Shown piece by piece: positions 1 through 64,000 of a DNA stretch of 64,000 nucleotides. The translations under genes were made by a program, and so were the position numbers. Each line of letters starts with the position of its first letter. Position 1 is the stretch's first letter. Source of the stretch: Paramyrothecium sp. XJ0827 (lineage: Eukaryota; Ascomycota; Sordariomycetes; Hypocreales; Stachybotryaceae); contig JAJFPB010000007.1 in the NCBI GenBank assembly GCA_020881915.1, positions 310,001 to 374,000 on the forward strand, written 5' to 3'. Under the pieces are notes generated by a model, which ran no database searches, was not told the DNA's origin, and saw nothing but the letters and a program-made list of their open reading frames with translations.

Positions 1-444
1 GGCGAGAGTTAAGAGGACGGAGTTCTTCATGACAAAAACGGAGAAAAGAGCCACAAAAGGTATTTTGGCAAAGTGATCCCAGTGACAAGACCGTTCTGGT
101 TATTTCCCAAGGACTCTCTGCTGAGTTTTAAAGGGAGAACAATGATTTGAAGCTCAGCTGACCGAAACAAGGCTGCAGGATTCATACGTGGTGTGCTCCA
201 GACACGAACAAAAAAGCGACCAGAAAGAACTGCTATTGGGTGGCCATAATGTACTAGCACGAACTTTTGTCCGCGAACAATCAGACGGATCGGGCCCATC
301 CATGTCCGTCTGACATCCCTTATAGTCCAAGACTCAACTGGGCTTCCACATCCGGCAAGGTGGAATTGAAACGCATTCGTTTAAGCATCTGCGAAACCGA
401 AGGCCAACGGAGACTTCTCAGGGTACCGCTAGCCTGCCCCTCAA
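1..444. other. no gene recognised
   Basis: This is sequence beyond the 3' end of the minus-strand zincin gene. A 90-codon open frame on the minus strand (27-299) has no recognisable domain or signal peptide and I do not support it as a gene. I see no RNA gene or repeat here. Confidence 0.4.
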
Positions 445-1562
445 TTATTCAGGCTTGGGGAAGACATGAATATCCTCGCCAAATGTGTTGCCCTCGAGGA
501 CTTCAATTTGAGTTCCATTAATGAACGTGTCGGGCTGAGGTCCAGCAACTCTAGCTCCAGTTCTCATAGCAACCGTCTGCGAGTTTTGTAGTCGAGTCGT
601 GCACTTAGCCTTAGAGCGGGGAATAATGGCATTTCCCATGAAACCTTGAAGGGTGGCGTACTGATGGAAAACCTAGAAATACCAAATCCTGTTAATTTGA
701 TACTTCACATGATAGCCTGGCTGGCCAGCTGACCAGGCAAAGCCAGATAACAGAAGGGGCTCATTTCAGTAAACATACCGCGTTCCAGTTAGGCTGGATG
801 CCACCAATGCCACCTGGTACCACCTTGTCGTAGACAGCAATGATGGCAGTCTCGGCAAAGTTCTCGGCCCAAGATGTGCGAGCATATGATGACACCACAG
901 CAGAATCCTGGTTGTAGTTGTCTCTCCAAATGGCATGTGAGCTGAAACCACTAGTTGTGATATCTCTGCGGCCATGCGAATCCAAAGAATGGCCAGACTC
1001 GTGGACCATGACATGGTTGTTCAGGTAATTGTCATCAAACAGGATGCTGTCGCCTGTGGTATATGCCGCGGCGCCAGTGCCGATGTTGGGGACAACGGCA
1101 ACGTGCCTGACAAACTCTCGCATGCCGAGAGGTAGTCTTCCGAAGATCTTGATGGTTGTTAGTTTCTTCAGAGCTCGTTCTGGTTAAGGAAGGGAATATG
1201 GCTCATCCATAGACACAGACATCGATCATATCAATTTGACTTTTACTTGAAGCCCTGTGACGGCACATGATCCAGGCAACATCACAGTCGGTGTAGCGGA
1301 CATTGAATATTTCGAAATCAGCAGGGTTATAACCATGTCTCTGGGCAAAGGCCTTGCAGTCCGCGACAGTCCAACCGGCACCCCATTGATCCCAGGTGGA
1401 TTGAGTTGGGTGGAGGTTGTTTGCGAGGCCATTTTCGACTCTGCCCCAGTCAAATCCTGGAGAAATGACTGGCTTGGTGTTGGGTGCGCTTTGAGCGAGG
1501 ACGAGGTTCGCGCCATTCAAGAACAGCAGGGCCAGCGAGGACAGGATAGAAGAGGGAGCCAT
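445..1562 (-). CDS. secreted zincin-type metalloprotease-like protein (HESGH)
   Basis: Three exons (1247-1562, 779-1179, 445-672) separated by 67- and 106-nt introns encode 314 aa. The start at 1562 gives a clear signal peptide (hydrophobic core SSLALLFL, cleavage near VLAQ-SAP). Around residues 150-170 the protein has the zinc-binding pattern HESGHSLDSHG. About 40 residues later comes SWAENFAETA, whose Glu residues could provide a gluzincin-like third ligand. The HExxH motif is directly visible; peptidase activity is inferred. Fungal proteins of this size and layout are sometimes annotated as conidiation-specific protein 13, but that link is from memory and unverified. No neighbouring gene suggests a pathway, so a general extracellular role is the safest call. 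Confidence 0.75.
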
Positions 1563-3516
1563 GGCTAAAACTGGATGTAGCAATGATTGAGGAAGTAAAC
1601 AAGTGCGCGACAATTTATGTCTATTCAATGGAAGGGTACTAAGTCTTATATAGATCACCTTAGCGAACTTCATTATGAAGCTCCAGGATCCAAGGCCAAC
1701 ATTCTTGTTCGTGAGCCCTGCATGAACCACCGAACTATATGCCAAGACCCTTGTAAGTTTTACGGTCGATATGAGTCTAGACGACTTGCGGTCTCGTTTA
1801 GGAAGGTCGTGTCCAACGCTAGCAGTAGTCGAGGATAATTAGGCTGTAATCCAGTTAAACTCATATACAACGGCAATATCTAGAAGAGCCTATTCTACAA
1901 GGGCCTCATAGCACACAAAGGAAAAGGGTATCTCATTCATGTCTCATCGTTCTCGATTCGTAGTTTGGGATAAACAATTCTTGAAAAATATCTTCACAGT
2001 CACTACCAGTGCAGGAATGTTACCAGAACATAAGTGGTTTGGTCAATAGGATATAAACATTGTCACGTCTCTAACATAACGGATGAAATGACAATCACTA
2101 AACGAAATCTGCGACAAGATCTAGTATTAAGCCCCTTGGCACTGAAAGCTCGATGGCTTGGATGTACCAATGTTATGGGAAGACGCACAGCAGCGGCGCA
2201 GCAACGTACAGTAGCGGCACAGGAGCGGCACAGTAGCGGCACAGCAAAATAGCGGTAAGAAAATCAGCGAAATGCTGTGCAGAGGATGCGGATTTTCCAG
2301 GTCGCGTCCGAGCTGAGGCATGGATGTAGTTCCTTAGTTCCTTTAACCCATACATGCATAGTATTAAGACTGTAAATGGTCTAGAAACCAGCCGAGAAGT
2401 ACGCCAATAGTTAAACATTGACGAAGTTTCAGGCTATCCAGATCGAGTACCGCCCCGATTAATTCATCAAAGACTGTCTTTAGTATGGCTTCGAATTATA
2501 TCAGACTGTTTTTGTTGAGAGTTCGAGAGTATGAGCGATGGTTTGTTGGAAGTGCATGGCTTTTTGGCGTGGCCTGAGGTGTGCGTTTAAAAAAATCAAT
2601 TATACGTTGACAATGAATCTTCCTTCTTGGAGAGTTTTAATTATGTTTCTTTCATTCCTTGCCCTATCCGTCAGTATTCTATTATGAGGTCAATTATCAC
2701 AGGTTGATGCGCCGCTCAAGAACTAGGCCAGCAGAAAAAGCATTTTCTTGGCGTGCCGGAGCTAAGTGGCTTACCCTAGACCTGCTGGAGAATTTGGTAC
2801 CTTATGAGTGTTAAAAACCAAAAGCACCTGGAAACCGGACCTAGACAGCATCAACAATGGCCTTTAACGCAATTTTCTAAAGCCCCATTCGGCTATTGTG
2901 GGAGTTCTTGTGCATGCGATTGCAGTCGTTTTTTTAATTGAGACGATCTCCAAGAGAGTTTTCAAGGAGTCCCCCAGCTGGGTAGGTAGGGATGAAAGGA
3001 AATACATCCTGCTTTACCTACCCTATAGTTGTTACAGTTATGATCGGGGATCTTTAAAATTCTGCATAGTGGTACGGAAGCCTGGCTTCCCCATTAGCGA
3101 GTCAGGCACAGAATTTACACCTTATTTTCATAAAGTTCAAGCTTTGCTTGAGACCGAATAAATACATGCCCAAGAAATCGCCTCAGAGACCGTTGTGGGA
3201 TGTTGAATTCATACTACGCGACTTGGCTTCTCGCGTCTTTTTTCCCCATCGATTAGCAGCGTTTTCCATTTGCAAAGTTAGCAGCAACAGGACACACTTG
3301 AGATGTAGCCGTGATTTCCTCTGCGATTGAACGACAACAGACTCGACGCCGACGGGCTACTATTCATTGCAACGCACTGAATGGAGTGTGGTTTGTGCTG
3401 TACTGTTCTAGATAATTGGAGAACTACCAGACCGAAATGATAATGTAGGTACACTTAGGCAGTATGAATTGCTTAAAGTATCCAACGTCGGCCGCTGCCT
3501 TCTCCCATATATGTCC
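1563..3516. other. 2-kb intergenic region, one short simple repeat
   Basis: Apart from the AGCGGCACAG repeat noted separately, the stretch is moderately AT-rich with only short, featureless open frames. I found no exon chain, tRNA or transposon termini. Confidence 0.4.
2185..2256 (+). repeat. imperfect AGCGGCACAG tandem repeat
   Basis: About six imperfect copies of a 10-base unit (AGCGGCACAG and variants) lie in noncoding DNA between the zincin and alcohol dehydrogenase genes. It looks like an ordinary minisatellite with no sign of function. Confidence 0.7.
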
Positions 3517-4609
3517 CTAAAGAGTCAACACAGATCTGAAGTGAACCTTACCACTTTTTGTCCTTTCAAAACCTTCTTGAAGGTTGGTCAAGAGCGGAAA
3601 CTTCTCGACGATACATCTCACACCATGTGTGTGCGCGAAAGTGATCGCGTCTTCCGAATCCTGCTGATGCCCCGAGTTCCACCCATGGACGCTGGTGCCT
3701 TTCATAACCATGGAGACCGTATCAAATTCCACCGGGCCAAGGGGTGCAAGCACGACCAATTTACCGAGAGGTGCTAAGCCCGCAACTAGTGGGCTGACAG
3801 CCTTTCCATTCGGCGCTGTAGACACAATCATGTTCGCGCCACCGAGTTTCTGCAACGCCTCTGTTGCGTCTTCTGCGCTCGTGTCGATAAAGTGATGGGC
3901 GCCCAGCTGAGTTGCAAACTCCCTCTTGTCGCTTCCAAAGCTCAAGGCGACGACCGTGTATCCCATCTTGCAAGCGTACTGGAGAGCCAAGTGGCCAAGA
4001 CCTCCCAGGCCTTGAACGGCGACAATTCCGCCCTGGACCACCCCCATGTTTCGCATGGCATTGAAAACAGTAACTCCGGCACATAATAAAGGTGCTATTT
4101 CGGATGGATCTGCATCTGCAGGCACTCGAACAGCTGCCTCGGCGCGGAGCAAGACATACTCGGCGTAGCCACCGTCCATCGTGACACCGTTGACTGCCGC
4201 ATTGTTGCACATCTGGTACAGGCCTTTTTGGCAAGAGTGGCATGATCCATCATGTCCTTTGTTGGTCGAGATGATTAGTCGCGAAGTATAAGAAAAGCAT
4301 GATCGTTAGGGGGCGAGGCTTACCGCCGTGCCAGGCAGCTCCGACGCGCTGTCCGATCTTGACACGAGTAACACCCTCACCAACAGCGACGATGTCTCCT
4401 ACTGCCTCATGCCCAGGCACACGAGGGAAAGTATTTCCTAGAAGGCCTTGTTGCACGAAAAGGTCGGTGTGGCAGACACCGCAGGCAAGCACTTTCACAA
4501 GTACGTAGCCCGGGCCAGGCTGTTGAAGCTCGACGTCTTCTAGGATCAAGTCGTGACCTTTGTTCCTGAAGAACGCCGCCTTGTAGGTCCTTGGAAGAGA
4601 TGCAGTCAT
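3517..4609 (-). CDS. zinc-dependent alcohol dehydrogenase (MDR family)
   Basis: Two exons (4324-4609 and 3517-4256, 67-nt intron) encode 341 aa, the usual length of fungal ADH1/ADH3-type enzymes, which interconvert primary alcohols and aldehydes with NAD(P). The catalytic zinc region is clear: CGVCHTDLFVQQG near residue 45, then GHEAVGDIVAVGEGV. After the junction comes GGHDGSCHSCQKGLYQMC, with three of the structural-zinc cysteines. The nucleotide-binding loop GLGGLGHLA is near residue 175. The start at 4609 (MTASLPRTYKAAF) matches the normal N-terminus, and there is no targeting peptide, so it is probably cytosolic. The neighbouring Zn2Cys6 regulator and GMC oxidoreductase hint at a shared alcohol/aldehyde role, but nothing in the sequence proves co-regulation. 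Confidence 0.92.
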
Positions 4610-5237
4610 TGCGGAAGTTGTATTAGAAGGAATCGTTGATTTGCAAATGCTTTGCTTCTGAGGTATTATGGGACTGTGCCTCAAGTTATTGCTGAACCCA
4701 GGTATGGTGAACTGCAAGATTGACACTTTTATACCTAATGAGCTCGGGATTTTTCCGCTCACGTACAAGCCCGCACTTTGGTATAATTCAAAGCGTATTG
4801 GGAATTAGCAACACCGAGCGCGAAAAGAACGGCGTTCTAAGGTCCATAGCACTGCTTGTATGGCCCCAGCTTCGGAGTTCAGGCATTGAGGACCGAGGAT
4901 TGAGAACCGAGAGCCGAGGAAGGCGTTGTGTCCAGAAGAAGTAAGCGCCCTTCTCATCTCATCAGTTGTGAGCGGTGAATACGCGGTAAAAAACCAAGTG
5001 CTCTGTTCCCACATTTAGATGGTGTATTCTACCTCCGGCTTAACTATAGCTTAGCCTCGCTTTAGGCAAGACTACCTATAGTTTAGGGCTAAGCTCCCCT
5101 GGCTTAGTCTCCCTTAAGTACCCTAATTCCACCAAGGAAATGGGAGGCATCGTCGCATGGTAGCCAAAATGACGACCTTTTCATACCATCCATTGATGCT
5201 CGAGACAATCAGAATCCCCGTCAACAAAGCACCACTT
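4610..5237. other. intergenic, short inverted AG/CT-rich repeats
   Basis: This is the promoter side of the ADH gene and the 3' side of the regulator gene. At 5040-5110 related words (CTATAGCTTAGCC, CTATAGTTTAGGGC, GGCTTAG) recur on both strands and may form a weak hairpin. I see no gene. Confidence 0.4.
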
Positions 5238-6739
5238 TTATGCTGCCATGGCATAACTTCCTGCCATTGCATATATGGTCCAATGACTCATCTCCGCTCC
5301 TGACGTCAAAACATCCGCCACGTCCTGGGCCATTTTCATTCCCCCCACCAGTGCAGTGTGTTGCAAGGACTGAATAATCCACAACTTTAAATACACATCG
5401 CTAGACAGTTGAGCGGCGATATAGAGAGGCGCAAGAAGGGTGTAGCACCGTAACGTTTGTAGCGGCGAGAAAGGTTGTTGGTTAACTGGACAGATGCCGG
5501 GGAGAACGAATTGAGGGACGGAGGCGCAGATGTCTCGAGCTATCTCATTGATCGATTGGAGATAGCTAGACTCATCATCATCCACTAAAGAGTAAGGATC
5601 ATACTCTTTGATAATTCCAAGCATCTCCAAGCGTATTATTCGGATTGCGTTCCAGATTTGCGTCGCGTAATGGTCCGGATAGAGATCGTAATAACGGCCA
5701 AAGACGCGGACCTGAGCTTCGATTATGTGTACACGTCTAGGTTTCCAAGATGGAGGAATCTCATTCGCAAGCTTAGCAAGCTGAAGATCAATAGCCCTCG
5801 CTGTCTCCGCTATCTTACTTGGACAGGAAAGATTTTCGGTTTGTAGCTGGGCTCTTAGGTTGACAGCGTCAACGAGAAGAGCGATGAGCCTCCATTTTAT
5901 ATCGCCTAGTGTGGACGCGTTGTCGAGCTTGCTTCTCAAGGTGCACACTGTGTCAGGGACCGGGACGCCGGCCGCACCGCAGCTAATGGTCAACGCGACT
6001 ACAACACGTTGAGCAAGTTGAGAGGCGACCGGGCTAAGATCATGCTTATCAATTTGTGTCTGGACCAAAGACATGGCTCCCTGAATATGGCTCATCCACG
6101 AAGACTGGTTGCACGGGTTGCGGTTCACCATCTTTTCGTACATGTCCAGGATGACCACTGACTGCAAGATCTGATCGCTCGCCGATGAGGGGAAATCGAA
6201 GAGTGAATGATTCAGCTTCTGAATGGCGATGACGTATTTCTCGTTGGCGCGACGCACAAGCATCGGGCTGTTGAGCTGGAACGATGCAAAGGCCAAGCTG
6301 ACCGCGTCGACACTTGCGACCAAGGGCTGCGTCGGTGAGGACGCGAGATAGAGTGGAACCAGGGCATCGCAGCTGCGCGAAAGACGGCCAATATACATGC
6401 TGAAGAATGCTTGTCGAGAATAATCTTCCCATCCGAAGTCGAGTCCTGCTGGTGGTGGTGTCGCATGCATGGCCGTCTGCCGGAGAGATGCCTTCCTCTT
6501 TGTTGCGTGGGTCTCATCTCGGAAGATCATATCCATGGTATTACGATAGCCATGACACCTTAATTTGGCCCTTCCACACTGGCTGCATCCATTAATCCTC
6601 AAATCACACTACAATTCGCCCCATCAGTATATATATAGCTAGAGTGGTTTAAAAAGGCAGGGGCAGGGGCAGGCCATACACGAAGCTTCCGTCTCCTGCA
6701 TGGAAGACAGTCTCGAGAAGGACGACCGACGTTGACCAT
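5238..6739 (-). CDS. Zn2Cys6 fungal transcription factor
   Basis: A 20-codon first exon (6680-6739) joins a long exon (5238-6608) across a 71-nt intron. Splicing assembles the zinc cluster: C-x2-C-x6-C from exon 1 plus the first codon of exon 2, then C-x2-C-x6-C. The result is CLPCRRRKLRC followed by CSQCGRAKLRC, with six residues between the halves. The product is 476 aa. The remainder is the helical fungal regulatory domain, with no other motif recognised. An upstream in-frame ATG exists, but the start at 6739 puts the cluster at residue 11 as usual. The gene is divergent from the GMC oxidoreductase, sharing about 670 bp, which makes that oxidoreductase the most likely target. Confidence 0.88.
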
Positions 6740-7410
6740 TGCGGAGTCATGGATTGCGCGTGTCACAGAAATCGGGCCAAGGATCATAAAAAGTAAGCCA
6801 CCTGACGACTGCAGCAAGTGATCGGGCCTTGTTGGAACCAGATCACGCGAGGACAAAACGAGGCCTTTATCATCATTGGAAGAGGAAATCGATCCGGTGG
6901 CCAAGCAGTAGAGTCCCTTTTCCCCACCAATACCTTGCTGCACCAATCATCAACGAGTTCTCAACACTACTTAGTGTTAATGCTTAACGGATGGCTAACC
7001 TCGTTAGGGAGGACGGGATTATGCCAACTCGGCAGTCGTAGCACGGCCAGGACGACCAACACCGCGCCAATCATATGATGCTCTGCCGAAAACTCCGGGG
7101 GAAGGCAGCTAAAATCGCGTTAAGTCCGGATCGACAGGGAGAGCATGCCTTCAGACCGAGGTCATTGCGGACCAAAGCAGTCATGAGAGGCCCCGATCTA
7201 GAGATTATTTTGAATCAAGGATGATTGAAGGACAATTAGAAGAAATCATGCAAATTGGGCCTTGCGGTAATTACAAGTACTTTCTCGAGGTGGTGCCGAG
7301 ATCGAGATATTTAAGTCTGCATCGTCCACCCTTCTGCCTCTGCAACATAATCTTTTACATTGACCTGTAAACGAGACTCGGACTGTCTTTCAAACTTATC
7401 CCGACTAGTC
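6740..7410. promoter_or_regulatory. divergent promoter between Zn2Cys6 regulator and GMC oxidoreductase
   Basis: This 671-bp region separates two genes transcribed away from each other. CGG/CCG triplets occur (for example near 6893, 7095 and 7124), but I see no clean spaced pair of the kind found at 48-57 kb. Joint control of the two genes is inferred from layout only. Confidence 0.4.
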
Positions 7411-9488
7411 ATGAGAATTTCATCGCTTTCATCGGCGGCCTGCGGCATCGGGAGCATCCTTCTGGGTGTGAACCGTGTTGCTGCAGCCTCCGCCTCCTCC
7501 TCCTCCACCTCCTCCAACACCTACGACTACATTGTAGTTGGCAGTGGTCCAGGCGGCGGGCCACTTGCTGTGAATCTTGCCAAAGCCGGCTACTCGACCT
7601 TGCTGCTCGAGGCGGGTGATGACGAAAGTTCAAACCCGGAATCGCAAGTGCTCACATGGGCGAGGGCTGTAGGCATTTCCGAGAGTCTCAGCTGGTCATT
7701 CTGGGCCCGTCACTACGACGACGACGAGGTTGAGAAGAAATACCTGCATCTCACGTGGAGACTTCCGAATGGAGACCTGTGGGTTGGGCCCGGGAAAGAC
7801 GCCGTCGAAGGCGCCGAGATGCTCGGGGTTCAGTATCCCCGAGGTGCTACTCTCGGAGGCTCCTCCATCGTCAATTCCGGCCTCACCGTTCTGCCTAGTG
7901 ATAGTGACTGGGAACACATCAAAGATATAACTGGCGATGCGTCCTGGAGGTAAGCAACCCTTACCCCCGGAAACTATGGCCTACCGCTACTTCGCATGCT
8001 AACTGAGAATACAGTGCAGCACACATGAGGGAGCTCTTTGTGAAGTTAGAAAAGAACCAATATCTTCCTCGGGGAACTCCTGGACACGGCTTCGATGGAT
8101 ACCTCCGCACGATCATGGGCAATGGCAGCATTTTCCTCGCTTCACCCCAGGCGACTGAAGTCTTTCGGTCCATTACCACTGAGACCGGTCAGGATCCTGA
8201 AAAACTCTCAGAAATCCTCGCCAGCGATCCCAACCTCCTCGATCCCGAGAGAGATCAAAGAACTGGGTTATCTGGTCTTTCCTTCCACGCCAATACGACG
8301 TGGGGCCGGTACAGCTCCAGGGAGAGGGTTCTCGATACGTTGAGTGCCGTTCATAAAAATGGCAAGAAAAAATACCCCCTTCATCTCAAGTTGAACTCTT
8401 ACGCTTCCCGAGTCATCTTCAATAAGCCCAAGCGGGGCGAGGAGCCTCGTGCTATGGGAGTGGAATTTCTTGAAGGCAAGAGCGTCTACCAAGGAGACCT
8501 CCGGTACAATGCATCCAACGTGGGAACTACCCGACGTGCCTATGCCAGGAAAGAAGTGATTCTGAGTGGCGGCGCATTCAGTACGCCCCAGCTGTTGCTG
8601 CTCAGCGGTGTCGGTCCGGCCGCAGATTTGAAGGCTCTGGGCATTCCTGTCGTGTCCGACTTGCCAGGTGTCGGAGCGAACATGCAAGAGCATAATGAAA
8701 TCGCCGTCATTGGAGAAGCCGCTGAGCCGTTCAACTTTGATGCTGCTCCAGGCTTCCCTCGCTCAAAGTGTACATGGGGCGCTCCTGGTGATCCGTGCTA
8801 CGACCTTTGGCTCCAGGGCCGAGGGCCGTACACGGAGCCGGGACTCAACTCCGACTTGACATTCCTCAAGACGAATCATTCTACTCTCGATGAACGTGAT
8901 ATCGCCATCTTTTCAGGTCCATTCGCTTTCCGCGGATTGTGGCCCGCAACTCCTGGCCAGGCTTCGCACGATCCTCCCACCACCTGGGGTCTTCACGGTG
9001 TTCACATGCACGGAAGCAATCACGCCGGGTATCTCAAGCTCCGCTCAGCCGATCCGACGGCTCTTCCGGTCATCAACTTCCGATTCTTCGCGGACCAGGG
9101 TGCGGACGAAGATGTAGCGGCCATGTTGGAGTTCATTCGCTGGGGACGGCGCGTGGTAAATCGTCTCGAGCCGCCGGTCGGGCCCTTCAACATCACCTGG
9201 CCCCCTTGTCCCGGCTCTATTGAAGCCGATGGTGGCTGTTCTGTCGCCAACAATGATGAAGATTTCCTCCGCGAGAACACATTTGGTCATCACGTAACCA
9301 GCACTTGCGCTATTGGCTCCGATGACGACGAGTACGCAGTCCTAGACTCACAATTCCGTGTCCGTGGCATTGCCAACCTGCGTGTTGTTGATGCTAGTGC
9401 TTTTCCCCGGTCCCCGGGCGCCTTCCCTGTCCTAGCAACTTTCATGCTAAGTGAGAAGGCGGCCGAGGCCATCTTGAACGAAGACTAG
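7411..9488 (+). CDS. secreted GMC-family FAD oxidoreductase
   Basis: Exons 7411-7949 and 8015-9488 (65-nt intron) encode 670 aa. The start at 7411 follows a stretch without upstream ATGs and gives a signal peptide (SSAACGIGSILLGVNRVAAA). Hallmarks in order are the FAD-binding motif YDYIVVGSGPGGGPLA at about residue 40, the GMC signature YPRGATLGGSSIVNSG near 155, the second signature SGGAFSTPQLLLLSGVGP, and the C-terminal active-site block HHVTSTCAIG with its catalytic His pair. The family (glucose oxidase, aryl-alcohol oxidase, glucose dehydrogenase types) oxidises alcohols or sugars, passing electrons to O2 or quinones. The substrate cannot be read here. The divergent Zn2Cys6 gene and the nearby ADH suggest a small oxidation locus. 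Confidence 0.93.
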
Positions 9489-10569
9489 AGTTGCATTCCT
9501 CAGGATCGCTTCCACGCCTCGCACAATCAGTTTCATTCGTTCAAGGCTCTCTTGAAGACGACTCACGTAGTATAGTCTATTAGTCTACTGATTTACGACG
9601 TACAATTTACGACGGACAATCAATCGTCAATTATACCTGTCATTTAATGTGTCTATCAACGTGGGAATGAATGTCTTGTCTCGATACAATGATGATATTA
9701 GGGTACACGAGCCTTGTGACGATAGATCGGATCCAATCACATGAACGCACCTGTCAATTTCTTAAATTGTAACGCGTGAGAGTGAAAGACTACAACTCCG
9801 TACAAAGCTAGATGTTATTCGGAATGCGGACTTTTTACAAAGCACCGTGACTGGTACAGGTAGCGTGACTTGCGTTTTGCTGGAGCGAGGCTCGCTCTGC
9901 ACATTAAAACGCACCTTGACTGTGCAGAACACCGCTGGTTTAACAGGTTCTGAGGCTGGCTAGCCTCCATCTCCTTGGGGAAAGCCCCGAGCTCAGGATT
10001 AGGTCACGAACACTAATTTGTTCAGACGAAATTCACTGTTGCTGATGAAGAGTAGCAGCCACTCAACCTTTTTAGCAAGTAGAGAACCGCCTTAAAAGAT
10101 GTTAGAATCTACCCGCCTACTAGTTCTGGGCCATTGTTAGAAACACATCGCGACACAATACAGAAGTAGGTATGTAGGCAGCAAGAATGTAGCTGACCAG
10201 ATTAGATGATTGAAACAAGTGCTTACGTTTCGAGCCAAATGCGGTACGTGATCGCCAGGTTACGGGAGAGGCCTACCATGCTGCAGGGTTCTTGGCATGC
10301 ATGGGCTTCCTTCTATGATTACAGAGTCAGGCTACCGTAATGTAGTTGCATTACATAACGCTGACAATCCTTTAATTTAACGCGAGCAAAGGATAATTAT
10401 GTATTCTTCGCTGCTCAGGGGCATTGTCGAGACCCGACCGCGTCTTGCACTTTGATGACATTCAAGTTTTCCACGGTAATGGTTTCTAGTCATATCTTCC
10501 TGAGTTGACCACCTTCCTAGCCCACATCGCGAGTTGCGGATAGGCTTCAAGCCTATACGACCTATTCTT
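9489..10569. other. 1.1-kb intergenic region
   Basis: This holds the 3' flank of the GMC gene and the promoter of the next gene. I found only short open frames without codon bias, and no repeats or RNA genes. Confidence 0.4.
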
Positions 10570-12179
10570 ATGCAGCCCCCGAAGCAGGCGCAATGGCCCT
10601 CGTCAACCATTGCCGATTCGGCTGGCCTTCACGTCGTTCCCGACATTGTTGACAAAATACATGTCCGTCACGGGGAAGACGCGCCCCAGGTCTACCCAGA
10701 AAATGTCGATAAAGAAGCCGTTTCGACACAACATTCAATTGTATCACACGATGCGTCGGATCCGACTGCGAAAGGAAAACATGATTCAGAGAAGAAGGCT
10801 TTCTGGAGAAGTAAGCGGTTCTTTGTGGCGGCAGTGCTGATAATCATTGCTGTGATTGTTGGTGCGGCTGTGGGAGGCGTCTTAGGTTCAAGAACTGCAA
10901 GATCAACCAACGACACGACTGCTGGCGCATCTACAGACACCACTTCGGTCTCCTCAGCGGCAACATCTGCGCCTCTAGCCTCGACATCTGGTGCTTCGTC
11001 AAGCTCAAGCTCCACAAGTACGGAGTCTAGCCCCAAAGCCACACCGACGTCCATTAGAAGGAGATCTATGCTTTCTGCAGCGTCGACCCGGGACGAGGGC
11101 AAGAAGGAGACCATCGTCTATGTATCGTACCAGAGCCCAAACGGTGACTTTCAGATTGCTCAATACAACAAGCCTGACGATAGCAAGAATGGAACCTGGA
11201 AAGAACCACAAGCAGTTGTTCCTGCCAGTCCGCCCAAGGAGCTATCTGGTGTTGGAATTGGTCTGTCGCAATTGATGAATCAAGAATCCTCCACAGACGT
11301 GAGTCACCTTTGTAGAGTGGCAAGGCAATACCTGATGACCAGCAGCTCCTGCTCTCAATGAGCGTAATAAGCTTATCGGACTTCATCATTCAGTTTACCT
11401 CCGAGACGGACGAGGAAAACTTGGACTTCGGACTGGGAGGCGGACATGAGAACAACCGAGTCGGCTCCGTCTCACCAAACTCTAACCTTGCTAGGTACGC
11501 GAATTTTCTGGTATTTCAGGACACGTCTGGCAATCTGGATCTCAGAAAGATCTTATGGAGTGGCAAGAGCACCTTTGCCCAGGATATAATCGGGCTGGAT
11601 GCCAACGTAACGGACGGGACAAGGTTGGCCATAGTCCCACTGTTCAGGAATTATACCAAAGTCCATCTCGAAACAGAGGTGGGCGTTTTCTACGTTGCAG
11701 ACCACGGTGGGCTGTCTGCTGTGACCTCACTGAGTTCAAACAACCCGTTTCGAAGTACGTATAGCCATTCAGCCACGCCGTCAACATTTGTACTGACCGC
11801 CGCAGATATGCCGGAAGATATTGTGCTCCAACGTGGCAGTGCATTCACGGCCTTCGCTACTGCAGGATCAAGTGCAGCAGGCGACGACTCGGTGGAAATA
11901 CATGTCCTTTACCAAGATGATTCGCCGGATTTTAGGCATATGATGTCCTATGACGACGGGGCCAACTGGAAGATAGCATCACCAGATGCCCTGAGTGGGG
12001 GTGATATTGGTACAAGCATTACCTGCACGAGCTTAACTGAGTTTGACGACCAAGGCTCGCAAATACTCCAAACTTCGGAGGTTATGACAAGGTGTTATTT
12101 TATGAAAGCTGGGTTCATGGTCGAAGTAGGATTTGACGGCGAGGAGTGGGAAGAGCTGGGCGAAGTGCCTTTACCATAG
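10570..12179 (+). CDS. single-pass membrane protein with lectin-like ectodomain
   Basis: Exon 1 is 10570-11298 and exon 2 runs to 12179. The intron acceptor at 11393 is the best phase-compatible choice; an acceptor at 11345 is also possible, which would add 16 residues. The model gives 504 aa: a ~90-residue hydrophilic N-terminus without signal peptide, one transmembrane helix (FFVAAVLIIIAVIVGAAVGGV), a Ser/Thr/Ala-rich stalk of ~70 residues typical of O-glycosylated wall spacers, and a beta-rich C-terminal region. That region has recurring YVSYQS, HVLYQDDSPDF and YDDGANWKI segments resembling the fungal fucose-specific lectin propeller. The topology is therefore type II with an external lectin-like domain. 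Carbohydrate binding is inferred only. The gene lies tail-to-tail with the following regulator gene. Confidence 0.7.
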
Positions 12180-12379
12180 AGGATTACTAGACTACGAGGT
12201 CATTGATATAATTTTAGGCTGGAAAAACACTACTGCAGATACAACATGCAATGCAGCATGCAGTTAACAAGAGTTCGTTGAATTAATGATCGAGCCGTCT
12301 CTATTTTCTCAGATGACCAATGCATGACGGCCGGTTGAATAAATCACGAGCCAAGCTGGTCGTTTTCTAGTCTCTTAAG

Positions 12380-14679
12380 CTAACTGCTAATCTCGAATGG
12401 ATTCAACTGGGTAAAATTATCCCAATCAATTGTGAATTCAAAATTCTCCAACTCCATTGGCGTCTGAGATGTTTTGGCTTGATTGAGAACATGATCGAGG
12501 ACCCGATTTATGACGCCCTTCACGTCAGACACAACAGAGCTCTTAGGCTGTGATGGGGCTGAGGACTTTAAGTAACTAAGGAGAAGGCTAAGTTGCTGAA
12601 TTATGGATGATTTAGAGTATATTTCGCCGGCAATGGTGTCATCGTCGTTGTCTGTGTGAAAAGCCACAGGATTTGGGTCCATAAGCTCCATACATAAGAC
12701 AGCCCCGGCTGGGGCTGCATAGCCCATTATCTAATATCTTGTTAAACAAAGAGTCTTTGAACCCAGTTTAGGAAGTATGAGTCAGAAGCGGAGCAACAAA
12801 AGAGGAGCAACTTACTAGCCACTGACATTCTCCTTGTATTTCTGTCCACATGTCCTTCTGCGTCCAAAATTGCAAGGTTAGGACTACCATTTCAAAACTG
12901 GTTCGCAGGAGGTCGCTCCTAGAACGACCATACTTAACAAACAGTCGCTCCAATAAGAAAATGTTGAGCAGATGATCAAGTCTTATTAGGAGTTTTGAAT
13001 AGATAAATCGAATATCGACATCTCCGATGCATCCAACAATGGGATTGGAAACGACATGGGCTGGCAATCCCTTGTATAATTCTTCTTCCTTGCTCTCAAG
13101 CAGTCTGCAGGTTTGTCAGTGGATCTCTACACGGCACCGATATATGGGCTTCCCATACATGATATCTTCGATGGCATGATTGTCATTCTGACCAAGTCCG
13201 ATTTCGAGAATCTCTTCTCGGATTAATGCCACCATCATGCGGATGCGAAGGAGCGAACTCGAGTGGAACTTTCCGTCTATGTTCCATCCATCGGAATCTA
13301 GGCGTTCAAGTTGTTTTTGGAATGTTTGTTTGTCGGATAATAGGGCGTTTTCATCCAAGTCCAGAGGCAATTTCGTAGAGCAAAATCTTCGTGACAGAAG
13401 AGGGGGTCGTCCTACAAAAGTGGCCAAGAATTTATCCACTATAAAGATTTGACACTTTACACGCCTACGAGCCTCTGATGATATGGCCAGCCCGTCTTGA
13501 GTTCTGATTGAAACCCTGGACTGGTCATCATGGAGGCCCGAAAACGTCAACATTGCAATTGTTTCTGCATGAAACTTCCAATACGGGAGACCTAAATTGA
13601 GTCAGATTTGAACGTTGAGTGATAGTCACAAGGCAAGATAATCCTTAGAGCCAAACGGAAGCATTTGGCCGAGTGAAAGAGGTACGCTTACTAGTTTCAC
13701 CATGCACACATGCGTGTAATACAGAGCGCTTGTGCAGCAAGAACAGCATAAGGGAGCCAGAACTGCCTCCCATGTTTGCGAGATTGATGCAAGCCGAGCA
13801 ATATTCCGTGTAGCGAACGATGCGGCTTCTCGCCTCCGTACTTGGGAAAGTAGAAAATTCGCCAAAAGCTGCGCAGATGAACATCATACCAACGGCCTCC
13901 CAGCGCAAGTTCGGTCCTGAAAAGCTCTCTATCCAGGCTAGAGGGTCATCCTGATCCTCCGTCACACTTCTTCTTGTGTTGATGCAAATCATGCTTCCCA
14001 ATTCACGCAACATGACTGTGTTTTCCCGATTGTGGAGGTGACGGCCGAATGTCTCCCAGGTGCTCAAGACCAGCTTTTCACCAATCTTTCCCATCCACTC
14101 ATCATTGGGATTGATGCGAGGCCGGAAAATGGTTGAAGCAGAGTCTTTTGTAGGAATGGCTTGCAAGATTCTAATGGCAAGATGGCTTGCTCCTTGGTCC
14201 ATATTAACCATGTCCTGTATCTCGACCAAGGAGGGGGAAGAAAAGTCTGCGGATGAGGATGGCACTGCCGCGGCCGTGGCCGAAGCACTTTGTACAGCTA
14301 AAGTTGTCTCGGTCTCCGAGTAGGCGGTCGAGAAACTGGTTGGACCAAGAAAACCCAGCGGTGCTCGAGCTGCTGGAGAGCTCCAAATTCCGTCTTCAAT
14401 GGCAACATGCCTGGTGGATCGCAATGAATCGTCTATGGATGGTGAATCTGTTATCAAACCTTCTCGTACTGGCCATCGAGAAGGAAGCGATTGAACAGGC
14501 CGTCTTTCTTGATCTGGCGACACGTAGTAGCAAGAAGATGCGCCATCCGGGTGCTTCTGACAGCGTCGACACACTGGGTAGCCGTGGTCACATGCGACTT
14601 TCCGTCGACGACATGGCTCGCACGCTTGTAATTTGCCATTTCGTCGTTTGACAAGTGGGCCAGCCACAGGAAGCGACAT
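12380..14679 (-). CDS. Zn2Cys6 fungal transcription factor
   Basis: Four exons (13692-14679, 13159-13591, 12816-13104, 12380-12730) encode 686 aa, with introns of 54-100 nt, phase-consistent throughout. The zinc cluster is at about residues 24-52: CEPCRRRKVAC, six residues, CRRC, nine residues, C; the last spacing is longer than the usual six. A Ser-rich linker follows, then the fungal-specific regulatory domain, including WETFGRHLHNRENTVMLRELG and WIESFSGPNLRWEAVGMMF. The start at 14679 is preferred over ATG 14772 because it places the cluster near the N-terminus. Its target is unknown; the nearest gene on its promoter side is the RraA-like pseudogene. Confidence 0.86.
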
Positions 14680-15702
14680 TCTGCAAAACCCAAGGCTGGA
14701 CTCGTTAAACCAAAGCCTTCTTCCTAGGCATGTTGAGGGCGCTATTTGATGTCGAGCGTGGGGAATGCACAAATGGCTCTACAAGGAGCGTAGTTATGGT
14801 GTTGACGGAGTGGGTATGTAGTAACCCAGAACCTGATAAAAACTATATGCAATTAGGGGAGCGTGAGATGATTGTAACAGGGAGCGGCCAGGGTTAGTGT
14901 CATAATAATAAAATGGTGCTGACCACTGTTTTTGAGAAGAAGCAACTCGTCTTGGATTGAGGGATAGTAAAGAGACGATGGCTGAAATTCTGGCTGCATT
15001 GAGGAAAGTTGCAGAGTAATCCAGAAGGCATTTCTTCTCAAGCGGCGGGGATGGATGAAGAGTACTAAGCAGTAAAGTCTCGGCAACCGGGCACAATCCC
15101 CCCCATCGTCAACGGTCAAGTAGAGGCGGAGCCGATTTTAGTGTCGATACCTTCAGCAACGCACTGGGTCATGCTCCACTTCTCCCCCACACGAGCCGGG
15201 AAGATGGAATTTTGGCCGACACTACAGACATAAAACTTCTTGTCCAAAAGTAATTTTCATAACTCAATCCGCCCTTGAGGATAAAGAAGCCATGATAATA
15301 ATGCCTGGATTGATTAATTATGAACTGAATGCCAAACGTATTGCTGTTCCAAAGTTTAAGGTCTAGTGGAGAGAACCCTCACCATGATAATGCCATCCTT
15401 CTCTTCACTAACGTCCATCCAATAGCTAATAAGTGTGGTTCTACTTCGATCTGCGAGAGTTCGAAAGTATGCTACAAGAGTTATCCAATGGAGGGTGAGC
15501 GAGGCTAAGGCTCGCCTCGGCATGATCTCCCCGACGCCGAGGCCCGGTCGCGGCGAAACCAGTTTGAACGCCGAGTCATTTCGAAAGTTGTTCAAAAGCC
15601 AGCCATCACCCATGAGACTTTCAACTTCTTTCTAGACTAAATTAGAGTATCCTTCTACCAAATATTTTGGTTTCTTTGACATCAAGAGTTGGTTGCGCTC
15701 TT
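14680..15702. other. intergenic, no gene supported
   Basis: This is the promoter side of the regulator and possibly the decayed 5' end of the RraA-like pseudogene. Short open frames show no domain, and I could not find a start exon for the pseudogene. Confidence 0.35.
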
Positions 15703-16329
15703 ACCAATTCGGATACTCCTGGAATTTCGGGTGCCCTCAATAAGCTCGGGATACCCGGACAGGCGATTGGTATAATGCCTTCAGCCGATTACAAGAAAGT
15801 ATAGATTGGTCCAGCTTTCACTGTACGTTATGTGCCTGCCAGCGATCCGCCAGGGAGTGTGGGTGACTTCATCCACGACGTTGCCGCGGGTGAATTTGTA
15901 GTCATTGACAACGGCGGCCGCACAGACTGTACCGTCTGGGGTGATATTATGACCCAATACGCTAGCCTAAGAGGCATTGCTGGATCTGTGATCGACGGCG
16001 TCTGCCGCGACGTCAACTGTGCCATCAATGACAATTACCCACTATTCACTGCGGGACGATGGATGCGAACAGGCAAAGATCGAGTGCAAGTCAGAGGCAT
16101 CAATGAACCGGTGGCCATCGGCAAGGTGCGGGTAGACCCTCGAGACATTGTCGTGGCCGACGCAAATGGCGTCGTTATCGTAACAAGGAACCGAGCTCGC
16201 GAAGTGGCTGAAGTCGCACGCCAGATCGAATAGAGCGAAGAAGGCATCCGGCAAATGATTGCTGGTGGATCCGCGATCGCCGAAGCGCGGAAGCAGCTTG
16301 GGTACCACACATTGCAGCGTCACAAATGA
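15703..16329 (+). pseudogene. RraA-like (HMG/CHA aldolase-type) pseudogene with two nonsense codons
   Basis: One continuous frame from about 15703 to the TGA at 16327-16329 reads as a RraA-family protein (4-hydroxy-4-methyl-2-oxoglutarate aldolase-like). It includes GALNKLGIPGQAIGIMPSAD, VGDFIHDVAAGEFVVIDNGG, WGDIMTQYASLRGIAG and the substrate/metal motif VIDGVCRDV. It is interrupted by TAG at 15802-15804 (between KKV and IGPAFTV) and TAG at 16231-16233 (between RQIE and SEEGIRQ). Both sit within conserved sequence, so introns do not explain them. Each is a single C-to-T step from CAG. No convincing N-terminal exon or start was found. The longest intact piece would be a truncated protein that is probably inactive. 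Confidence 0.75.
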
Positions 16330-16682
16330 GGATATTGCAAGTATTGCAATTTACAGACATTCATTCAGATATGGCGAAGAGGTGCCTAATCAGAGACCTG
16401 TATCTTGACCCATGTCAGAGTTCCCAATGATTATGATACTATAGGTTTTTCAACATTTCGTATGGGAGACTGCGGATGCATGTTAATTTGTTCTCAGACC
16501 AACTTTACTAAGACGGCCAAGAATCAGCAAATTCATCGCTTGGGCTTTGCAGCTCTATCAAACTGTCTCCTTCCAACTTCTACAGCTATTTCTACCCCTT
16601 TCATTACTATCGCCTCATATTATTGTCTTACACTTGGAGCTGCATGCAACCTGAATGCCTCCAATGTTTTGCTCCGAAAACT
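16330..16682. other. intergenic between RraA-like pseudogene and IDO-like gene
   Basis: This short gap lies between convergent units. I see no gene or repeat. Confidence 0.4.
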
Positions 16683-18518
16683 CTAGACTGTTTGCTTCAG
16701 ACGCTTCACCATAAAAGAATCCAAGTAAGCGAGGCTTTGCTCTACATCCCCTTCCAATAAGGACTTTCCTGCCGTCATTGGTAGTCTTTCGGGTGCGGGC
16801 TGCGATAGGTAAGTCAAGGCTCGCGTCCTGTGCGCTGACCGGAAGACCTGGTCCAAAGTCAGTATGCCGAAATATCATCTCAACCCCGTCATGTGAGGGA
16901 ATGGGCTTGACCTACCCGCATGCGCTTCACAATCTGGTCGAATTCTGTCTTGATTTTGATGTCTGTGTCATCTGCTTCCAGTCCACCCAACTGAGCCCTG
17001 AATGAATGTTTCTTAAAAAGCTCGCATAGCTTCCGCTGCCGGCGAGGCATATTTCGCCTCATATCCTCGTCAGATAAGTACGCCTCAATGCCCAAGAATG
17101 CATCTACAGCTTGAAACAATAGAGACTGGTTTCCACTGAGCCCGTCATATTTTACCCATGCACCATCGTCATCGATATGGCCAACTCCCCAGCCGAAGAA
17201 TCCCTGGACGTGGGAAAGCCAGACAGAGATTGCAATCACGTCGTCATGGACCCTATTGTAGTAACTATTGAATAGAGGTCGTAGCTGTTGATTGATTCGA
17301 CTCAAATGGATTGCGCATCTTTCTCGATCTTGCCGTGAGAAGGATATGATGGCACGAATCATATCGAGGTAGATTGGCAAACCCTAATAATGGAGTCATT
17401 AGCGGTCTGAACCTCTATTGTCACGAGCCAAAGCACGAGGCTGTGATCGTAAACGTGAAACCTGAAAGGGCACAAACCAGAATCTCGACTTCATGCAGAA
17501 TACGCACGAAAGCCTGTTCAGAGGATTTGACCCTCTCAGAGAGGCCGAGGTTGATCTGGTATGCCTGATGCCCATTTGCATCCCAATTGAGGACGAGGCA
17601 ACTGGTATTGTTGCCGCTTTCTGATGTACAACCAAAGATGCGCTGGAGACATTCCCATGGTACCACTAACTCTGGGGGGAATTCGACAACTTGTTCAAGT
17701 TGCGCAACTTTTACCACAGGTACTGTGCCCCATCTAAACAGTACTTTTATCAGAATACATTCAAGCAAAGACTTTGGCAAGAAGAAGTTGGGATTCGGAC
17801 AAAGGGCACCGGCTTACCTGTACGCATGCCGACTCATCGCAATACAGCAATAGAAAGCGTTGAATGTGTCGCGAGGGAAAGCGTCCCACTGCCCAGCGTC
17901 AACGCGCTCGAGCAACTCGTTGACATGCTCAAGAACAACATGTTTCCGGAGTAAGTCTTGGAACCGGGAGCGGAAGTCGGCAATACGTGCGCTATTTGTA
18001 GCATCGTCGAGAGACGCTTGGGATGTTGCTAAGAGAGGTAAAAGATCCCTGAGAATCCTATCGTAAGGCTGTACTGCATCTGGCCAAGCAGCTTGTTGAT
18101 AATTGGTGCGGGGTGGCCAAGAAGCTGCGCCATCCTTTTGTATGAGTTCATTCAGGACATCCGCCGTCTCATGCAATTCGACTAAATGCTTGATTTCGTG
18201 TATGGCTTGCTGGGTGGCCATCTCTATGCTACCGTTCTGCGTCCATAGTTCGGACCATGCAGCGGCAAAGTGCCCTGCAAGTGTCAAGCATGCAGCCAGT
18301 GAGTGTCGAAGAAGGATGACACCAATAACCGAACATTGCTGGAGGACCAATGCGCCCGTGGCCTCGATTCGCTGTACATGAGCCGACCATGACAACTTGG
18401 AGAACCTGAGTCGAGCTAGACGCAGCGTCTCGAAGGCTTGAGCATAAAGGGATGGAGGCGCCAGCAACGCAACAACGCAACCCAAGGGGAAGACCAGGAG
18501 TCCAGCAAAGCCATCCAT
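16683..18518 (-). CDS. IDO/PrnB-superfamily heme dioxygenase-like protein
   Basis: Four exons (17818-18518, 17478-17733, 16916-17383, 16683-16847) join in frame to give 529 aa; introns are 84, 94 and 68 nt. Three family landmarks emerge only after splicing. The first is AYRWGTVPVVKVAQ ... SCLVLNWDANG, like the IDO WG...ANW segment. The second is LRPLFNSYYNR ... YDGLSGNQSLLFQAVDAFLGIEAY ... MRRNMPRRQRKL, like the IDO substrate-pocket region. The third is FRSAHRTRALTYL at about residue 477, where indoleamine 2,3-dioxygenases and the pyrrolnitrin enzyme PrnB carry the proximal heme His. The second intron uses a weak GTTTGT donor. A tryptophan- or indole-ring-oxidising role is inferred; the protein is too divergent to call an IDO. 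No signal peptide is evident. The neighbouring RraA-like remnant may come from the same former catabolic locus. Confidence 0.62.
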
Positions 18519-19571
18519 GATGGTTGTAGGAAGCTGCGTTCCGCCCGGGCAAGAATATTACGGCGCCTCCATATTTTGGCAGCGAGCCAACTCAACAGCC
18601 TTTGAGGGGGTTTTAACGCCCTCCTGACGGGAGGGACGAGTCATCGTCGCGTGCCTGACGATCCGAACTACTGTCAGGTACGGTGGGGCCGATGTCAAGT
18701 AATGGCTTGCGGAGAAGTTGTTGACAGAGGCGTGCCATTGGTTAGTGTCCGACGACTGACTCGCCGATAACGAAGACTTTTCCGTTACAGATCAGAGATT
18801 GTCGATTGCGCGACGCAAAGGCGCTGCTTAGGCACTGGTAGCCTATCAAGCTAAGCCCTCCGAGTCTGATCTCAAAGCGCCACGCTGCGCTTTGACCTGT
18901 GTCTTTGACAGACGAGCTGGTAAAATCCCCACGTGGACAACGCTCGGTCTTTGTGACAGTGCCTAGTTCGGCAAGGTTGTGAGTACGGATCCTCAACTAA
19001 CTACCTTCAACCGGGTCCATCTGGACCAACCTGGACCATTGGTTCATACTCGGACGCCTGATCGGATGATCTGTGGGCCCTCTAGAGCACTTTTCGTCGT
19101 TCAGCCAGAGATCCGGCAGTGATGAAAAACATCCCGGTATCTTTGGCATGTTCATTCCCGCTGCCACCTGACGCTAAGGCACCCGTGTTAGAGGAAGGGC
19201 TCGGAATGGCCAGGGAATAATCGCACAAGCTAAACTGTTGCGACTGAATCATGGCCTTGTGCGCCGTCAGCCGATCGTAGTCGAGGCCTCGGACTGCATC
19301 TGAGGAATTTATGAGCTCGGTTGCCCGCCACCCGCGTCGGCCGGGGTCGCGACCTTTGGACTTGCAATCACGACTTCTCTTGCCCATACCTCCTCTGATG
19401 CGACCAAGCCGGTAGACGAATCTATTTCTACCCAGGTAACCCGCATTCACCGGTCTTTCTAGCTCATTCTTACCCTTGCCCTGCGCGCGCCATACCATTT
19501 GCATGTTTTCCTGCCAACAGGTCTAGTGAATCCCTGACCCAAACCCGTCTTGTCCACACTCGCTCCGACCA
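18519..19571. other. divergent intergenic region
   Basis: This is the promoter zone between the IDO-like gene (minus) and the rhodopsin-domain gene (plus). A 140-codon minus-strand open frame (19082-19504) is low in hydrophobic structure and has no domain, so I do not call it. Confidence 0.4.
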
Positions 19572-20847
19572 ATGTCTGCTTCCGGTCATTGGGGCCCGAC
19601 GCCCTACGGTGTAGACCTCACCGAGAGCCAGGATGCCAGCGTTGTAGGCTCCGTCATTGCCAATATTGCATTGGCCGTTGCAGCGGTTGGACTTCGACTC
19701 TTTGCTCGCCTTTCAAAGTATGGCCCAGGAATGGGCATCGATGATCATTTCATCCTTTTTGCTTTGGTGAGCTCGAACTCTCCCAGGATTTGGCGGCTCA
19801 ATCGCTTACCACCGAGCAGGTACTCTGTCTTGGAAACGCGGTCTGCTGCATCATCAGTATTCCTTGGGGTGGAGTAAAGCACCTTTGGGTCTTGACTCCT
19901 GATCAGTTCAACAAGCTTTTCCAGACGACTTACGCCTTTGTCCTTGTTTACATCAGCAGCGTTTCAGCCACCAAGGTGTCCATCCTCTTGTACTATCGTC
20001 GCGTCTTTGGCACCAGCATCGTGTATTATGCTGTATTTGCCCTTGTTATCCTACATTGGCTGGAGGTTACAACGACATGGCTTGCCGGCTGCAACCCCAT
20101 ATCCTACTACTGGAGGCAGTACACCGATCCCACAGCCGTAGGACATTGCATAGATGCACCCTTGTTCTACCTTGCCAACGGCTGCATCGGCATGCTAATT
20201 GATGTGGCAATTTTACTTGTGCCGATCCCTACTAGTAAGGACAAACCCCTACCCTTTCAACGTGCTTCTAGGGAACTGCGACACCTGCTAACCATTATCA
20301 AGTCTATAAGCTGCGAATGCCTCTTAAAAACAAACTGCTTGTTTGTGGCATTCTGCTTCTTGGATCTTTGTGAGTAGTCCTGCGTCGTCGCAAAGGCTTC
20401 TCCAAAAGAAATCATCACTGACTTCAAACAATCTTTAGTGTCTGCGTGGCCAGTATAGTACGGATCATTATGATCAATCGGCTTGTCCATGCCCAAGACA
20501 TCTCATGGGCAATGTCCCGAGTGTTTGTTTGGTCTTGTTGCGAGCCCTCCGTCGGAATCATTTGTGCTTGCTTGCCCACCTACGCTCCGCTGGCTCGGGG
20601 TTGGCTGTCGACGAACAGTCACCAAGACTCTAGCGGACGGCGCCACGACTACTGCCAGTCGAGCAGCGGAGTTCTCAGCCTCGAGAAAGATAACTTTAGA
20701 ATGGCTGACGATGAGGTGGAATTGGCAGTTCGTGTCACGAGCAGTGCACAATCTGATCTCCCTGGCACGAGCGATGGATGCCCGAAAGCGAACTGGGAGA
20801 CGGATATAGTGGTCAAGAAGGAGTTCATTGTTACAAGGAGCAATTAA
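19572..20847 (+). CDS. fungal rhodopsin-domain (PTH11-like, no CFEM) membrane protein
   Basis: Four exons (19572-19766, 19820-20234, 20303-20369, 20439-20847) give 361 aa. The second exon may begin at 19817 instead, because two adjacent acceptors (GAG/CAG) are both in phase. Seven hydrophobic segments fit the fungal rhodopsin-like domain found in PTH11-type receptors: IANIALAVAAVGLRLFARL, VLCLGNAVCCIISIPWG, TYAFVLVYISSVSATKVSILLYYRRVF, YYAVFALVILHWLEV, LANGCIGMLIDVAILLVPIPT, LLVCGILLLGSFVCVASIVRI and the SVGIICACLPTYAPL region. IYKLRMPLKNKL links helices 5 and 6 as in the family. The C-terminal ~110 residues are a hydrophilic cytosolic tail. A receptor role is family knowledge; the ligand is unknown. 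Confidence 0.85.
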
Positions 20848-22964
20848 GTTAAGTCTTCCAAAGTCTATCAGTTCAAACCAGCATGTAATTACTTTCTTTA
20901 TTTGATCAAATGATCTGCATAAGATTTGAATGTCTTTGTCAGCATTCTCCTCCTGCTCCTTTTACTCCAGCCTCCTTCTAACAAATAATGAGTGCTACAT
21001 ATGCGTGTTCCTGACTATGACACAAGAATCTCATTCTGTTCTGTAGTTTCGAAGACTGTGCATGCAGTTAACACAGTGTTCACAGTCCGCGTGAATCACC
21101 CTTGCTTTGCCTGGTCATAGTAAGCAATTCATCTCGAATTCATGCAAATGCCTCTGCTCTGATTGCGAGTTGAACCGTTGGTATTGAGAGCAGTGTGTAC
21201 TCCAAGAGACGACCCTACTTCTCCCAAGTTTGCAAAGAGGTAGTATTTGCTGAGAAACCTTATTAAGGACGATCGATCATCCAGCAAGCTCGCTCAGACT
21301 TGTTACTAAAATCTCTGTTGCATTCGCTTCACTTGCTGTAAGAAGCCCATGCGTTTCTCCTCGGTACTCCGAAATGTGCCTGCAGTAGAGCACTGCTCAA
21401 ATTGCCTACGCATTGCTGGATAAGCCTAAGTCTGTAGGGCTTTAGCGAAACGAGAAGCTACTGAGTGAGGTTCATCAACTTTGTCACCAGTACTCAGCAG
21501 TATAATCCCACAGGAGAGCTCCGTTTCGCAGATAAGACAAAACTCAAGTTGGGCGTAAATCTGCGTATTCAGTAAGTTATTCGTATTCTTGTCGTTGATG
21601 GTCTTGCTTTGTTGGTCGCCAAGATAGAGTCACTCATCTCTGCTGGCATACCCTCCTACGCTGCACCATCGAGGTCTCAGGCTTTCGTGGTTGAGAAGAG
21701 CCCAGAGAGCGGGCAGACCTATAGAGGATGACCTTGAAAGCTAGATCAACGTGGATGGTCTTTCATTTTATGCGAAACCCTCCGTCCTCGGCAAATTGAT
21801 CTTCCCCGACCAGGATCTATACCTGTTACGACCCTCGTTTTGGGCACTTGAGTTGAACGGAGATCGAGCCTGGGGTTCTTGGCGAAACTTCGCGATGCAA
21901 ACTAGTGGCAACATTTTCATTAGAGCGGATAACCAAGTGCAGGTGTTCAAGTTACCTTTTAGGCAGGTACTAAGCCTGTTGTTCCGACGGTCGTTGATGA
22001 TGAGGAGACATTAGTCGCGTAAATACCAGCAACAGTCCATATTAGCCACATGAAACTCGGATACGGGGCGTCAAAGGCACTGCAATACCGTACTTTCCTC
22101 CGTAAACGGTGCCGGGACTTGACTACCGTAATGGCCGGCTATGCCGGGTTGGGAAGGAGAGTCGTCGAGTAAGATAAAGGTGCATTGCTGGAGTCGTGTT
22201 CCACCAATCGATTTTGTGGGCGGCGATCGGCGAGCCCCAACTAGTCACTCTCTTTCAAACTGAACAACCCCTGCCATAATCCAGCTACGGACCACTTCTC
22301 CTTCGTGTCTCTTTCTACTTGCCCCTTAACGCTTAACCGCCAAGGCTACACGCCAAGCGCCAAGCGATGGCCTTCCCTTCTCGACTTTCCGGGGAAATAT
22401 CACTTTCAGCGGGTCCCGCAATTGCCGAGCTCGGCAGAAAGGGCTGGGTCTGCGGAGGACGAAGCCACGTCGGTACGCTGGCTCGGCGGATACTCTTACA
22501 CCGAAAGATCAGGATGTCTTCGGTTTGAGTCTAGGTCCAGAGCTCAAATTCACTTAGTTTGGCACCCTGATGGCTTGAAATGCAGATAGCAATCCGTAGA
22601 CGCGCATTGCAACCTGTCAGCGCCTGTTTCTCGAGTTAGAATCGTGCGACATGGCTAGCTGCCCGACGTCCTTCCAATTGTGGACCAAGGCCCGGCTTGG
22701 CCAACCCAAAATGGTGATAGGGCTATGTTCTTAGCTTGTCTTGTCCAGTATAGGGTCGAACAGAAGCCATGCTCCTTCAGCCGTGACATACCAAAGTTGT
22801 CGGAAGGACTCCTATCGTACAATTTCAAGGACGACAGGCTGTTGGCACGAAAACTATAAGTATCTTGTTACAGTGACGCTTTTCCAACCAGAGGCCATCG
22901 ACACCTCAATCCTCATCGACTGACCTGTATCTTCTTGTCTCTTTCTCGGCACGTCTCTGTCAAC
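20848..22964. other. 2.1-kb intergenic region
   Basis: There is no supported gene. A run at about 21591-21731 is open on the plus strand and protein-like (LLVAKIESLISAGIPSYA) but ends in TGA, with no exon to join. An 87-codon frame at 21751-22014 is likewise isolated. These may be gene debris. The last 700 bp act as promoter for the deuterolysin gene. Confidence 0.35.
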
Positions 22965-24202
22965 ATGAAGTTCTTCATCGGTGCTGTTCTCGCATCCCTG
23001 GCCAGCGCGGCCTCTGTCGACCTGACCAAGCGCGACAGTCCCCTTGACCTGTCTCTGGAGCTCGTTGGAAACACCGCCGTCAAGGCAGTCCTCACCAACA
23101 CCGGTGCCGAGGCTCTGAAGGTGCTCAAGACCGGTTCCATTCTTGACAAGCTCGAAGTCGAGAAGTCTGAGGTCTTCTCTGGTTGTAAGTCCAACCATTT
23201 CTTTCCCATTTCAAACCGAAAGACTCCGTGCTAACTGCTTGACAGCTAAGAAGCTCAAGTTCGATGGTGTGCGCCTCTGGGTAGACTATGACCTCCTGAC
23301 CGAGGAGAACTTCCAGGTTCTTGAGGCCGGCGAGACGGTCGAGGTCGAGTTCGATGTTGCCGTTGATCACGACCTCAGCTCCGGTGGTGACTTCTCCATC
23401 AGCTCTGTCGGCGCCTTCCCCTACGCTGAGGCAGACTCAACTAAGATTGCTGGCACTGCATTCTTCAGCTCCAATGTTCTGAGCGCCCACGTCGATGGCC
23501 AGGCTGCGGCCAAGGTCCGCCGCGACTGGCACGCCGATCTTGAGAAGCGATCCGCTGTCCAGAGCGACTGCACTGGCACCAGACGTACCGCTGTCGTCAA
23601 CGCTCTCTCCAACTGCCGCAGCTTGGCTACCGCTGCCGCTACTGCTGCCTCGTCTGGCCCGGCTGCTCGTTTGACCGAGTTCTTCAAGTCATCCACGGCC
23701 ACCACCCGCAGCACCGTCCAGGGCGTCTTCAACCGCATTGCCACCGAGTGCGGCAGCAGCACCTCTGGAGCTGCCCGCATCCACTGCACCGACATTTACC
23801 CCGCCTGCGGAAGCGGCACTGTCGCCTACGCCGTTCCCGCCCAGAACTACCAGGTTTACTGCCCTGTTTGGTTCAGCAACTACGCTGCCACTAGCTCCGC
23901 ATGCCGTGGCACTAGCCAGAGCGGTGTTTTGCTGCACGAGATGACCCACTGTAAGTCTTGAATCGTCATATGAATGACAAAACAGTGAATCATCTAACCG
24001 AGGAACAGTGAGGCAAGTCCGTGGAACTGATGACTACAACTGCTACGGCTACAACTGCCTTCGAAGCCTCCCTGCTTCCCAGAACATTAACCACGCCGAC
24101 ACCTACATGTATTTCTCTCAATGTAAGTTTGAATCACCAGAACTTCATGATACGGGGCCCTAAACTGATCGTGTTGCAATAGCTGTCCGCGCCAACTGTT
24201 AA
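22965..24202 (+). CDS. deuterolysin (neutral protease II), M35 aspzincin
   Basis: Four exons (22965-23184, 23246-23950, 24009-24122, 24183-24202) encode 352 aa, the classic length of fungal preprodeuterolysin. The order is signal peptide (MKFFIGAVLASLASAA), propeptide with Kex2-type sites (TKRD, EKRS at about residue 178), and mature single-zinc protease. The aspzincin motif is split by an intron: HEMTH ends exon 2 and GTDDYNCYG, carrying the Asp ligand, is in exon 3. Conserved cysteines are present (SDCTGTRR, LSNCRSL, IHCTDIYPACG, YCPVW). The last exon adds only SVRANC. It is a secreted protease active on basic proteins at neutral pH; family function is well established. Confidence 0.96.
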
Positions 24203-24839
24203 GCATGTGATGTTTCGAAAACTTGGTTCGACGCCAAGCAAAGAAAGAAATGCAAGGAGAACAAAAAATCTATTCAGAGCGGGGAATCTGAAAGCCAAAC
24301 TTGATATACTTGATGAAATATGTCATTTAGTGCATGCCTGTAGAATCAAGCATGATATCTCATCAACCCCAAACGCTAATGACGATCTCTTAAGATAAAC
24401 TTCACTCAACATTTCATCTCTAACTATTTCCATGAACAGTACTGGTTTCTGGAATGCCGTGTGATGTTTACCGCAAATAAAAATACAGTATAATTCTTCT
24501 GCGTTCTTGTTAAGACGACTGTCATGTGACAAAGTCCTCGCCACCTTTCACATTCATTTGTAAGTCAGTCCATCCAACTCGATCAATCCACAAATATCTT
24601 CTGAGAATTCTATTTCTTCCGTCATTTCATGAGCACATGTTTCAAGGACGCGGTTCCGGAAAACTCGTGAAAGCGGGTTATTGATCTTCTTCCGGTCTAA
24701 TGTAAGTGAGGTGTTGAACCAAAGGGAAATGTTCCATTGAAGAAGTTGATGATGTTTCCATTAGCACCTATAATCATTGCTGTGTGAATGCTTCGCACGG
24801 GTTCCTGAGCTCGAGACAAACAAGTGATATTCTTGATAA
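24203..24839. other. convergent intergenic region
   Basis: This is 3' flank of the deuterolysin and sirtuin genes. No gene or repeat is seen. Confidence 0.4.
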
Positions 24840-25976
24840 TCAGATAGCTAAAGAAATAGAAGCAGTCATATTGGGCACCATCTCCTTCATCCAGACCTGA
24901 GGATCGCCTATCATGGGCTCTAAAAGTTCCGGGACTACCTTTGATGCATCACCGACGAATACCCAATCCTTATCTGGGCGAACGTGTTTGGCATCAGCAG
25001 CGTCAAGATTGATGGTAGCAACCCTTGCACCTTGCTTGCTCGCAAGTGCAGCGTAACCAGCTACAGGCCAGACCATGCTCGAAGTCCCGATCACAAGACA
25101 CAATTCGATCGGACCTGCTTCTTCCTTGAACAGAGCTTCCGACTCTTGCACAATTTTTTCGTCTAGATCCTCACCAAACCAAACGACGCCGGGACGGAGG
25201 AGATTTGCCTTGCATTTCGGACACTGTGGAAGGTCCTCCTTGGTCAAGCCTGATGAAAGACGGATATCTAACTTGGAACTTGAATGGACCTTTTGCTCTT
25301 GGCTACTGTCGTCCACAGTGGTGTCTTTCAGTGGCGAAAGATCAGATCCAGAGGGCTCCCTATTCTTGAATTCCTGCCCCAATATCTTGGCATTCTTCCG
25401 CGCAATCCCTTCCAGCAGAAGAATGTTCGCTTTCGGCTTAAAATCTGGATCGATCTGTCCTAGCACAGTCGCTTCGTCTTTGGTGGCATCTAAAGCAGGC
25501 GTCAAGGGATCCTCCAGGTTGCCATGTTCAACGTAGCCGCAGCCTAGTTTATCCGCGCAGCACACATCGAAGAGGCTGCCGTGGATCTCCTTGAGCTGGC
25601 TTGATGGGTGACCTGCGCGAGTGCTCAGGTTGTCAACATTCTGGGTCAGAGTCATGAATCCAGGCAGTTGGCGGGCCAGTTCGGCGAGAGCAAAATGAGC
25701 GGCATTGGGCTTGACCCCGAGGGCCTCATGTCGCCGGAAACTGTAAAACTGCCAGACTAACCCCGGATCGCGACGGAAGCCCGCCGGTGACGCGACTTGC
25801 ACCGGATCCTGCCCATTCCACAGGCCACTGGTGTTTCGGAAGGTGGCCAATCCTGATGCGACCGAAACTCCGGCACCTAAGATAGCAACAATGCGCTTGG
25901 AATTTCGCAGAGTGTTGTGGAAGTCAGCAACTTGTGCTGGGTCCAGTGCCGGTTGCTTTACATCCTCAGCGGTCAT
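24840..25976 (-). CDS. NAD-dependent protein deacylase, sirtuin (SIRT5-like class III)
   Basis: A single 378-codon exon. Sirtuin landmarks are GAGVSVASGLATFR (NAD binding), QNVDNLSTRAG, the catalytic His in EIHGSLFDV, the zinc cysteine pairs CCADKLGCG and CPKCKANLLRPGVVWFGE, and IGTSSMVWPVAGYA. The segment VWQFYSFRRHEAL keeps the Y-x-x-R pair that defines SIRT5-type desuccinylases/demalonylases in class III. A hydrophilic insertion of about 110 residues sits between the two cysteine pairs (LEDPLTPALDATKDE to KEDLPQ), much longer than in typical SIRT5. There is no obvious mitochondrial presequence, so location is open. Deacylase chemistry is secure; acyl preference is inferred. Confidence 0.93.
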   Translation of the reverse strand: MTAEDVKQPALDPAQVADFHNTLRNSKRIVAILGAGVSVASGLATFRNTSGLWNGQDPVQVASPAGFRRDPGLVWQFYSFRRHEALGVKPNAAHFALAELARQLPGFMTLTQNVDNLSTRAGHPSSQLKEIHGSLFDVCCADKLGCGYVEHGNLEDPLTPALDATKDEATVLGQIDPDFKPKANILLLEGIARKNAKILGQEFKNREPSGSDLSPLKDTTVDDSSQEQKVHSSSKLDIRLSSGLTKEDLPQCPKCKANLLRPGVVWFGEDLDEKIVQESEALFKEEAGPIELCLVIGTSSMVWPVAGYAALASKQGARVATINLDAADAKHVRPDKDWVFVGDASKVVPELLEPMIGDPQVWMKEMVPNMTASISLAI

Positions 25977-27095
25977 ATTAGAGGTGTAAAAAATTGGATT
26001 CTAAAGGTGTATGGGATCCAAAGAGGTGAACAGGATTAGGCAGTCACGTATTATTCAATAGAGAAACCAAGACGAGCCTTTGGGTGCCACCAGGAGGCAA
26101 AAATCGATCGGCGAGTAGTGGCACTGCGATATGAGATCTTCGTACGGAAAACTATTTTTGTTTAACTGAATCAGATATCTGTCATGCCGCACATTAGCTG
26201 TTCGAAGTACGCCTTCATAGTCCCTCTCAATGCCACCTGACCAACATGATAGAAAAATGAACGCAGCGTGTTTCATCTACGTTGTTGTGAGGAACGTTTG
26301 ACAAAATTGGGATAGACTGACTCAACTTGAAGTCGTCTGTCTCATTGCGTCCGGTGCTCCACGGCAGACTGGTGAGTATCCTCTTACATTCTCATCGATA
26401 AACAGCTGTGTGAGGTTCCATTCCAGCGAATTTTGTCATGTCTCGGGTCGCTCCGTCATGGCGTGGCTAATCTAGCCGAGCCCAAGTAATTTTCTTCCAG
26501 TGAAGGTTTCATAGGTTATCTTTAAGAACCTTAGTCGCTTATTACAGACATTGCATGTGGCATGAAAGGTTCTTCAATTGGCATACCATTTATACGAACT
26601 CCTAAATGTGCGGTCAAATGATTCAAGCCAAATAGGTGAACTAAATTAGACACAGTGACTATATTTAAGCTAAGTCGCTGGACTACCATAGTGTTCTATA
26701 TTTGCCGGCGGCACAGTGTCTTTCGAACTCTGTGCACTCCCAAGCATGATATCATATGAATCCTTGTTGAGGGAGCTTGAGACTAAGGATGCATATGGCA
26801 ATTGATCCAAGACCAGGACGCAGAAAAACCTGGACTCTTGGTGCGAAGGAGTACTACGAGAATGAAACATATAGTGGGCAAGGATTTAGTGTTGTCTTAA
26901 AATCCTCCAAGCTCTGACTCTTCACAGACATGTTCCATCTTGGTAGTACTTGGAATTCACGTAATAACCGGAAATCTTTTTTTATTTTACAAAATGGCTG
27001 CAAAGTATAAATGAGGTAAAGATGTCCTTATTCTACTGTCTACACTTCATCTAACATTGAAGCGCCTCCAAAGATTCCAAATTGACTTTATCACA
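25977..27095. other. intergenic, AT-rich promoter of small secreted protein
   Basis: No gene is supported. A 73-codon minus-strand frame (26055-26276) starts MKHAAFIFLSCW but lacks a credible secreted domain. The 3' end contains a TATA box for the next gene. Confidence 0.4.
27006..27012 (+). promoter_or_regulatory. TATA box of the small secreted protein gene
   Basis: TATAAAT lies 84 bp before the ATG at 27096, in an AT-rich stretch. The position fits a core promoter with a short 5' leader. Confidence 0.5.
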
Positions 27096-27576
27096 ATGTT
27101 ACGACCCAAGCTAATGGCTCTGTCCACAATTACTTTCGCGGTTGCGAAGAATTTAGCTGATCCTGTGGTAAGAATCCCCCTGAAGTGAGTCGGATCAAGA
27201 GTAGTAACATACGCTTTTGCTAGGTAACAATCTACTCAGCCAAAGATTTTGGAGGAGTTGAGCAACAAATTCCAATTAACGGGGAATGCATAAAATTGAA
27301 GGATGAAATGCAAGTATCTGTGCACTGTCATGTGTTCCTTGGTACTGAATCACATACAGTGATCATAATATTCATTCACTTAATATGCCGCAAGGCCTCT
27401 ATATATGTGAAGGTTATGAGTGAGTTCTTCAAAACTTGAAGCCATCAGTGGATTACTACTAACTCATTCCCAGTGCTGAAGGCTGCAGAGACTATGACGT
27501 ACTGTACCCTGGGACTGCGCGCGAGCTTTATCCTATAAGTATGGGAATTTCCCATATTATATGCCGTCGTGATTAA
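27096..27576 (+). CDS. small secreted beta-gamma-crystallin-like protein, four short exons
   Basis: Exons 27096-27167, 27224-27309, 27360-27419 and 27474-27576 join in phase to a 106-aa protein. No open frame is long enough to reveal it unspliced. The N-terminus (LMALSTITFAVA) is a probable signal peptide. The rest carries the beta-gamma-crystallin-type pattern VTIYSAKDFGG (Y-x6-G), then GECIKL, LNMPQGLYICEGY, EGCRDY and a final SHIICRR, with four cysteines likely forming two disulfides. The second intron has a GC donor (GCAAGT at 27310), required to keep the frame; the other two are GT-AG. Such proteins are small, stable extracellular folds in fungi and bacteria. Function here is unknown, and a secreted effector or wall protein is one possibility. 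Confidence 0.68.
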
Positions 27577-28994
27577 GATTCCTTGCAACTTAGTTGATCC
27601 CCGAGGAAAATGTTGTTTTTCCCCTTCTCGTTCTTGGGAAGGCAAGGATACAGAAACATACAAAAACGAATGCAGACTTCTTAGAGGCCAGCAGGCTATT
27701 AATGCATGCTAATTATGCTTTCAGTTTCGTAGTACCAGACTATAAATTACTGGCATGAACATGAGCAGGTCCATGTCAGTCTTTGATGAGCCTACAAACA
27801 TCTGCAATTATGTGTTGAGGGTATCTAGTCTAATTGTCACTAGAGAAAAAATTCGTTGTCCATGACTGAAAAGGAATTGTAAAATTCTCGCACATTCGAC
27901 ACCAGCAGCTTTTACTCAGACTCACTTATTATGGAAATCTAGCGGCGCAGTTTGGGTTCAGGAAACCGGAATGCGAACAACGCTTACAAATCTGAGCCGA
28001 CCGCTGATGATTTAACAAAATATCCCTACTATCCCTATCAAGCTTCTGTACACTCATGAAGGAGACATGAACCTGTTTCATCCCCTGAAGTACGCGTAAT
28101 CGCACACATCCTGACCCTATCCACACTTGCTTAGTGACCTATCGTACAGAGTGGCTACTTAATATACTAAAAGGAACTAAATGAACTCTATTAAAATTAG
28201 AGTACTCACTCCGTAGACTTACATTTTTTTTCTGACAGCTACTAGTTAGGTTTTCTTTTTTGAGATATTAATTGCTTATATCCTTGTCGGTCAGGGATGT
28301 GCGATTTCGTGCACTCAAGGGGATACCAAAGTGTTTGTGTCCACGGACCAAAAGTTGTTACCTTTAAGTCCTTGCTGTACGCCGGCCGCTATGTTTGTGT
28401 CTGCCAGGAATCATTTCAGCCAGACTTAGGACTGTGCAGAACCTTGTGTTTTCTCCTTCGTTTCATCTCGCTTTCCTGTTGTTTTCCACATCGTTACTTC
28501 TGAAGTCAATCGTCTCGGCGTTATTTTCGGCCCCTCGCCGAACCATGAGAGTCTAGACTGAGGAGAGGGCACCTATGGCGGGAGCCCATATGACAACAAC
28601 CTTGTCAAACAGCCAACAGTCAGGTGGGCTCGGTGCATAATGCATGGTTTATAGTCAAATTGATTGGTCGATAGCTTCTGGCTTGATCCGATTCGGACGC
28701 GGGGTATTTCAGCCTGGCATCAGCTGCTTCTTCTGGTTACTGTTCCCCGCACCACTGGCATCTATTGCTGGAGGATCGACAGGTCAATTTCCTTTTGGTG
28801 TGGGCTGGGGGCTCCTATTTTTCTGTCAAAGGGTGCAACATGGTAATGGATTCTACCTCGTCGTGCATGCAATCAGAGTGTCGTTGCCGCTCGTGTCCAG
28901 TAAGAGTCGTTTCAACTTGGGATCGGCGTCTCCAAGTTTATCAGACTGCTTAAGACTGTGACCTTACCACGACGCTGCATTCTTGCCTGGACAG
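27577..28994. other. 1.4-kb intergenic region
   Basis: This is AT-rich at first, then the promoter of the GH55 gene. Open frames at 28297-28503 and 28644-28961 show no domain or splice partners. Confidence 0.4.
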
Positions 28995-31404
28995 ATGTGG
29001 GCCTTCTTGATTACGACGCTGGCGGCAGCCAGGGCTGCGAGGGCAGCATATTGGATGGAAGAAATCGCACACCAAGGGATTGCAGCATATCATGGAGACC
29101 CCGACTATGAGGTTTTCCGTAATGTCAAGGACTATGGGGCCGTTGGAGACGGTGAGACAGACGACACAGCAGCAATCAATCTTGCCATCAGTTCAGGCGT
29201 TCGTTGCGCGCCATTCGTTTGCAAGCAGTCCACCACGTCTCCGGCGACAGTTTACTTTCCCCCAGGGTACGTGATAACAAGCACACGAAACAAGCAGCCA
29301 TATCTAACAATCTAGAACCTACGTGGTCAATGGCTCAATCATTAACTATTTCTACACCTCGCTTATTGGTGATCCTACCGATTTGCCTGTCATCAAGGCC
29401 GCTCCGAACTTTGATCCCACGCGCAACTTTGGACTCATAGATGGTAACCCATATGGAGCAAACGGTATTGCCTGGATACCTGTCAACGTCTTCTTTCGAC
29501 AGGTTGCGAATTTCATCATTGACACGACCGCCATGCCAGCAACTGCAGCTGCCACCGGAATCCACTGGCCGTCGTCCCAGGCTACGTCTCTTACCAATAT
29601 TATTTTCAAGCTTGCCGAAGGAGCTGACAGTGAGCATCAAGGTATTTTCATGGAAGAGGGCTCTGGCGGACTATTGAACGACCTCACTTTTTATGGTGGT
29701 AAGCTAGGCGCCAATTTTGGCAATCAGCAGTACACAGCCCGGAACCTCAAATTTTACAACGCACAAGTCGCAATTAACCAGCTCTGGGATTGGGGATGGA
29801 CGTACAAGAGCGTTCATATTGAGAATTGTGGAGTCGGCATTCAAATGGCGGACAATAACACGGCTTCTGTTACCATTCTGGACAGCGAGTTTAAAAATGT
29901 CACGACGGCCATCTCGACAATTCGAATCCCTGGTGGAACCATTCCTCCTGCTGCTGGCAGAGTGGTCCTGTACAATGTGAAATTTGATGATGTGGAGGAT
30001 GTCCTGGTCGGGCCACAGGGTACCATCATTCCTGGAGGAGGGCCCGGCCAGGAGTTTACCCACGCAGGCTTTGCCATGGGCAACGTCTACGACCCGTTCG
30101 GCCCAGAGGATGTTGCTACTAGCGAGCCATCATTGTTTCCACCTCCACCCCCCTCTTTATTGGGGCCTGATGGAAAGAAATATTATGAGCGTTCAAAGCC
30201 GCAATATGAGGATGTTCCCGTCGAGAACTTTGTCTCGGCAAGGTCTTCCGGCGCCAAGGGTGACGGAATAGCTGACGACACGGCGGCTTTGAACAAACTG
30301 TTCAGTGAAACAGCAAGGAATGGAAAGATTGCTTTTGTCGACGCTGGGACTTACTACGTCACAGATACGGTCATCATCCCAGCTGGCGCTCGGGTTGTCG
30401 GCGAAGGTCTGGCTTCTAATGTTGTCGGCGGTGGACCTAATTTTCGCAATCCTAGCCAACCTCGTGCCGTTATACAAGTTGCCAGCCCTGGCGACATTGG
30501 AAACGTCGAGTGGTCCAACATGATTGTCGCAACACGTGGACCCGCACCGGGTGCCAAAGTCGTGGAGTACAACCTCAACTCCCCTCTCGGCACGGAACCT
30601 GCCGGCATGTGGGATGTTCACATTCGCGTGGGTGGTTTTGCGGGCACAGAACAGTTGATTGAACAGTGTGACAACACCCGGCCCTGGGAAGATGTTGTTG
30701 AGCAGTGCACTGCGTCATGGATGAGCATGCACATCACGAAGTCAGCTTCGGGTCTCTTTATGGAGAACTGTTGGGTCTGGGTTGCCGATCACGATATTGA
30801 GGATCCTAACTATGCCCGAACGCATATCTTCTCCGGTCGTGGTGTGTACGTCGAGAGCAAGGCTGGACGTCTCTGGTTCTCCGCTAGTGCCAGCGAGCAC
30901 CATGTCCTCTATCAATACCTGTTCCACGGCACCAAAGACATCTACATGGGCCAGATCCAAACCGAAACACCCTACTACCAGCCTAGCCCACCGGCACCGA
31001 TACCTTTCACACCAGTCCCTGCCTACCATGACCCGGACTTTGCACTGGACTGCGCAAAGTCGTCACCCAATGCTACAGCGCCCTGCGAGATGGCCTGGGG
31101 TTTACGCATCCACAACTCTCAGAATGTGCTGATATACGGCGCTGGACTGTATAGTTTCTTCAACAACTATAGCACGACTTGCTCAGACCGGGGTAATGGC
31201 GGGAGGTGCCAGCAGCGCATATTCGAGATTACTGACAAGAAATGTGGCGGACCCAGCACTAACATCAATGTGTATAATCTCAACATTGTCGGGACAAGAG
31301 CCATGGTCACCAGACAAGGTGAGAACATTGCATCGTTTGATGACAACACGGCTGGGTTCACGTCTGGGCTAGCGGTGTATAAGCACGACGGCACAGGAGC
31401 GTGA
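28995..31404 (+). CDS. GH55 exo/endo-beta-1,3-glucanase, secreted
   Basis: Exons 28995-29266 and 29316-31404 (49-nt intron) encode 786 aa, normal for GH55. The start at 28995 gives a signal peptide (MWAFLITTLAAARAARA). The protein holds two pectate-lyase-like beta-helix domains. The first is introduced by VFRNVKDYGAVGDGETDDTAAIN (about residues 45-65) and the second by VSARSSGAKGDGIADDTAALN (about 415-435). Between them are YVVNGSIINYFYTSLIGDP and LTFYGGKLGANFGNQQYTARN. The second domain includes WVADHDIEDPNYARTHIFSG and a C-terminal Cys-rich turn. It hydrolyses laminarin-type beta-1,3-glucan in cell walls. Direction and family are secure; exo versus endo mode is not readable. Confidence 0.95.
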
Positions 31405-32875
31405 GCGGATGCCGGTTCCATTACGAGACACAACATCTAAGCAAGATCTCAACCTACTAGATGAAGAATGTAGCCTTCAATTTACAGAGATTTCTTGCTA
31501 GCCCTGCAAGTTCAATCTTATGGTTGTATTCCTGGCCTTGACCGCCTGAATTCAGATCATGCAGTATAAAAGATTGCGTAGAGCGCAAGATGAGTATTGA
31601 TGAAGGGTGGGTTTGGACAGCTACCCCACCATCAACTTGAACTACGTCTAAATCAAATGTCGGCAACCATAATCTTCATTCCCGTTGTCGCAGCAAGGTG
31701 TGGTTGAAGTGGTCCTTTATGGTCGTCACCATGCACTAAGTATGCCTAGTTAAGTGCTGCTTCTAACTCTTCGGTTTTATGCCTGTCCTAGCGTACGCAT
31801 GTAGAACCTCCAATTCCAGCCCAGAGATCGAATTTGCTTGGAGTGATAATTTAGGGAATGTGTCAGGCAATTGCCGCGCCCAAGGTCGAAATGGTATTAG
31901 GGTTATTCACCGTCAAACCTGCGTATGGTAAACCTGGTTCTACCTTTCTCGACGTCCTCTACATTCACTACGCCGGATATCCTTCCTTCTCTTTACATAA
32001 GGCTAAAGAAAACAATCAATTTTGGACCATGATTAAGCTCAAATCCCAGAGAAACAATGAAAGTAGCACTGTCTGCATACGCATTAATCTCAAGGTGAGA
32101 GGTAGTCCGCGAACTCGGTCATGTTTCTTAGACCACCAGGCTGTCGGGACTTTGGCCAAGAAGGGCTCGGACACCTCGTGGTCTGCAACATCCCAAGCCA
32201 ATCGGAAGCATGGCCGGCCCAACCCTTCAGCCAAATAGGAGGATACACCATCATAGCAGTATGTGTGGTCTACCACAAGGCACAACGGTAGGGATTGGTA
32301 GCCTTACACGATTTGCATGACTTTCTACATCTTGACTAGGCAGTCCGTGCTTCTGTTCTCTGTATCCGAGCCAGCTTTTGTGCATTCTTCGAAGTCCAAC
32401 ATCTAAGTCAAGAAGGAGGGGGCAAATCTGGAAACCCTTGACGGACGGTGTTCGTGGTCTTTGACGTTTAGTGTAGGATTGACAATTATAATCAAGCATG
32501 TATAACAAAATGAATTTTTTGAACTCCACTAACTTTCGCAATTCGAGCGTATAATCAGATATTCTAGAAATAACGTGTTTCCTCGACTCAACTCTATCCG
32601 CTATTGCATACTAGGTCCTTTGTATCAGCAATATTAGTAGATTTAGTAGAACTGCCCAAGCTCGAATGCTTTTTCCATGGAAAGGACGACATTCTATGAT
32701 CAAATTTGAGTACAATCTCCTCGCAGCTCGTAAGAAAGATTTAAAACACAAGTCACAATATTGCTCACGACAGGTTCATTTGACTAGGATTGGCGTTACT
32801 CAATAGAGATTGTACTCCGGGTGCATTTGCGTGCGACAACCACTCTTCTCTTTATTAAACAGTAGAAAACATTAT
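31405..32875. other. convergent intergenic region containing one decayed repeat copy
   Basis: This separates the GH55 gene from the M14 gene, whose 3' ends face each other. No gene is supported. Part of it (32325-32575) is related to sequence at 34920-35135. Confidence 0.4.
32325..32575 (+). repeat. decayed direct repeat, copy A (3' of M14 gene)
   Basis: Two blocks align by eye to copy B at 34920-35135 in the same orientation: CTTGACTxGxCAGTCCGxGCTTCxGTTCTC ... GAGCCAGC, then CTCCACTxA...TTCGCAxTTCGAxCGT. Copy A carries T/A where B has C/G at many differences, in line with repeat-induced or deamination decay. No coding capacity remains. Confidence 0.5.
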
Positions 32876-34546
32876 TTAGGCCAATACTCTATATACTGGA
32901 TATTCGTAGCCCTCCATGACTGGGATAATGTTAAACCGGGCGAAGGAGTCAAGAGCATCGGGTTCCAGTGTCAACCAAGCAAGTGCGGCATTCTGCTGTC
33001 TTGTGCTGACCCAGAAGCTCCCTGCTGGCAGGGAGATCCTCTTTTGTGACACACTTGTTCCCACCACGTTCTGGATTGCCCCCTCCCAGATTGTGGATGC
33101 TAGACTTGAGCTGGTGATATTGAACGCCTCGACCACGCCATTGAAGGGAGCCCGTAGCGTCTCGACAGTAAGACCAAGTACACGGAGGCGCTCAGCTACA
33201 TCCATCCAGCACGGTGGAAAGACATATGCTTCAGGACGGACGCGGGTAATGTTTGCTACCGTGGGTGTGGTGCTGAGGAAGGTAATAGGGACTTCAACAA
33301 TTTTGCCCGATGCTGATTCAATGAATGTCCATGAGGCATTCATGGGTCGCGTATGCTCAGTGATAATGATATCGTCGTCGCTGGAAATGAACTTTGCACG
33401 AGCATTTTCAATGGTATTGTAGACTTCTTCTGCCCGGTCGATTACGGTCTGAAGAATAGCTTCAACCATGATCAATCCGCTCGCGACGCGTCGTTGGAAA
33501 TGCTGACCACCTAGCATGATACCGCGGGTTTCGGTCAGAAAGACTAGTGCTTGGCTGATTCCGATCGAGGTATCGGCGTAACGTGGCTCGCCAGTGAGCT
33601 CTTCAAACACCACTGGCGCAGTATTTGGAGTTCCGACAATATATGGACTCCACCTCAAGCCGTAATTCTCTAATGCGGTTGCGATGTTCTTGGCAAAAAC
33701 GTTTTCGGATAGATCTCGAATGTCCTGGTGAATGTTTAAATTTTTCATCGCCGAAAACTCGCCATCAGCGGCAGACACCCATTGTCCTTCGCCACCGTAT
33801 CCACGGTTGGCACTATACTCATGACATTCCACACCGACATGAGGATTCCAATCCATGATAAGCTTCTTAATATCGCGCGTCTGCTGACGTGCAAGCTTGG
33901 CATGATCTCTGTTGGGATCGAACCCTGTCGCTAGGTACCGCTGAAAGTAGGCCACACCGTCCGGGTTGTAACGAGGTATGACCATGATATCCGCAACTTC
34001 CAGAAGCGAAGCAGCCCAGGTAGAATTGGCGTCGAGTTTACCAAGCAATGCCAAAAGCCCCTGGTCCCCGGCTGGCTCGTTGCCATGTACTCCTCCGTTC
34101 AACCAGACTCGGATTTTTGGAGTCGTGGAAGAGTTGAGTTGCGGCTGATTTGAGCTTGAAAGGATAACATAAGGAATAGAGCGCCCCTCTTCTGACTTGA
34201 AATCCGGGTTGTGGTACGTCATCCAAGGGTTACGTGCTGAAAGACTACGAAGGAAATAATCTGTGATGTAGTTAGACATGCGGCAGTGTCTCACATTCGG
34301 AGATTAAGCCATACCAAGGGTAGCATCATCAGTTGGTCCACTGGTTCCATTGTCGAAACCGGAGGGAACGGACTCAGGATCCAGAAAGGCAGGAGAATAC
34401 AGCGGCACTCCCTCAACATCCGGAAAATTTTCCGCCACAGCGTCGCTATCTTTGACAAGGGCGACTTGGTTGTCGGCATAACGCGATTGACCATGAGCTA
34501 GTCCCGCAAAGAGCAGTCCAGCCCCCAGGTTGAAATGGTGGAGCAT
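32876..34546 (-). CDS. secreted M14-family zinc carboxypeptidase
   Basis: Exons 34315-34546 and 32876-34260 (54-nt intron) encode 538 aa. The start at 34546 provides a signal peptide (LGAGLLFAGLAHG). The peptidase_M14 domain carries the zinc motif GGVHGNEPAG (HxxE), the substrate/Arg region IPRYNPDGVAYF, the third zinc ligand in VGVECHEYS, and the catalytic Glu in VFLTETRG. About 200 residues follow, ending in LPAGSFWVSTRQQNAALAWLTLEPDA. This is the layout of fungal extracellular M14 enzymes that remove C-terminal residues from peptides. The promoter side carries repeat copy B and the 3' side copy A. Confidence 0.92.
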
Positions 34547-34919
34547 CTTGGCAGATTGGTAACACGAGACACACACACTAGACCCAGGATCTGATCAAAG
34601 ACAATGCTTTGGATGGAAAGGCTGCTCTTATAGTAATTTCGTTCCTTTCCCCGCTTCCTGTGGGATCAGAGAACCACTGCCGTTGGAATAGACACAAACC
34701 TGAGTTCCACTGGATGCTGTAATTTCATTCGTTACCCAAAGGATCAGCAATTGTTTTATCTATGGAGTATTACCGGCTCAATTAAGTACGCATCCACTCT
34801 CGGCCTTGGCAGCAAGGGATTCCACTGTGTCCGGAGGTAGAACCGGAGTAATCGAAGCAAGCCTGATCTTATGCTTGTGTGCTTGCCAGTTACCCCTCAA
34901 TACACGCCCCCATTATCGG

Positions 34920-35135
34920 CCGACTTCCGGCGTCTTGACTGGCCAGTCCGCGCTTCCGTTCTCCATCTCCGCAACGAGCCAGCCTCGTCTGCATCATTCA
35001 AAAGTTCCTTATCTTTATTATTGTGGTCCTCGGGATTTAGTTATCGGCTGACCAAGGCATCCATCCATACGAAAGCGCGCTAATTCTCAATCTCCACTGA
35101 TCTTCGCAGTTCGAACGTTATGGGATTTCCTGGAA
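34920..35135 (+). repeat. decayed direct repeat, copy B (5' of M14 gene)
   Basis: This is the partner of 32325-32575 and is richer in C/G at the differing positions. The two copies bracket the M14 carboxypeptidase gene in direct orientation. I could not define termini or a target duplication, so the element type is unknown. Confidence 0.5.
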
Positions 35136-36641
35136 GGGAAGTCCTCCACAAGCATATTGTCACCTCCTGGAATTGTGCTCCTCCTATCCTTAGATTGGCA
35201 TCTGTAAACTCGACCAACAAACCGTGTTTCATGGCCTGGCCAATTGCACGTGTACTGAAATCTGGAAATCGTGGCGAATGCCTTTGAAGACGACTGGGAG
35301 GCGTGAAAGAGGTGCAGGTCACCACTCTAGACAGTCTTCATGTAGTTCTCTCTAAAATATTGTAGAGAAAGTTTGAGAGTGAGCTTTATATGCAAAGGCT
35401 GATAAAAGCGCATACTGTTGTAGGAGATATAATTCTCTACACTACTTTGTTGGCTAAATACTGAACGCAGTCACAAATGTTTCGAAAGTTTTTAAAAATG
35501 AAGACTACCGCATAGATAAATCCTGATGTAAACAGTTACCCAAAAATATGATTTATCCACAGAGCCCGCGTGCATTAAGTTGATGCATAGGGTCGTTGTG
35601 TAAGCTGTAGTGAAGCCAAGGAGCCGATGGCGAACGCCCGACCATGGCCATGAAGACTTGGAACAACTTGTATACAGCATTACCCGCGAGAATTGTTCAC
35701 AAGTGTGTCCGCTACTGTAAAAAAGCCTTGAAACACCAATGGAGTATAGAATTATTATCACAGCCAATTTAAGCACTTTCACACAACTCCTCGGCCCGGA
35801 CTGAGAATGGAACCACTACCAAGTGAGCGTATCACTGAGCACGGCAAAAACTAAACGCGCTTATTTAGGACTGTCTTGAATGGTACGGGTTATCATAAAA
35901 CACATGGCTACTGGCTACCTTGCTCAAGCTGTTGCATCAGGCAACGGATGTTGAAGCTGGCAGAACTCTTAGAGAATTTGACAACCTATTGTGCTCAAGC
36001 TCCTGGGTCTGTCCACCAGTGCACAATTACACCGAGCTAGCAGAAGTCAAGACACGAAATGGTTGTCTCAATTGATAGTTGCCAATAGAAACATTGACTA
36101 CTGAAATCTTCAGAGACAGTAAGCAGCTAAGTCTATTTTATTGATGGACCAGTAGTGTGGACAACAAAGGAACATCTACCTGGAACACTTCGGGAGTCTT
36201 CGGTGGTCCTCACAGCCGATTTCCCCGTACCAGAAAACACTTAAACCCAATTTGCATAATTCTATTTTCTTCGTGATTACATCAACGGGCCATCAAGAGC
36301 TTACTGGACAGAAACACTACTGATGTCTAGCAGTTCGCTCTAATCGGTTTCACTAGCAGAGCAGAAGCAATTGACACCATCCGGTATACCTATGTGGAGA
36401 TTGAGGGAGAGTAGCTTTGTACCAGTTACTTTGGGTCCTCCAGAAGTTTCGGGTAAATATGTAATCTTATCTACAAGAGGCCAAACGTCCAAAGCCAGAC
36501 ATTCCATAGCTCCCTGCCTAATAAGCACAACAATCCTCTTTCTGTAGTGTTCTCATCGCATTAACGCGTGACTGAGCATTTCACTAGGAAGCTCCCTAGT
36601 TAGTCTTGTGATGCTTGTGTACCTGAATACCAACTCACAAT

Positions 36642-36884
36642 TTAAGAGGACTTGACAATAATGTCCTCGGCTTCGCGCTTCTCCGCGGACTGGCCAGCAA
36701 ACCAGGCTCGGGGCAGAGAGGTCAGGCCAAGGCTGCGACCAGCAACTCGGCTTCCGCCAACGCAGTTGTCGCCGCAGCTAGCGGAGACAACAACGGCGGA
36801 AACAACGACGAGAAGAGCGCTGACCTGTATTGAGATTAGGAGGTGTTTCCACGATGCTGGATCAGAACATCCACTGACCTTCAT
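36642..36884 (-). CDS. possible small secreted protein with a 2-codon first exon
   Basis: The minus strand reads ATGAAG, then a plausible 54-nt intron (36825-36878; donor GTCAGT, branch CTAATC, acceptor ACAG), then GTCAGCGCTC. Spliced, the N-terminus is a textbook signal peptide, MKVSALLVVVSAVVVSAS, followed by CGDNCVGGSRVAGRSLG and an Arg/Lys-rich tail. The intron is a multiple of three and lies in an open frame, so unspliced translation is also possible but would lack the signal. The mature part is short (~44 aa) with two cysteines and no family I recognise. It may be a real effector-like gene or a truncated one. Confidence 0.35.
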   Translation of the reverse strand: MKVSGCSDPASWKHLLISIQVSALLVVVSAVVVSASCGDNCVGGSRVAGRSLGLTSLPRAWFAGQSAEKREAEDIIVKSS

Positions 36885-37626
36885 TTTGATAGGGGTGATG
36901 GAGTGCGAGTAAGTGGATGTAGACTGATGCTTTTTATCGAATACTGCGGCAAGAATTGCATTGATGAAGGGACTCGCGAGTCATCTTATACTTTGCCAAA
37001 GACTGGGAACTACCTAGTCTGCACATATTCTTATACGTGATGCTGACAATGCTAACCGGTCCGCAATGTCTATAGAATAGTAAATCATCTAGGATTGACC
37101 GAGCGAGCCTTTTCTTTGATCCGAGCTAACCACTTGAAAAGCCAGAATATTGCTCGTGTTGACAAGGTTTATATTAATTGGGTGAGGATTGCTGGCCAAG
37201 CTTTGACTCTCCGCAGCCAAGCATTACACCCCACTGCCAAGCCATACTCAGGAGTTTCCACAGTTTGCGAACCACGATTCTAACAGTTTGATTTGCCTTG
37301 CATAGCACGTGTTGTACCTGAAGTACTTGGCATATCCATCGCTTCGTAGAAGGCTTTCCGATGAAGCATCAGTTCGCTTTGCACCTTCCTAACGTGTCCA
37401 GGAAGGATGCATAGGATGGAGCCTCAACTTAATTCAGACCCTGAAGCCTTTACCCAGAAATACCTAAGTTGGAAAACCTGGCAAAGTGTCGTGCTGTGTC
37501 CTCCCTTACCTCCGTTGGGCCACCTTGGACTTCTGATGTAAGAGAAAGCACGAGGTTTCCTGCCCTTACAGAAACACATTGCGACACTGGGGAGTTGCGG
37601 ATATCAGCCAATTCTAATCAAGCGTC

Positions 37627-39030
37627 ATGGAAACTACAGAAGGCCAGCTGCAAGCTCACTGGCAATTGTCAAAATGTCTAAGTGTAGTTGCGACTTGTGC
37701 TTCCGGCATCGGAATATCCTTTATCTCGCTATCAAAGAGACACGCTCATCCGCGGCTCGTCATTTTAATGATGGGGTTGCCAATATTAATGGCTTTTCGA
37801 TCGTCCAAAGATTTCTCCCCTGATGATTTTGCCAACGAGATCTTCGCACGGTTTCTTCTCATTTTTCTCGCCCATCAATCGTTCCTTCACTGGATCTTAG
37901 GCCCCGAAGAGGTTGAGAAGGAGAGACGCACATTTGGCAACCTCGTGTCTAGCTCGGAAAACACGAATCCCGAATCGAAGAGGGTGTCGGAAGAGCGCAT
38001 TCAAGCCACTTGTCGCAATTGGACATTTGCTTACAAAATGTTGTTCAATGCAAGATGTCTTGGCACAGCCTGGAAAGTCCGACATGCTACTTCGCCGAAA
38101 AAGCTCAACCATGAAGCAGAGGATGCAGAACCAGCAGAGCAGAGAAGAGTCGCGAATGGAAGAACTACCAAGACGACGACCGAACAATCTACGATGATCA
38201 TCAAACCGAAGCCTATATCCAGGTCGTTCTTCGTCCTAAGAAGATTAGGTACATTAATCTTACGATTCATCGCCCTTTGCGCGTATTATGATCCCAGCTT
38301 CCACCTATATATGCCGGATGGAATGACATGGAAGCGCGACGACTTCTCTCCTAGAAATCAAGCAAAATACTGGCGACTGCTGCGGTCTCTCCCAGCCTTG
38401 TCAGAAGAGGGGAGCCAATTTCTTACTCGCGCCAGCTTCATCCGATTACACCTAGTCATCGACCAAATGATCCCCGACTACCTTTCACTTTCGTCCTACC
38501 ATGATATCTTATCTATCATTGCCGTCACCTTGCGGCTCGATACCCCTGAAGAATGGCCATCGTTGTTCGGCCAACTCGGACATGCGTACACCGTACGCAG
38601 GTACTGGTCTCATTTTTGGCATCTGCTTGTGTACAGATCGTTCAGCGCCCACGCCGAGTATTTCTTCACAAAAGTTGTTCGGATTCGGAGTCGCAGCACG
38701 ACGACGCGGTATTTGAACAACGCTTTTGTTTTCATCCTTTCAGGGCTCATGCACGCTCTCGTAGAATGGACTTTGAGTACGGATACCTGTTTACAATGCG
38801 GCTGTTGGGCAACCCATTGGCGATTCTGCCTGCAAATCGGTGCTATATTAGTCGAAGAACTGTTCCAGATCGCTTGGCGCACGATAGAGGAGAGGCTGGT
38901 TCCTGGCCAAGAGCATTCTGCTCTTCTGAAAGCGGTATATAGGTTATTCGGCTACAGCTGGGTGTTCGTCTGGACAATATGGTCTAAAGAGTTCACCTTC
39001 TTCCCTCGGGCATACTGCTTGATGCAGTAG
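37627..39030 (+). CDS. MBOAT/wax-synthase-type membrane O-acyltransferase
   Basis: A single exon of 467 codons. Multiple hydrophobic segments span the protein: LSVVATCASGIGISFISL, LVILMMGLPILMAF and FARFLLIFLAHQSFLHWILG at the N-terminus, with four more in the C-terminal half. The C-terminal block YWSHFWHLLVYRSF and, 50 residues on, LNNAFVFILSGLMHALVEW matches the wax-synthase-like MBOAT pattern, with the His of GLMHAL as likely catalytic residue. Related fungal enzymes acetylate hydroxyl groups on terpenoid or meroterpenoid metabolites in the ER membrane. The next gene, on the opposite strand, is a second acetyltransferase and then a Zn2Cys6 regulator, supporting a secondary-metabolite context. 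No backbone synthase is in the window. Confidence 0.78.
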   Translation: METTEGQLQAHWQLSKCLSVVATCASGIGISFISLSKRHAHPRLVILMMGLPILMAFRSSKDFSPDDFANEIFARFLLIFLAHQSFLHWILGPEEVEKERRTFGNLVSSSENTNPESKRVSEERIQATCRNWTFAYKMLFNARCLGTAWKVRHATSPKKLNHEAEDAEPAEQRRVANGRTTKTTTEQSTMIIKPKPISRSFFVLRRLGTLILRFIALCAYYDPSFHLYMPDGMTWKRDDFSPRNQAKYWRLLRSLPALSEEGSQFLTRASFIRLHLVIDQMIPDYLSLSSYHDILSIIAVTLRLDTPEEWPSLFGQLGHAYTVRRYWSHFWHLLVYRSFSAHAEYFFTKVVRIRSRSTTTRYLNNAFVFILSGLMHALVEWTLSTDTCLQCGCWATHWRFCLQIGAILVEELFQIAWRTIEERLVPGQEHSALLKAVYRLFGYSWVFVWTIWSKEFTFFPRAYCLMQ

Positions 39031-39095
39031 GTACGAGCTTGACAAGACAAAATAACAACGGGAGATGACGACGTCAATTAGTCCATTGAAATTAT

Positions 39096-40586
39096 CTAGG
39101 TCAATTCTTGGATTTCCACCTTTAATTGCTCACACAGCATATCAACAAATCTACCCTCATCTTCCGAGACACCCAATGCCCCTCCCTGCCATGTCACCGT
39201 GCATACTAAGCTCCCATGTTTGAGAGATGCAAAGTTGAAGGAGATCGGAGGTCCAGTGACATGCCCGGGTTGTGCAAACACCATCTTCGTAATGCGAACC
39301 CTTTGGTCGCTATGCTCTTCGAGAGCTGGATTGGGTTCTTGGTCCAAGCTCCCGATATTGCTCATCTCAATGGAGCAATCCCTCGCCGTTCCGATCTTGC
39401 CGATTGTCCACGCTCGAATGCTCGGCAAGTATCGTAGTAATCCAATGGGCTGGTCATTCAGCTTACTTGCGGCAAGCGCAAATCTGCGAGTTGATCCTTC
39501 GGCGGCTGCCCATTCATGCCTTGTAAGAGGCCCTGAGACAAGAGAACGCAGGTGGACACTGTAGCAACCCGATGCAAAGTCCCCCATCTCTGTATTTGGA
39601 ATACCAACTGCGCGTCTCATGTTAATTGCCGTCTGGGAAACAAAGTTTGTGATACTAGGATCGGGAAGCGCCCTGCTCAGCACACGGGTTATGAGCTGCA
39701 AAAGTATGCCTGTCAACTTGGTATCGTGGGCTCTAGCCGTGCGTAAAACATTTTCAAGAATTTGAGGTTCGATCTCGAACATTCTCAATTTTGTATTAGT
39801 ACCGCCGGCCTGCTCAAAGAATATCTGCGTAGCCGTCCACGTGCCTTCGTCGGTGATTGAAGAAGAAGTGCGAAGACCTAAGAAGTTGGCGAGAAATCTT
39901 GGCATGATAGTGGCGATGAAAGGAACGAGCAGAAATTTCCACGAGATGGGGAGTCGTTCCGGGGTGTCGAAAGGGGGAGGAAGCGGTCTTTCAATCGTTG
40001 GAACGAATGACAATGTGACAGGCGAGGCACCTTGTCTCAGAGCGCTGAGGAAAGTACGATGAAAACAAGAGCCCGTTAAGCCATCGCCAATCATGTGGCT
40101 ATACGAGAACCCGATGAAGTATTCTCCAGATTGAAGATGCAGAACTAGAATCCTCCAGTGTGGTTTGTCGGGAGGGAATGGAAAGTCCAGGTCTGCTTCA
40201 AGGGTATGCTCGATGGCTTGAGCATCACTGCCATTAACGACGGGCTCACAAAAGCGTATGTGATCTGCAAGGTCGATGGACTTGACACGTTCATATGTTG
40301 ATTGATCGGTCTGCCTATTGCCGACAACGACGCACAGCCAAGGGTGGATGTCTATGCAGTGTTTCAAAGGAGAGAAGAAGTATTGCTTCCCGTGGACTGT
40401 AACATCTTGTCCAAGGTCGTACACGGCCCCAATGATAACTGCATGATAGTAGCCTGCATCTTCGCGACAGATGGTTCGCTGCTCGTTTGGACCTAGAATA
40501 CAAGTTTAGAGAAATTGCACGTTTGGTTCGAGAATGGGTGGCATCATACTTGCGCGCCTTAGGAATTGAGCCTCTGGAGCCATCAT
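39096..40586 (-). CDS. HxxxD alcohol O-acetyltransferase-like (condensation-fold) enzyme
   Basis: A short first exon (40550-40586, MMAPEAQFLRRA) joins the main exon (39096-40492) across a 57-nt intron, giving 477 aa. The acyltransferase catalytic motif is SHMIGDG (HxxxD) at about residue 170, preceded by the usual YFIGFSYSH strand. The N-terminal NEQRTICREDAGYYHAVIIGAVY and the C-terminal FAQPGHVTGPPISFNFASLKHGSLVCTVTW regions fit the alcohol acetyltransferase/trichothecene-acetyltransferase superfamily. It would transfer acetyl (or acyl) from CoA to a hydroxyl in the cytosol. It is tail-to-tail with the MBOAT gene, 65 bp apart. The substrate is unknown. Confidence 0.82.
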
Positions 40587-41265
40587 GCCGAGCTATTCAA
40601 CAACTCGTTACAATGTTTAGGAAAGCATGAAACCGCAGCCCCTAGATGCGAGAGGCCAGAAATTGGGTTGAAAAGTGGAAGAACTGGTAACAGCCGCGTT
40701 TATATACCTTTGGCATTCCACCATGAGGGCTGCGGCGGAAGGATGGTACAAATTTGATGAAGACAAGGGAGTGGAGCCCGGATCAGTTTCGTGCCTCCCG
40801 AGACATCGTACTTTGCCGAATTGGGAAGTAAGTCTCCGGTCTTAGTGCGTAGCTCATGGTTCCAAGCTCACCACGCAAGCCTCCTAACAACCAACATCCT
40901 GGTTTCTGAAAGCCTCGCCATTCAATTTGAAGTGGAGCCTTTCCAAATAACAAGAAGGGCCTGTTGTGATCAAGCCTACGCGTTCATAGCTTATTGGCCC
41001 CGGGCCATATGTTGTGAGGATTTTGGCCAATGCGTCTCGTCTGGCACATCCTGTTCCAGAATCACTAGATTTCGCTGATCATGGTAAGATCCTTCGTCTT
41101 CCAGTGTGGCTGTTCCCTGAAATAAATTGTCTGGAGTGGGTCTCGAGCCTCGGGAACACGGGAGGCTACATAATCACGATTTTGGAGGGAACAAAACGCC
41201 GTCGAAATGCCTGATTGTAGCGTTGCGACGTGCTTGCCCAGCCACCGATGATAAAGTGAGGGTAA
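40587..41265. other. promoter of acetyltransferase gene
   Basis: This 680-bp spacer lies between the acetyltransferase 5' end and the 3' end of the next regulator gene. I see no gene or repeat. Confidence 0.4.
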
Positions 41266-42894
41266 TCAAGGTAGAAAGCCAGTGGGCAAGTTCTCGTCGA
41301 CGAGATCGAACCAAAGCCCCTTGAATCCGGAGTCGCGCGCCATCTGTACCCTACGTACAAAATCCAAGGTCGATTGTCCATGTTGGCCCAGTCGGAACCT
41401 CAGACGCGCAAACGCCTGGTGAACAAGAGCTCCGGGCCCAGGCCTCTCCAGCATGGCCACCAGCAAGGGAAAGTCCAAGCCCAGCCCGGTAGCTCCTCCT
41501 GGAGGTTGGTGCGCTAGGGGTGTGAGATCCTCCAAGATTTGGTCTGCGTATATTTGCGCAATATTATCATTCACCCCGAGTGGGAAGCGCAGGCGATGAA
41601 TTACGAGCAGGGCAGCCAAGCGATAAACCGAAGCCTGCGTCAAGATGGCTATGGAATCAGATTCTCCATATGCGGAGAAGAAATTTGTTGGCAGTTGTGG
41701 CTCCCAGGCGATGAACTGTTTCTCGATAGTCATGTATGGATTTTCTGCATCAGCCACGGGCAATGCCTGAACTCCTTCAAATTTGCAACCATGGCTGAGG
41801 ATGCATAGGTCGTAAAATAGGGTGAGTAGGGGTGCAGTAAGACCAACAAATCTGTCAACATTGTGTCTGTCTGTCCTTGGTATCCTCACAACCGGTATCT
41901 CACGTCGAAGAACACACCCGACCGTGTCTATCAATATGAGTGGTAAGACGAAAGGGTCTATGGTGGGCTCGTGGATCAAGCCCGCCATGTAAGGCTTGAT
42001 GCTCAGTAATGCTCCTGTAACAATGGGGCGCGTGCTAGGAATTTGCATCATAGAATCGTAAACCAACATGAGTTGTCCTAGTACGGCCACCACAATGGCA
42101 TCTTGAGCTTGCTTGATGGAAGCCACTAGTCTTGTGAACTGTTGTAGGCAGTGGGCGGCCAGTTTGGTCTCCACTGACCCATTCCCTTCGTCTGCCGTGA
42201 GTGGGCGCCTACGCAATCTAAGCATAGCTAGCACTGTAGCGTAAGCATCGATCAAAACGTCAGGTGCATAACCGAGGACGCTTCTGACATCACGTTGAAG
42301 CTGATCTGTGAAGCTAACGCCAAGCATGAAATGTCGATGCAGTTCAAAGAAGCCCTGCCTTGACTCAATAAAATAACATATTTCCGAATACCGTGGGACG
42401 CGAAATCGGAAATCCAGTGGGCTGCGAGGAATTCTGAGAGGCCCTGGGGAAGCTACAACTGCTTCTTCCGTTATATATGTTTGGGCGGTGGACGTGCATG
42501 GCTTTGCAGGAGTTTGCCAGCTAACTGATTGCAGAGTTGAAATCGCACCTTGCCGCGTGTTTTCTCTCTCCTTGCGGCTTTCTGCTTTACGATCCTTGTC
42601 GCCACGCTTTGATACTGTTTCTTTGTTCCGCAGGCTAGGCAGAAGTACCATGTATGTTCCCTGGTTGTGGTCAACAACTTTGACATCTGGTGGCCGGCCC
42701 ATGCGCCTCTTTGCTTCAAAGTGGCACGTCTTTTTCAAGGCTTTACACCGACTGCACGAAGCCTGGCCTGTTTCAATGATACATCTCTCCTTGCATTGAC
42801 GACAACGCTCGCACGCACGTCTCAGGGGGTTCATCCTTAGTGGAACTCGTGTAGCCATAGGCACATTGGTGCATGGAAATACGGGCTGATGCAC
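41266..42894 (-). CDS. Zn2Cys6 fungal transcription factor, intronless
   Basis: A single exon of 542 codons. The zinc cluster is near residue 28: CERCRQCKERC, eight residues, CSRC, six residues, C. It is immediately followed by a basic stretch with an AT-hook-like core (KRRMGRPPDVK). The rest is the regulatory domain (SYSEICYF-like region through LLVIHRLRFPLG). ATG codons at 42894, 42858 and 42834 are all possible starts. It follows two acyltransferase genes on the same side of the locus and could be their regulator; that is layout inference only. Confidence 0.86.
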   Translation of the reverse strand: MHQPVFPCTNVPMATRVPLRMNPLRRACERCRQCKERCIIETGQASCSRCKALKKTCHFEAKRRMGRPPDVKVVDHNQGTYMVLLPSLRNKETVSKRGDKDRKAESRKERENTRQGAISTLQSVSWQTPAKPCTSTAQTYITEEAVVASPGPLRIPRSPLDFRFRVPRYSEICYFIESRQGFFELHRHFMLGVSFTDQLQRDVRSVLGYAPDVLIDAYATVLAMLRLRRRPLTADEGNGSVETKLAAHCLQQFTRLVASIKQAQDAIVVAVLGQLMLVYDSMMQIPSTRPIVTGALLSIKPYMAGLIHEPTIDPFVLPLILIDTVGCVLRREIPVVRIPRTDRHNVDRFVGLTAPLLTLFYDLCILSHGCKFEGVQALPVADAENPYMTIEKQFIAWEPQLPTNFFSAYGESDSIAILTQASVYRLAALLVIHRLRFPLGVNDNIAQIYADQILEDLTPLAHQPPGGATGLGLDFPLLVAMLERPGPGALVHQAFARLRFRLGQHGQSTLDFVRRVQMARDSGFKGLWFDLVDENLPTGFLP

Positions 42895-43859
42895 AACCGC
42901 TCGGAAATTTAAGCGAATCAGAATCGGGTGTAATAATGAAGAAACCTATCGATATCCGGGCTCCATGGAAAGAGTCAAATGGCAAGTACAACGAGTGGAA
43001 ATAGAGCGGACGCATGACGATGCCACGACTGACCAGAAAGGAAATGCTGTCTCGGCCATCGAGAAGAGAAAAGGACATGGCATCGGATGTCGTGGGGATC
43101 CACTTTAGGGGCTCGTTTCTGACTCAGCACTCCAAGACGATTATGGATCATGCCTGAGACTCGTCTAACATGTTTCTGGGAATGCCTCTCTGTTTTGATC
43201 TTTGGGGTAACATGAGCCTCGCAATCAACGTCTTGGGGAAAAGTCTCTTGGTTCCTGGGACAAGATTGCCAACGGCCTCCAATTGGGATCAAAACGCAAT
43301 TAATGGCAAAAGGACGTGCTGCACTGGTTCGCGGCTAATCCCACCGTTTTCCAGCTCCGGCTGGTGAGCCTTGCTACTGGGCCATGACAGAGGTACCAGA
43401 CCTCGAAACATACATAATGCGGCCTCATGAGAGCGACCGCAACATAATATGTGGTAGTCAGGTAAGTAAAGCCTGCTGGAGCTGAATAGTTTGGCATATA
43501 GTGGCACGAAATGCGAAGTCGTAGAAAAGAAGAATAAGCACACATTTAATTCCCTATTCTGTCTTTGGTTCACGGTAAGCCTTCGGTCACGATCCATAAC
43601 TTCTCCACTTGACCCATACAATGCATTGGGCCGATCGCATATGCGCATCGCATCAAGATTGTGGCCGCCGATCTTGATCTCAGACTTGGCGCGAAATCCG
43701 GATTTTTCCTTGGTGTGGCGCAACCCTCTGCAGCCCAACAAGGGTCTGACATCATACACAAGAACATTTTATACCACCCTCCGCATGAAGAGTTTGGCAT
43801 CCCAGAATTGGTCATAATTTTGTGTCTGTATAACCGGAGACCCATTTCCGAGTTACAAC
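42895..43859. other. divergent intergenic region
   Basis: This separates the regulator (minus) from the small membrane protein (plus). Open frames on both strands at 43289-43900 overlap each other and carry no domain. Confidence 0.4.
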
Positions 43860-44282
43860 ATGGGCATTCCCTACTCAAAAGAGGTTCAAGGGGCCTTTGA
43901 ACAGGTCACGCCCCTGGTCGCAGCCGGGTTTGATGTGCTGAAGACGACCAAGAACATCGCCGTCCTCCTCGCTGTCATCCAAGTGCTTATCGGCGTGCTC
44001 CTCACCTTCGTGCTCTTCGCCATTTTAGCGGTCGCCTACTCAATAAACCCCGACTTGGAAAAAGAAAGGCAAGAGCTGGTGACACCATTACTGCAATGGC
44101 TGGCTAGCTGGGTCTTTACCTACGGCACCTTGGCGTATTGGTGCTTGAAGGTCTTTATTGTATTATCAACAGCATCTCTCGGTGTCTTCTTGTGGCAGGG
44201 CTCGCTCTCTGGCTACTCTTTGCCGAACTCTCCCCCCAATGAGCGAAATGATGGAACTGAAGGAGAGGAAGGCAAAGAGTGA
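43860..44282 (+). CDS. small membrane protein with N-myristoylation motif, unknown function
   Basis: A 140-codon exon. MGIPYSKE fits the myristoylation rule (Gly2, Ser6). After an amphipathic segment there is a long hydrophobic helix (NIAVLLAVIQVLIGVLLTFVLFAILAVAYSI) and a second hydrophobic region (WLASWVFTYGTLAYWCLKVFIVLSTASLGVFLW). The C-terminal 30 residues are acidic and hydrophilic (PNERNDGTEGEEGKE). Composition and codon use look genuine. I do not recognise the family. Confidence 0.6.
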   Translation: MGIPYSKEVQGAFEQVTPLVAAGFDVLKTTKNIAVLLAVIQVLIGVLLTFVLFAILAVAYSINPDLEKERQELVTPLLQWLASWVFTYGTLAYWCLKVFIVLSTASLGVFLWQGSLSGYSLPNSPPNERNDGTEGEEGKE

Positions 44283-45167
44283 AGAGTGGTGATTCCATGA
44301 GATATTGCCTCTATCACGACGGAAAACGAAGATTGAGAGGTTTATAATCCTCAGGTTCGGTCGTTGGAAAGACGGGAAAAGGGATTCTTTTTCGCGCCTC
44401 TGGGCTCGAAGTGAATTTGACCAAACGATGAGATTCTCTGATGGTGGCGCGATAATCAACATGGCTTGGTTTTGTGTTCTTGGAAAAAGCGATCGTAGAG
44501 AATGAACAAATAATACAAAATAATACGTTGGCCTGGTAATGATCTGTATAGAAGATGTCTTTCCTGGGTGCATTTTTTATCGATAGTCTGGAACTCGCAC
44601 AGATGGTCGACTAAGGCAGGCCTTAGATGAGCTTCTGCCTGACTATTGCGTGCATCTACCTCACCATGCATGGCCTGTTGTGCGATAGACTGGTCACTGC
44701 CATTTCAGAAAGCCACAGTGGGTAATAGATGCAAAGAAGACATCGACTAATGGAATGGAGGACTACGCTCTTGCGGAGGCAATGTGGAATCTCGCTTCTA
44801 ACCCAATGAGGTTGACGCCTGCAATCCCATACTTGGAGATCTATAGGCAGCTTTGCGGTAGTGGCGATTAGTATCGAGCTCCAAGATGGACCGTTCAAGC
44901 CTGCAGTCATGATGCAGAGTTCGTGAGAGTTCAAGAATATACCTTCAATAACAATATTGAAGCTATGTCCTCTTTGTCAACCACAAGCTGTGGAGTACTG
45001 GATCTTGCAATTAAACATTGGAATGATGTGAAATTAAATAATTTATGCAAAAAAACATGTAATTACAAAGCCATCCCTACCGGAACTTCGACCTGATTGA
45101 GACGGGTGCTCTCCAAATGTCAGACGGCTGTAGCCCAGTGTATCCGCTCATTCCAATTTGCTCGACC
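44283..45167. other. convergent intergenic region
   Basis: This is AT-rich 3' flank of the membrane protein and symporter genes. Nothing else is supported. Confidence 0.4.
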
Positions 45168-48098
45168 TTATTCTCGTTGTGGTTGACTGACGTCCAACCG
45201 GTCGTTGCGGATGAGTCGACGAAATATGTTGCCGAGCGCTTTTCGTGACTCGAAGAGCGGCCACTATATGTCAAGCGTCAGCTTCCGCGCTGTCGCACCG
45301 GAGGACGGTACTCACAAAGGTAATGAGGACTAAGCTGATGAGCACAAATGTTGCTGATGCGACACATTGAAGAACGAAGAGGCCCCTGGGGTAAATAACC
45401 GCAGTACCAGCAAGCGGAGCAGGAATAAGAACGACTGAGTAGAACGGTTAGCCATTTGCTGAAACATGGGGCATACTCGTAACTTACGGATAACCAAAAG
45501 AAAGAGTGCAGTGATGATGCGAAAACGAATTTGCGACGCCTCAAGCTTCACAATTTCCTCTGCATATTGGGCGTCACCCTCATCAGTTCGTCCTCCTCCT
45601 TCGACTCGATCGAGAGCAGGTTCCCACGCAGGGTCTTTTGACTTGATGGCACCACCCTGACTGCATCGAGGCGCCTTCTCGCTCGAGTTCGTGGTTAGTT
45701 CCAACACTGTCACACCACGGCCGATGGCTCTGGTGAGCTCAAAGTCGAAAGACGCTGGCTTGACAAGAGATAGCCCGATAGATACGATGGCACCGGTGCC
45801 CAAGGCTGACAGAGATCCGGCGAGGATCACTTTGCTGTCAGTGAGGGTCGTGGTATTGATGCTTCCCAAGGTTGTCACAGCAGTGACGTGCCAGCCTACC
45901 ATGCCCATGACCAGGCCTCCGATAACTCCGAAGATGGCGCCTGTCTTGTTCAGTTTACTCCAGCACATCAACAGACCGATGGGGAAAACAGCGCCTGACG
46001 TGCACACTGCCATGAGGTAGAAGAGAAAGTTGAGGTCTAGACCGATGTGCACGAAGGCAGTATCAATGCTGGCGAGAAAGATAGCCCAAAGGATGACAAC
46101 TAGCAGGTGTTAATGAAATGAAATTCAAATAATGTACCATTGACCTGCCGGAATGGTTCGCCCTCATCATCTGGACATTTGTCGCTGTTTTGTTGATGTA
46201 TTCACGATAGCTTTCCACATTAGCAATTCATCCAGATGGCTGGAGGACTGGAGCTGGTGGGTTTGCTTACATGTCATATGAGAAAATGGTCGACACTGCA
46301 ACAAACTGGGCAGATAGAGCGGAAGTAGTTGCCTTGGGCGAATCAGAAAGTGAATCACCAGGGTATCATCTTGTACAAACCATGAAGGCAATTATGATAT
46401 ACATCGCCGGACCAGCTTTACCCAGGATTGCCACACTTGCGAATGGCCCAGCAAGTCCTCTAGCAGAAAGATATCATCTTCAGTTAATCCGCATCAAGCA
46501 GGAGATGGAAGTAACTTACGCGCCAATTTGTGGCAGAGTGAGGCCATCGGGGTAGGTTGGGAAGGCTGGATTATTTACCAGTGCCCTTGCGGCCAGCCCC
46601 ATTGAGGACCCGATCCCGAGAGCAACTGTATTGAGGCATGAGCATCTCAACGTAATCCTGGAAGCGGGGCGTTTAGTCGGTTCCGTTACCGGAGAAGAAG
46701 AAACAGCCGGCGAAAATAAAGGCTTTGCTGGTTCCAGCTGGTCGGGCGGCAATGCTTCGTTGCCAATAGGCCCTGCCATCTGCTATTAGCTTTGATATGG
46801 CATTTGGACTTGCGAATACTCACTGGTCACAGAATGACAGTCCAAAGAAGGAAGTTGCAGCAGTTACAGCATAATCTGTTAACTTGTTAGTTACAGCCAG
46901 TCGAGGGCGAGAGGGTCACATACACATGCCGCCATCACTTCGGAACGAGAGATAGGATTCATGCCCGTTACCTACCACTGGACTCGCCTATAAGACGTCA
47001 ACGACCGAGACCCTACAGTGAAAACGTTGTAGAAAGAATTACCTCAGACGCTTCAAGTAGAAGGTCGTACAATTTGCCGGGAGAGCCGATTACGTCGCCT
47101 CGGGTGTAGGTCGCTAGTACAAGGACGAGAAGAGACGTGAAGAGGATAACGCAGTGGAGATAGTCCGCCCTGACGTACACCGATAAGTAACAACTGCGGT
47201 TCATGGGTGGCACATCACATACACAAAGGTGGCTCGAAGACCACCCGTCAACACTGTTAGGGTCAGTGGCTGTTCACCAGGGAATTGGAATGAACACGGA
47301 CCATAGGCAACGATGACCAATGGCAGCAGCCAAACAGCGGCATACTGGCTGATACCCGTCAATCCAGCAATGACTCCAGCACCGCCGATGAGGATCTCGC
47401 TGCCGACCACAAAGTTTGCTACTAGAGCAGCAAACATGTACGCAAGATGCCCATGAGTGCCAAAGCGTACCTTGGCCACTTGTAGAAAGCTGCAAGAGAT
47501 GGATAAGCCTCGACTCCGCAACCCAAAAACATAATCAATAGGGGAGGGCCATATTCCTTACGTCGAGGCGCCGCTGGCGTTGGCCTTGATCTTGGATGAG
47601 ACAAATGCGAAAGCAGCGATTTCTGGCTCGTTGTTAAGATGCATGTACAGAGTTGAGGTTATCTCGCGCGGGAAGCCTACCAACGAAACCTCCCATGCCG
47701 AACCAGTATGGTATCGAAACCCCGTAGAGATAAGTCAGCGTGCCCGTCTGCAGAAACACGGCTGCCCATATCCAAGCAGACGCGATACCCACGGAGAGCC
47801 TTGAAAGATGTGCGTTAGTTGAAGGTCATTCTCCGCTAGGGTCAGGTCATTGATGTACATACATTCCAGTCTTGATGGCTCTGGAAGCTGAAGAGAACTC
47901 TTCCACCTTGCCGGGATGAAAATTAGTATATCGTCTTTGCACCCAGGTGATAAAATTCATGAGTGCGGCGAAGAAGACACCGCCGACCAAAACTACGTGA
48001 AGTCAGCCGCCATGGTGAACATGATACACCGAGTCAATGGGAGGATGAAAGCGAGCCTTACTAGTCGCGTATCCTGCACTTTGGGGCAGTAGAGCCAT
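45168..48098 (-). CDS. DUR3-type sodium:solute symporter (urea/polyamine-like permease)
   Basis: About 17 small exons can be chained in phase, from MALLPQSAGYAT (48062-48098) through 47863-47992, 47681-47799 and 47562-47622 to WPLFESRKALGNIFRRLIR with stop at 45168-45170, giving roughly 680 aa. The chain follows the fungal urea transporter pattern throughout: QRRYTNFHPGKVEEFSSASR, SAWIWAAVFLQTGTLTYLYG, GGAGVIAGLTGISQYAA, GGLRATFVADYLH, AYWQRSIAARPAGTSK, NPAFPTYP, ATTSALSAQFVAVSTIFSYD and HIGLDLNFLFYLMAVCTSGAVFP. It would import a small polar nitrogen compound across the plasma membrane. One intron near 46148 needs a GC donor (GCAGGT) to stay in frame. The gene is divergent from the Zn2Cys6 regulator at 48587, and its promoter holds a TCGGATGGCCGA site. 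The substrate need not be urea. Confidence 0.88.
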
Positions 48099-48586
48099 GA
48101 TGATTGGCTGGATGTAATGCAGTACAACACGCCCTCGTGGTAATACCGACTGCTTGGCTCATCTGGGGGTCCTGCGTATCCCCACCCTGCAAGAGAACCT
48201 GCATGTTTATAGAGACTAGAGAAGAAGCACTGCCAACTGGATCCTCGTCAATTTCGACTTGCGCATGGTCTCGGCCATCCGAGGGCGTCTAGCTCGATCG
48301 CTCAAACGGCAGGGTCCGGCTCTCTCGGGTCGGTGGAGCCTCAAAACCCGAATTATCTGGCGCTAAGAACCGTTAATTACCAAATCCTGCAACATCAATT
48401 GCTCAAAACACTGGGGGTAGCACGCCATGGCCCATCTCTTATCGTTACTATCGCAGAGGGGCCCAAACCGGCTCTCGTTCTTCGCACGGCAGCCATGCGT
48501 CCGTGTCGATATGCCCCAGGTCTATGGCCAACCCCGTCCACATCGCCAATTGACGCCAGCTTGATGAGCTGTATTCCCGGTTAAAC
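48099..48586. promoter_or_regulatory. divergent promoter: symporter / Zn2Cys6 regulator
   Basis: This 488-bp region lies between two divergent genes and contains the 12-mer site at 48271-48282. The site lies about 175 bp from the symporter ATG and about 305 bp from the regulator ATG. Confidence 0.6.
48271..48282 (-). promoter_or_regulatory. CGG-N4-CCG site (TCGGATGGCCGA)
   Basis: On the minus strand this reads TCGGATGGCCGA, identical to four sites upstream of the rhodanese/FMO and NTF2-like genes. The CGG...CCG inverted pair is the form bound by Zn2Cys6 dimers. Confidence 0.6.
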
Positions 48587-51461
48587 ATGCCCAAGCACAA
48601 TCAACATGACCAGTCGGTCGATCTGGCCGACATCAGATGGAAGATGCTGGTCGCTTGCGACACATGCAGGCGAAGAAAAGTGCGGTGCGACGGCCAGAGA
48701 CCGTGTTTGAAATGCAACAAGGCCGGCAAAGCATGCACTTTCTCGACGCCGTAAGTTCATGCGAACACCAAAATGGTGCATGTACTGAATGTGATTGACA
48801 GGAGGCGAGTCGTTATGCATCCTGACCCAGCAAGGTAAACATAGATCATCGGGAACGTGAGGGGCAAATGCTCACGATTCGTGACTAGAGCCTCAAAGCG
48901 TCCGCGCACAGTGTCTTCCTCCCCACGACCCCCGTCTCCGAAGAGATCAGTATCAAATTCAACATCACCAGAGTCTATATCTCCTCCTCCGACTTCCAGA
49001 ACTCAATCTGTGGCAGGCAACCTCAAGGAATACGGAGTGAGTAATGCAAACCCTCTAGGCTCGTTCTTGATCAATCGCCTGACAATGGTTCTCCCAGCCC
49101 AAGACCTCGTCCTCATCCCAGTCTTGCAAGGAGCACCTCCTGCTTATTGACTCTGATGACCAGATTGTCTACTCAGGACCATCTACGGGAATGCCTCTCT
49201 TCGCTCGCCTTGGTTTGCTCCGTACCGTCGAGGTTTCCGAGCGCGACAACAGGGGCACTGAATTTGCATCGCACTCTGCGGACGCACTGGGCATTACTGG
49301 ACCTACGACATCTTCTGACGATTACCTTGACCTTTGCTTGCAGCATTGTCCACAGGAGCTCATGACCAAATTGATCGACCACCATCGGACCAACCGTGAG
49401 ACCTCTCGACCCTGGTCTCAGTTGAGAGACAAGGCAAACTAACCATCTCCTACAGCGATTTTCTTTCCATTACTTCACACACCGTCGTTCTTATCCGTAA
49501 GACATGCCGAATTGCGTGAGATCAAGAGAGCTAACGTTCGGCACAGGAATTTGCCGCAATCACCCAACGCCGCTTGCCATGCACTGCTCAATACGGCGCA
49601 CTGCTGATGGGCATCCTCGCCGTAACGGTGCGTCTTGTCGAAAGTGCCAGGGCCCTGTTCCCGCCTTCGGAGCGCCTTCAAGCCGGCGAGATTTATTTCG
49701 AACTCGCAAAGGAACTTCTCCAAATCAGCACGAATAAGCTCGATATTCGATACATCTTAGCTCTCTACCGTTGGTTTGGCCAGTTACTCTCCATGCCATC
49801 TTACTTCTGACTCGAAGCATAGATCTCGCATTGTTTGCGGAGGGTCGCACCGGCTCTGCTGGTTAGTCATTTCTTGAGACACCTTAAAGAGGCGAGTTAC
49901 TGATGTTTTGTTTCAGGCTCGGTCTCTAGCTTTATTGCCGAGGCTATTGGCCTAGCATTTACCACTGGCCTGCATCGTAGCACTGCAGAATTCAACATGG
50001 ATCCGGTAACGCTGCAGGTATGTGGCTCTCTGACGCTCAAGTGACGAGCAAAGTGCTAAAGCAACGCCAGATCCGCACCCGTTTGTTTTGGGCCCTGTAT
50101 ACACTGGATACTACCCTTGCCTATTCCCAAGGACGCCCTCCACTCATCAGACTATCGGTGTGTATGTTTGGATGGTACCTCATTGAGCACGGAAACTGAG
50201 TTGATTACAGGCAGCGTCGATCTTCCAGTCATCGTCGACAACGACTATATCAAGAAGACGGAAATTCTTCCCCAGCCAGAGAGCGACCCTCCACTGGCCG
50301 TAGCGGCGGCTGTTACGAACATAGAGACATATATGGTCCTGGAACAGGTCAGTAACCTCCCTTGCCCTTGATGATGCACTATTGAACCATGATCTAGGTC
50401 TTGTCTGCCATCAACGCGCCATCCAGAACGCCGGCGGATGCTTATTCTCTGAGCGACCAGCGAACTAGCCGCAGCGACCTCATGAAGCGGGCGCAGACAC
50501 TACTAGACGAGGTAGGTGCCGCCGAACCAAAGCAACGGTAAGCAGTATTGATAGGGTGGAACAGATTGAGCGGCGCCTCCCGTCTTATTTATCGCAATCT
50601 GGCGTCACGCCCACTGCAACCTCAAGCTTTCTCTTCTCTTGCCGCGTCCGGACCGTTTTCCAATTCGTCCGGACCCTGATAGCCCGTCAAACCCTCATTG
50701 AAGAGCTGGACTCTGGTGTTGATCCTGGAGAGGATGCTAGCCTCGCAACTTTGGAGGCCTGCCGCCTCTCGGTCGACACGGTGAAAACCTATTCGCGCCT
50801 ACGGCACCTAGGTCTTCTTCGCTTCTGCGGATTCCACGCCGTATCTCATGTGACTGCTGCGGCTCACACACTCATTGCGTGTATGTTGAAAAGTTCTCAT
50901 CTCGCGCTTGAGCATCGGCCCGACCTGCTCACTGCTATTGACATCCTGCTCGTCTCGTCGTCTCTCTTTCCGCACGCGGAGACGGTCGCCCAGAGACTAG
51001 TTCAATTATCTAGGAATCTAGATCATAATCATGGCTCGAATACCCAAAGCGAAGCCGTCGCCATCCGGGTGCTAGCTAGGAGAATGGCTCGGTCTTCCTC
51101 TGCAGAGGAAACACCTGTGCTTACGCCACCATTATCTTTGCAATCCTGGAATGGTGATTCTACTGAGCGAAGTGATGCTGATGCTCTATTCAAGCATGCC
51201 ATTGGGGTCAGACCATCTACCCCATCACCTGCATATCGTCAATTCGTTAACTCGAATGACACTCTACCGCCTGCCCACCGGGATGAAACGACGATTAACA
51301 GCGCGACTGACGATACCGTATGCTCCTTGCCTTCTTCAACTGCCCTCGATCCAATAGTTCCAGATTCACTTGAGCCACAATGGATGTACAGTATATCGGA
51401 TCATACAGTATGGGGAGACAGCTTTTCATTCCTAAACGACGGGTTATTTAGCAAATTATAG
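48587..51461 (+). CDS. Zn2Cys6 transcription factor, candidate regulator of the 45-57 kb cluster
   Basis: Twelve exons chain in phase (48587-48750, 48802-48834, 48889-49036, 49098-49395, 49456-49496, 49547-49773, 49818-49861, 49917-50017, 50071-50161, 50211-50347, 50398-50511, 50565-51461), giving 764 aa. The zinc cluster has canonical spacing at residues 25-51: CDTCRRRKVRC, DGQRP, CLKC, NKAGKA, C. A basic, Ser/Pro-rich linker follows. The fungal_trans domain is clear: IFFPLLHTPSFLS, AQYGALLMGILAVTVRL, EAIGLAFTTGLHRSTAEFN and RTRLFWALYTLDTTLAYSQGRPP. It sits between the symporter and the FMO/rhodanese/NTF2-like genes, all of which carry the same CGG-N4-CCG site, and one copy is in its own promoter. 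It is therefore the natural candidate for the site-binding protein and may autoregulate. Confidence 0.88.
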
Positions 51462-51673
51462 GGCACTTGGAATATAACATACGAAATCTCACTATTTCGC
51501 GCAATTTTCAATCAACTCTGCTTGTGATCCACGAATATGAGACGTCCGCTGCTTCACAGCTTGATGCCATTTCAAGCCCTATCACGTTTATGAGAAGACT
51601 CGAAGAGGTTATTGTGCCTCTATCGAAAACGTTTACACTACAATATAGCGAACAGGCTTAATTCAGCTCCCAA

Positions 51674-53565
51674 TCAATCGATGAGCGCTCGAATATGCTT
51701 CTTCCAAGCCGGCCACGCCCCCCATCGGCCTTGAGCGTCAACTTCTTCAGGTCCTCCCTCGCCAATCAATTTCAGCAATTTTTCAGCATATTGGAATCTG
51801 CGAGCACACGAAATTAGCTTGACGAGTTATCAGCTGGAAGAAACACTAAGCAGTCTCACTCTCCGGGGTGTCCAAGGACCAAGACAGAATGCGAATCAGA
51901 TTCCTCGTCGCCGTGGGGTTTCAATTCGATCAGCGCGCTACCCGACCAGTAGGCCGCCACGACACGGGCTTGCATCTCGGAGAACGGCCACGGGATGGCT
52001 TCGGCGTGAAGTAGGAGGAACGCAAGGGTCGGGTCTGGAAGGTAGAACAATTGGTGGGCGTCAAGATTATGGACGCCTGTTCGAGTGTTGGTCAGTGATA
52101 TCTCTTTTGGATCGGAGGGAGAGATGGAGACGAACGATGTCCGCCATCTAGACTGGCCTTGGCGATTAAGTCCTTGGGTGGTCTAGTAAGCTCTGGAGGC
52201 ACAAAAGGGTGTCTAATCAGTGGCTGTGTGTCGAACGGAGAGTCAGATGGGCGGCAGAATTCGAAGCGGGACAGATATCCAGTAGCAAACATGATGACCT
52301 GTATGGTGTCAGCTCTTCTCAAGACGAATCTGTGGACAAGAACTTACATCAACATCATCCAATCGGTCTCCTGAGAGAGTGATGACCCTGCCAGTGGGCG
52401 AAGTGGATGACGGTGACTCGACAGTTCGTATGGGTGCAATAACATTGATGTATTTGGACCACCCTTTGTCGAGTTCGGTATCATAACGAGTCTTGCCGCT
52501 CCGGAGAGCACGGTACACTCTTCGAGGTGCCAGAGGCGAATTTTCAACACAAAGCATCCCGAGCTCTCGCACAATATCCGCACCTGTGGTGTTTTAGCGG
52601 AGAATCGTCACCAATGACCAAGAGTTATCTGCTCACTCGAGGGCCCAGCCCCGACCACGATTATAGTCTATTTGATGATCAGTAATACGATTTCGAAGAA
52701 CAGGATAGGGGGGACAACCTGCCTTTTCAGCAAATGCTTTCGCATCTCTATACCATCTTGAATGCAAGATTTCGCCCTTCCAGGCCCACAAGTTGTCTGT
52801 GTGCGGGATGAACGGCCTCGTATCTGACCCATTGGCGACAACGACATGGTCGAATCCTTCCACAAAGGTCTTACCCACGTCTCGCGATTGGCTAGTCACG
52901 GATGGCGTCCATTCGATCAACCATCTGCTTTTCGAGGTATGATCTGGTGGTGGATGTCGGAGCCGGGTAACAACGCGGTTGAAGCGAATGTAGTCGATGT
53001 ACTTAGCAGCGTGTTTCTGCTGATACCGGTAGACGACATCATGGGTGGGACTTTCTTCGGTACCCTGGGGATAGGGGTGCGAGCGATAAGGCATGATATC
53101 CTTGAACGAGCTGATGGTGAGCACATATTCGAGAAACTTGATCAAGCCAATAATCACCTTGGGTGTGTTGGCTGTGACGCCAGCATACATGGGCGTGGGA
53201 GCTGGGGCTGGCTGGCCAGACCGTTCTAGGTCTGTCAGAGCAACGGCATGGCCATCCTCATCGAAGGAGATCTGGCATGGGGGTGGATTTGGGTCAAAGT
53301 TCCTGATTAGATTATTCCATCAGTAAGGTAAAAACCTCTACCATGTCGGTCAGTAGGGCGCAGACTCACCAAAGGCCACCGGCACGGTCGCGCGCCTCGT
53401 ATGCCACGACTGTGAAACCCTTTCGCTTGAACTGTTCAATGGCCCCCAAGCCTCTAGGCACTAGGTATCAGCTGCGGTCTCGCCTTGGGGGGTTAGAATA
53501 TACAGGAGCACTCACGCGGGCCCACAACCAATGATGAGGACCGAGGAACGCTCTTTGATGGCCAT
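51674..53565 (-). CDS. flavin-containing monooxygenase (FMO, class B type)
   Basis: The chain runs from MAIKERSSVLIIGCGPAGLG (FAD GxGxxG, split by an intron) to the stop at 51674, about 490 aa over roughly nine exons. Key parts are EARDRAGGLWNF, MYAGVTANTPKDIMPY, the FMO fingerprint WKGEILHSRWY (x-K-G-x3-H-x3-Y), the NADPH-binding motif VVGAGPSSADIV, and IMFATGY. Two introns are notable. A 57-nt in-frame intron (53101-53157), when removed, joins NTPK to DIMPY as FMO alignments expect. A 55-nt intron (52668-52722) has a GC donor (AAG-GCAGGT). Enzymes of this type oxygenate soft N or S atoms with NADPH and O2. It shares a 410-bp divergent promoter, with two 12-mer sites, with the rhodanese gene. 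Confidence 0.85.
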
Positions 53566-53783
53566 TGTTGTCAGTCGTGATCGCATCTACTGTCTACTGA
53601 GACCAGCTTCCATACGAATGACGGAACTCTTTGCCTAATAGAGGTTCTCGAGGCATGTGTGTGATTACAAGAGATCGACCCATGCACATTAAGAGCATCG
53701 AATCTACGCCATGCAACGACCCTTATCGCGGGGAGTCGAGTGCCGGGATGATGCGCCCCAAAGCACGCGATTGTCCGAGCACT

Positions 53784-53795
53784 TCGGATGGCCGA
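53784..53795 (+). promoter_or_regulatory. CGG-N4-CCG site (TCGGATGGCCGA)
   Basis: First of two identical sites in the FMO/rhodanese promoter, 181 bp before the rhodanese ATG. Flanks differ from the other copies, so identity is confined to the 12-mer plus a preceding T or C. Confidence 0.65.
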
Positions 53796-53818
53796 CACAA
53801 GCACGTCATGACCCACCT

Positions 53819-53830
53819 TCGGATGGCCGA
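53819..53830 (+). promoter_or_regulatory. CGG-N4-CCG site (TCGGATGGCCGA)
   Basis: Second site in the FMO/rhodanese promoter, 146 bp before the rhodanese ATG. Confidence 0.65.
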
Positions 53831-54733
53831 GATGGTGACAACAGCAAGTGAATGATTAGCAAGCTCCGAATTCAATGGTATTTATCAGACTTTGGCCAGG
53901 CCTCAATCAGCCATGCTACTATCAGCGAATTTGTTTATCGAGTGAAATTGGAACCACCAGTGACAAGCGTGCATCATGTCAGTACCAATCATCATCCCCC
54001 CAGCGAGCGCATTCATCGCGGCGCCCGATGCGGTCATCCTTGACGCCTCGTGGCTCTATGAACCCGATCCGCCTACGCGCAACGCGCACCAGGAGTTCCT
54101 TGAAGGCCCCCGCTTCCCCAACGCGCGGTTTTGGGACCTGGACGCCGTGTCCGAGCCTCATCCCGATGGATACGTGTTGATGCTTCCTTCACCAGAACGA
54201 TTTGCAGCATTTGCAGGTAAGCACGGTATCACAAAGAGCTCGCATGTCATCGTCTATGATGGCGAAGGTGTCTTTGCTGCTCCACGCACAGCGTGGACGT
54301 TCAAGGTCGGTCATCCTGTTGTTTGCCAAGACACACAATAACTAAAGCAATTTGAACCGCTGGCTGATTGGCGTATAATAGGTGTATGGGCACGAGAAGG
54401 TTTCCGTGATTGATGGAGGACTCCCTCGGGCCAGGAACGAGGGCGTCAAGCTCGAAGTTGGTCTGCCAACAGAATTCAAGGTGCGTTTATTACTCCCCTC
54501 TCCCATGCTGATAGATATGGCATGGGCTCGTGCTAATAATTATTTCTGCGGTTTTGTCACAGGAGACGACATATCCCGTCCCAACTGCGCGCCACAGCGC
54601 CGTTGTGGGTATGACATTCAGTTTGCACCTAACGAAAGACGACTGGCTGATTAGTTATATAGAATTCGATGAGGTTTTACGGCTCGCGACACGACCATCA
54701 CCCTCTGCGGATGATGTTTCGCTCATAGACGCA

Positions 54734-55728
54734 CAGGGTAGGGAATCAATCCATCCACGTCAATATCCGGCTTCGTGGATTGAATTGACGGCTTACTCAG
54801 CAGAGTGCTCGTGGATTGATGTCCACGAGGCTATCTGTGGATTGATGTCCATAATATTGAACTCGTGGAAGACCCCTGTCACATTAGCTCGGATTTCCTA
54901 ATCGGGTAATTCATGAACCTATCGCCGAAACTTCTATTGCCTTACTACTGGTGCTTCTACAAACAAGCCCGTCCAACAGCCTCCTCTAATGCTGTGTCGT
55001 CAAGCAGTATGCTATTAGTATCTTCGATTATCCCGGCGCGTAACCAAGATCGCTGCGTTTGGATCAGTCCAATTGTCCCAGCGTCTAAGCGATTTCGGAG
55101 GGCGTGATCATCAACCCAGTGGCGGAGAACCGTCTCTCGCACTGAGCTCATCGCCGACACTGTCATGACGTCGAGGAATCCCAACCCTGTAATCCCATAC
55201 CCTTGATAGGGTATCATTGTCGCGCTCGACCAGCGTGAATCCTTCCAGACGCGGAAGATCCTCCACTCCTCATCACTTGTGAGTGCCCAAGTAGAAGGTT
55301 GGAGGACTTCGGGGTCCGGATCCAGAGCAGGCCGAAGGACCTCGGTATGCCGCTCGTGGTTGGTCGGTAGTTTAGGGTCTAAGTCCGCCATCTCGAAATT
55401 GAAGGTTCAATGGCTGTACGAACCGAGTAAATGGGGAACCTTCGCGTTCAGGCATTATAGCGTGTCACGACGTGTCAAAACGGGGCCGAGATATTGCCTG
55501 ATTAGATGTGTTAGTGTTTGGGTAGAGATATATGGTATATAATAACGAAATATATCGGGACATCCTACGCCTGACTAGCGTCCACGTCAATCCACATCTC
55601 AATCCACGAGCCCCTATCGGTGGATGGATGGATTACATAACAACATGTCTCGTGGATTGACGTTGACGTGGATTGAAGTCAACATATTGATCAATACCGT
55701 GGAAGTCGTGGATTGATTCCCTACCCTG
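54734..55728. mobile_element. non-autonomous hAT-type DNA transposon, 995 bp
   Basis: Perfect 20-bp terminal inverted repeats (54734-54753 and 55709-55728, beginning CAGGGTAGGGAATC) are flanked by an exact 8-bp duplication TAGACGCA (54726-54733, 55729-55736). Eight-base duplications and CAGGG-type ends are hAT hallmarks. Subterminal regions carry several TGGATTGA words in both orientations (for example 54777, 54812, 54838; complementary copies near 55592 and 55608; more at 55660-55720), likely transposase-binding sites. No transposase is encoded; the only sizeable ORF is a 144-codon minus-strand frame. Movement would need a transposase from elsewhere in the genome. Confidence 0.88.
54957..55391 (-). 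CDS. 144-aa ORF carried inside the hAT-type element, unknown function
   Basis: The ORF has a true ATG at 55391, runs 144 codons, and is less AT-rich than the element ends. The protein is soluble and slightly acidic, with no transposase DDE segments, zinc finger or dimerisation domain. Recognisable features are only a Trp-rich stretch (PSTWALTSDEEWRIFRVWKDSRW) and a C-terminal helical part (RSWLRAGIIEDTNSILLDDT). It fills much of the element's interior, so it is either a captured host gene fragment or remnant sequence under selection. Expression and function are unknown. Confidence 0.45.
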   Translation of the reverse strand: MADLDPKLPTNHERHTEVLRPALDPDPEVLQPSTWALTSDEEWRIFRVWKDSRWSSATMIPYQGYGITGLGFLDVMTVSAMSSVRETVLRHWVDDHALRNRLDAGTIGLIQTQRSWLRAGIIEDTNSILLDDTALEEAVGRACL

Positions 55729-56217
55729 TAGACGCACGACCAGTATCGTCCTATCAAGACGGTCACATACCCACATCTCTTCTCCTAGACTTTCCCTCGT
55801 CCCTCCTCAAAGATCCGGCAGGATTCACATACCTACGGAGCCCTGAAGAGCTGCGAAATTACATCGGCGCTAAGCTCGGGCAAGACGTCCTGGATCAGAT
55901 TATCTCTCATAAAGTACACGTTGTCAATAGTCAGTAGAGCCCATGTTTCTATCAGCTTTCATCATCCTCTAGACTGAGCTAACAGTGTTGCGTAGCTTGT
56001 GGAGGTGGGCTATCGGCTGCAATCAACTGGTTAACTCTTCAAATTTTGGGAGTTGATTCCCGCCTTTATGACGAAGTAAGCAGCCATGGCAACCTTAATT
56101 CTCTCGGAATGCCACTAATTGATTACTGTAGGCTTGGGGTGGTTACTCGGCCCGACACAATACTCCGAGAGTCACTGGTCCAAATCCTCTGTAGAAACCA
56201 ATTTTGACGAATATATA

Positions 56218-56716
56218 TCAAATTTCGCTATCCACGGTTTGCGCCTCCCAGAGGGCAGTCACAACATTCTGCCCGTGCCTCTCTTCCACCTTGACGATAG
56301 TCGTTGCACTCTGCTTAATTTTCTTCTCATCATCCTTCCCGGTGGTCACGTAGGCCGTCCATTGCCCAACCACCCCGGTGGAACCAGCGTCGTTTGTGGT
56401 GACAATATTGAGGTCTCTGATTTCAACAATAGAGGCATTGAAGCCGCCGCGAAATTGAGTAGTGATGAGATGAACAAATTCGGAACTAGTTAAGGAGTTG
56501 CCGTTGATCTTCGTTGAATGAGATAGGAAAGGGCTTTAGCAGACGCTCGCATACATGTTTTAGGTAGAGAAAAGGTGGTCGTATCAAACTCACAGATATG
56601 ATTGCATCTGGAGCAAGGTCTGTAGCCAGCACGGACACTGCAAGCGCATCGTCCTGCTGGAAGAGCGCGCGGGTGAAGAAAGAATCGACAAAATTGGCGA
56701 CTGGGGGCCGAGACAT
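56218..56716 (-). CDS. NTF2-like (SnoaL-like) small protein
   Basis: Exons 56594-56716 and 56218-56508 (85-nt intron, branch GCTAAAG) encode 137 aa. The second exon has no internal ATG, so the gene is easily missed. The pattern VANFVDSFFTRALFQQDD ... FVHLITTQFRGGFNASIVEIRDLNIV ... GVVGQWTAYVT ... TIVKVEERHGQNVVTALWEA is the alpha-plus-beta cone of NTF2-like proteins, which in fungi act as small-molecule binding or isomerase/cyclase-type proteins. It is convergent with the rhodanese gene, with only 23 bp between stop codons. Two 12-mer sites lie 143-183 bp upstream of its ATG, tying it to the cluster. The catalytic role is not readable. Confidence 0.72.
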
Positions 56717-56858
56717 GGCTCCTTGTTCATTTAATTCTGATTGGGTAAGTGCTTGAGATAGGGTAATTATCGAAGGCCTAATAAGAGCCGGCCGTTTTCC
56801 CCAGAGGACATTAACTTATATATGCAAACAGAAGGGGGGTAGCCACTTGAATAGGAAC

Positions 56859-56870
56859 TCGGATGGCCGA
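56859..56870 (+). promoter_or_regulatory. CGG-N4-CCG site (TCGGATGGCCGA)
   Basis: This site is 143 bp upstream of the NTF2-like ATG at 56716 and identical to the other cluster sites. Confidence 0.65.
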
Positions 56871-56887
56871 TTTATGTATGAAGAATT

Positions 56888-56899
56888 TCGGATGGCCGA
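56888..56899 (+). promoter_or_regulatory. CGG-N4-CCG site (TCGGATGGCCGA)
   Basis: Second site upstream of the NTF2-like gene, 29 bp from the first. Paired sites also occur in the FMO/rhodanese promoter. Confidence 0.65.
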
Positions 56900-58477
56900 A
56901 GTTAAAGAAAATCGGCCCATCGTTCTCACCCGGCACTATAACGGAGGTCAGGCATATCACAGAAAAATAAATAACCATCTATTTCTTGTAGACTACGTGT
57001 AACAAGACTATTTTTACAGGTCAGCCATGTAGAAAGCTCCTGCGGTTTCAGCAATCTAGAAGTGATGATAGGGAGTAGTAATATATGTAAAAGAATATGC
57101 AGTACTTATTCGAAAAGTAAATTTGAAATAGGTCAATTTAATTAAGTTGTTGATTGTCAATGTAGTAAAAACTCTTGAAGACGTCATCTCTGTTATAGTA
57201 AGAAACAATCATTTAGAAATTATCATCCGTCTGTTTAGTTTTCATGATAATAAGAAAGAAGCTCCATTTTATTGAAAATCTGGGCTTAAAATGAAGTTAA
57301 CTTGGTGAATGAATTTTCTAGCAGTGGTATAATGTTCACTCTAGCCTGCTTTGTAATTTTCGGGGACTAGATAGGTGTTGAATGCTACGAAAGGTCTTAT
57401 TTCAGGAGAATTTCCAGGAATAATTTGAGTGTCTATGTGAACAAAGCAAGCAAATCATATTAACAGGATAGCCCTGCAATCTTTCGTTGGTCTGACCGGA
57501 GTGCAGCCACTGAACTTGTTTCGTTGGCTTTGAGGCTACTCACAAGGATATTATATGAAAATCTGTACTTACGGGATTCCTCCTTATATAATGGTTACGG
57601 AGCCTCACTCGCCCTTACCATGTTCGCATTGAAGAGAGGGAGGCGCGAGAGGAAGGCAGAGAATGGATCCTAGCAGATTAAGAAGAAGAACGCGACCGGT
57701 GTTTGTATTCTTGAGCGTGGCTTGCAGACGAGTCGAAAATAAGTGAGGCATTGACCTAGGCGAGCAATGAACAGGCAAAGTCTGGTGCTTGAATGTAGGC
57801 TGCTTTCGACAGAACATGCTCGATGCGGATCTCCCCTTCGTCAAAGATTAACCAATCCCTCTGGCGAATTCACCCGCCAGACAGGAGCATCTCGCACTGT
57901 TCACTAGCCGCCCGACTTGTCCGACAACGATGCACCAGCGATAACATCTAGTATTATACGTGCCTTGTCAGGCTGCATTTGTCACCGTCATTCCAATCCT
58001 TGACACTGGTGAAAAATTAGTTCTCACTAAGCCAGATGGATGGTTTTCGTGAGACCATTTTGAAGGCCCGATGATAGCAAACACACCACACTTGCAAGAG
58101 CCTATTTTAGGTGAATAGCGGAGCAAGCTCTTATACTGCACCACGCATTATTGTGGAGGTCAAAGCTTGGTGCAAAGCTAAGCTGAGACTTCTGTTCCGA
58201 GCGGTGCTATCATTACTACAGTATCTTTTGTTCCACAGTGTTGATCATGACATGAACGAAGTTTCCAAGTTATTGTTCGATTCTTCCACAAATAGAGATA
58301 TTGTAAATATTGATAAAATGCGGTAAAGACTGTCGAAATAAGAAGTAGAAAGGTCCTCAATGCCGTGTTCTTCCCTGACTAGGCCTCCGTATCAGTCCTG
58401 CCTACCCACCGCACATATGCAGCTCATCCTCCTTCATTTCTCGAAGCGAACCGAAGCCTTTGTTTGCGTTCCAGATT

Positions 58478-59303
58478 TTATCCTGCAAGGCTGTCGGGAT
58501 CTTCAAGTTTCTTGGTGCGTAGTTCTATCATGGATGTCGCTCCTTTCCCCTGATTAGTATGCGCGCTCACCGAGACATTCTCCAGCGTCTTGTGTGTCCT
58601 GGAGCGTGATCTTGAAAGAACCGTGCCACGTTCCGCTGTTGGAAGCGTAGCCACAGAGGGATCCCGCGTCCCTGGCGGTCGTATCAAAGAGCTTCGAGAA
58701 CAGGTTCCTGACTTGCCCGTAGTCCAGGTCTGTCACGTGGTGGTTGTTCTCAGCCCAATAATGAGCATAGATGAAAGGCCAACGTTTCTCAATGCCAGGG
58801 TCAGATTCGAGAGGGGCGCTTCTATCAACAAGCGTCATGTTTGCACTGATGATATGGCCGCCCTCTTTGCTGACGACGTGAACGGCGTCGCGAACGGAAA
58901 GGTCGGATAGCTCTCGAGCCTGAAGTGCAGCTGCAGTCAGACGATAGGTGACAGTTGCATCATCTTCATCAACGACCTCGGTATCATCAGCAGGCTCAAG
59001 GCCGCGTTTGTTCGGAATGTGGGCTTCATTGTGGTTTTGTGCGCGGCTGGACACCCAGACTCCGTACTGGTGGATGATTTTTCCCCTGGCGGCGTCACTC
59101 AGGGCTCCGATCGAAGAAAACCCGAAGTTCTTCTTCCCAACACAGAGGAATTGGCTGCCACTGCTGTAGACCTTGTGCGTGGCAGAGTTGCAGTTGTCCC
59201 TACGAGCGAGCGAGTGAAGATTGACTTCCTCGCTGCCTGGGATCACGCCAGCTTGGGCAGAGCTAGCCAACAAGGCGGCCTTGGCAAGGATGGAGAATCT
59301 CAT
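58478..59303 (-). CDS. secreted protein of unknown family
   Basis: Exon 1 (58571-59303) and a short exon 2 (58478-58524), joined over a 46-nt intron with a perfect CTAATC branch, give 259 aa. Unspliced reading would end four codons later, after GERAY. A signal peptide is clear (ILAKAALLASSAQAG). Dibasic Kex2-like sites follow (LARRD, PNKRG, EKRW), the last splitting off a C-terminal ~75-residue domain. That domain has WPFIYAHYWAENNHHVTDLDYG, SLCGYASNSGTWHGSF and a closing Cys. The middle part is acidic (ADDTEVVDEDDATV). No family is recognised; an extracellular processed effector-like or wall protein is plausible. Confidence 0.65.
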
Positions 59304-62300
59304 GTTGATTGATGTTGGTTGAGGAAAGAGCTCAAGTTGGAGAGATGGAGGTATGGGCGAATGCGTATTGTTCTGGAGGCTTGCTTGTCAAGGTGGTGAG
59401 TGGATGAGCTCAGAACGTTGAACGCGGGAGGGCATGGGGAATTTATACTTTCCGCCTCCACGGAGACTCCTGTGAGGACCTTGTTCAAGCTTGACAGCAG
59501 GACACCAACTGGCAGGAGGCATGCCAAGAAGTTTGGGTCGGGAAGCTTTCACAGAGGCTATCTGATGGCTAGGCAGAACAGCAGTGAATCACGAACAAGG
59601 ACTCGAGTATGTGATGCTGCATGTACCTAGATCTCTTCTTACTCAGCTTACAATGCAAATCGCTAAGGGTAAAGACACTCACGGGATCCAGTGGGGTTTG
59701 TTTGGCCAATGAATCTCCGATAGGCAAGCATTCACAGAAACCACCTTCGATTCTAGCCGTGGGTTCATCAAGGTGTGGCAGTTCGTGTTCGCCGACAAGG
59801 CAGGTGCTTACACCGACCCTAGCCCAGACGTTCGATCGTCCTGGGTTGCCTATGCATCATGATAGATGGTGTACTTGATTGAGTAACATTAAGTAAAATA
59901 CCACCTATTCTAGCTCTGCATGCCCCTTTCCAGCTTATATGCATGTGCGTTGATTGATCTAGGTGGGCCCTGGCTGGGTTGACTAGAATCTCGTATCGAG
60001 AGCCAGGGGTCGGATGCTGCAATTCATGTGAATAGAGTGTTGAAGTCCGCAATATCCTGCGGAGATCCGTGTCAGGGTGAGAATATCTGTTGTTTCCGTG
60101 GCAGGTGGGCGTCTGACAAAGCACCTCTGGTCGCTGAAAAGAACTGCCAATCTCAACAACGCCGCTGCGTATATCAAGACCGAACACATCGTTTTAATAT
60201 TTGCCTTACGCGGTGATCCCTTCAAGTTGTGAACACAATATCTCAATGGCATTGTTAATTACATGTGATCAAAACTTTATCTCTGTCTGCGAAAGTAATT
60301 ATTTAGACTGGGTGCACTCATTGCATGGCTATACAACTGACGGTCGTCAAACCATTTATTACAAATGATGGATCTCCGACTTCATGGGTGTCTGGCGGAT
60401 CCACTGCATGTCCGAGTATGAACGAAACTCCGCATCATACCGCCCTCAACGCACATCAATGACAGTCGTCCATAATCTGCCAAGGTTGAGCGCAGTTGCC
60501 ACTCGTATAAGAAGCAAACCAAAAATGGAGGCCTCTGCATTGGGTTTATACGAGGCGAGCTTCAAATGATTTGCAACTAACCCCAATCATAATCTGAGAT
60601 TAGGCATGGCGGGTCATGTCATTTGTCTTGGCAGCGTTATCATTGCTGATTCGTCGATAGGGTCTTCACAAGGGCGTGTTCGGGTTGTTCCGTGTTGACA
60701 TGGCGGGGAAGGTGTTCCGTCTAAAAATCTGACAGTAGAACTCTGCTCACACTGCCAACACCGATCGGCAAGCTATCAAAGTAAAAGAAAACGGAAATTT
60801 GTGAACGGGCGTTTGGACAAAGTTTAGTATGCCAGGATCCTTTCTTTGTCCCGACAACCCAGAAGCGCATCCAATCAGGGCATTAATTGGGCCTCCCAAC
60901 CGCCGCTGCCATGTGAGAAGAGAGTGTCTTTAAAGCATCTACCATTGCGTAGGGGTCAATGGATTCTGCGCGTCCCGTACTGATAATCGTGTTAAATTTG
61001 TTTGGAAAAAACGTGTCGAATGGCAATGGTCCAGGATCAGGCCACCCATGCAGCGAACTCTGCTTTTCCACCCTACTTTTGAAATCGTTGAAATAGATCT
61101 AGACATCATGCTATGCGGAGTTGAAATCCTTACTATCTCACGACATATTACGGGTTGATCACAAAACGTGGCGATGTAATTTGAACCGGTTGCTGTTAGA
61201 CTATATGTGTATGAGCAAGTGACTACATGTGCAGCGTTTCGAAGTCCACATTGGGGGAAATGGAAATGAGGAGGCATCGGATGCAACCAGGGCTTGCAGT
61301 GCTATTATCTCCAATGATTTCAGCAAGCGATCAACCGAGAATGAACCCAGCTGCATACCACAAAAGAACTTTTGATGTATCGCGCAAAAGGTCCCATAAG
61401 AGGGGGTTTCCTCCTGACTCCAGCTCCAATGAAACTTTACTTGCTTGGTGCTTTCACAGGGGCTAGGGTATCCCAGCGCATCGCACCTAATTTCGGACGT
61501 GGTTGGCAGGGCTTTCACTGCAGAAGAGTCCCCAATTGAACGTTGTACTTGGTCCGACTCCTTGCCATATCCAAGTGCCAGAAAGAACTGTGGAGATGTC
61601 CAGTCTATCTACTTGCGGTACTAAGGAGCATTTGACATGAGGAGGTTGTTCAGCTGCGTAGGAATGAATTCTCAGATAGGAAACTATTCCTCAACGAGAC
61701 TCAAGTTGCGAATAACCTTATTCTCTCACTCTGATTCTCCTTCCTATTTGGTGAATTTACTGTAAGCAGGAATTGGCCTTCTGTATCCATGCCATCGTAA
61801 CAGTGCTAGCGGAATGTCGGCGCGATAACGCAGGTGGGCGCGAAACACTCCACATTTCTACTGGGTTACACTGCAGATTTGACGACAAACGAATTTGCGG
61901 AATACGATCTGGGCCTCCGCCCCGAACAAGTCGAGCCTCTCTGTAACAGACCGAATTCAAGCTGTATCAGGCCGCATTTGAAACAACTAGAAACGGCCTG
62001 CCCGACAAGCTTCTCACAAGACCAGCCTGCTTGACCCGGTCATTCAAATCCGTCCGAACATCTTCTGGTTTCCCTTGCCGAATATTCCTCCATGAGGCAC
62101 AACCACAAAATAGTAGCTTTTAGTGGCGAAATGCGGATCTCCCCATAAGGTCCTCTTGCTTGCAGTGGAAGTAATGTTACTGTAAACTTTGAGTAGACGA
62201 CTGGGTGTTGATGCTGACAGTGGGGCACTTCCCAGAGCCTCTGGCTTTTCACGCCCTTCAGGTCACAGATCCCAAAACTTTCGTTATACCATGAAATGTC

Positions 62301-62717
62301 AATCTCCATCATGATGCAATACAAAAATCGATGGCTTGCAGTTCTTGCATTTAGCGTTCAGAACGACGGAGAGAGGCGTTGTCTTCTTGCGCGTCTGGGC
62401 TCAATGTGGAATTGAGCAAAATGGTGGACTCCTGGCAAACACTATTTATTTTCGTGAATGTGAGGAAAAGAAGCAGATTCTCAATTTCTACTAAAGGCAT
62501 CAGTGTGGTATAGTTTACATATACACTGGGTATGTGAGTCTTACCAATAGATACAAATCACTGTGTCTATTACAAGATATCCTCCAGCGTTTTATCCTTG
62601 ACTTGGCACACAACCACTGAAATTGCTTCGTCGGCATCATGACTGATAACAGTAGAGTCACATTGAAAAAAGAGATAATATGGCTGCTTAGACCAGGTTT
62701 ACGCATGAGGTTCCTCT
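59304..62717. other. 3.4-kb region without supported genes
   Basis: Only short scattered open frames were found. A 105-codon minus frame at 61201-61518 (LLKSLEIIALQALVASDASS) could be debris of a larger gene, but no neighbours join it. I see no transposon ends or RNA genes. Confidence 0.35.
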
Positions 62718-64000
62718 TCATACAATGGTCACTGTGTCCCACTCGTCCTCATTGTGTTCGCATTCAGCCACCTCCTTGCCGTCCAAGAACATCCATCCAA
62801 TCCTTCTCATCTTTGAGTTCCCACTTTCGTCAGCTGGAATCAGAGCTAGGCCGTATGCAACACGAAGCTCTTCTCCACTGTCGCTTACCTTTGCCTCCTC
62901 TTCGTGCGGTTGGACACCCTCCCTCTGCACTGCTGAGCTCTTGAGGTAACCGCCTAGTATCATGACTTTGATGTCCCAATCCTTCCATTTCCCAGATTTC
63001 TTGTTTTCTTCGTAATCGAGAGTCAACATGTGACCCTCTTTGTCGTTTGTGAATTTTGTCAATACACGTGGGTGGGGCGACATGCCGGCACGCCTCAGTC
63101 GTATCTCGTGGTCGGTGACGGGGACTTTGCTAGGTTCCAGTCGAAGCAGCGGACCTCGCACTTTTATCCAAGCCGAGTCAATTTGCCCGAAAGGATCAGG
63201 TTTGTTCTTCAAGTCCACATTATAGCTCTCGATACTAGCAATGGTTCTCCAACCCTCCTGGAAGCCTGTGGCTGCGATGCCCTGATAGCTGGCCCAACTC
63301 CAGCTTGGCCCTATATATTCAGTAGCAGATTGAGGTGCTCGAGCTCCTAGACCCTGCCATGCCAACCCTTCAATCAAGGCGTTAGACCACAACCCCGCGA
63401 TGTATTGATCGTTCAGAGCGTTGCCTAAGAGCCTAGCAATACCGCTGATGGCCGGAAGCTTATCAGTAGCTTTGGTTAGATTTCGCCGTCCGTAAGCCCA
63501 TAGGAGGTGGTTCCAAGTGGCCCGGGTCTGCGCTATGGTGGCCGCGGACTGTTTGATCTTCTCCAAGCTGCAATATCGTTCAGCGCTCTTACAACCGTCC
63601 TCGCTCACAATGCCATTGTTGCACTCGAAATACATCTGATTTGAGTTGTAGTGCAGAATCCGCCGACCCAGTAAGCGCTCCTGTAAGGCCCACGCTCGCT
63701 TGGCAAGAGGCTCGGATGCAAACTCGAAATGGTCCAGATGGAATTCGTCACTGATTAACACCAGTTGCGCCAATACGCGTCCAATTCCAGGAACCTCCAT
63801 TTGAGCGCTAATGCGAGCCGAGCGCTCATGGAAGCAGCCTTCTTCATTGCCCCTGGCGCGGTTGGCGGCGATGACAACATAAGCGTTTGAGTACACATCG
63901 AACATGCGTGCAGATTCACGAGCCCAGTCATCCTGGTCATCTTGGAAGATGCAGAGACTATCAATCCATAAGTAACGTAGACCGAGATGCCTGGAGATGG
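62718..64000 (-). CDS. HET-domain (heterokaryon incompatibility) protein, 5' end outside window
   Basis: The frame is open from the window edge to the stop at 62718, giving about 427 residues of C-terminal protein. The HET core is visible at the edge: LGLRYLWIDSLCIFQDDQDDWARESARMFDVYSNAYVVIAA, followed by RAWALQERLLGRRILHYNSNQMYFEC and WSWASYQG, all standard in fungal HET proteins. The remaining C-terminus is the usual variable region (FGQIDSAWIKVRGPLLRLEP). HET proteins trigger growth arrest or cell death when incompatible strains fuse. The N-terminal part of the domain lies beyond base 64000, so any partner domain is unseen. Confidence 0.93.
   Translation of the reverse strand, partial: ISRHLGLRYLWIDSLCIFQDDQDDWARESARMFDVYSNAYVVIAANRARGNEEGCFHERSARISAQMEVPGIGRVLAQLVLISDEFHLDHFEFASEPLAKRAWALQERLLGRRILHYNSNQMYFECNNGIVSEDGCKSAERYCSLEKIKQSAATIAQTRATWNHLLWAYGRRNLTKATDKLPAISGIARLLGNALNDQYIAGLWSNALIEGLAWQGLGARAPQSATEYIGPSWSWASYQGIAATGFQEGWRTIASIESYNVDLKNKPDPFGQIDSAWIKVRGPLLRLEPSKVPVTDHEIRLRRAGMSPHPRVLTKFTNDKEGHMLTLDYEENKKSGKWKDWDIKVMILGGYLKSSAVQREGVQPHEEEAKVSDSGEELRVAYGLALIPADESGNSKMRRIGWMFLDGKEVAECEHNEDEWDTVTIV

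Follow-up and report, generated by a model that had tools for sequence, protein, structure and literature searches.

The gene cluster and its five sites

The window, by which we mean the whole stretch of 64,000 bp of Paramyrothecium sp. XJ0827 DNA that was analysed, contains a cluster of five genes with five identical copies of the 12-mer TCGGATGGCCGA in their promoters:

45168–48098, minus strand: DUR3-like sodium/proton:solute symporter, 666 amino acids, 17 exons (one GC-AG intron), frame intact
48271–48282, minus strand: site 1, TCGGATGGCCGA (CGG-N4-CCG), in the divergent promoter of the symporter and Zn2Cys6 genes
48587–51461, plus strand: Zn2Cys6 transcription factor, 761 amino acids, 12 exons, open frame intact
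51674–53565, minus strand: flavin-containing monooxygenase (FMO), frame intact, one GC-AG intron
53784–53795, plus strand: site 2, TCGGATGGCCGA, in the divergent promoter of the FMO and sulfurtransferase genes
53819–53830, plus strand: site 3, TCGGATGGCCGA, in the FMO/sulfurtransferase promoter, 35 bp from site 2
53976–56194, plus strand: two-domain sulfurtransferase (rhodanese/3-mercaptopyruvate sulfurtransferase type), interrupted by an insert
54734–55728, no strand assigned: hAT-like element, 995 bp, recognised by direct reading of the sequence
56218–56716, minus strand: NTF2/SnoaL-like protein, 137 amino acids, two exons, identified from orthologues and predicted fold
56859–56870, plus strand: site 4, TCGGATGGCCGA, upstream of the NTF2-like gene, 148 bp to the ATG
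56888–56899, plus strand: site 5, TCGGATGGCCGA, upstream of the NTF2-like gene, 178 bp to the ATG

From the centre of site 1, it is 178 bp to the ATG of the symporter gene and 310 bp to that of the Zn2Cys6 gene. Site 2 is 224 bp away from the ATG of the FMO gene and 186 bp from that of the sulfurtransferase gene, the corresponding distances for site 3 are 260 and 152 bp, and sites 4 and 5 are 29 bp apart. The five sites in three promoters face five genes, at 148–310 bp to the predicted start codons. A sequence-only reading of this DNA had reported five exact 12-mers in these promoters and none elsewhere in the window, and our recount gave the same result. Its gene calls were also correct, except that the 995-bp insert in the sulfurtransferase (rhodanese) gene had been missed.

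Occurrence of the 12-mer in the window and the genome

All exact copies of TCGGATGGCCGA in the window (n = 5) lie in the three promoters of the cluster; copies with one mismatch are absent from the 64 kb, and a single copy with two mismatches was found at position 968. The total of six matches with up to two mismatches is no more than in shuffled sequences (mean 5.09), and the signal is the exactness of five of these six, not the raw number of near-matches. With the degenerate pattern TCGGN4CCGA, six matches were obtained in the window, a number that was reached in none of 100 shuffles (average 0.73). When all CGG-Nx-CCG spacings from 0 to 15 were scanned in the three promoters, CGG-N4-CCG was the sole clearly enriched spacing (5 pairs vs. 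0.26 expected); the others occurred at most twice each, and pairs with N3 were absent. The spacer has four bases in 5/5 sites and is always the asymmetric ATGG. Past the 12-mer, the flanks differ apart from a pyrimidine on the 5' side (C, T, T, C and T), so the five sites do not derive from a longer repeat.

In the complete genome (51.8 Mb), TCGGATGGCCGA is present 14 times, including the five copies inside the cluster, at a uniform expectation of 6.2, and the reversed pattern used as control has 6 copies. Were the 14 copies scattered, five would fall within 8,629 bp in an expected 1.7e-11 cases, and when all possible 12-mers are allowed for, the chance is about 1e-6 under a uniform model in which repeats are ignored. 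Across the genome, the degenerate TCGGN4CCGA shows no enrichment (641 sites vs. 1062 in the reversed control). Close pairs of it (gap 5–35) occur at five places in the genome, compared to one in the reversed control, and comprise one simple tandem repeat, two pairs of unlike sites and the two pairs in the cluster, which are the only ones genome-wide that combine identical 12-mers with unlike flanks.

According to the sequence-only reading, many copies spread at random through the genome would have spoken against a regulon; there are just nine others, near the 6 expected by chance, and all are scattered singles. Five of the nine lie in frames judged to be coding (an AA permease, a 566-amino acid ORF without Pfam match, an AAA ATPase, TrkH and a GMC oxidoreductase). 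The remaining four are not clearly coding (L001, L003, L005 and L006): the L001 copy lies between two ORFs that resemble one gene, the L005 copy near an Iec3-like gene and the L006 copy just upstream of a bHLH gene. These nine copies do not support a wider regulon beyond the cluster. Grouped copies of the 12-mer are thus found in the cluster alone, and the description as a 'probable regulon' was fair.

Properties of the encoded proteins

The Zn2Cys6 protein matched Pfam Zn_clus with 42 bits and Fungal_trans with 59 bits in an earlier gene model, and its DNA-binding domain is predicted at about residues 15–80. Among PDB entries, Put3 was the best match (E = 3.5e-4, zinc cluster only), and Ppr1 matched weakly (E = 0.23). 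By eye, no obvious coiled coil follows the zinc cluster, and a literature search gave no zinc-cluster counterpart for an inverted CGG pair with N4 spacing; the sites are therefore paired with this protein by position only. As the sequence-only reading had stated, the 12-mer is an inverted CGG pair and a canonical Zn2Cys6 gene is part of the cluster; this regulator gene has one site, 310 bp from its start, in the promoter that it shares with the symporter gene.

The symporter matches Pfam SSF (E = 9.3e-16) and DUR3 in the PDB (9j7c, E = 7e-95), and by sequence it belongs to the DUR3 subfamily. According to the available sections of two publications, Y106, A110, N275, Y437, S446, A374 and Y388 (UreA numbering) are present in urea transporters and absent from non-urea paralogues (PMC4077062, PMC9783183). 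UreA numbering was transferred by spacing to AtDUR3, where 15/15 mapped positions carry the same residue as UreA; of the seven residues above, the comparison covered Y106, A110, N275, Y437 and S446. The symporter keeps none of these five urea-marking residues (Y106F, A110G, N275A, Y437F, S446G) and also differs from UreA by N279F, T282L and T87V, whereas the positions W82, W84, G99, T133, R141, D286 and Y289 are retained. With the urea-marking residues replaced, urea is unsupported as substrate, and the binding pocket suggests a substrate less polar than urea. The importer of the sequence-only reading is thus a DUR3-like symporter, but one in which the urea signature is missing.

Class B FMOs are characterised by two GxGxxG/S/A motifs and the pattern [FW]xGxxxHxxx[YF]. 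The cluster FMO, which had a Pfam FMO-like match in an earlier gene model, conforms to this class with GCGPAG, GAGPSS and WKGEILHSRWY. For the sulfurtransferase, the orthologue P0032 has two rhodanese stretches, and the catalytic cysteine is invariant in 11/11 aligned sequences. In the window, the two rhodanese domains and the cysteine loop do not share one open frame: the first half alone scored 21.5 bits for Rhodanese, just below the cut-off of 22.2, the piece of the second half had no Pfam match, and the catalytic loop CGGGLSA is coded from 55998, with the stop at 56194.

Linkage of the three genes for the FMO, the sulfurtransferase and the NTF2-like protein was seen in 17 of 18 named fungal genomes that could be compared, which represent two phyla; the count was made for these three genes. 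Species with the trio include Geosmithia morbida, Exophiala sideris, E. viscosa, Talaromyces amestolkiae, Capronia epimyces and Kwoniella pini. Elsewhere in the own genome, FMO matches do not exceed 43% identity and are partial, sulfurtransferase matches do not exceed 35%, and a search for another NTF2-like gene found none. A bacterial counterpart operon was not detected: among 101 loci with distant FMO relatives, none of the best 80 (FMO 22–30% identical) had a relative of the sulfurtransferase or the NTF2-like protein in its flanks at E 1e-3. In a collection of viral contigs, there were no relatives of the FMO, NTF2-like or sulfurtransferase proteins. A literature search for the FMO-sulfurtransferase-NTF2 gene set matched one irrelevant review and no described function. 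The gene set of the sequence-only reading is supported insofar as these three genes are conserved together in other fungi, but its sulfurtransferase is interrupted in this strain.

The interruption is due to an insert with the 8-bp target duplication and inverted ends of a non-autonomous hAT transposon. It is bordered by the duplication TAGACGCA at 54726–54733 and 55729–55736 and breaks the frame after 205 modelled codons, ahead of the catalytic cysteine. Among the five other copies in which the duplication was checked, L031 and L032 have a clean 8-bp duplication and L030 has one only when one extra base is admitted, and L033 and L034 gave no reading; longer copies of the element were also located in the genome. 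The insertion is young. Because the catalytic cysteine is cut off from the rest of the sulfurtransferase, this step of the pathway is probably blocked or altered in the strain. Mobile DNA is active in this genome.

A proposed catabolic regulon and its alternatives

With a regulator gene inside the cluster, a common CGG-pair motif and no grouping elsewhere, the locus has features of a cluster regulon, and we consider it likely that the five sites serve as operator for a small catabolic regulon under the Zn2Cys6 protein encoded at 48587–51461. The binding of this protein, its activating and autoregulatory role and the pathway chemistry are inferred as follows. A dimer of the Zn2Cys6 protein would bind each CGG-N4-CCG inverted pair and, probably when the substrate is present, activate the symporter gene, its own gene and the FMO, sulfurtransferase and NTF2-like genes. 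A small molecule would be taken up by the DUR3-like symporter and then N- or S-oxygenated by the FMO, and the sulfurtransferase and the NTF2-like protein may be involved in later processing. Release of cyanide or sulfide, which the sequence-only reading had considered, was not indicated by any test that was run.

That the 12-mer reflects chance, a duplicated repeat or the relic of a mobile element is very improbable. The motif was picked after it had been seen, its window count with two mismatches is not above that of shuffles, and the genome harbours active mobile DNA; yet the chance is about 2e-11 for TCGGATGGCCGA and about 1e-6 across all 12-mers in the uniform model, the flanks of the five sites differ, and 14 copies genome-wide do not make an element family. 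On the genome-wide counts and the unlike flanks, we rejected a chance or repeat origin of TCGGATGGCCGA. A rather unlikely alternative is that control is restricted to the FMO, sulfurtransferase and NTF2-like genes, whose sites are paired, with site 1 serving the symporter alone or being inactive and no autoregulation. Site 1 is single and, at 310 bp from the regulator start, the farthest of all, but it matches the other sites at every one of its 12 bases, the asymmetric spacer among them, and its 178 bp to the symporter ATG resemble the distances at the other sites.

We regard it as distinctly less probable that the operator is real but bound by another regulator, encoded at 41266–42945 or unlinked, with the 48587 gene as merely one target. 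The ORF at 41266–42945, about 2 kb past the 3' end of the symporter gene, shows zinc-cluster-type cysteines on visual inspection and matches Fungal_trans_2 weakly, and a preferred spacing was not predictable from protein sequence with the methods used. Against this, the zinc cluster of that ORF was not recognised by Pfam at 1e-3, its gene lacks TCGGN4CCGA in the 1 kb tested (42901–43900), and the 48587 gene sits between target genes and has a site in its shared promoter. HGATAR is the consensus for GATA factors. The three promoters of 488, 410 and 500 bp contain 3, 4 and 3 HGATAR motifs, i.e. 10 in 1,398 bp vs. about 3.9 expected at 2.8 per kb, the average over the window, which does not reflect promoter composition; this is a hint of nitrogen control by GATA factors. 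Sulfur control via a Cys3/MetR-like site was rejected, as a single weak palindromic match, present in just one of the three promoters, is no enrichment.

Returning to the proposed regulon under the 48587–51461 protein, its value lies in a precise, testable cis-element and a candidate regulator for a set of fungal genes that is conserved but has no described function in the literature searched. With a defined operator, the pathway can be found and its substrate screened for. The CGG-pair code of zinc-cluster proteins, which is not predictable from protein sequence here, gains a possible new spacing. More tentatively, and with somewhat more doubt than confidence, a zinc-cluster regulator with an inverted-CGG N4 recognition mode and a fixed ATGG spacer, a mode absent from the literature searched, might control an undescribed organosulfur or organonitrogen utilisation, whose three-gene core would have moved between basidiomycetes and ascomycetes and whose substrate would be imported by a DUR3-like carrier with altered pocket.

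Comparison with known systems

The sulfurtransferase orthologue P0032 resembles the 3-mercaptopyruvate/thiosulfate sulfurtransferase 1urh, to which it aligns over 15–285 of 293 (E = 3.1e-28) including the cysteine loop, but the loop is CGGGLSA in place of CGSGVTA, and the orthologue remains below the NCBIfam equivalog cut-off (115.7 vs. 250 bits). The FMO shares the dinucleotide motifs and [FW]xGxxxHxxxY with trimethylamine monooxygenase and class B FMOs, whereas its orthologue P0001 reached 69 bits at a trimethylamine monooxygenase cut-off of 675; by this score and the 22–30% identity to the 80 bacterial relatives, the cluster FMO belongs to a separate fungal family.

Sites of the UaY/Ppr1 type have the form CGG-N6-CCG. 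The cluster resembles these systems in the inverted CGG pair and in pathway-specific activation of small-molecule catabolism or synthesis, but the spacing is 4 instead of 6 and sequence closeness to Ppr1 is limited to E = 0.23. In the accessible parts of the literature retrieved, CGGN4CCG spacing was not reported for a zinc-cluster regulator, and the three matches to CGG-N4-CCG among the papers listed were bacterial by title and abstract; the 10-mer CGGATGGCCG appears once in the available text of each of two Aspergillus fumigatus papers (PMC2988701, PMC3605576). A close parallel is GliZ, which the available excerpts describe as a cluster-specific Zn2Cys6 regulator with the proposed site TCGGN3CCGA (PMC4006717, PMC7022936); a further paper is on SirZ (PMC8191991). 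As far as these excerpts go, both systems have a zinc-cluster gene in the cluster and an inverted TCGG...CCGA, proposed from sequence, in most cluster promoters. In contrast to GliZ, the spacer is 4 instead of 3, with an identical sequence at each of the five sites, and the genes are for import and oxidation, not toxin synthesis. According to the same excerpts, the gliZ promoter is without the proposed GliZ site, whereas the shared promoter of the present regulator has one. Cluster-specific zinc-cluster regulons are of a known kind, and the invariant 4-bp spacer is a feature of the one proposed here.

Results

The sequence-only reading had described a 12-mer with an inverted CGG-N4-CCG pair, TCGGATGGCCGA, as occurring five times in the window without a further exact copy, and the pattern search of the 64 kb confirmed both points. 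All sites fall within three intergenic stretches among five genes.

45168-48098 (-), DUR3-like symporter
48271-48282 (-), site 1; 178 bp to symporter start, 310 bp to regulator start
48587-51461 (+), Zn2Cys6 regulator
51674-53565 (-), FMO
53784-53795 (+), site 2; 224 bp to FMO start, 186 bp to sulfurtransferase start
53819-53830 (+), site 3; 260 bp to FMO start, 152 bp to sulfurtransferase start
53976-56194 (+), sulfurtransferase ("rhodanese"), interrupted by an insert at 54734-55728
56218-56716 (-), NTF2-like protein
56859-56870 (+), site 4; 148 bp to NTF2-like start
56888-56899 (+), site 5; 178 bp to NTF2-like start

No copy with one mismatch is present in the window, and the 6 copies with up to two mismatches compare with a mean of 5.09 in shuffled windows, so that the signal lies in exactness. 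The relaxed pattern TCGGN4CCGA matches 6 times, versus 0.73 on average in shuffled windows, none of which reached 6 (0/100); the sixth match is an unrelated TCGGTACTCCGA at 21361. A scan of the genome (51.8 Mb in 15 contigs, including the window as C13:310001-374000) for random spread of the 12-mer returned 14 copies, compared to 6 for the reversed pattern as control and 6.2 expected with uniform bases, and each of the nine copies outside the cluster is solitary. Five of these lie in frames judged coding, four of them with Pfam families (AA permease, AAA, TrkH and GMC oxidoreductase), and the other four are not clearly coding. At a locus outside the window, a bHLH gene has one of the solitary sites (L006:1501-1512) 16 bp ahead of its likely start codon. 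TCGGN4CCGA is not enriched at large (641 sites versus 1062 for the reversed control). If the 14 copies were scattered randomly, 1.7e-11 groups of five in 8,629 bp would be expected, and 0.003 from the 641 relaxed sites. Two TCGGN4CCGA sites stand close together (gap 5-35) at 5 places genome-wide, compared to 1 for the reversed control; the places outside the cluster are one simple tandem repeat and two pairs of unlike sites; identical 12-mers with unlike flanks form a close pair only at the two places in the cluster.

Beyond the 12-mer, the flanks of the five sites are unlike, except for one preceding pyrimidine. When CGG-Nx-CCG was counted in the three promoter stretches for x from 0 to 15, clear enrichment was seen only at x = 4 (5 versus 0.26). 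The spacer is the asymmetric ATGG in all five sites despite their varying orientation relative to the genes, from which we infer that the binding protein either reads the spacer or depends on its shape. GATA-factor-like HGATAR sites number 10 in the 1,398 bp of 48099-48586, 53566-53975 and 56717-57216, versus about 3.9 at window density, a hint of possible nitrogen control.

The gene models were predicted without transcripts and may still retain a few short introns. The Zn2Cys6 gene, which the earlier reading had considered canonical, was modelled with an intact frame of 761 aa. Nearby, a second ORF (41266-42945, -) has cysteines arranged, by eye, like those of a zinc cluster and weakly matches Fungal_trans_2, and no TCGGN4CCGA was found in the 1 kb tested near it. 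The symporter was modelled in 17 exons, with an unbroken frame of 666 aa and a single GC-AG intron. GC-AG introns with the identical donor GCAGGT, at 46149 in the symporter and 52723 in the FMO gene, are needed for frames aligned with homologues. The FMO contains both dinucleotide motifs and WKGEILHSRWY. Its orthologues P0001, P0007 and P0015 carry the public-record name 'formyltetrahydrofolate deformylase', which is at odds with the FMO domains they contain and seems to be an annotation error that has spread. Neither the NTF2-like protein nor its orthologue P0151 matched a Pfam family; the structure predicted for the NTF2-like protein (pLDDT 93.5) has NTF2, SnoaL-like and LinA structures among the matches listed. 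No histidine is invariant across the 17 aligned sequences, so that a catalytic role is not evident.

The symporter falls in the SSF family, and its match to plant DUR3 structures reaches 7e-95. Residues common to characterised urea transporters and not found in paralogues without significant urea transport have been described for Aspergillus nidulans UreA (PMC4077062), and additional binding residues are given in PMC9783183. Of seven urea-marking residues, five could be mapped by spacing, and none is kept: Y106, A110, N275, Y437 and S446 are F, G, A, F and G. N279, T282 and T87 are likewise changed, to F, L and V; W82, W84, G99, T133, R141, D286 and Y289 are kept (UreA numbering). AtDUR3 agrees with UreA at all 15 mapped positions. 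The changed positions suggest a symporter substrate different from urea and less polar.

The sulfurtransferase gene is split by a 995-bp insert flanked by an 8-bp duplication, TAGACGCA, with the termini CAGGGTAGGGA...TCCCTACCCTG read from the sequence; by duplication length it classes as a hAT-like element. At least five other copies (40 of 55 candidates were scored) match over nearly the full length with 96-100% identity, and thus the insertion is young. Of these five, two have a clean 8-bp duplication and one fits such a duplication with an extra base; the remaining two were unreadable by script. In longer relatives the match falls into two parts that together span about 2.9 kb (e.g. C14:3372573-3375468 in the same genome), and the family is probably internally deleted and recently active. 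The insert separates 205 modelled codons from the cysteine loop CGGGLSA, coded from 55998. In intact orthologues the loop shares one frame with the first half, and all 11 aligned sequences keep its cysteine, so that the enzyme is probably inactive in XJ0827.

Homologues of FMO (at least 30 matches, 7,996 candidates sharing most words having been scored), the first part of the sulfurtransferase (321 matches) and the NTF2-like protein (33 matches) occur in an overlapping set of scattered fungi. Among the best 120 of the 321 sulfurtransferase matches, the top one is from Stylonectria. Judged by locus tags or equal size of the carrying contigs, 17 of the 18 comparable named genomes have these core genes linked, a count that leaves out Exophiala dermatitidis, E. 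mesophila and others.

Table. Linkage of the core genes.
All three in a row, with adjacent or nearly adjacent tags: Kwoniella pini, K. shivajii, K. bestiolae, Cryptococcus sp. DSM 104549
FMO and sulfurtransferase, with adjacent or nearly adjacent tags: Kwoniella sp. CBS 6097, K. dejecticola, K. sp. B9012, K. mangroviensis CBS 8886
Sulfurtransferase and NTF2-like, with adjacent or nearly adjacent tags: Capronia epimyces
FMO and NTF2-like, one locus tag in between: Exophiala sideris, Talaromyces amestolkiae, T. atroroseus
Equal contig size only: Geosmithia morbida, Exophiala viscosa, Eremomyces bilateralis, Meredithblackwellia eburnea, Plicaturopsis crispa
Exception, FMO and sulfurtransferase on contigs of differing size: Vanrija albida

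Metagenome contigs of 9,765, 12,083 and 81,046 bp also seem, by equal size, to carry sulfurtransferase and NTF2-like pieces. No close second copy of any core gene was found in the own genome. In a midpoint-rooted tree of the window FMO and 21 of the 30 matches, the window FMO groups with Geosmithia (support 100/98). Together with the top sulfurtransferase match, from Stylonectria, this tree suggests a placement in Hypocreales. The ascomycete genes adjoin those of Kwoniella and Cryptococcus and are nested within basidiomycete branches, further basidiomycetes lying outside. With moderate support at the deeper forks and a long-branch warning from the tree program, this suggests that the core may have moved between basidiomycetes and ascomycetes.

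Discussion

A cluster-specific regulon is the simplest account of the five sites. The Zn2Cys6 protein of the cluster would bind the inverted CGG pairs and activate the cluster genes, perhaps including its own. Binding to paired CGG triplets in the form of homodimers is typical of zinc-cluster proteins (PMC5559640). In the open-licence literature, exact-term searches for the CGG-N4-CCG form gave no zinc-cluster paper among the titles listed, and nothing relevant was found on the FMO-sulfurtransferase-NTF2 gene set. The nearest published parallel that we found for TCGGN4CCGA is TCGGN3CCGA, the site proposed for GliZ (PMC4006717, PMC7022936); compared to that site, the spacer in the cluster is one base longer and constant in sequence.
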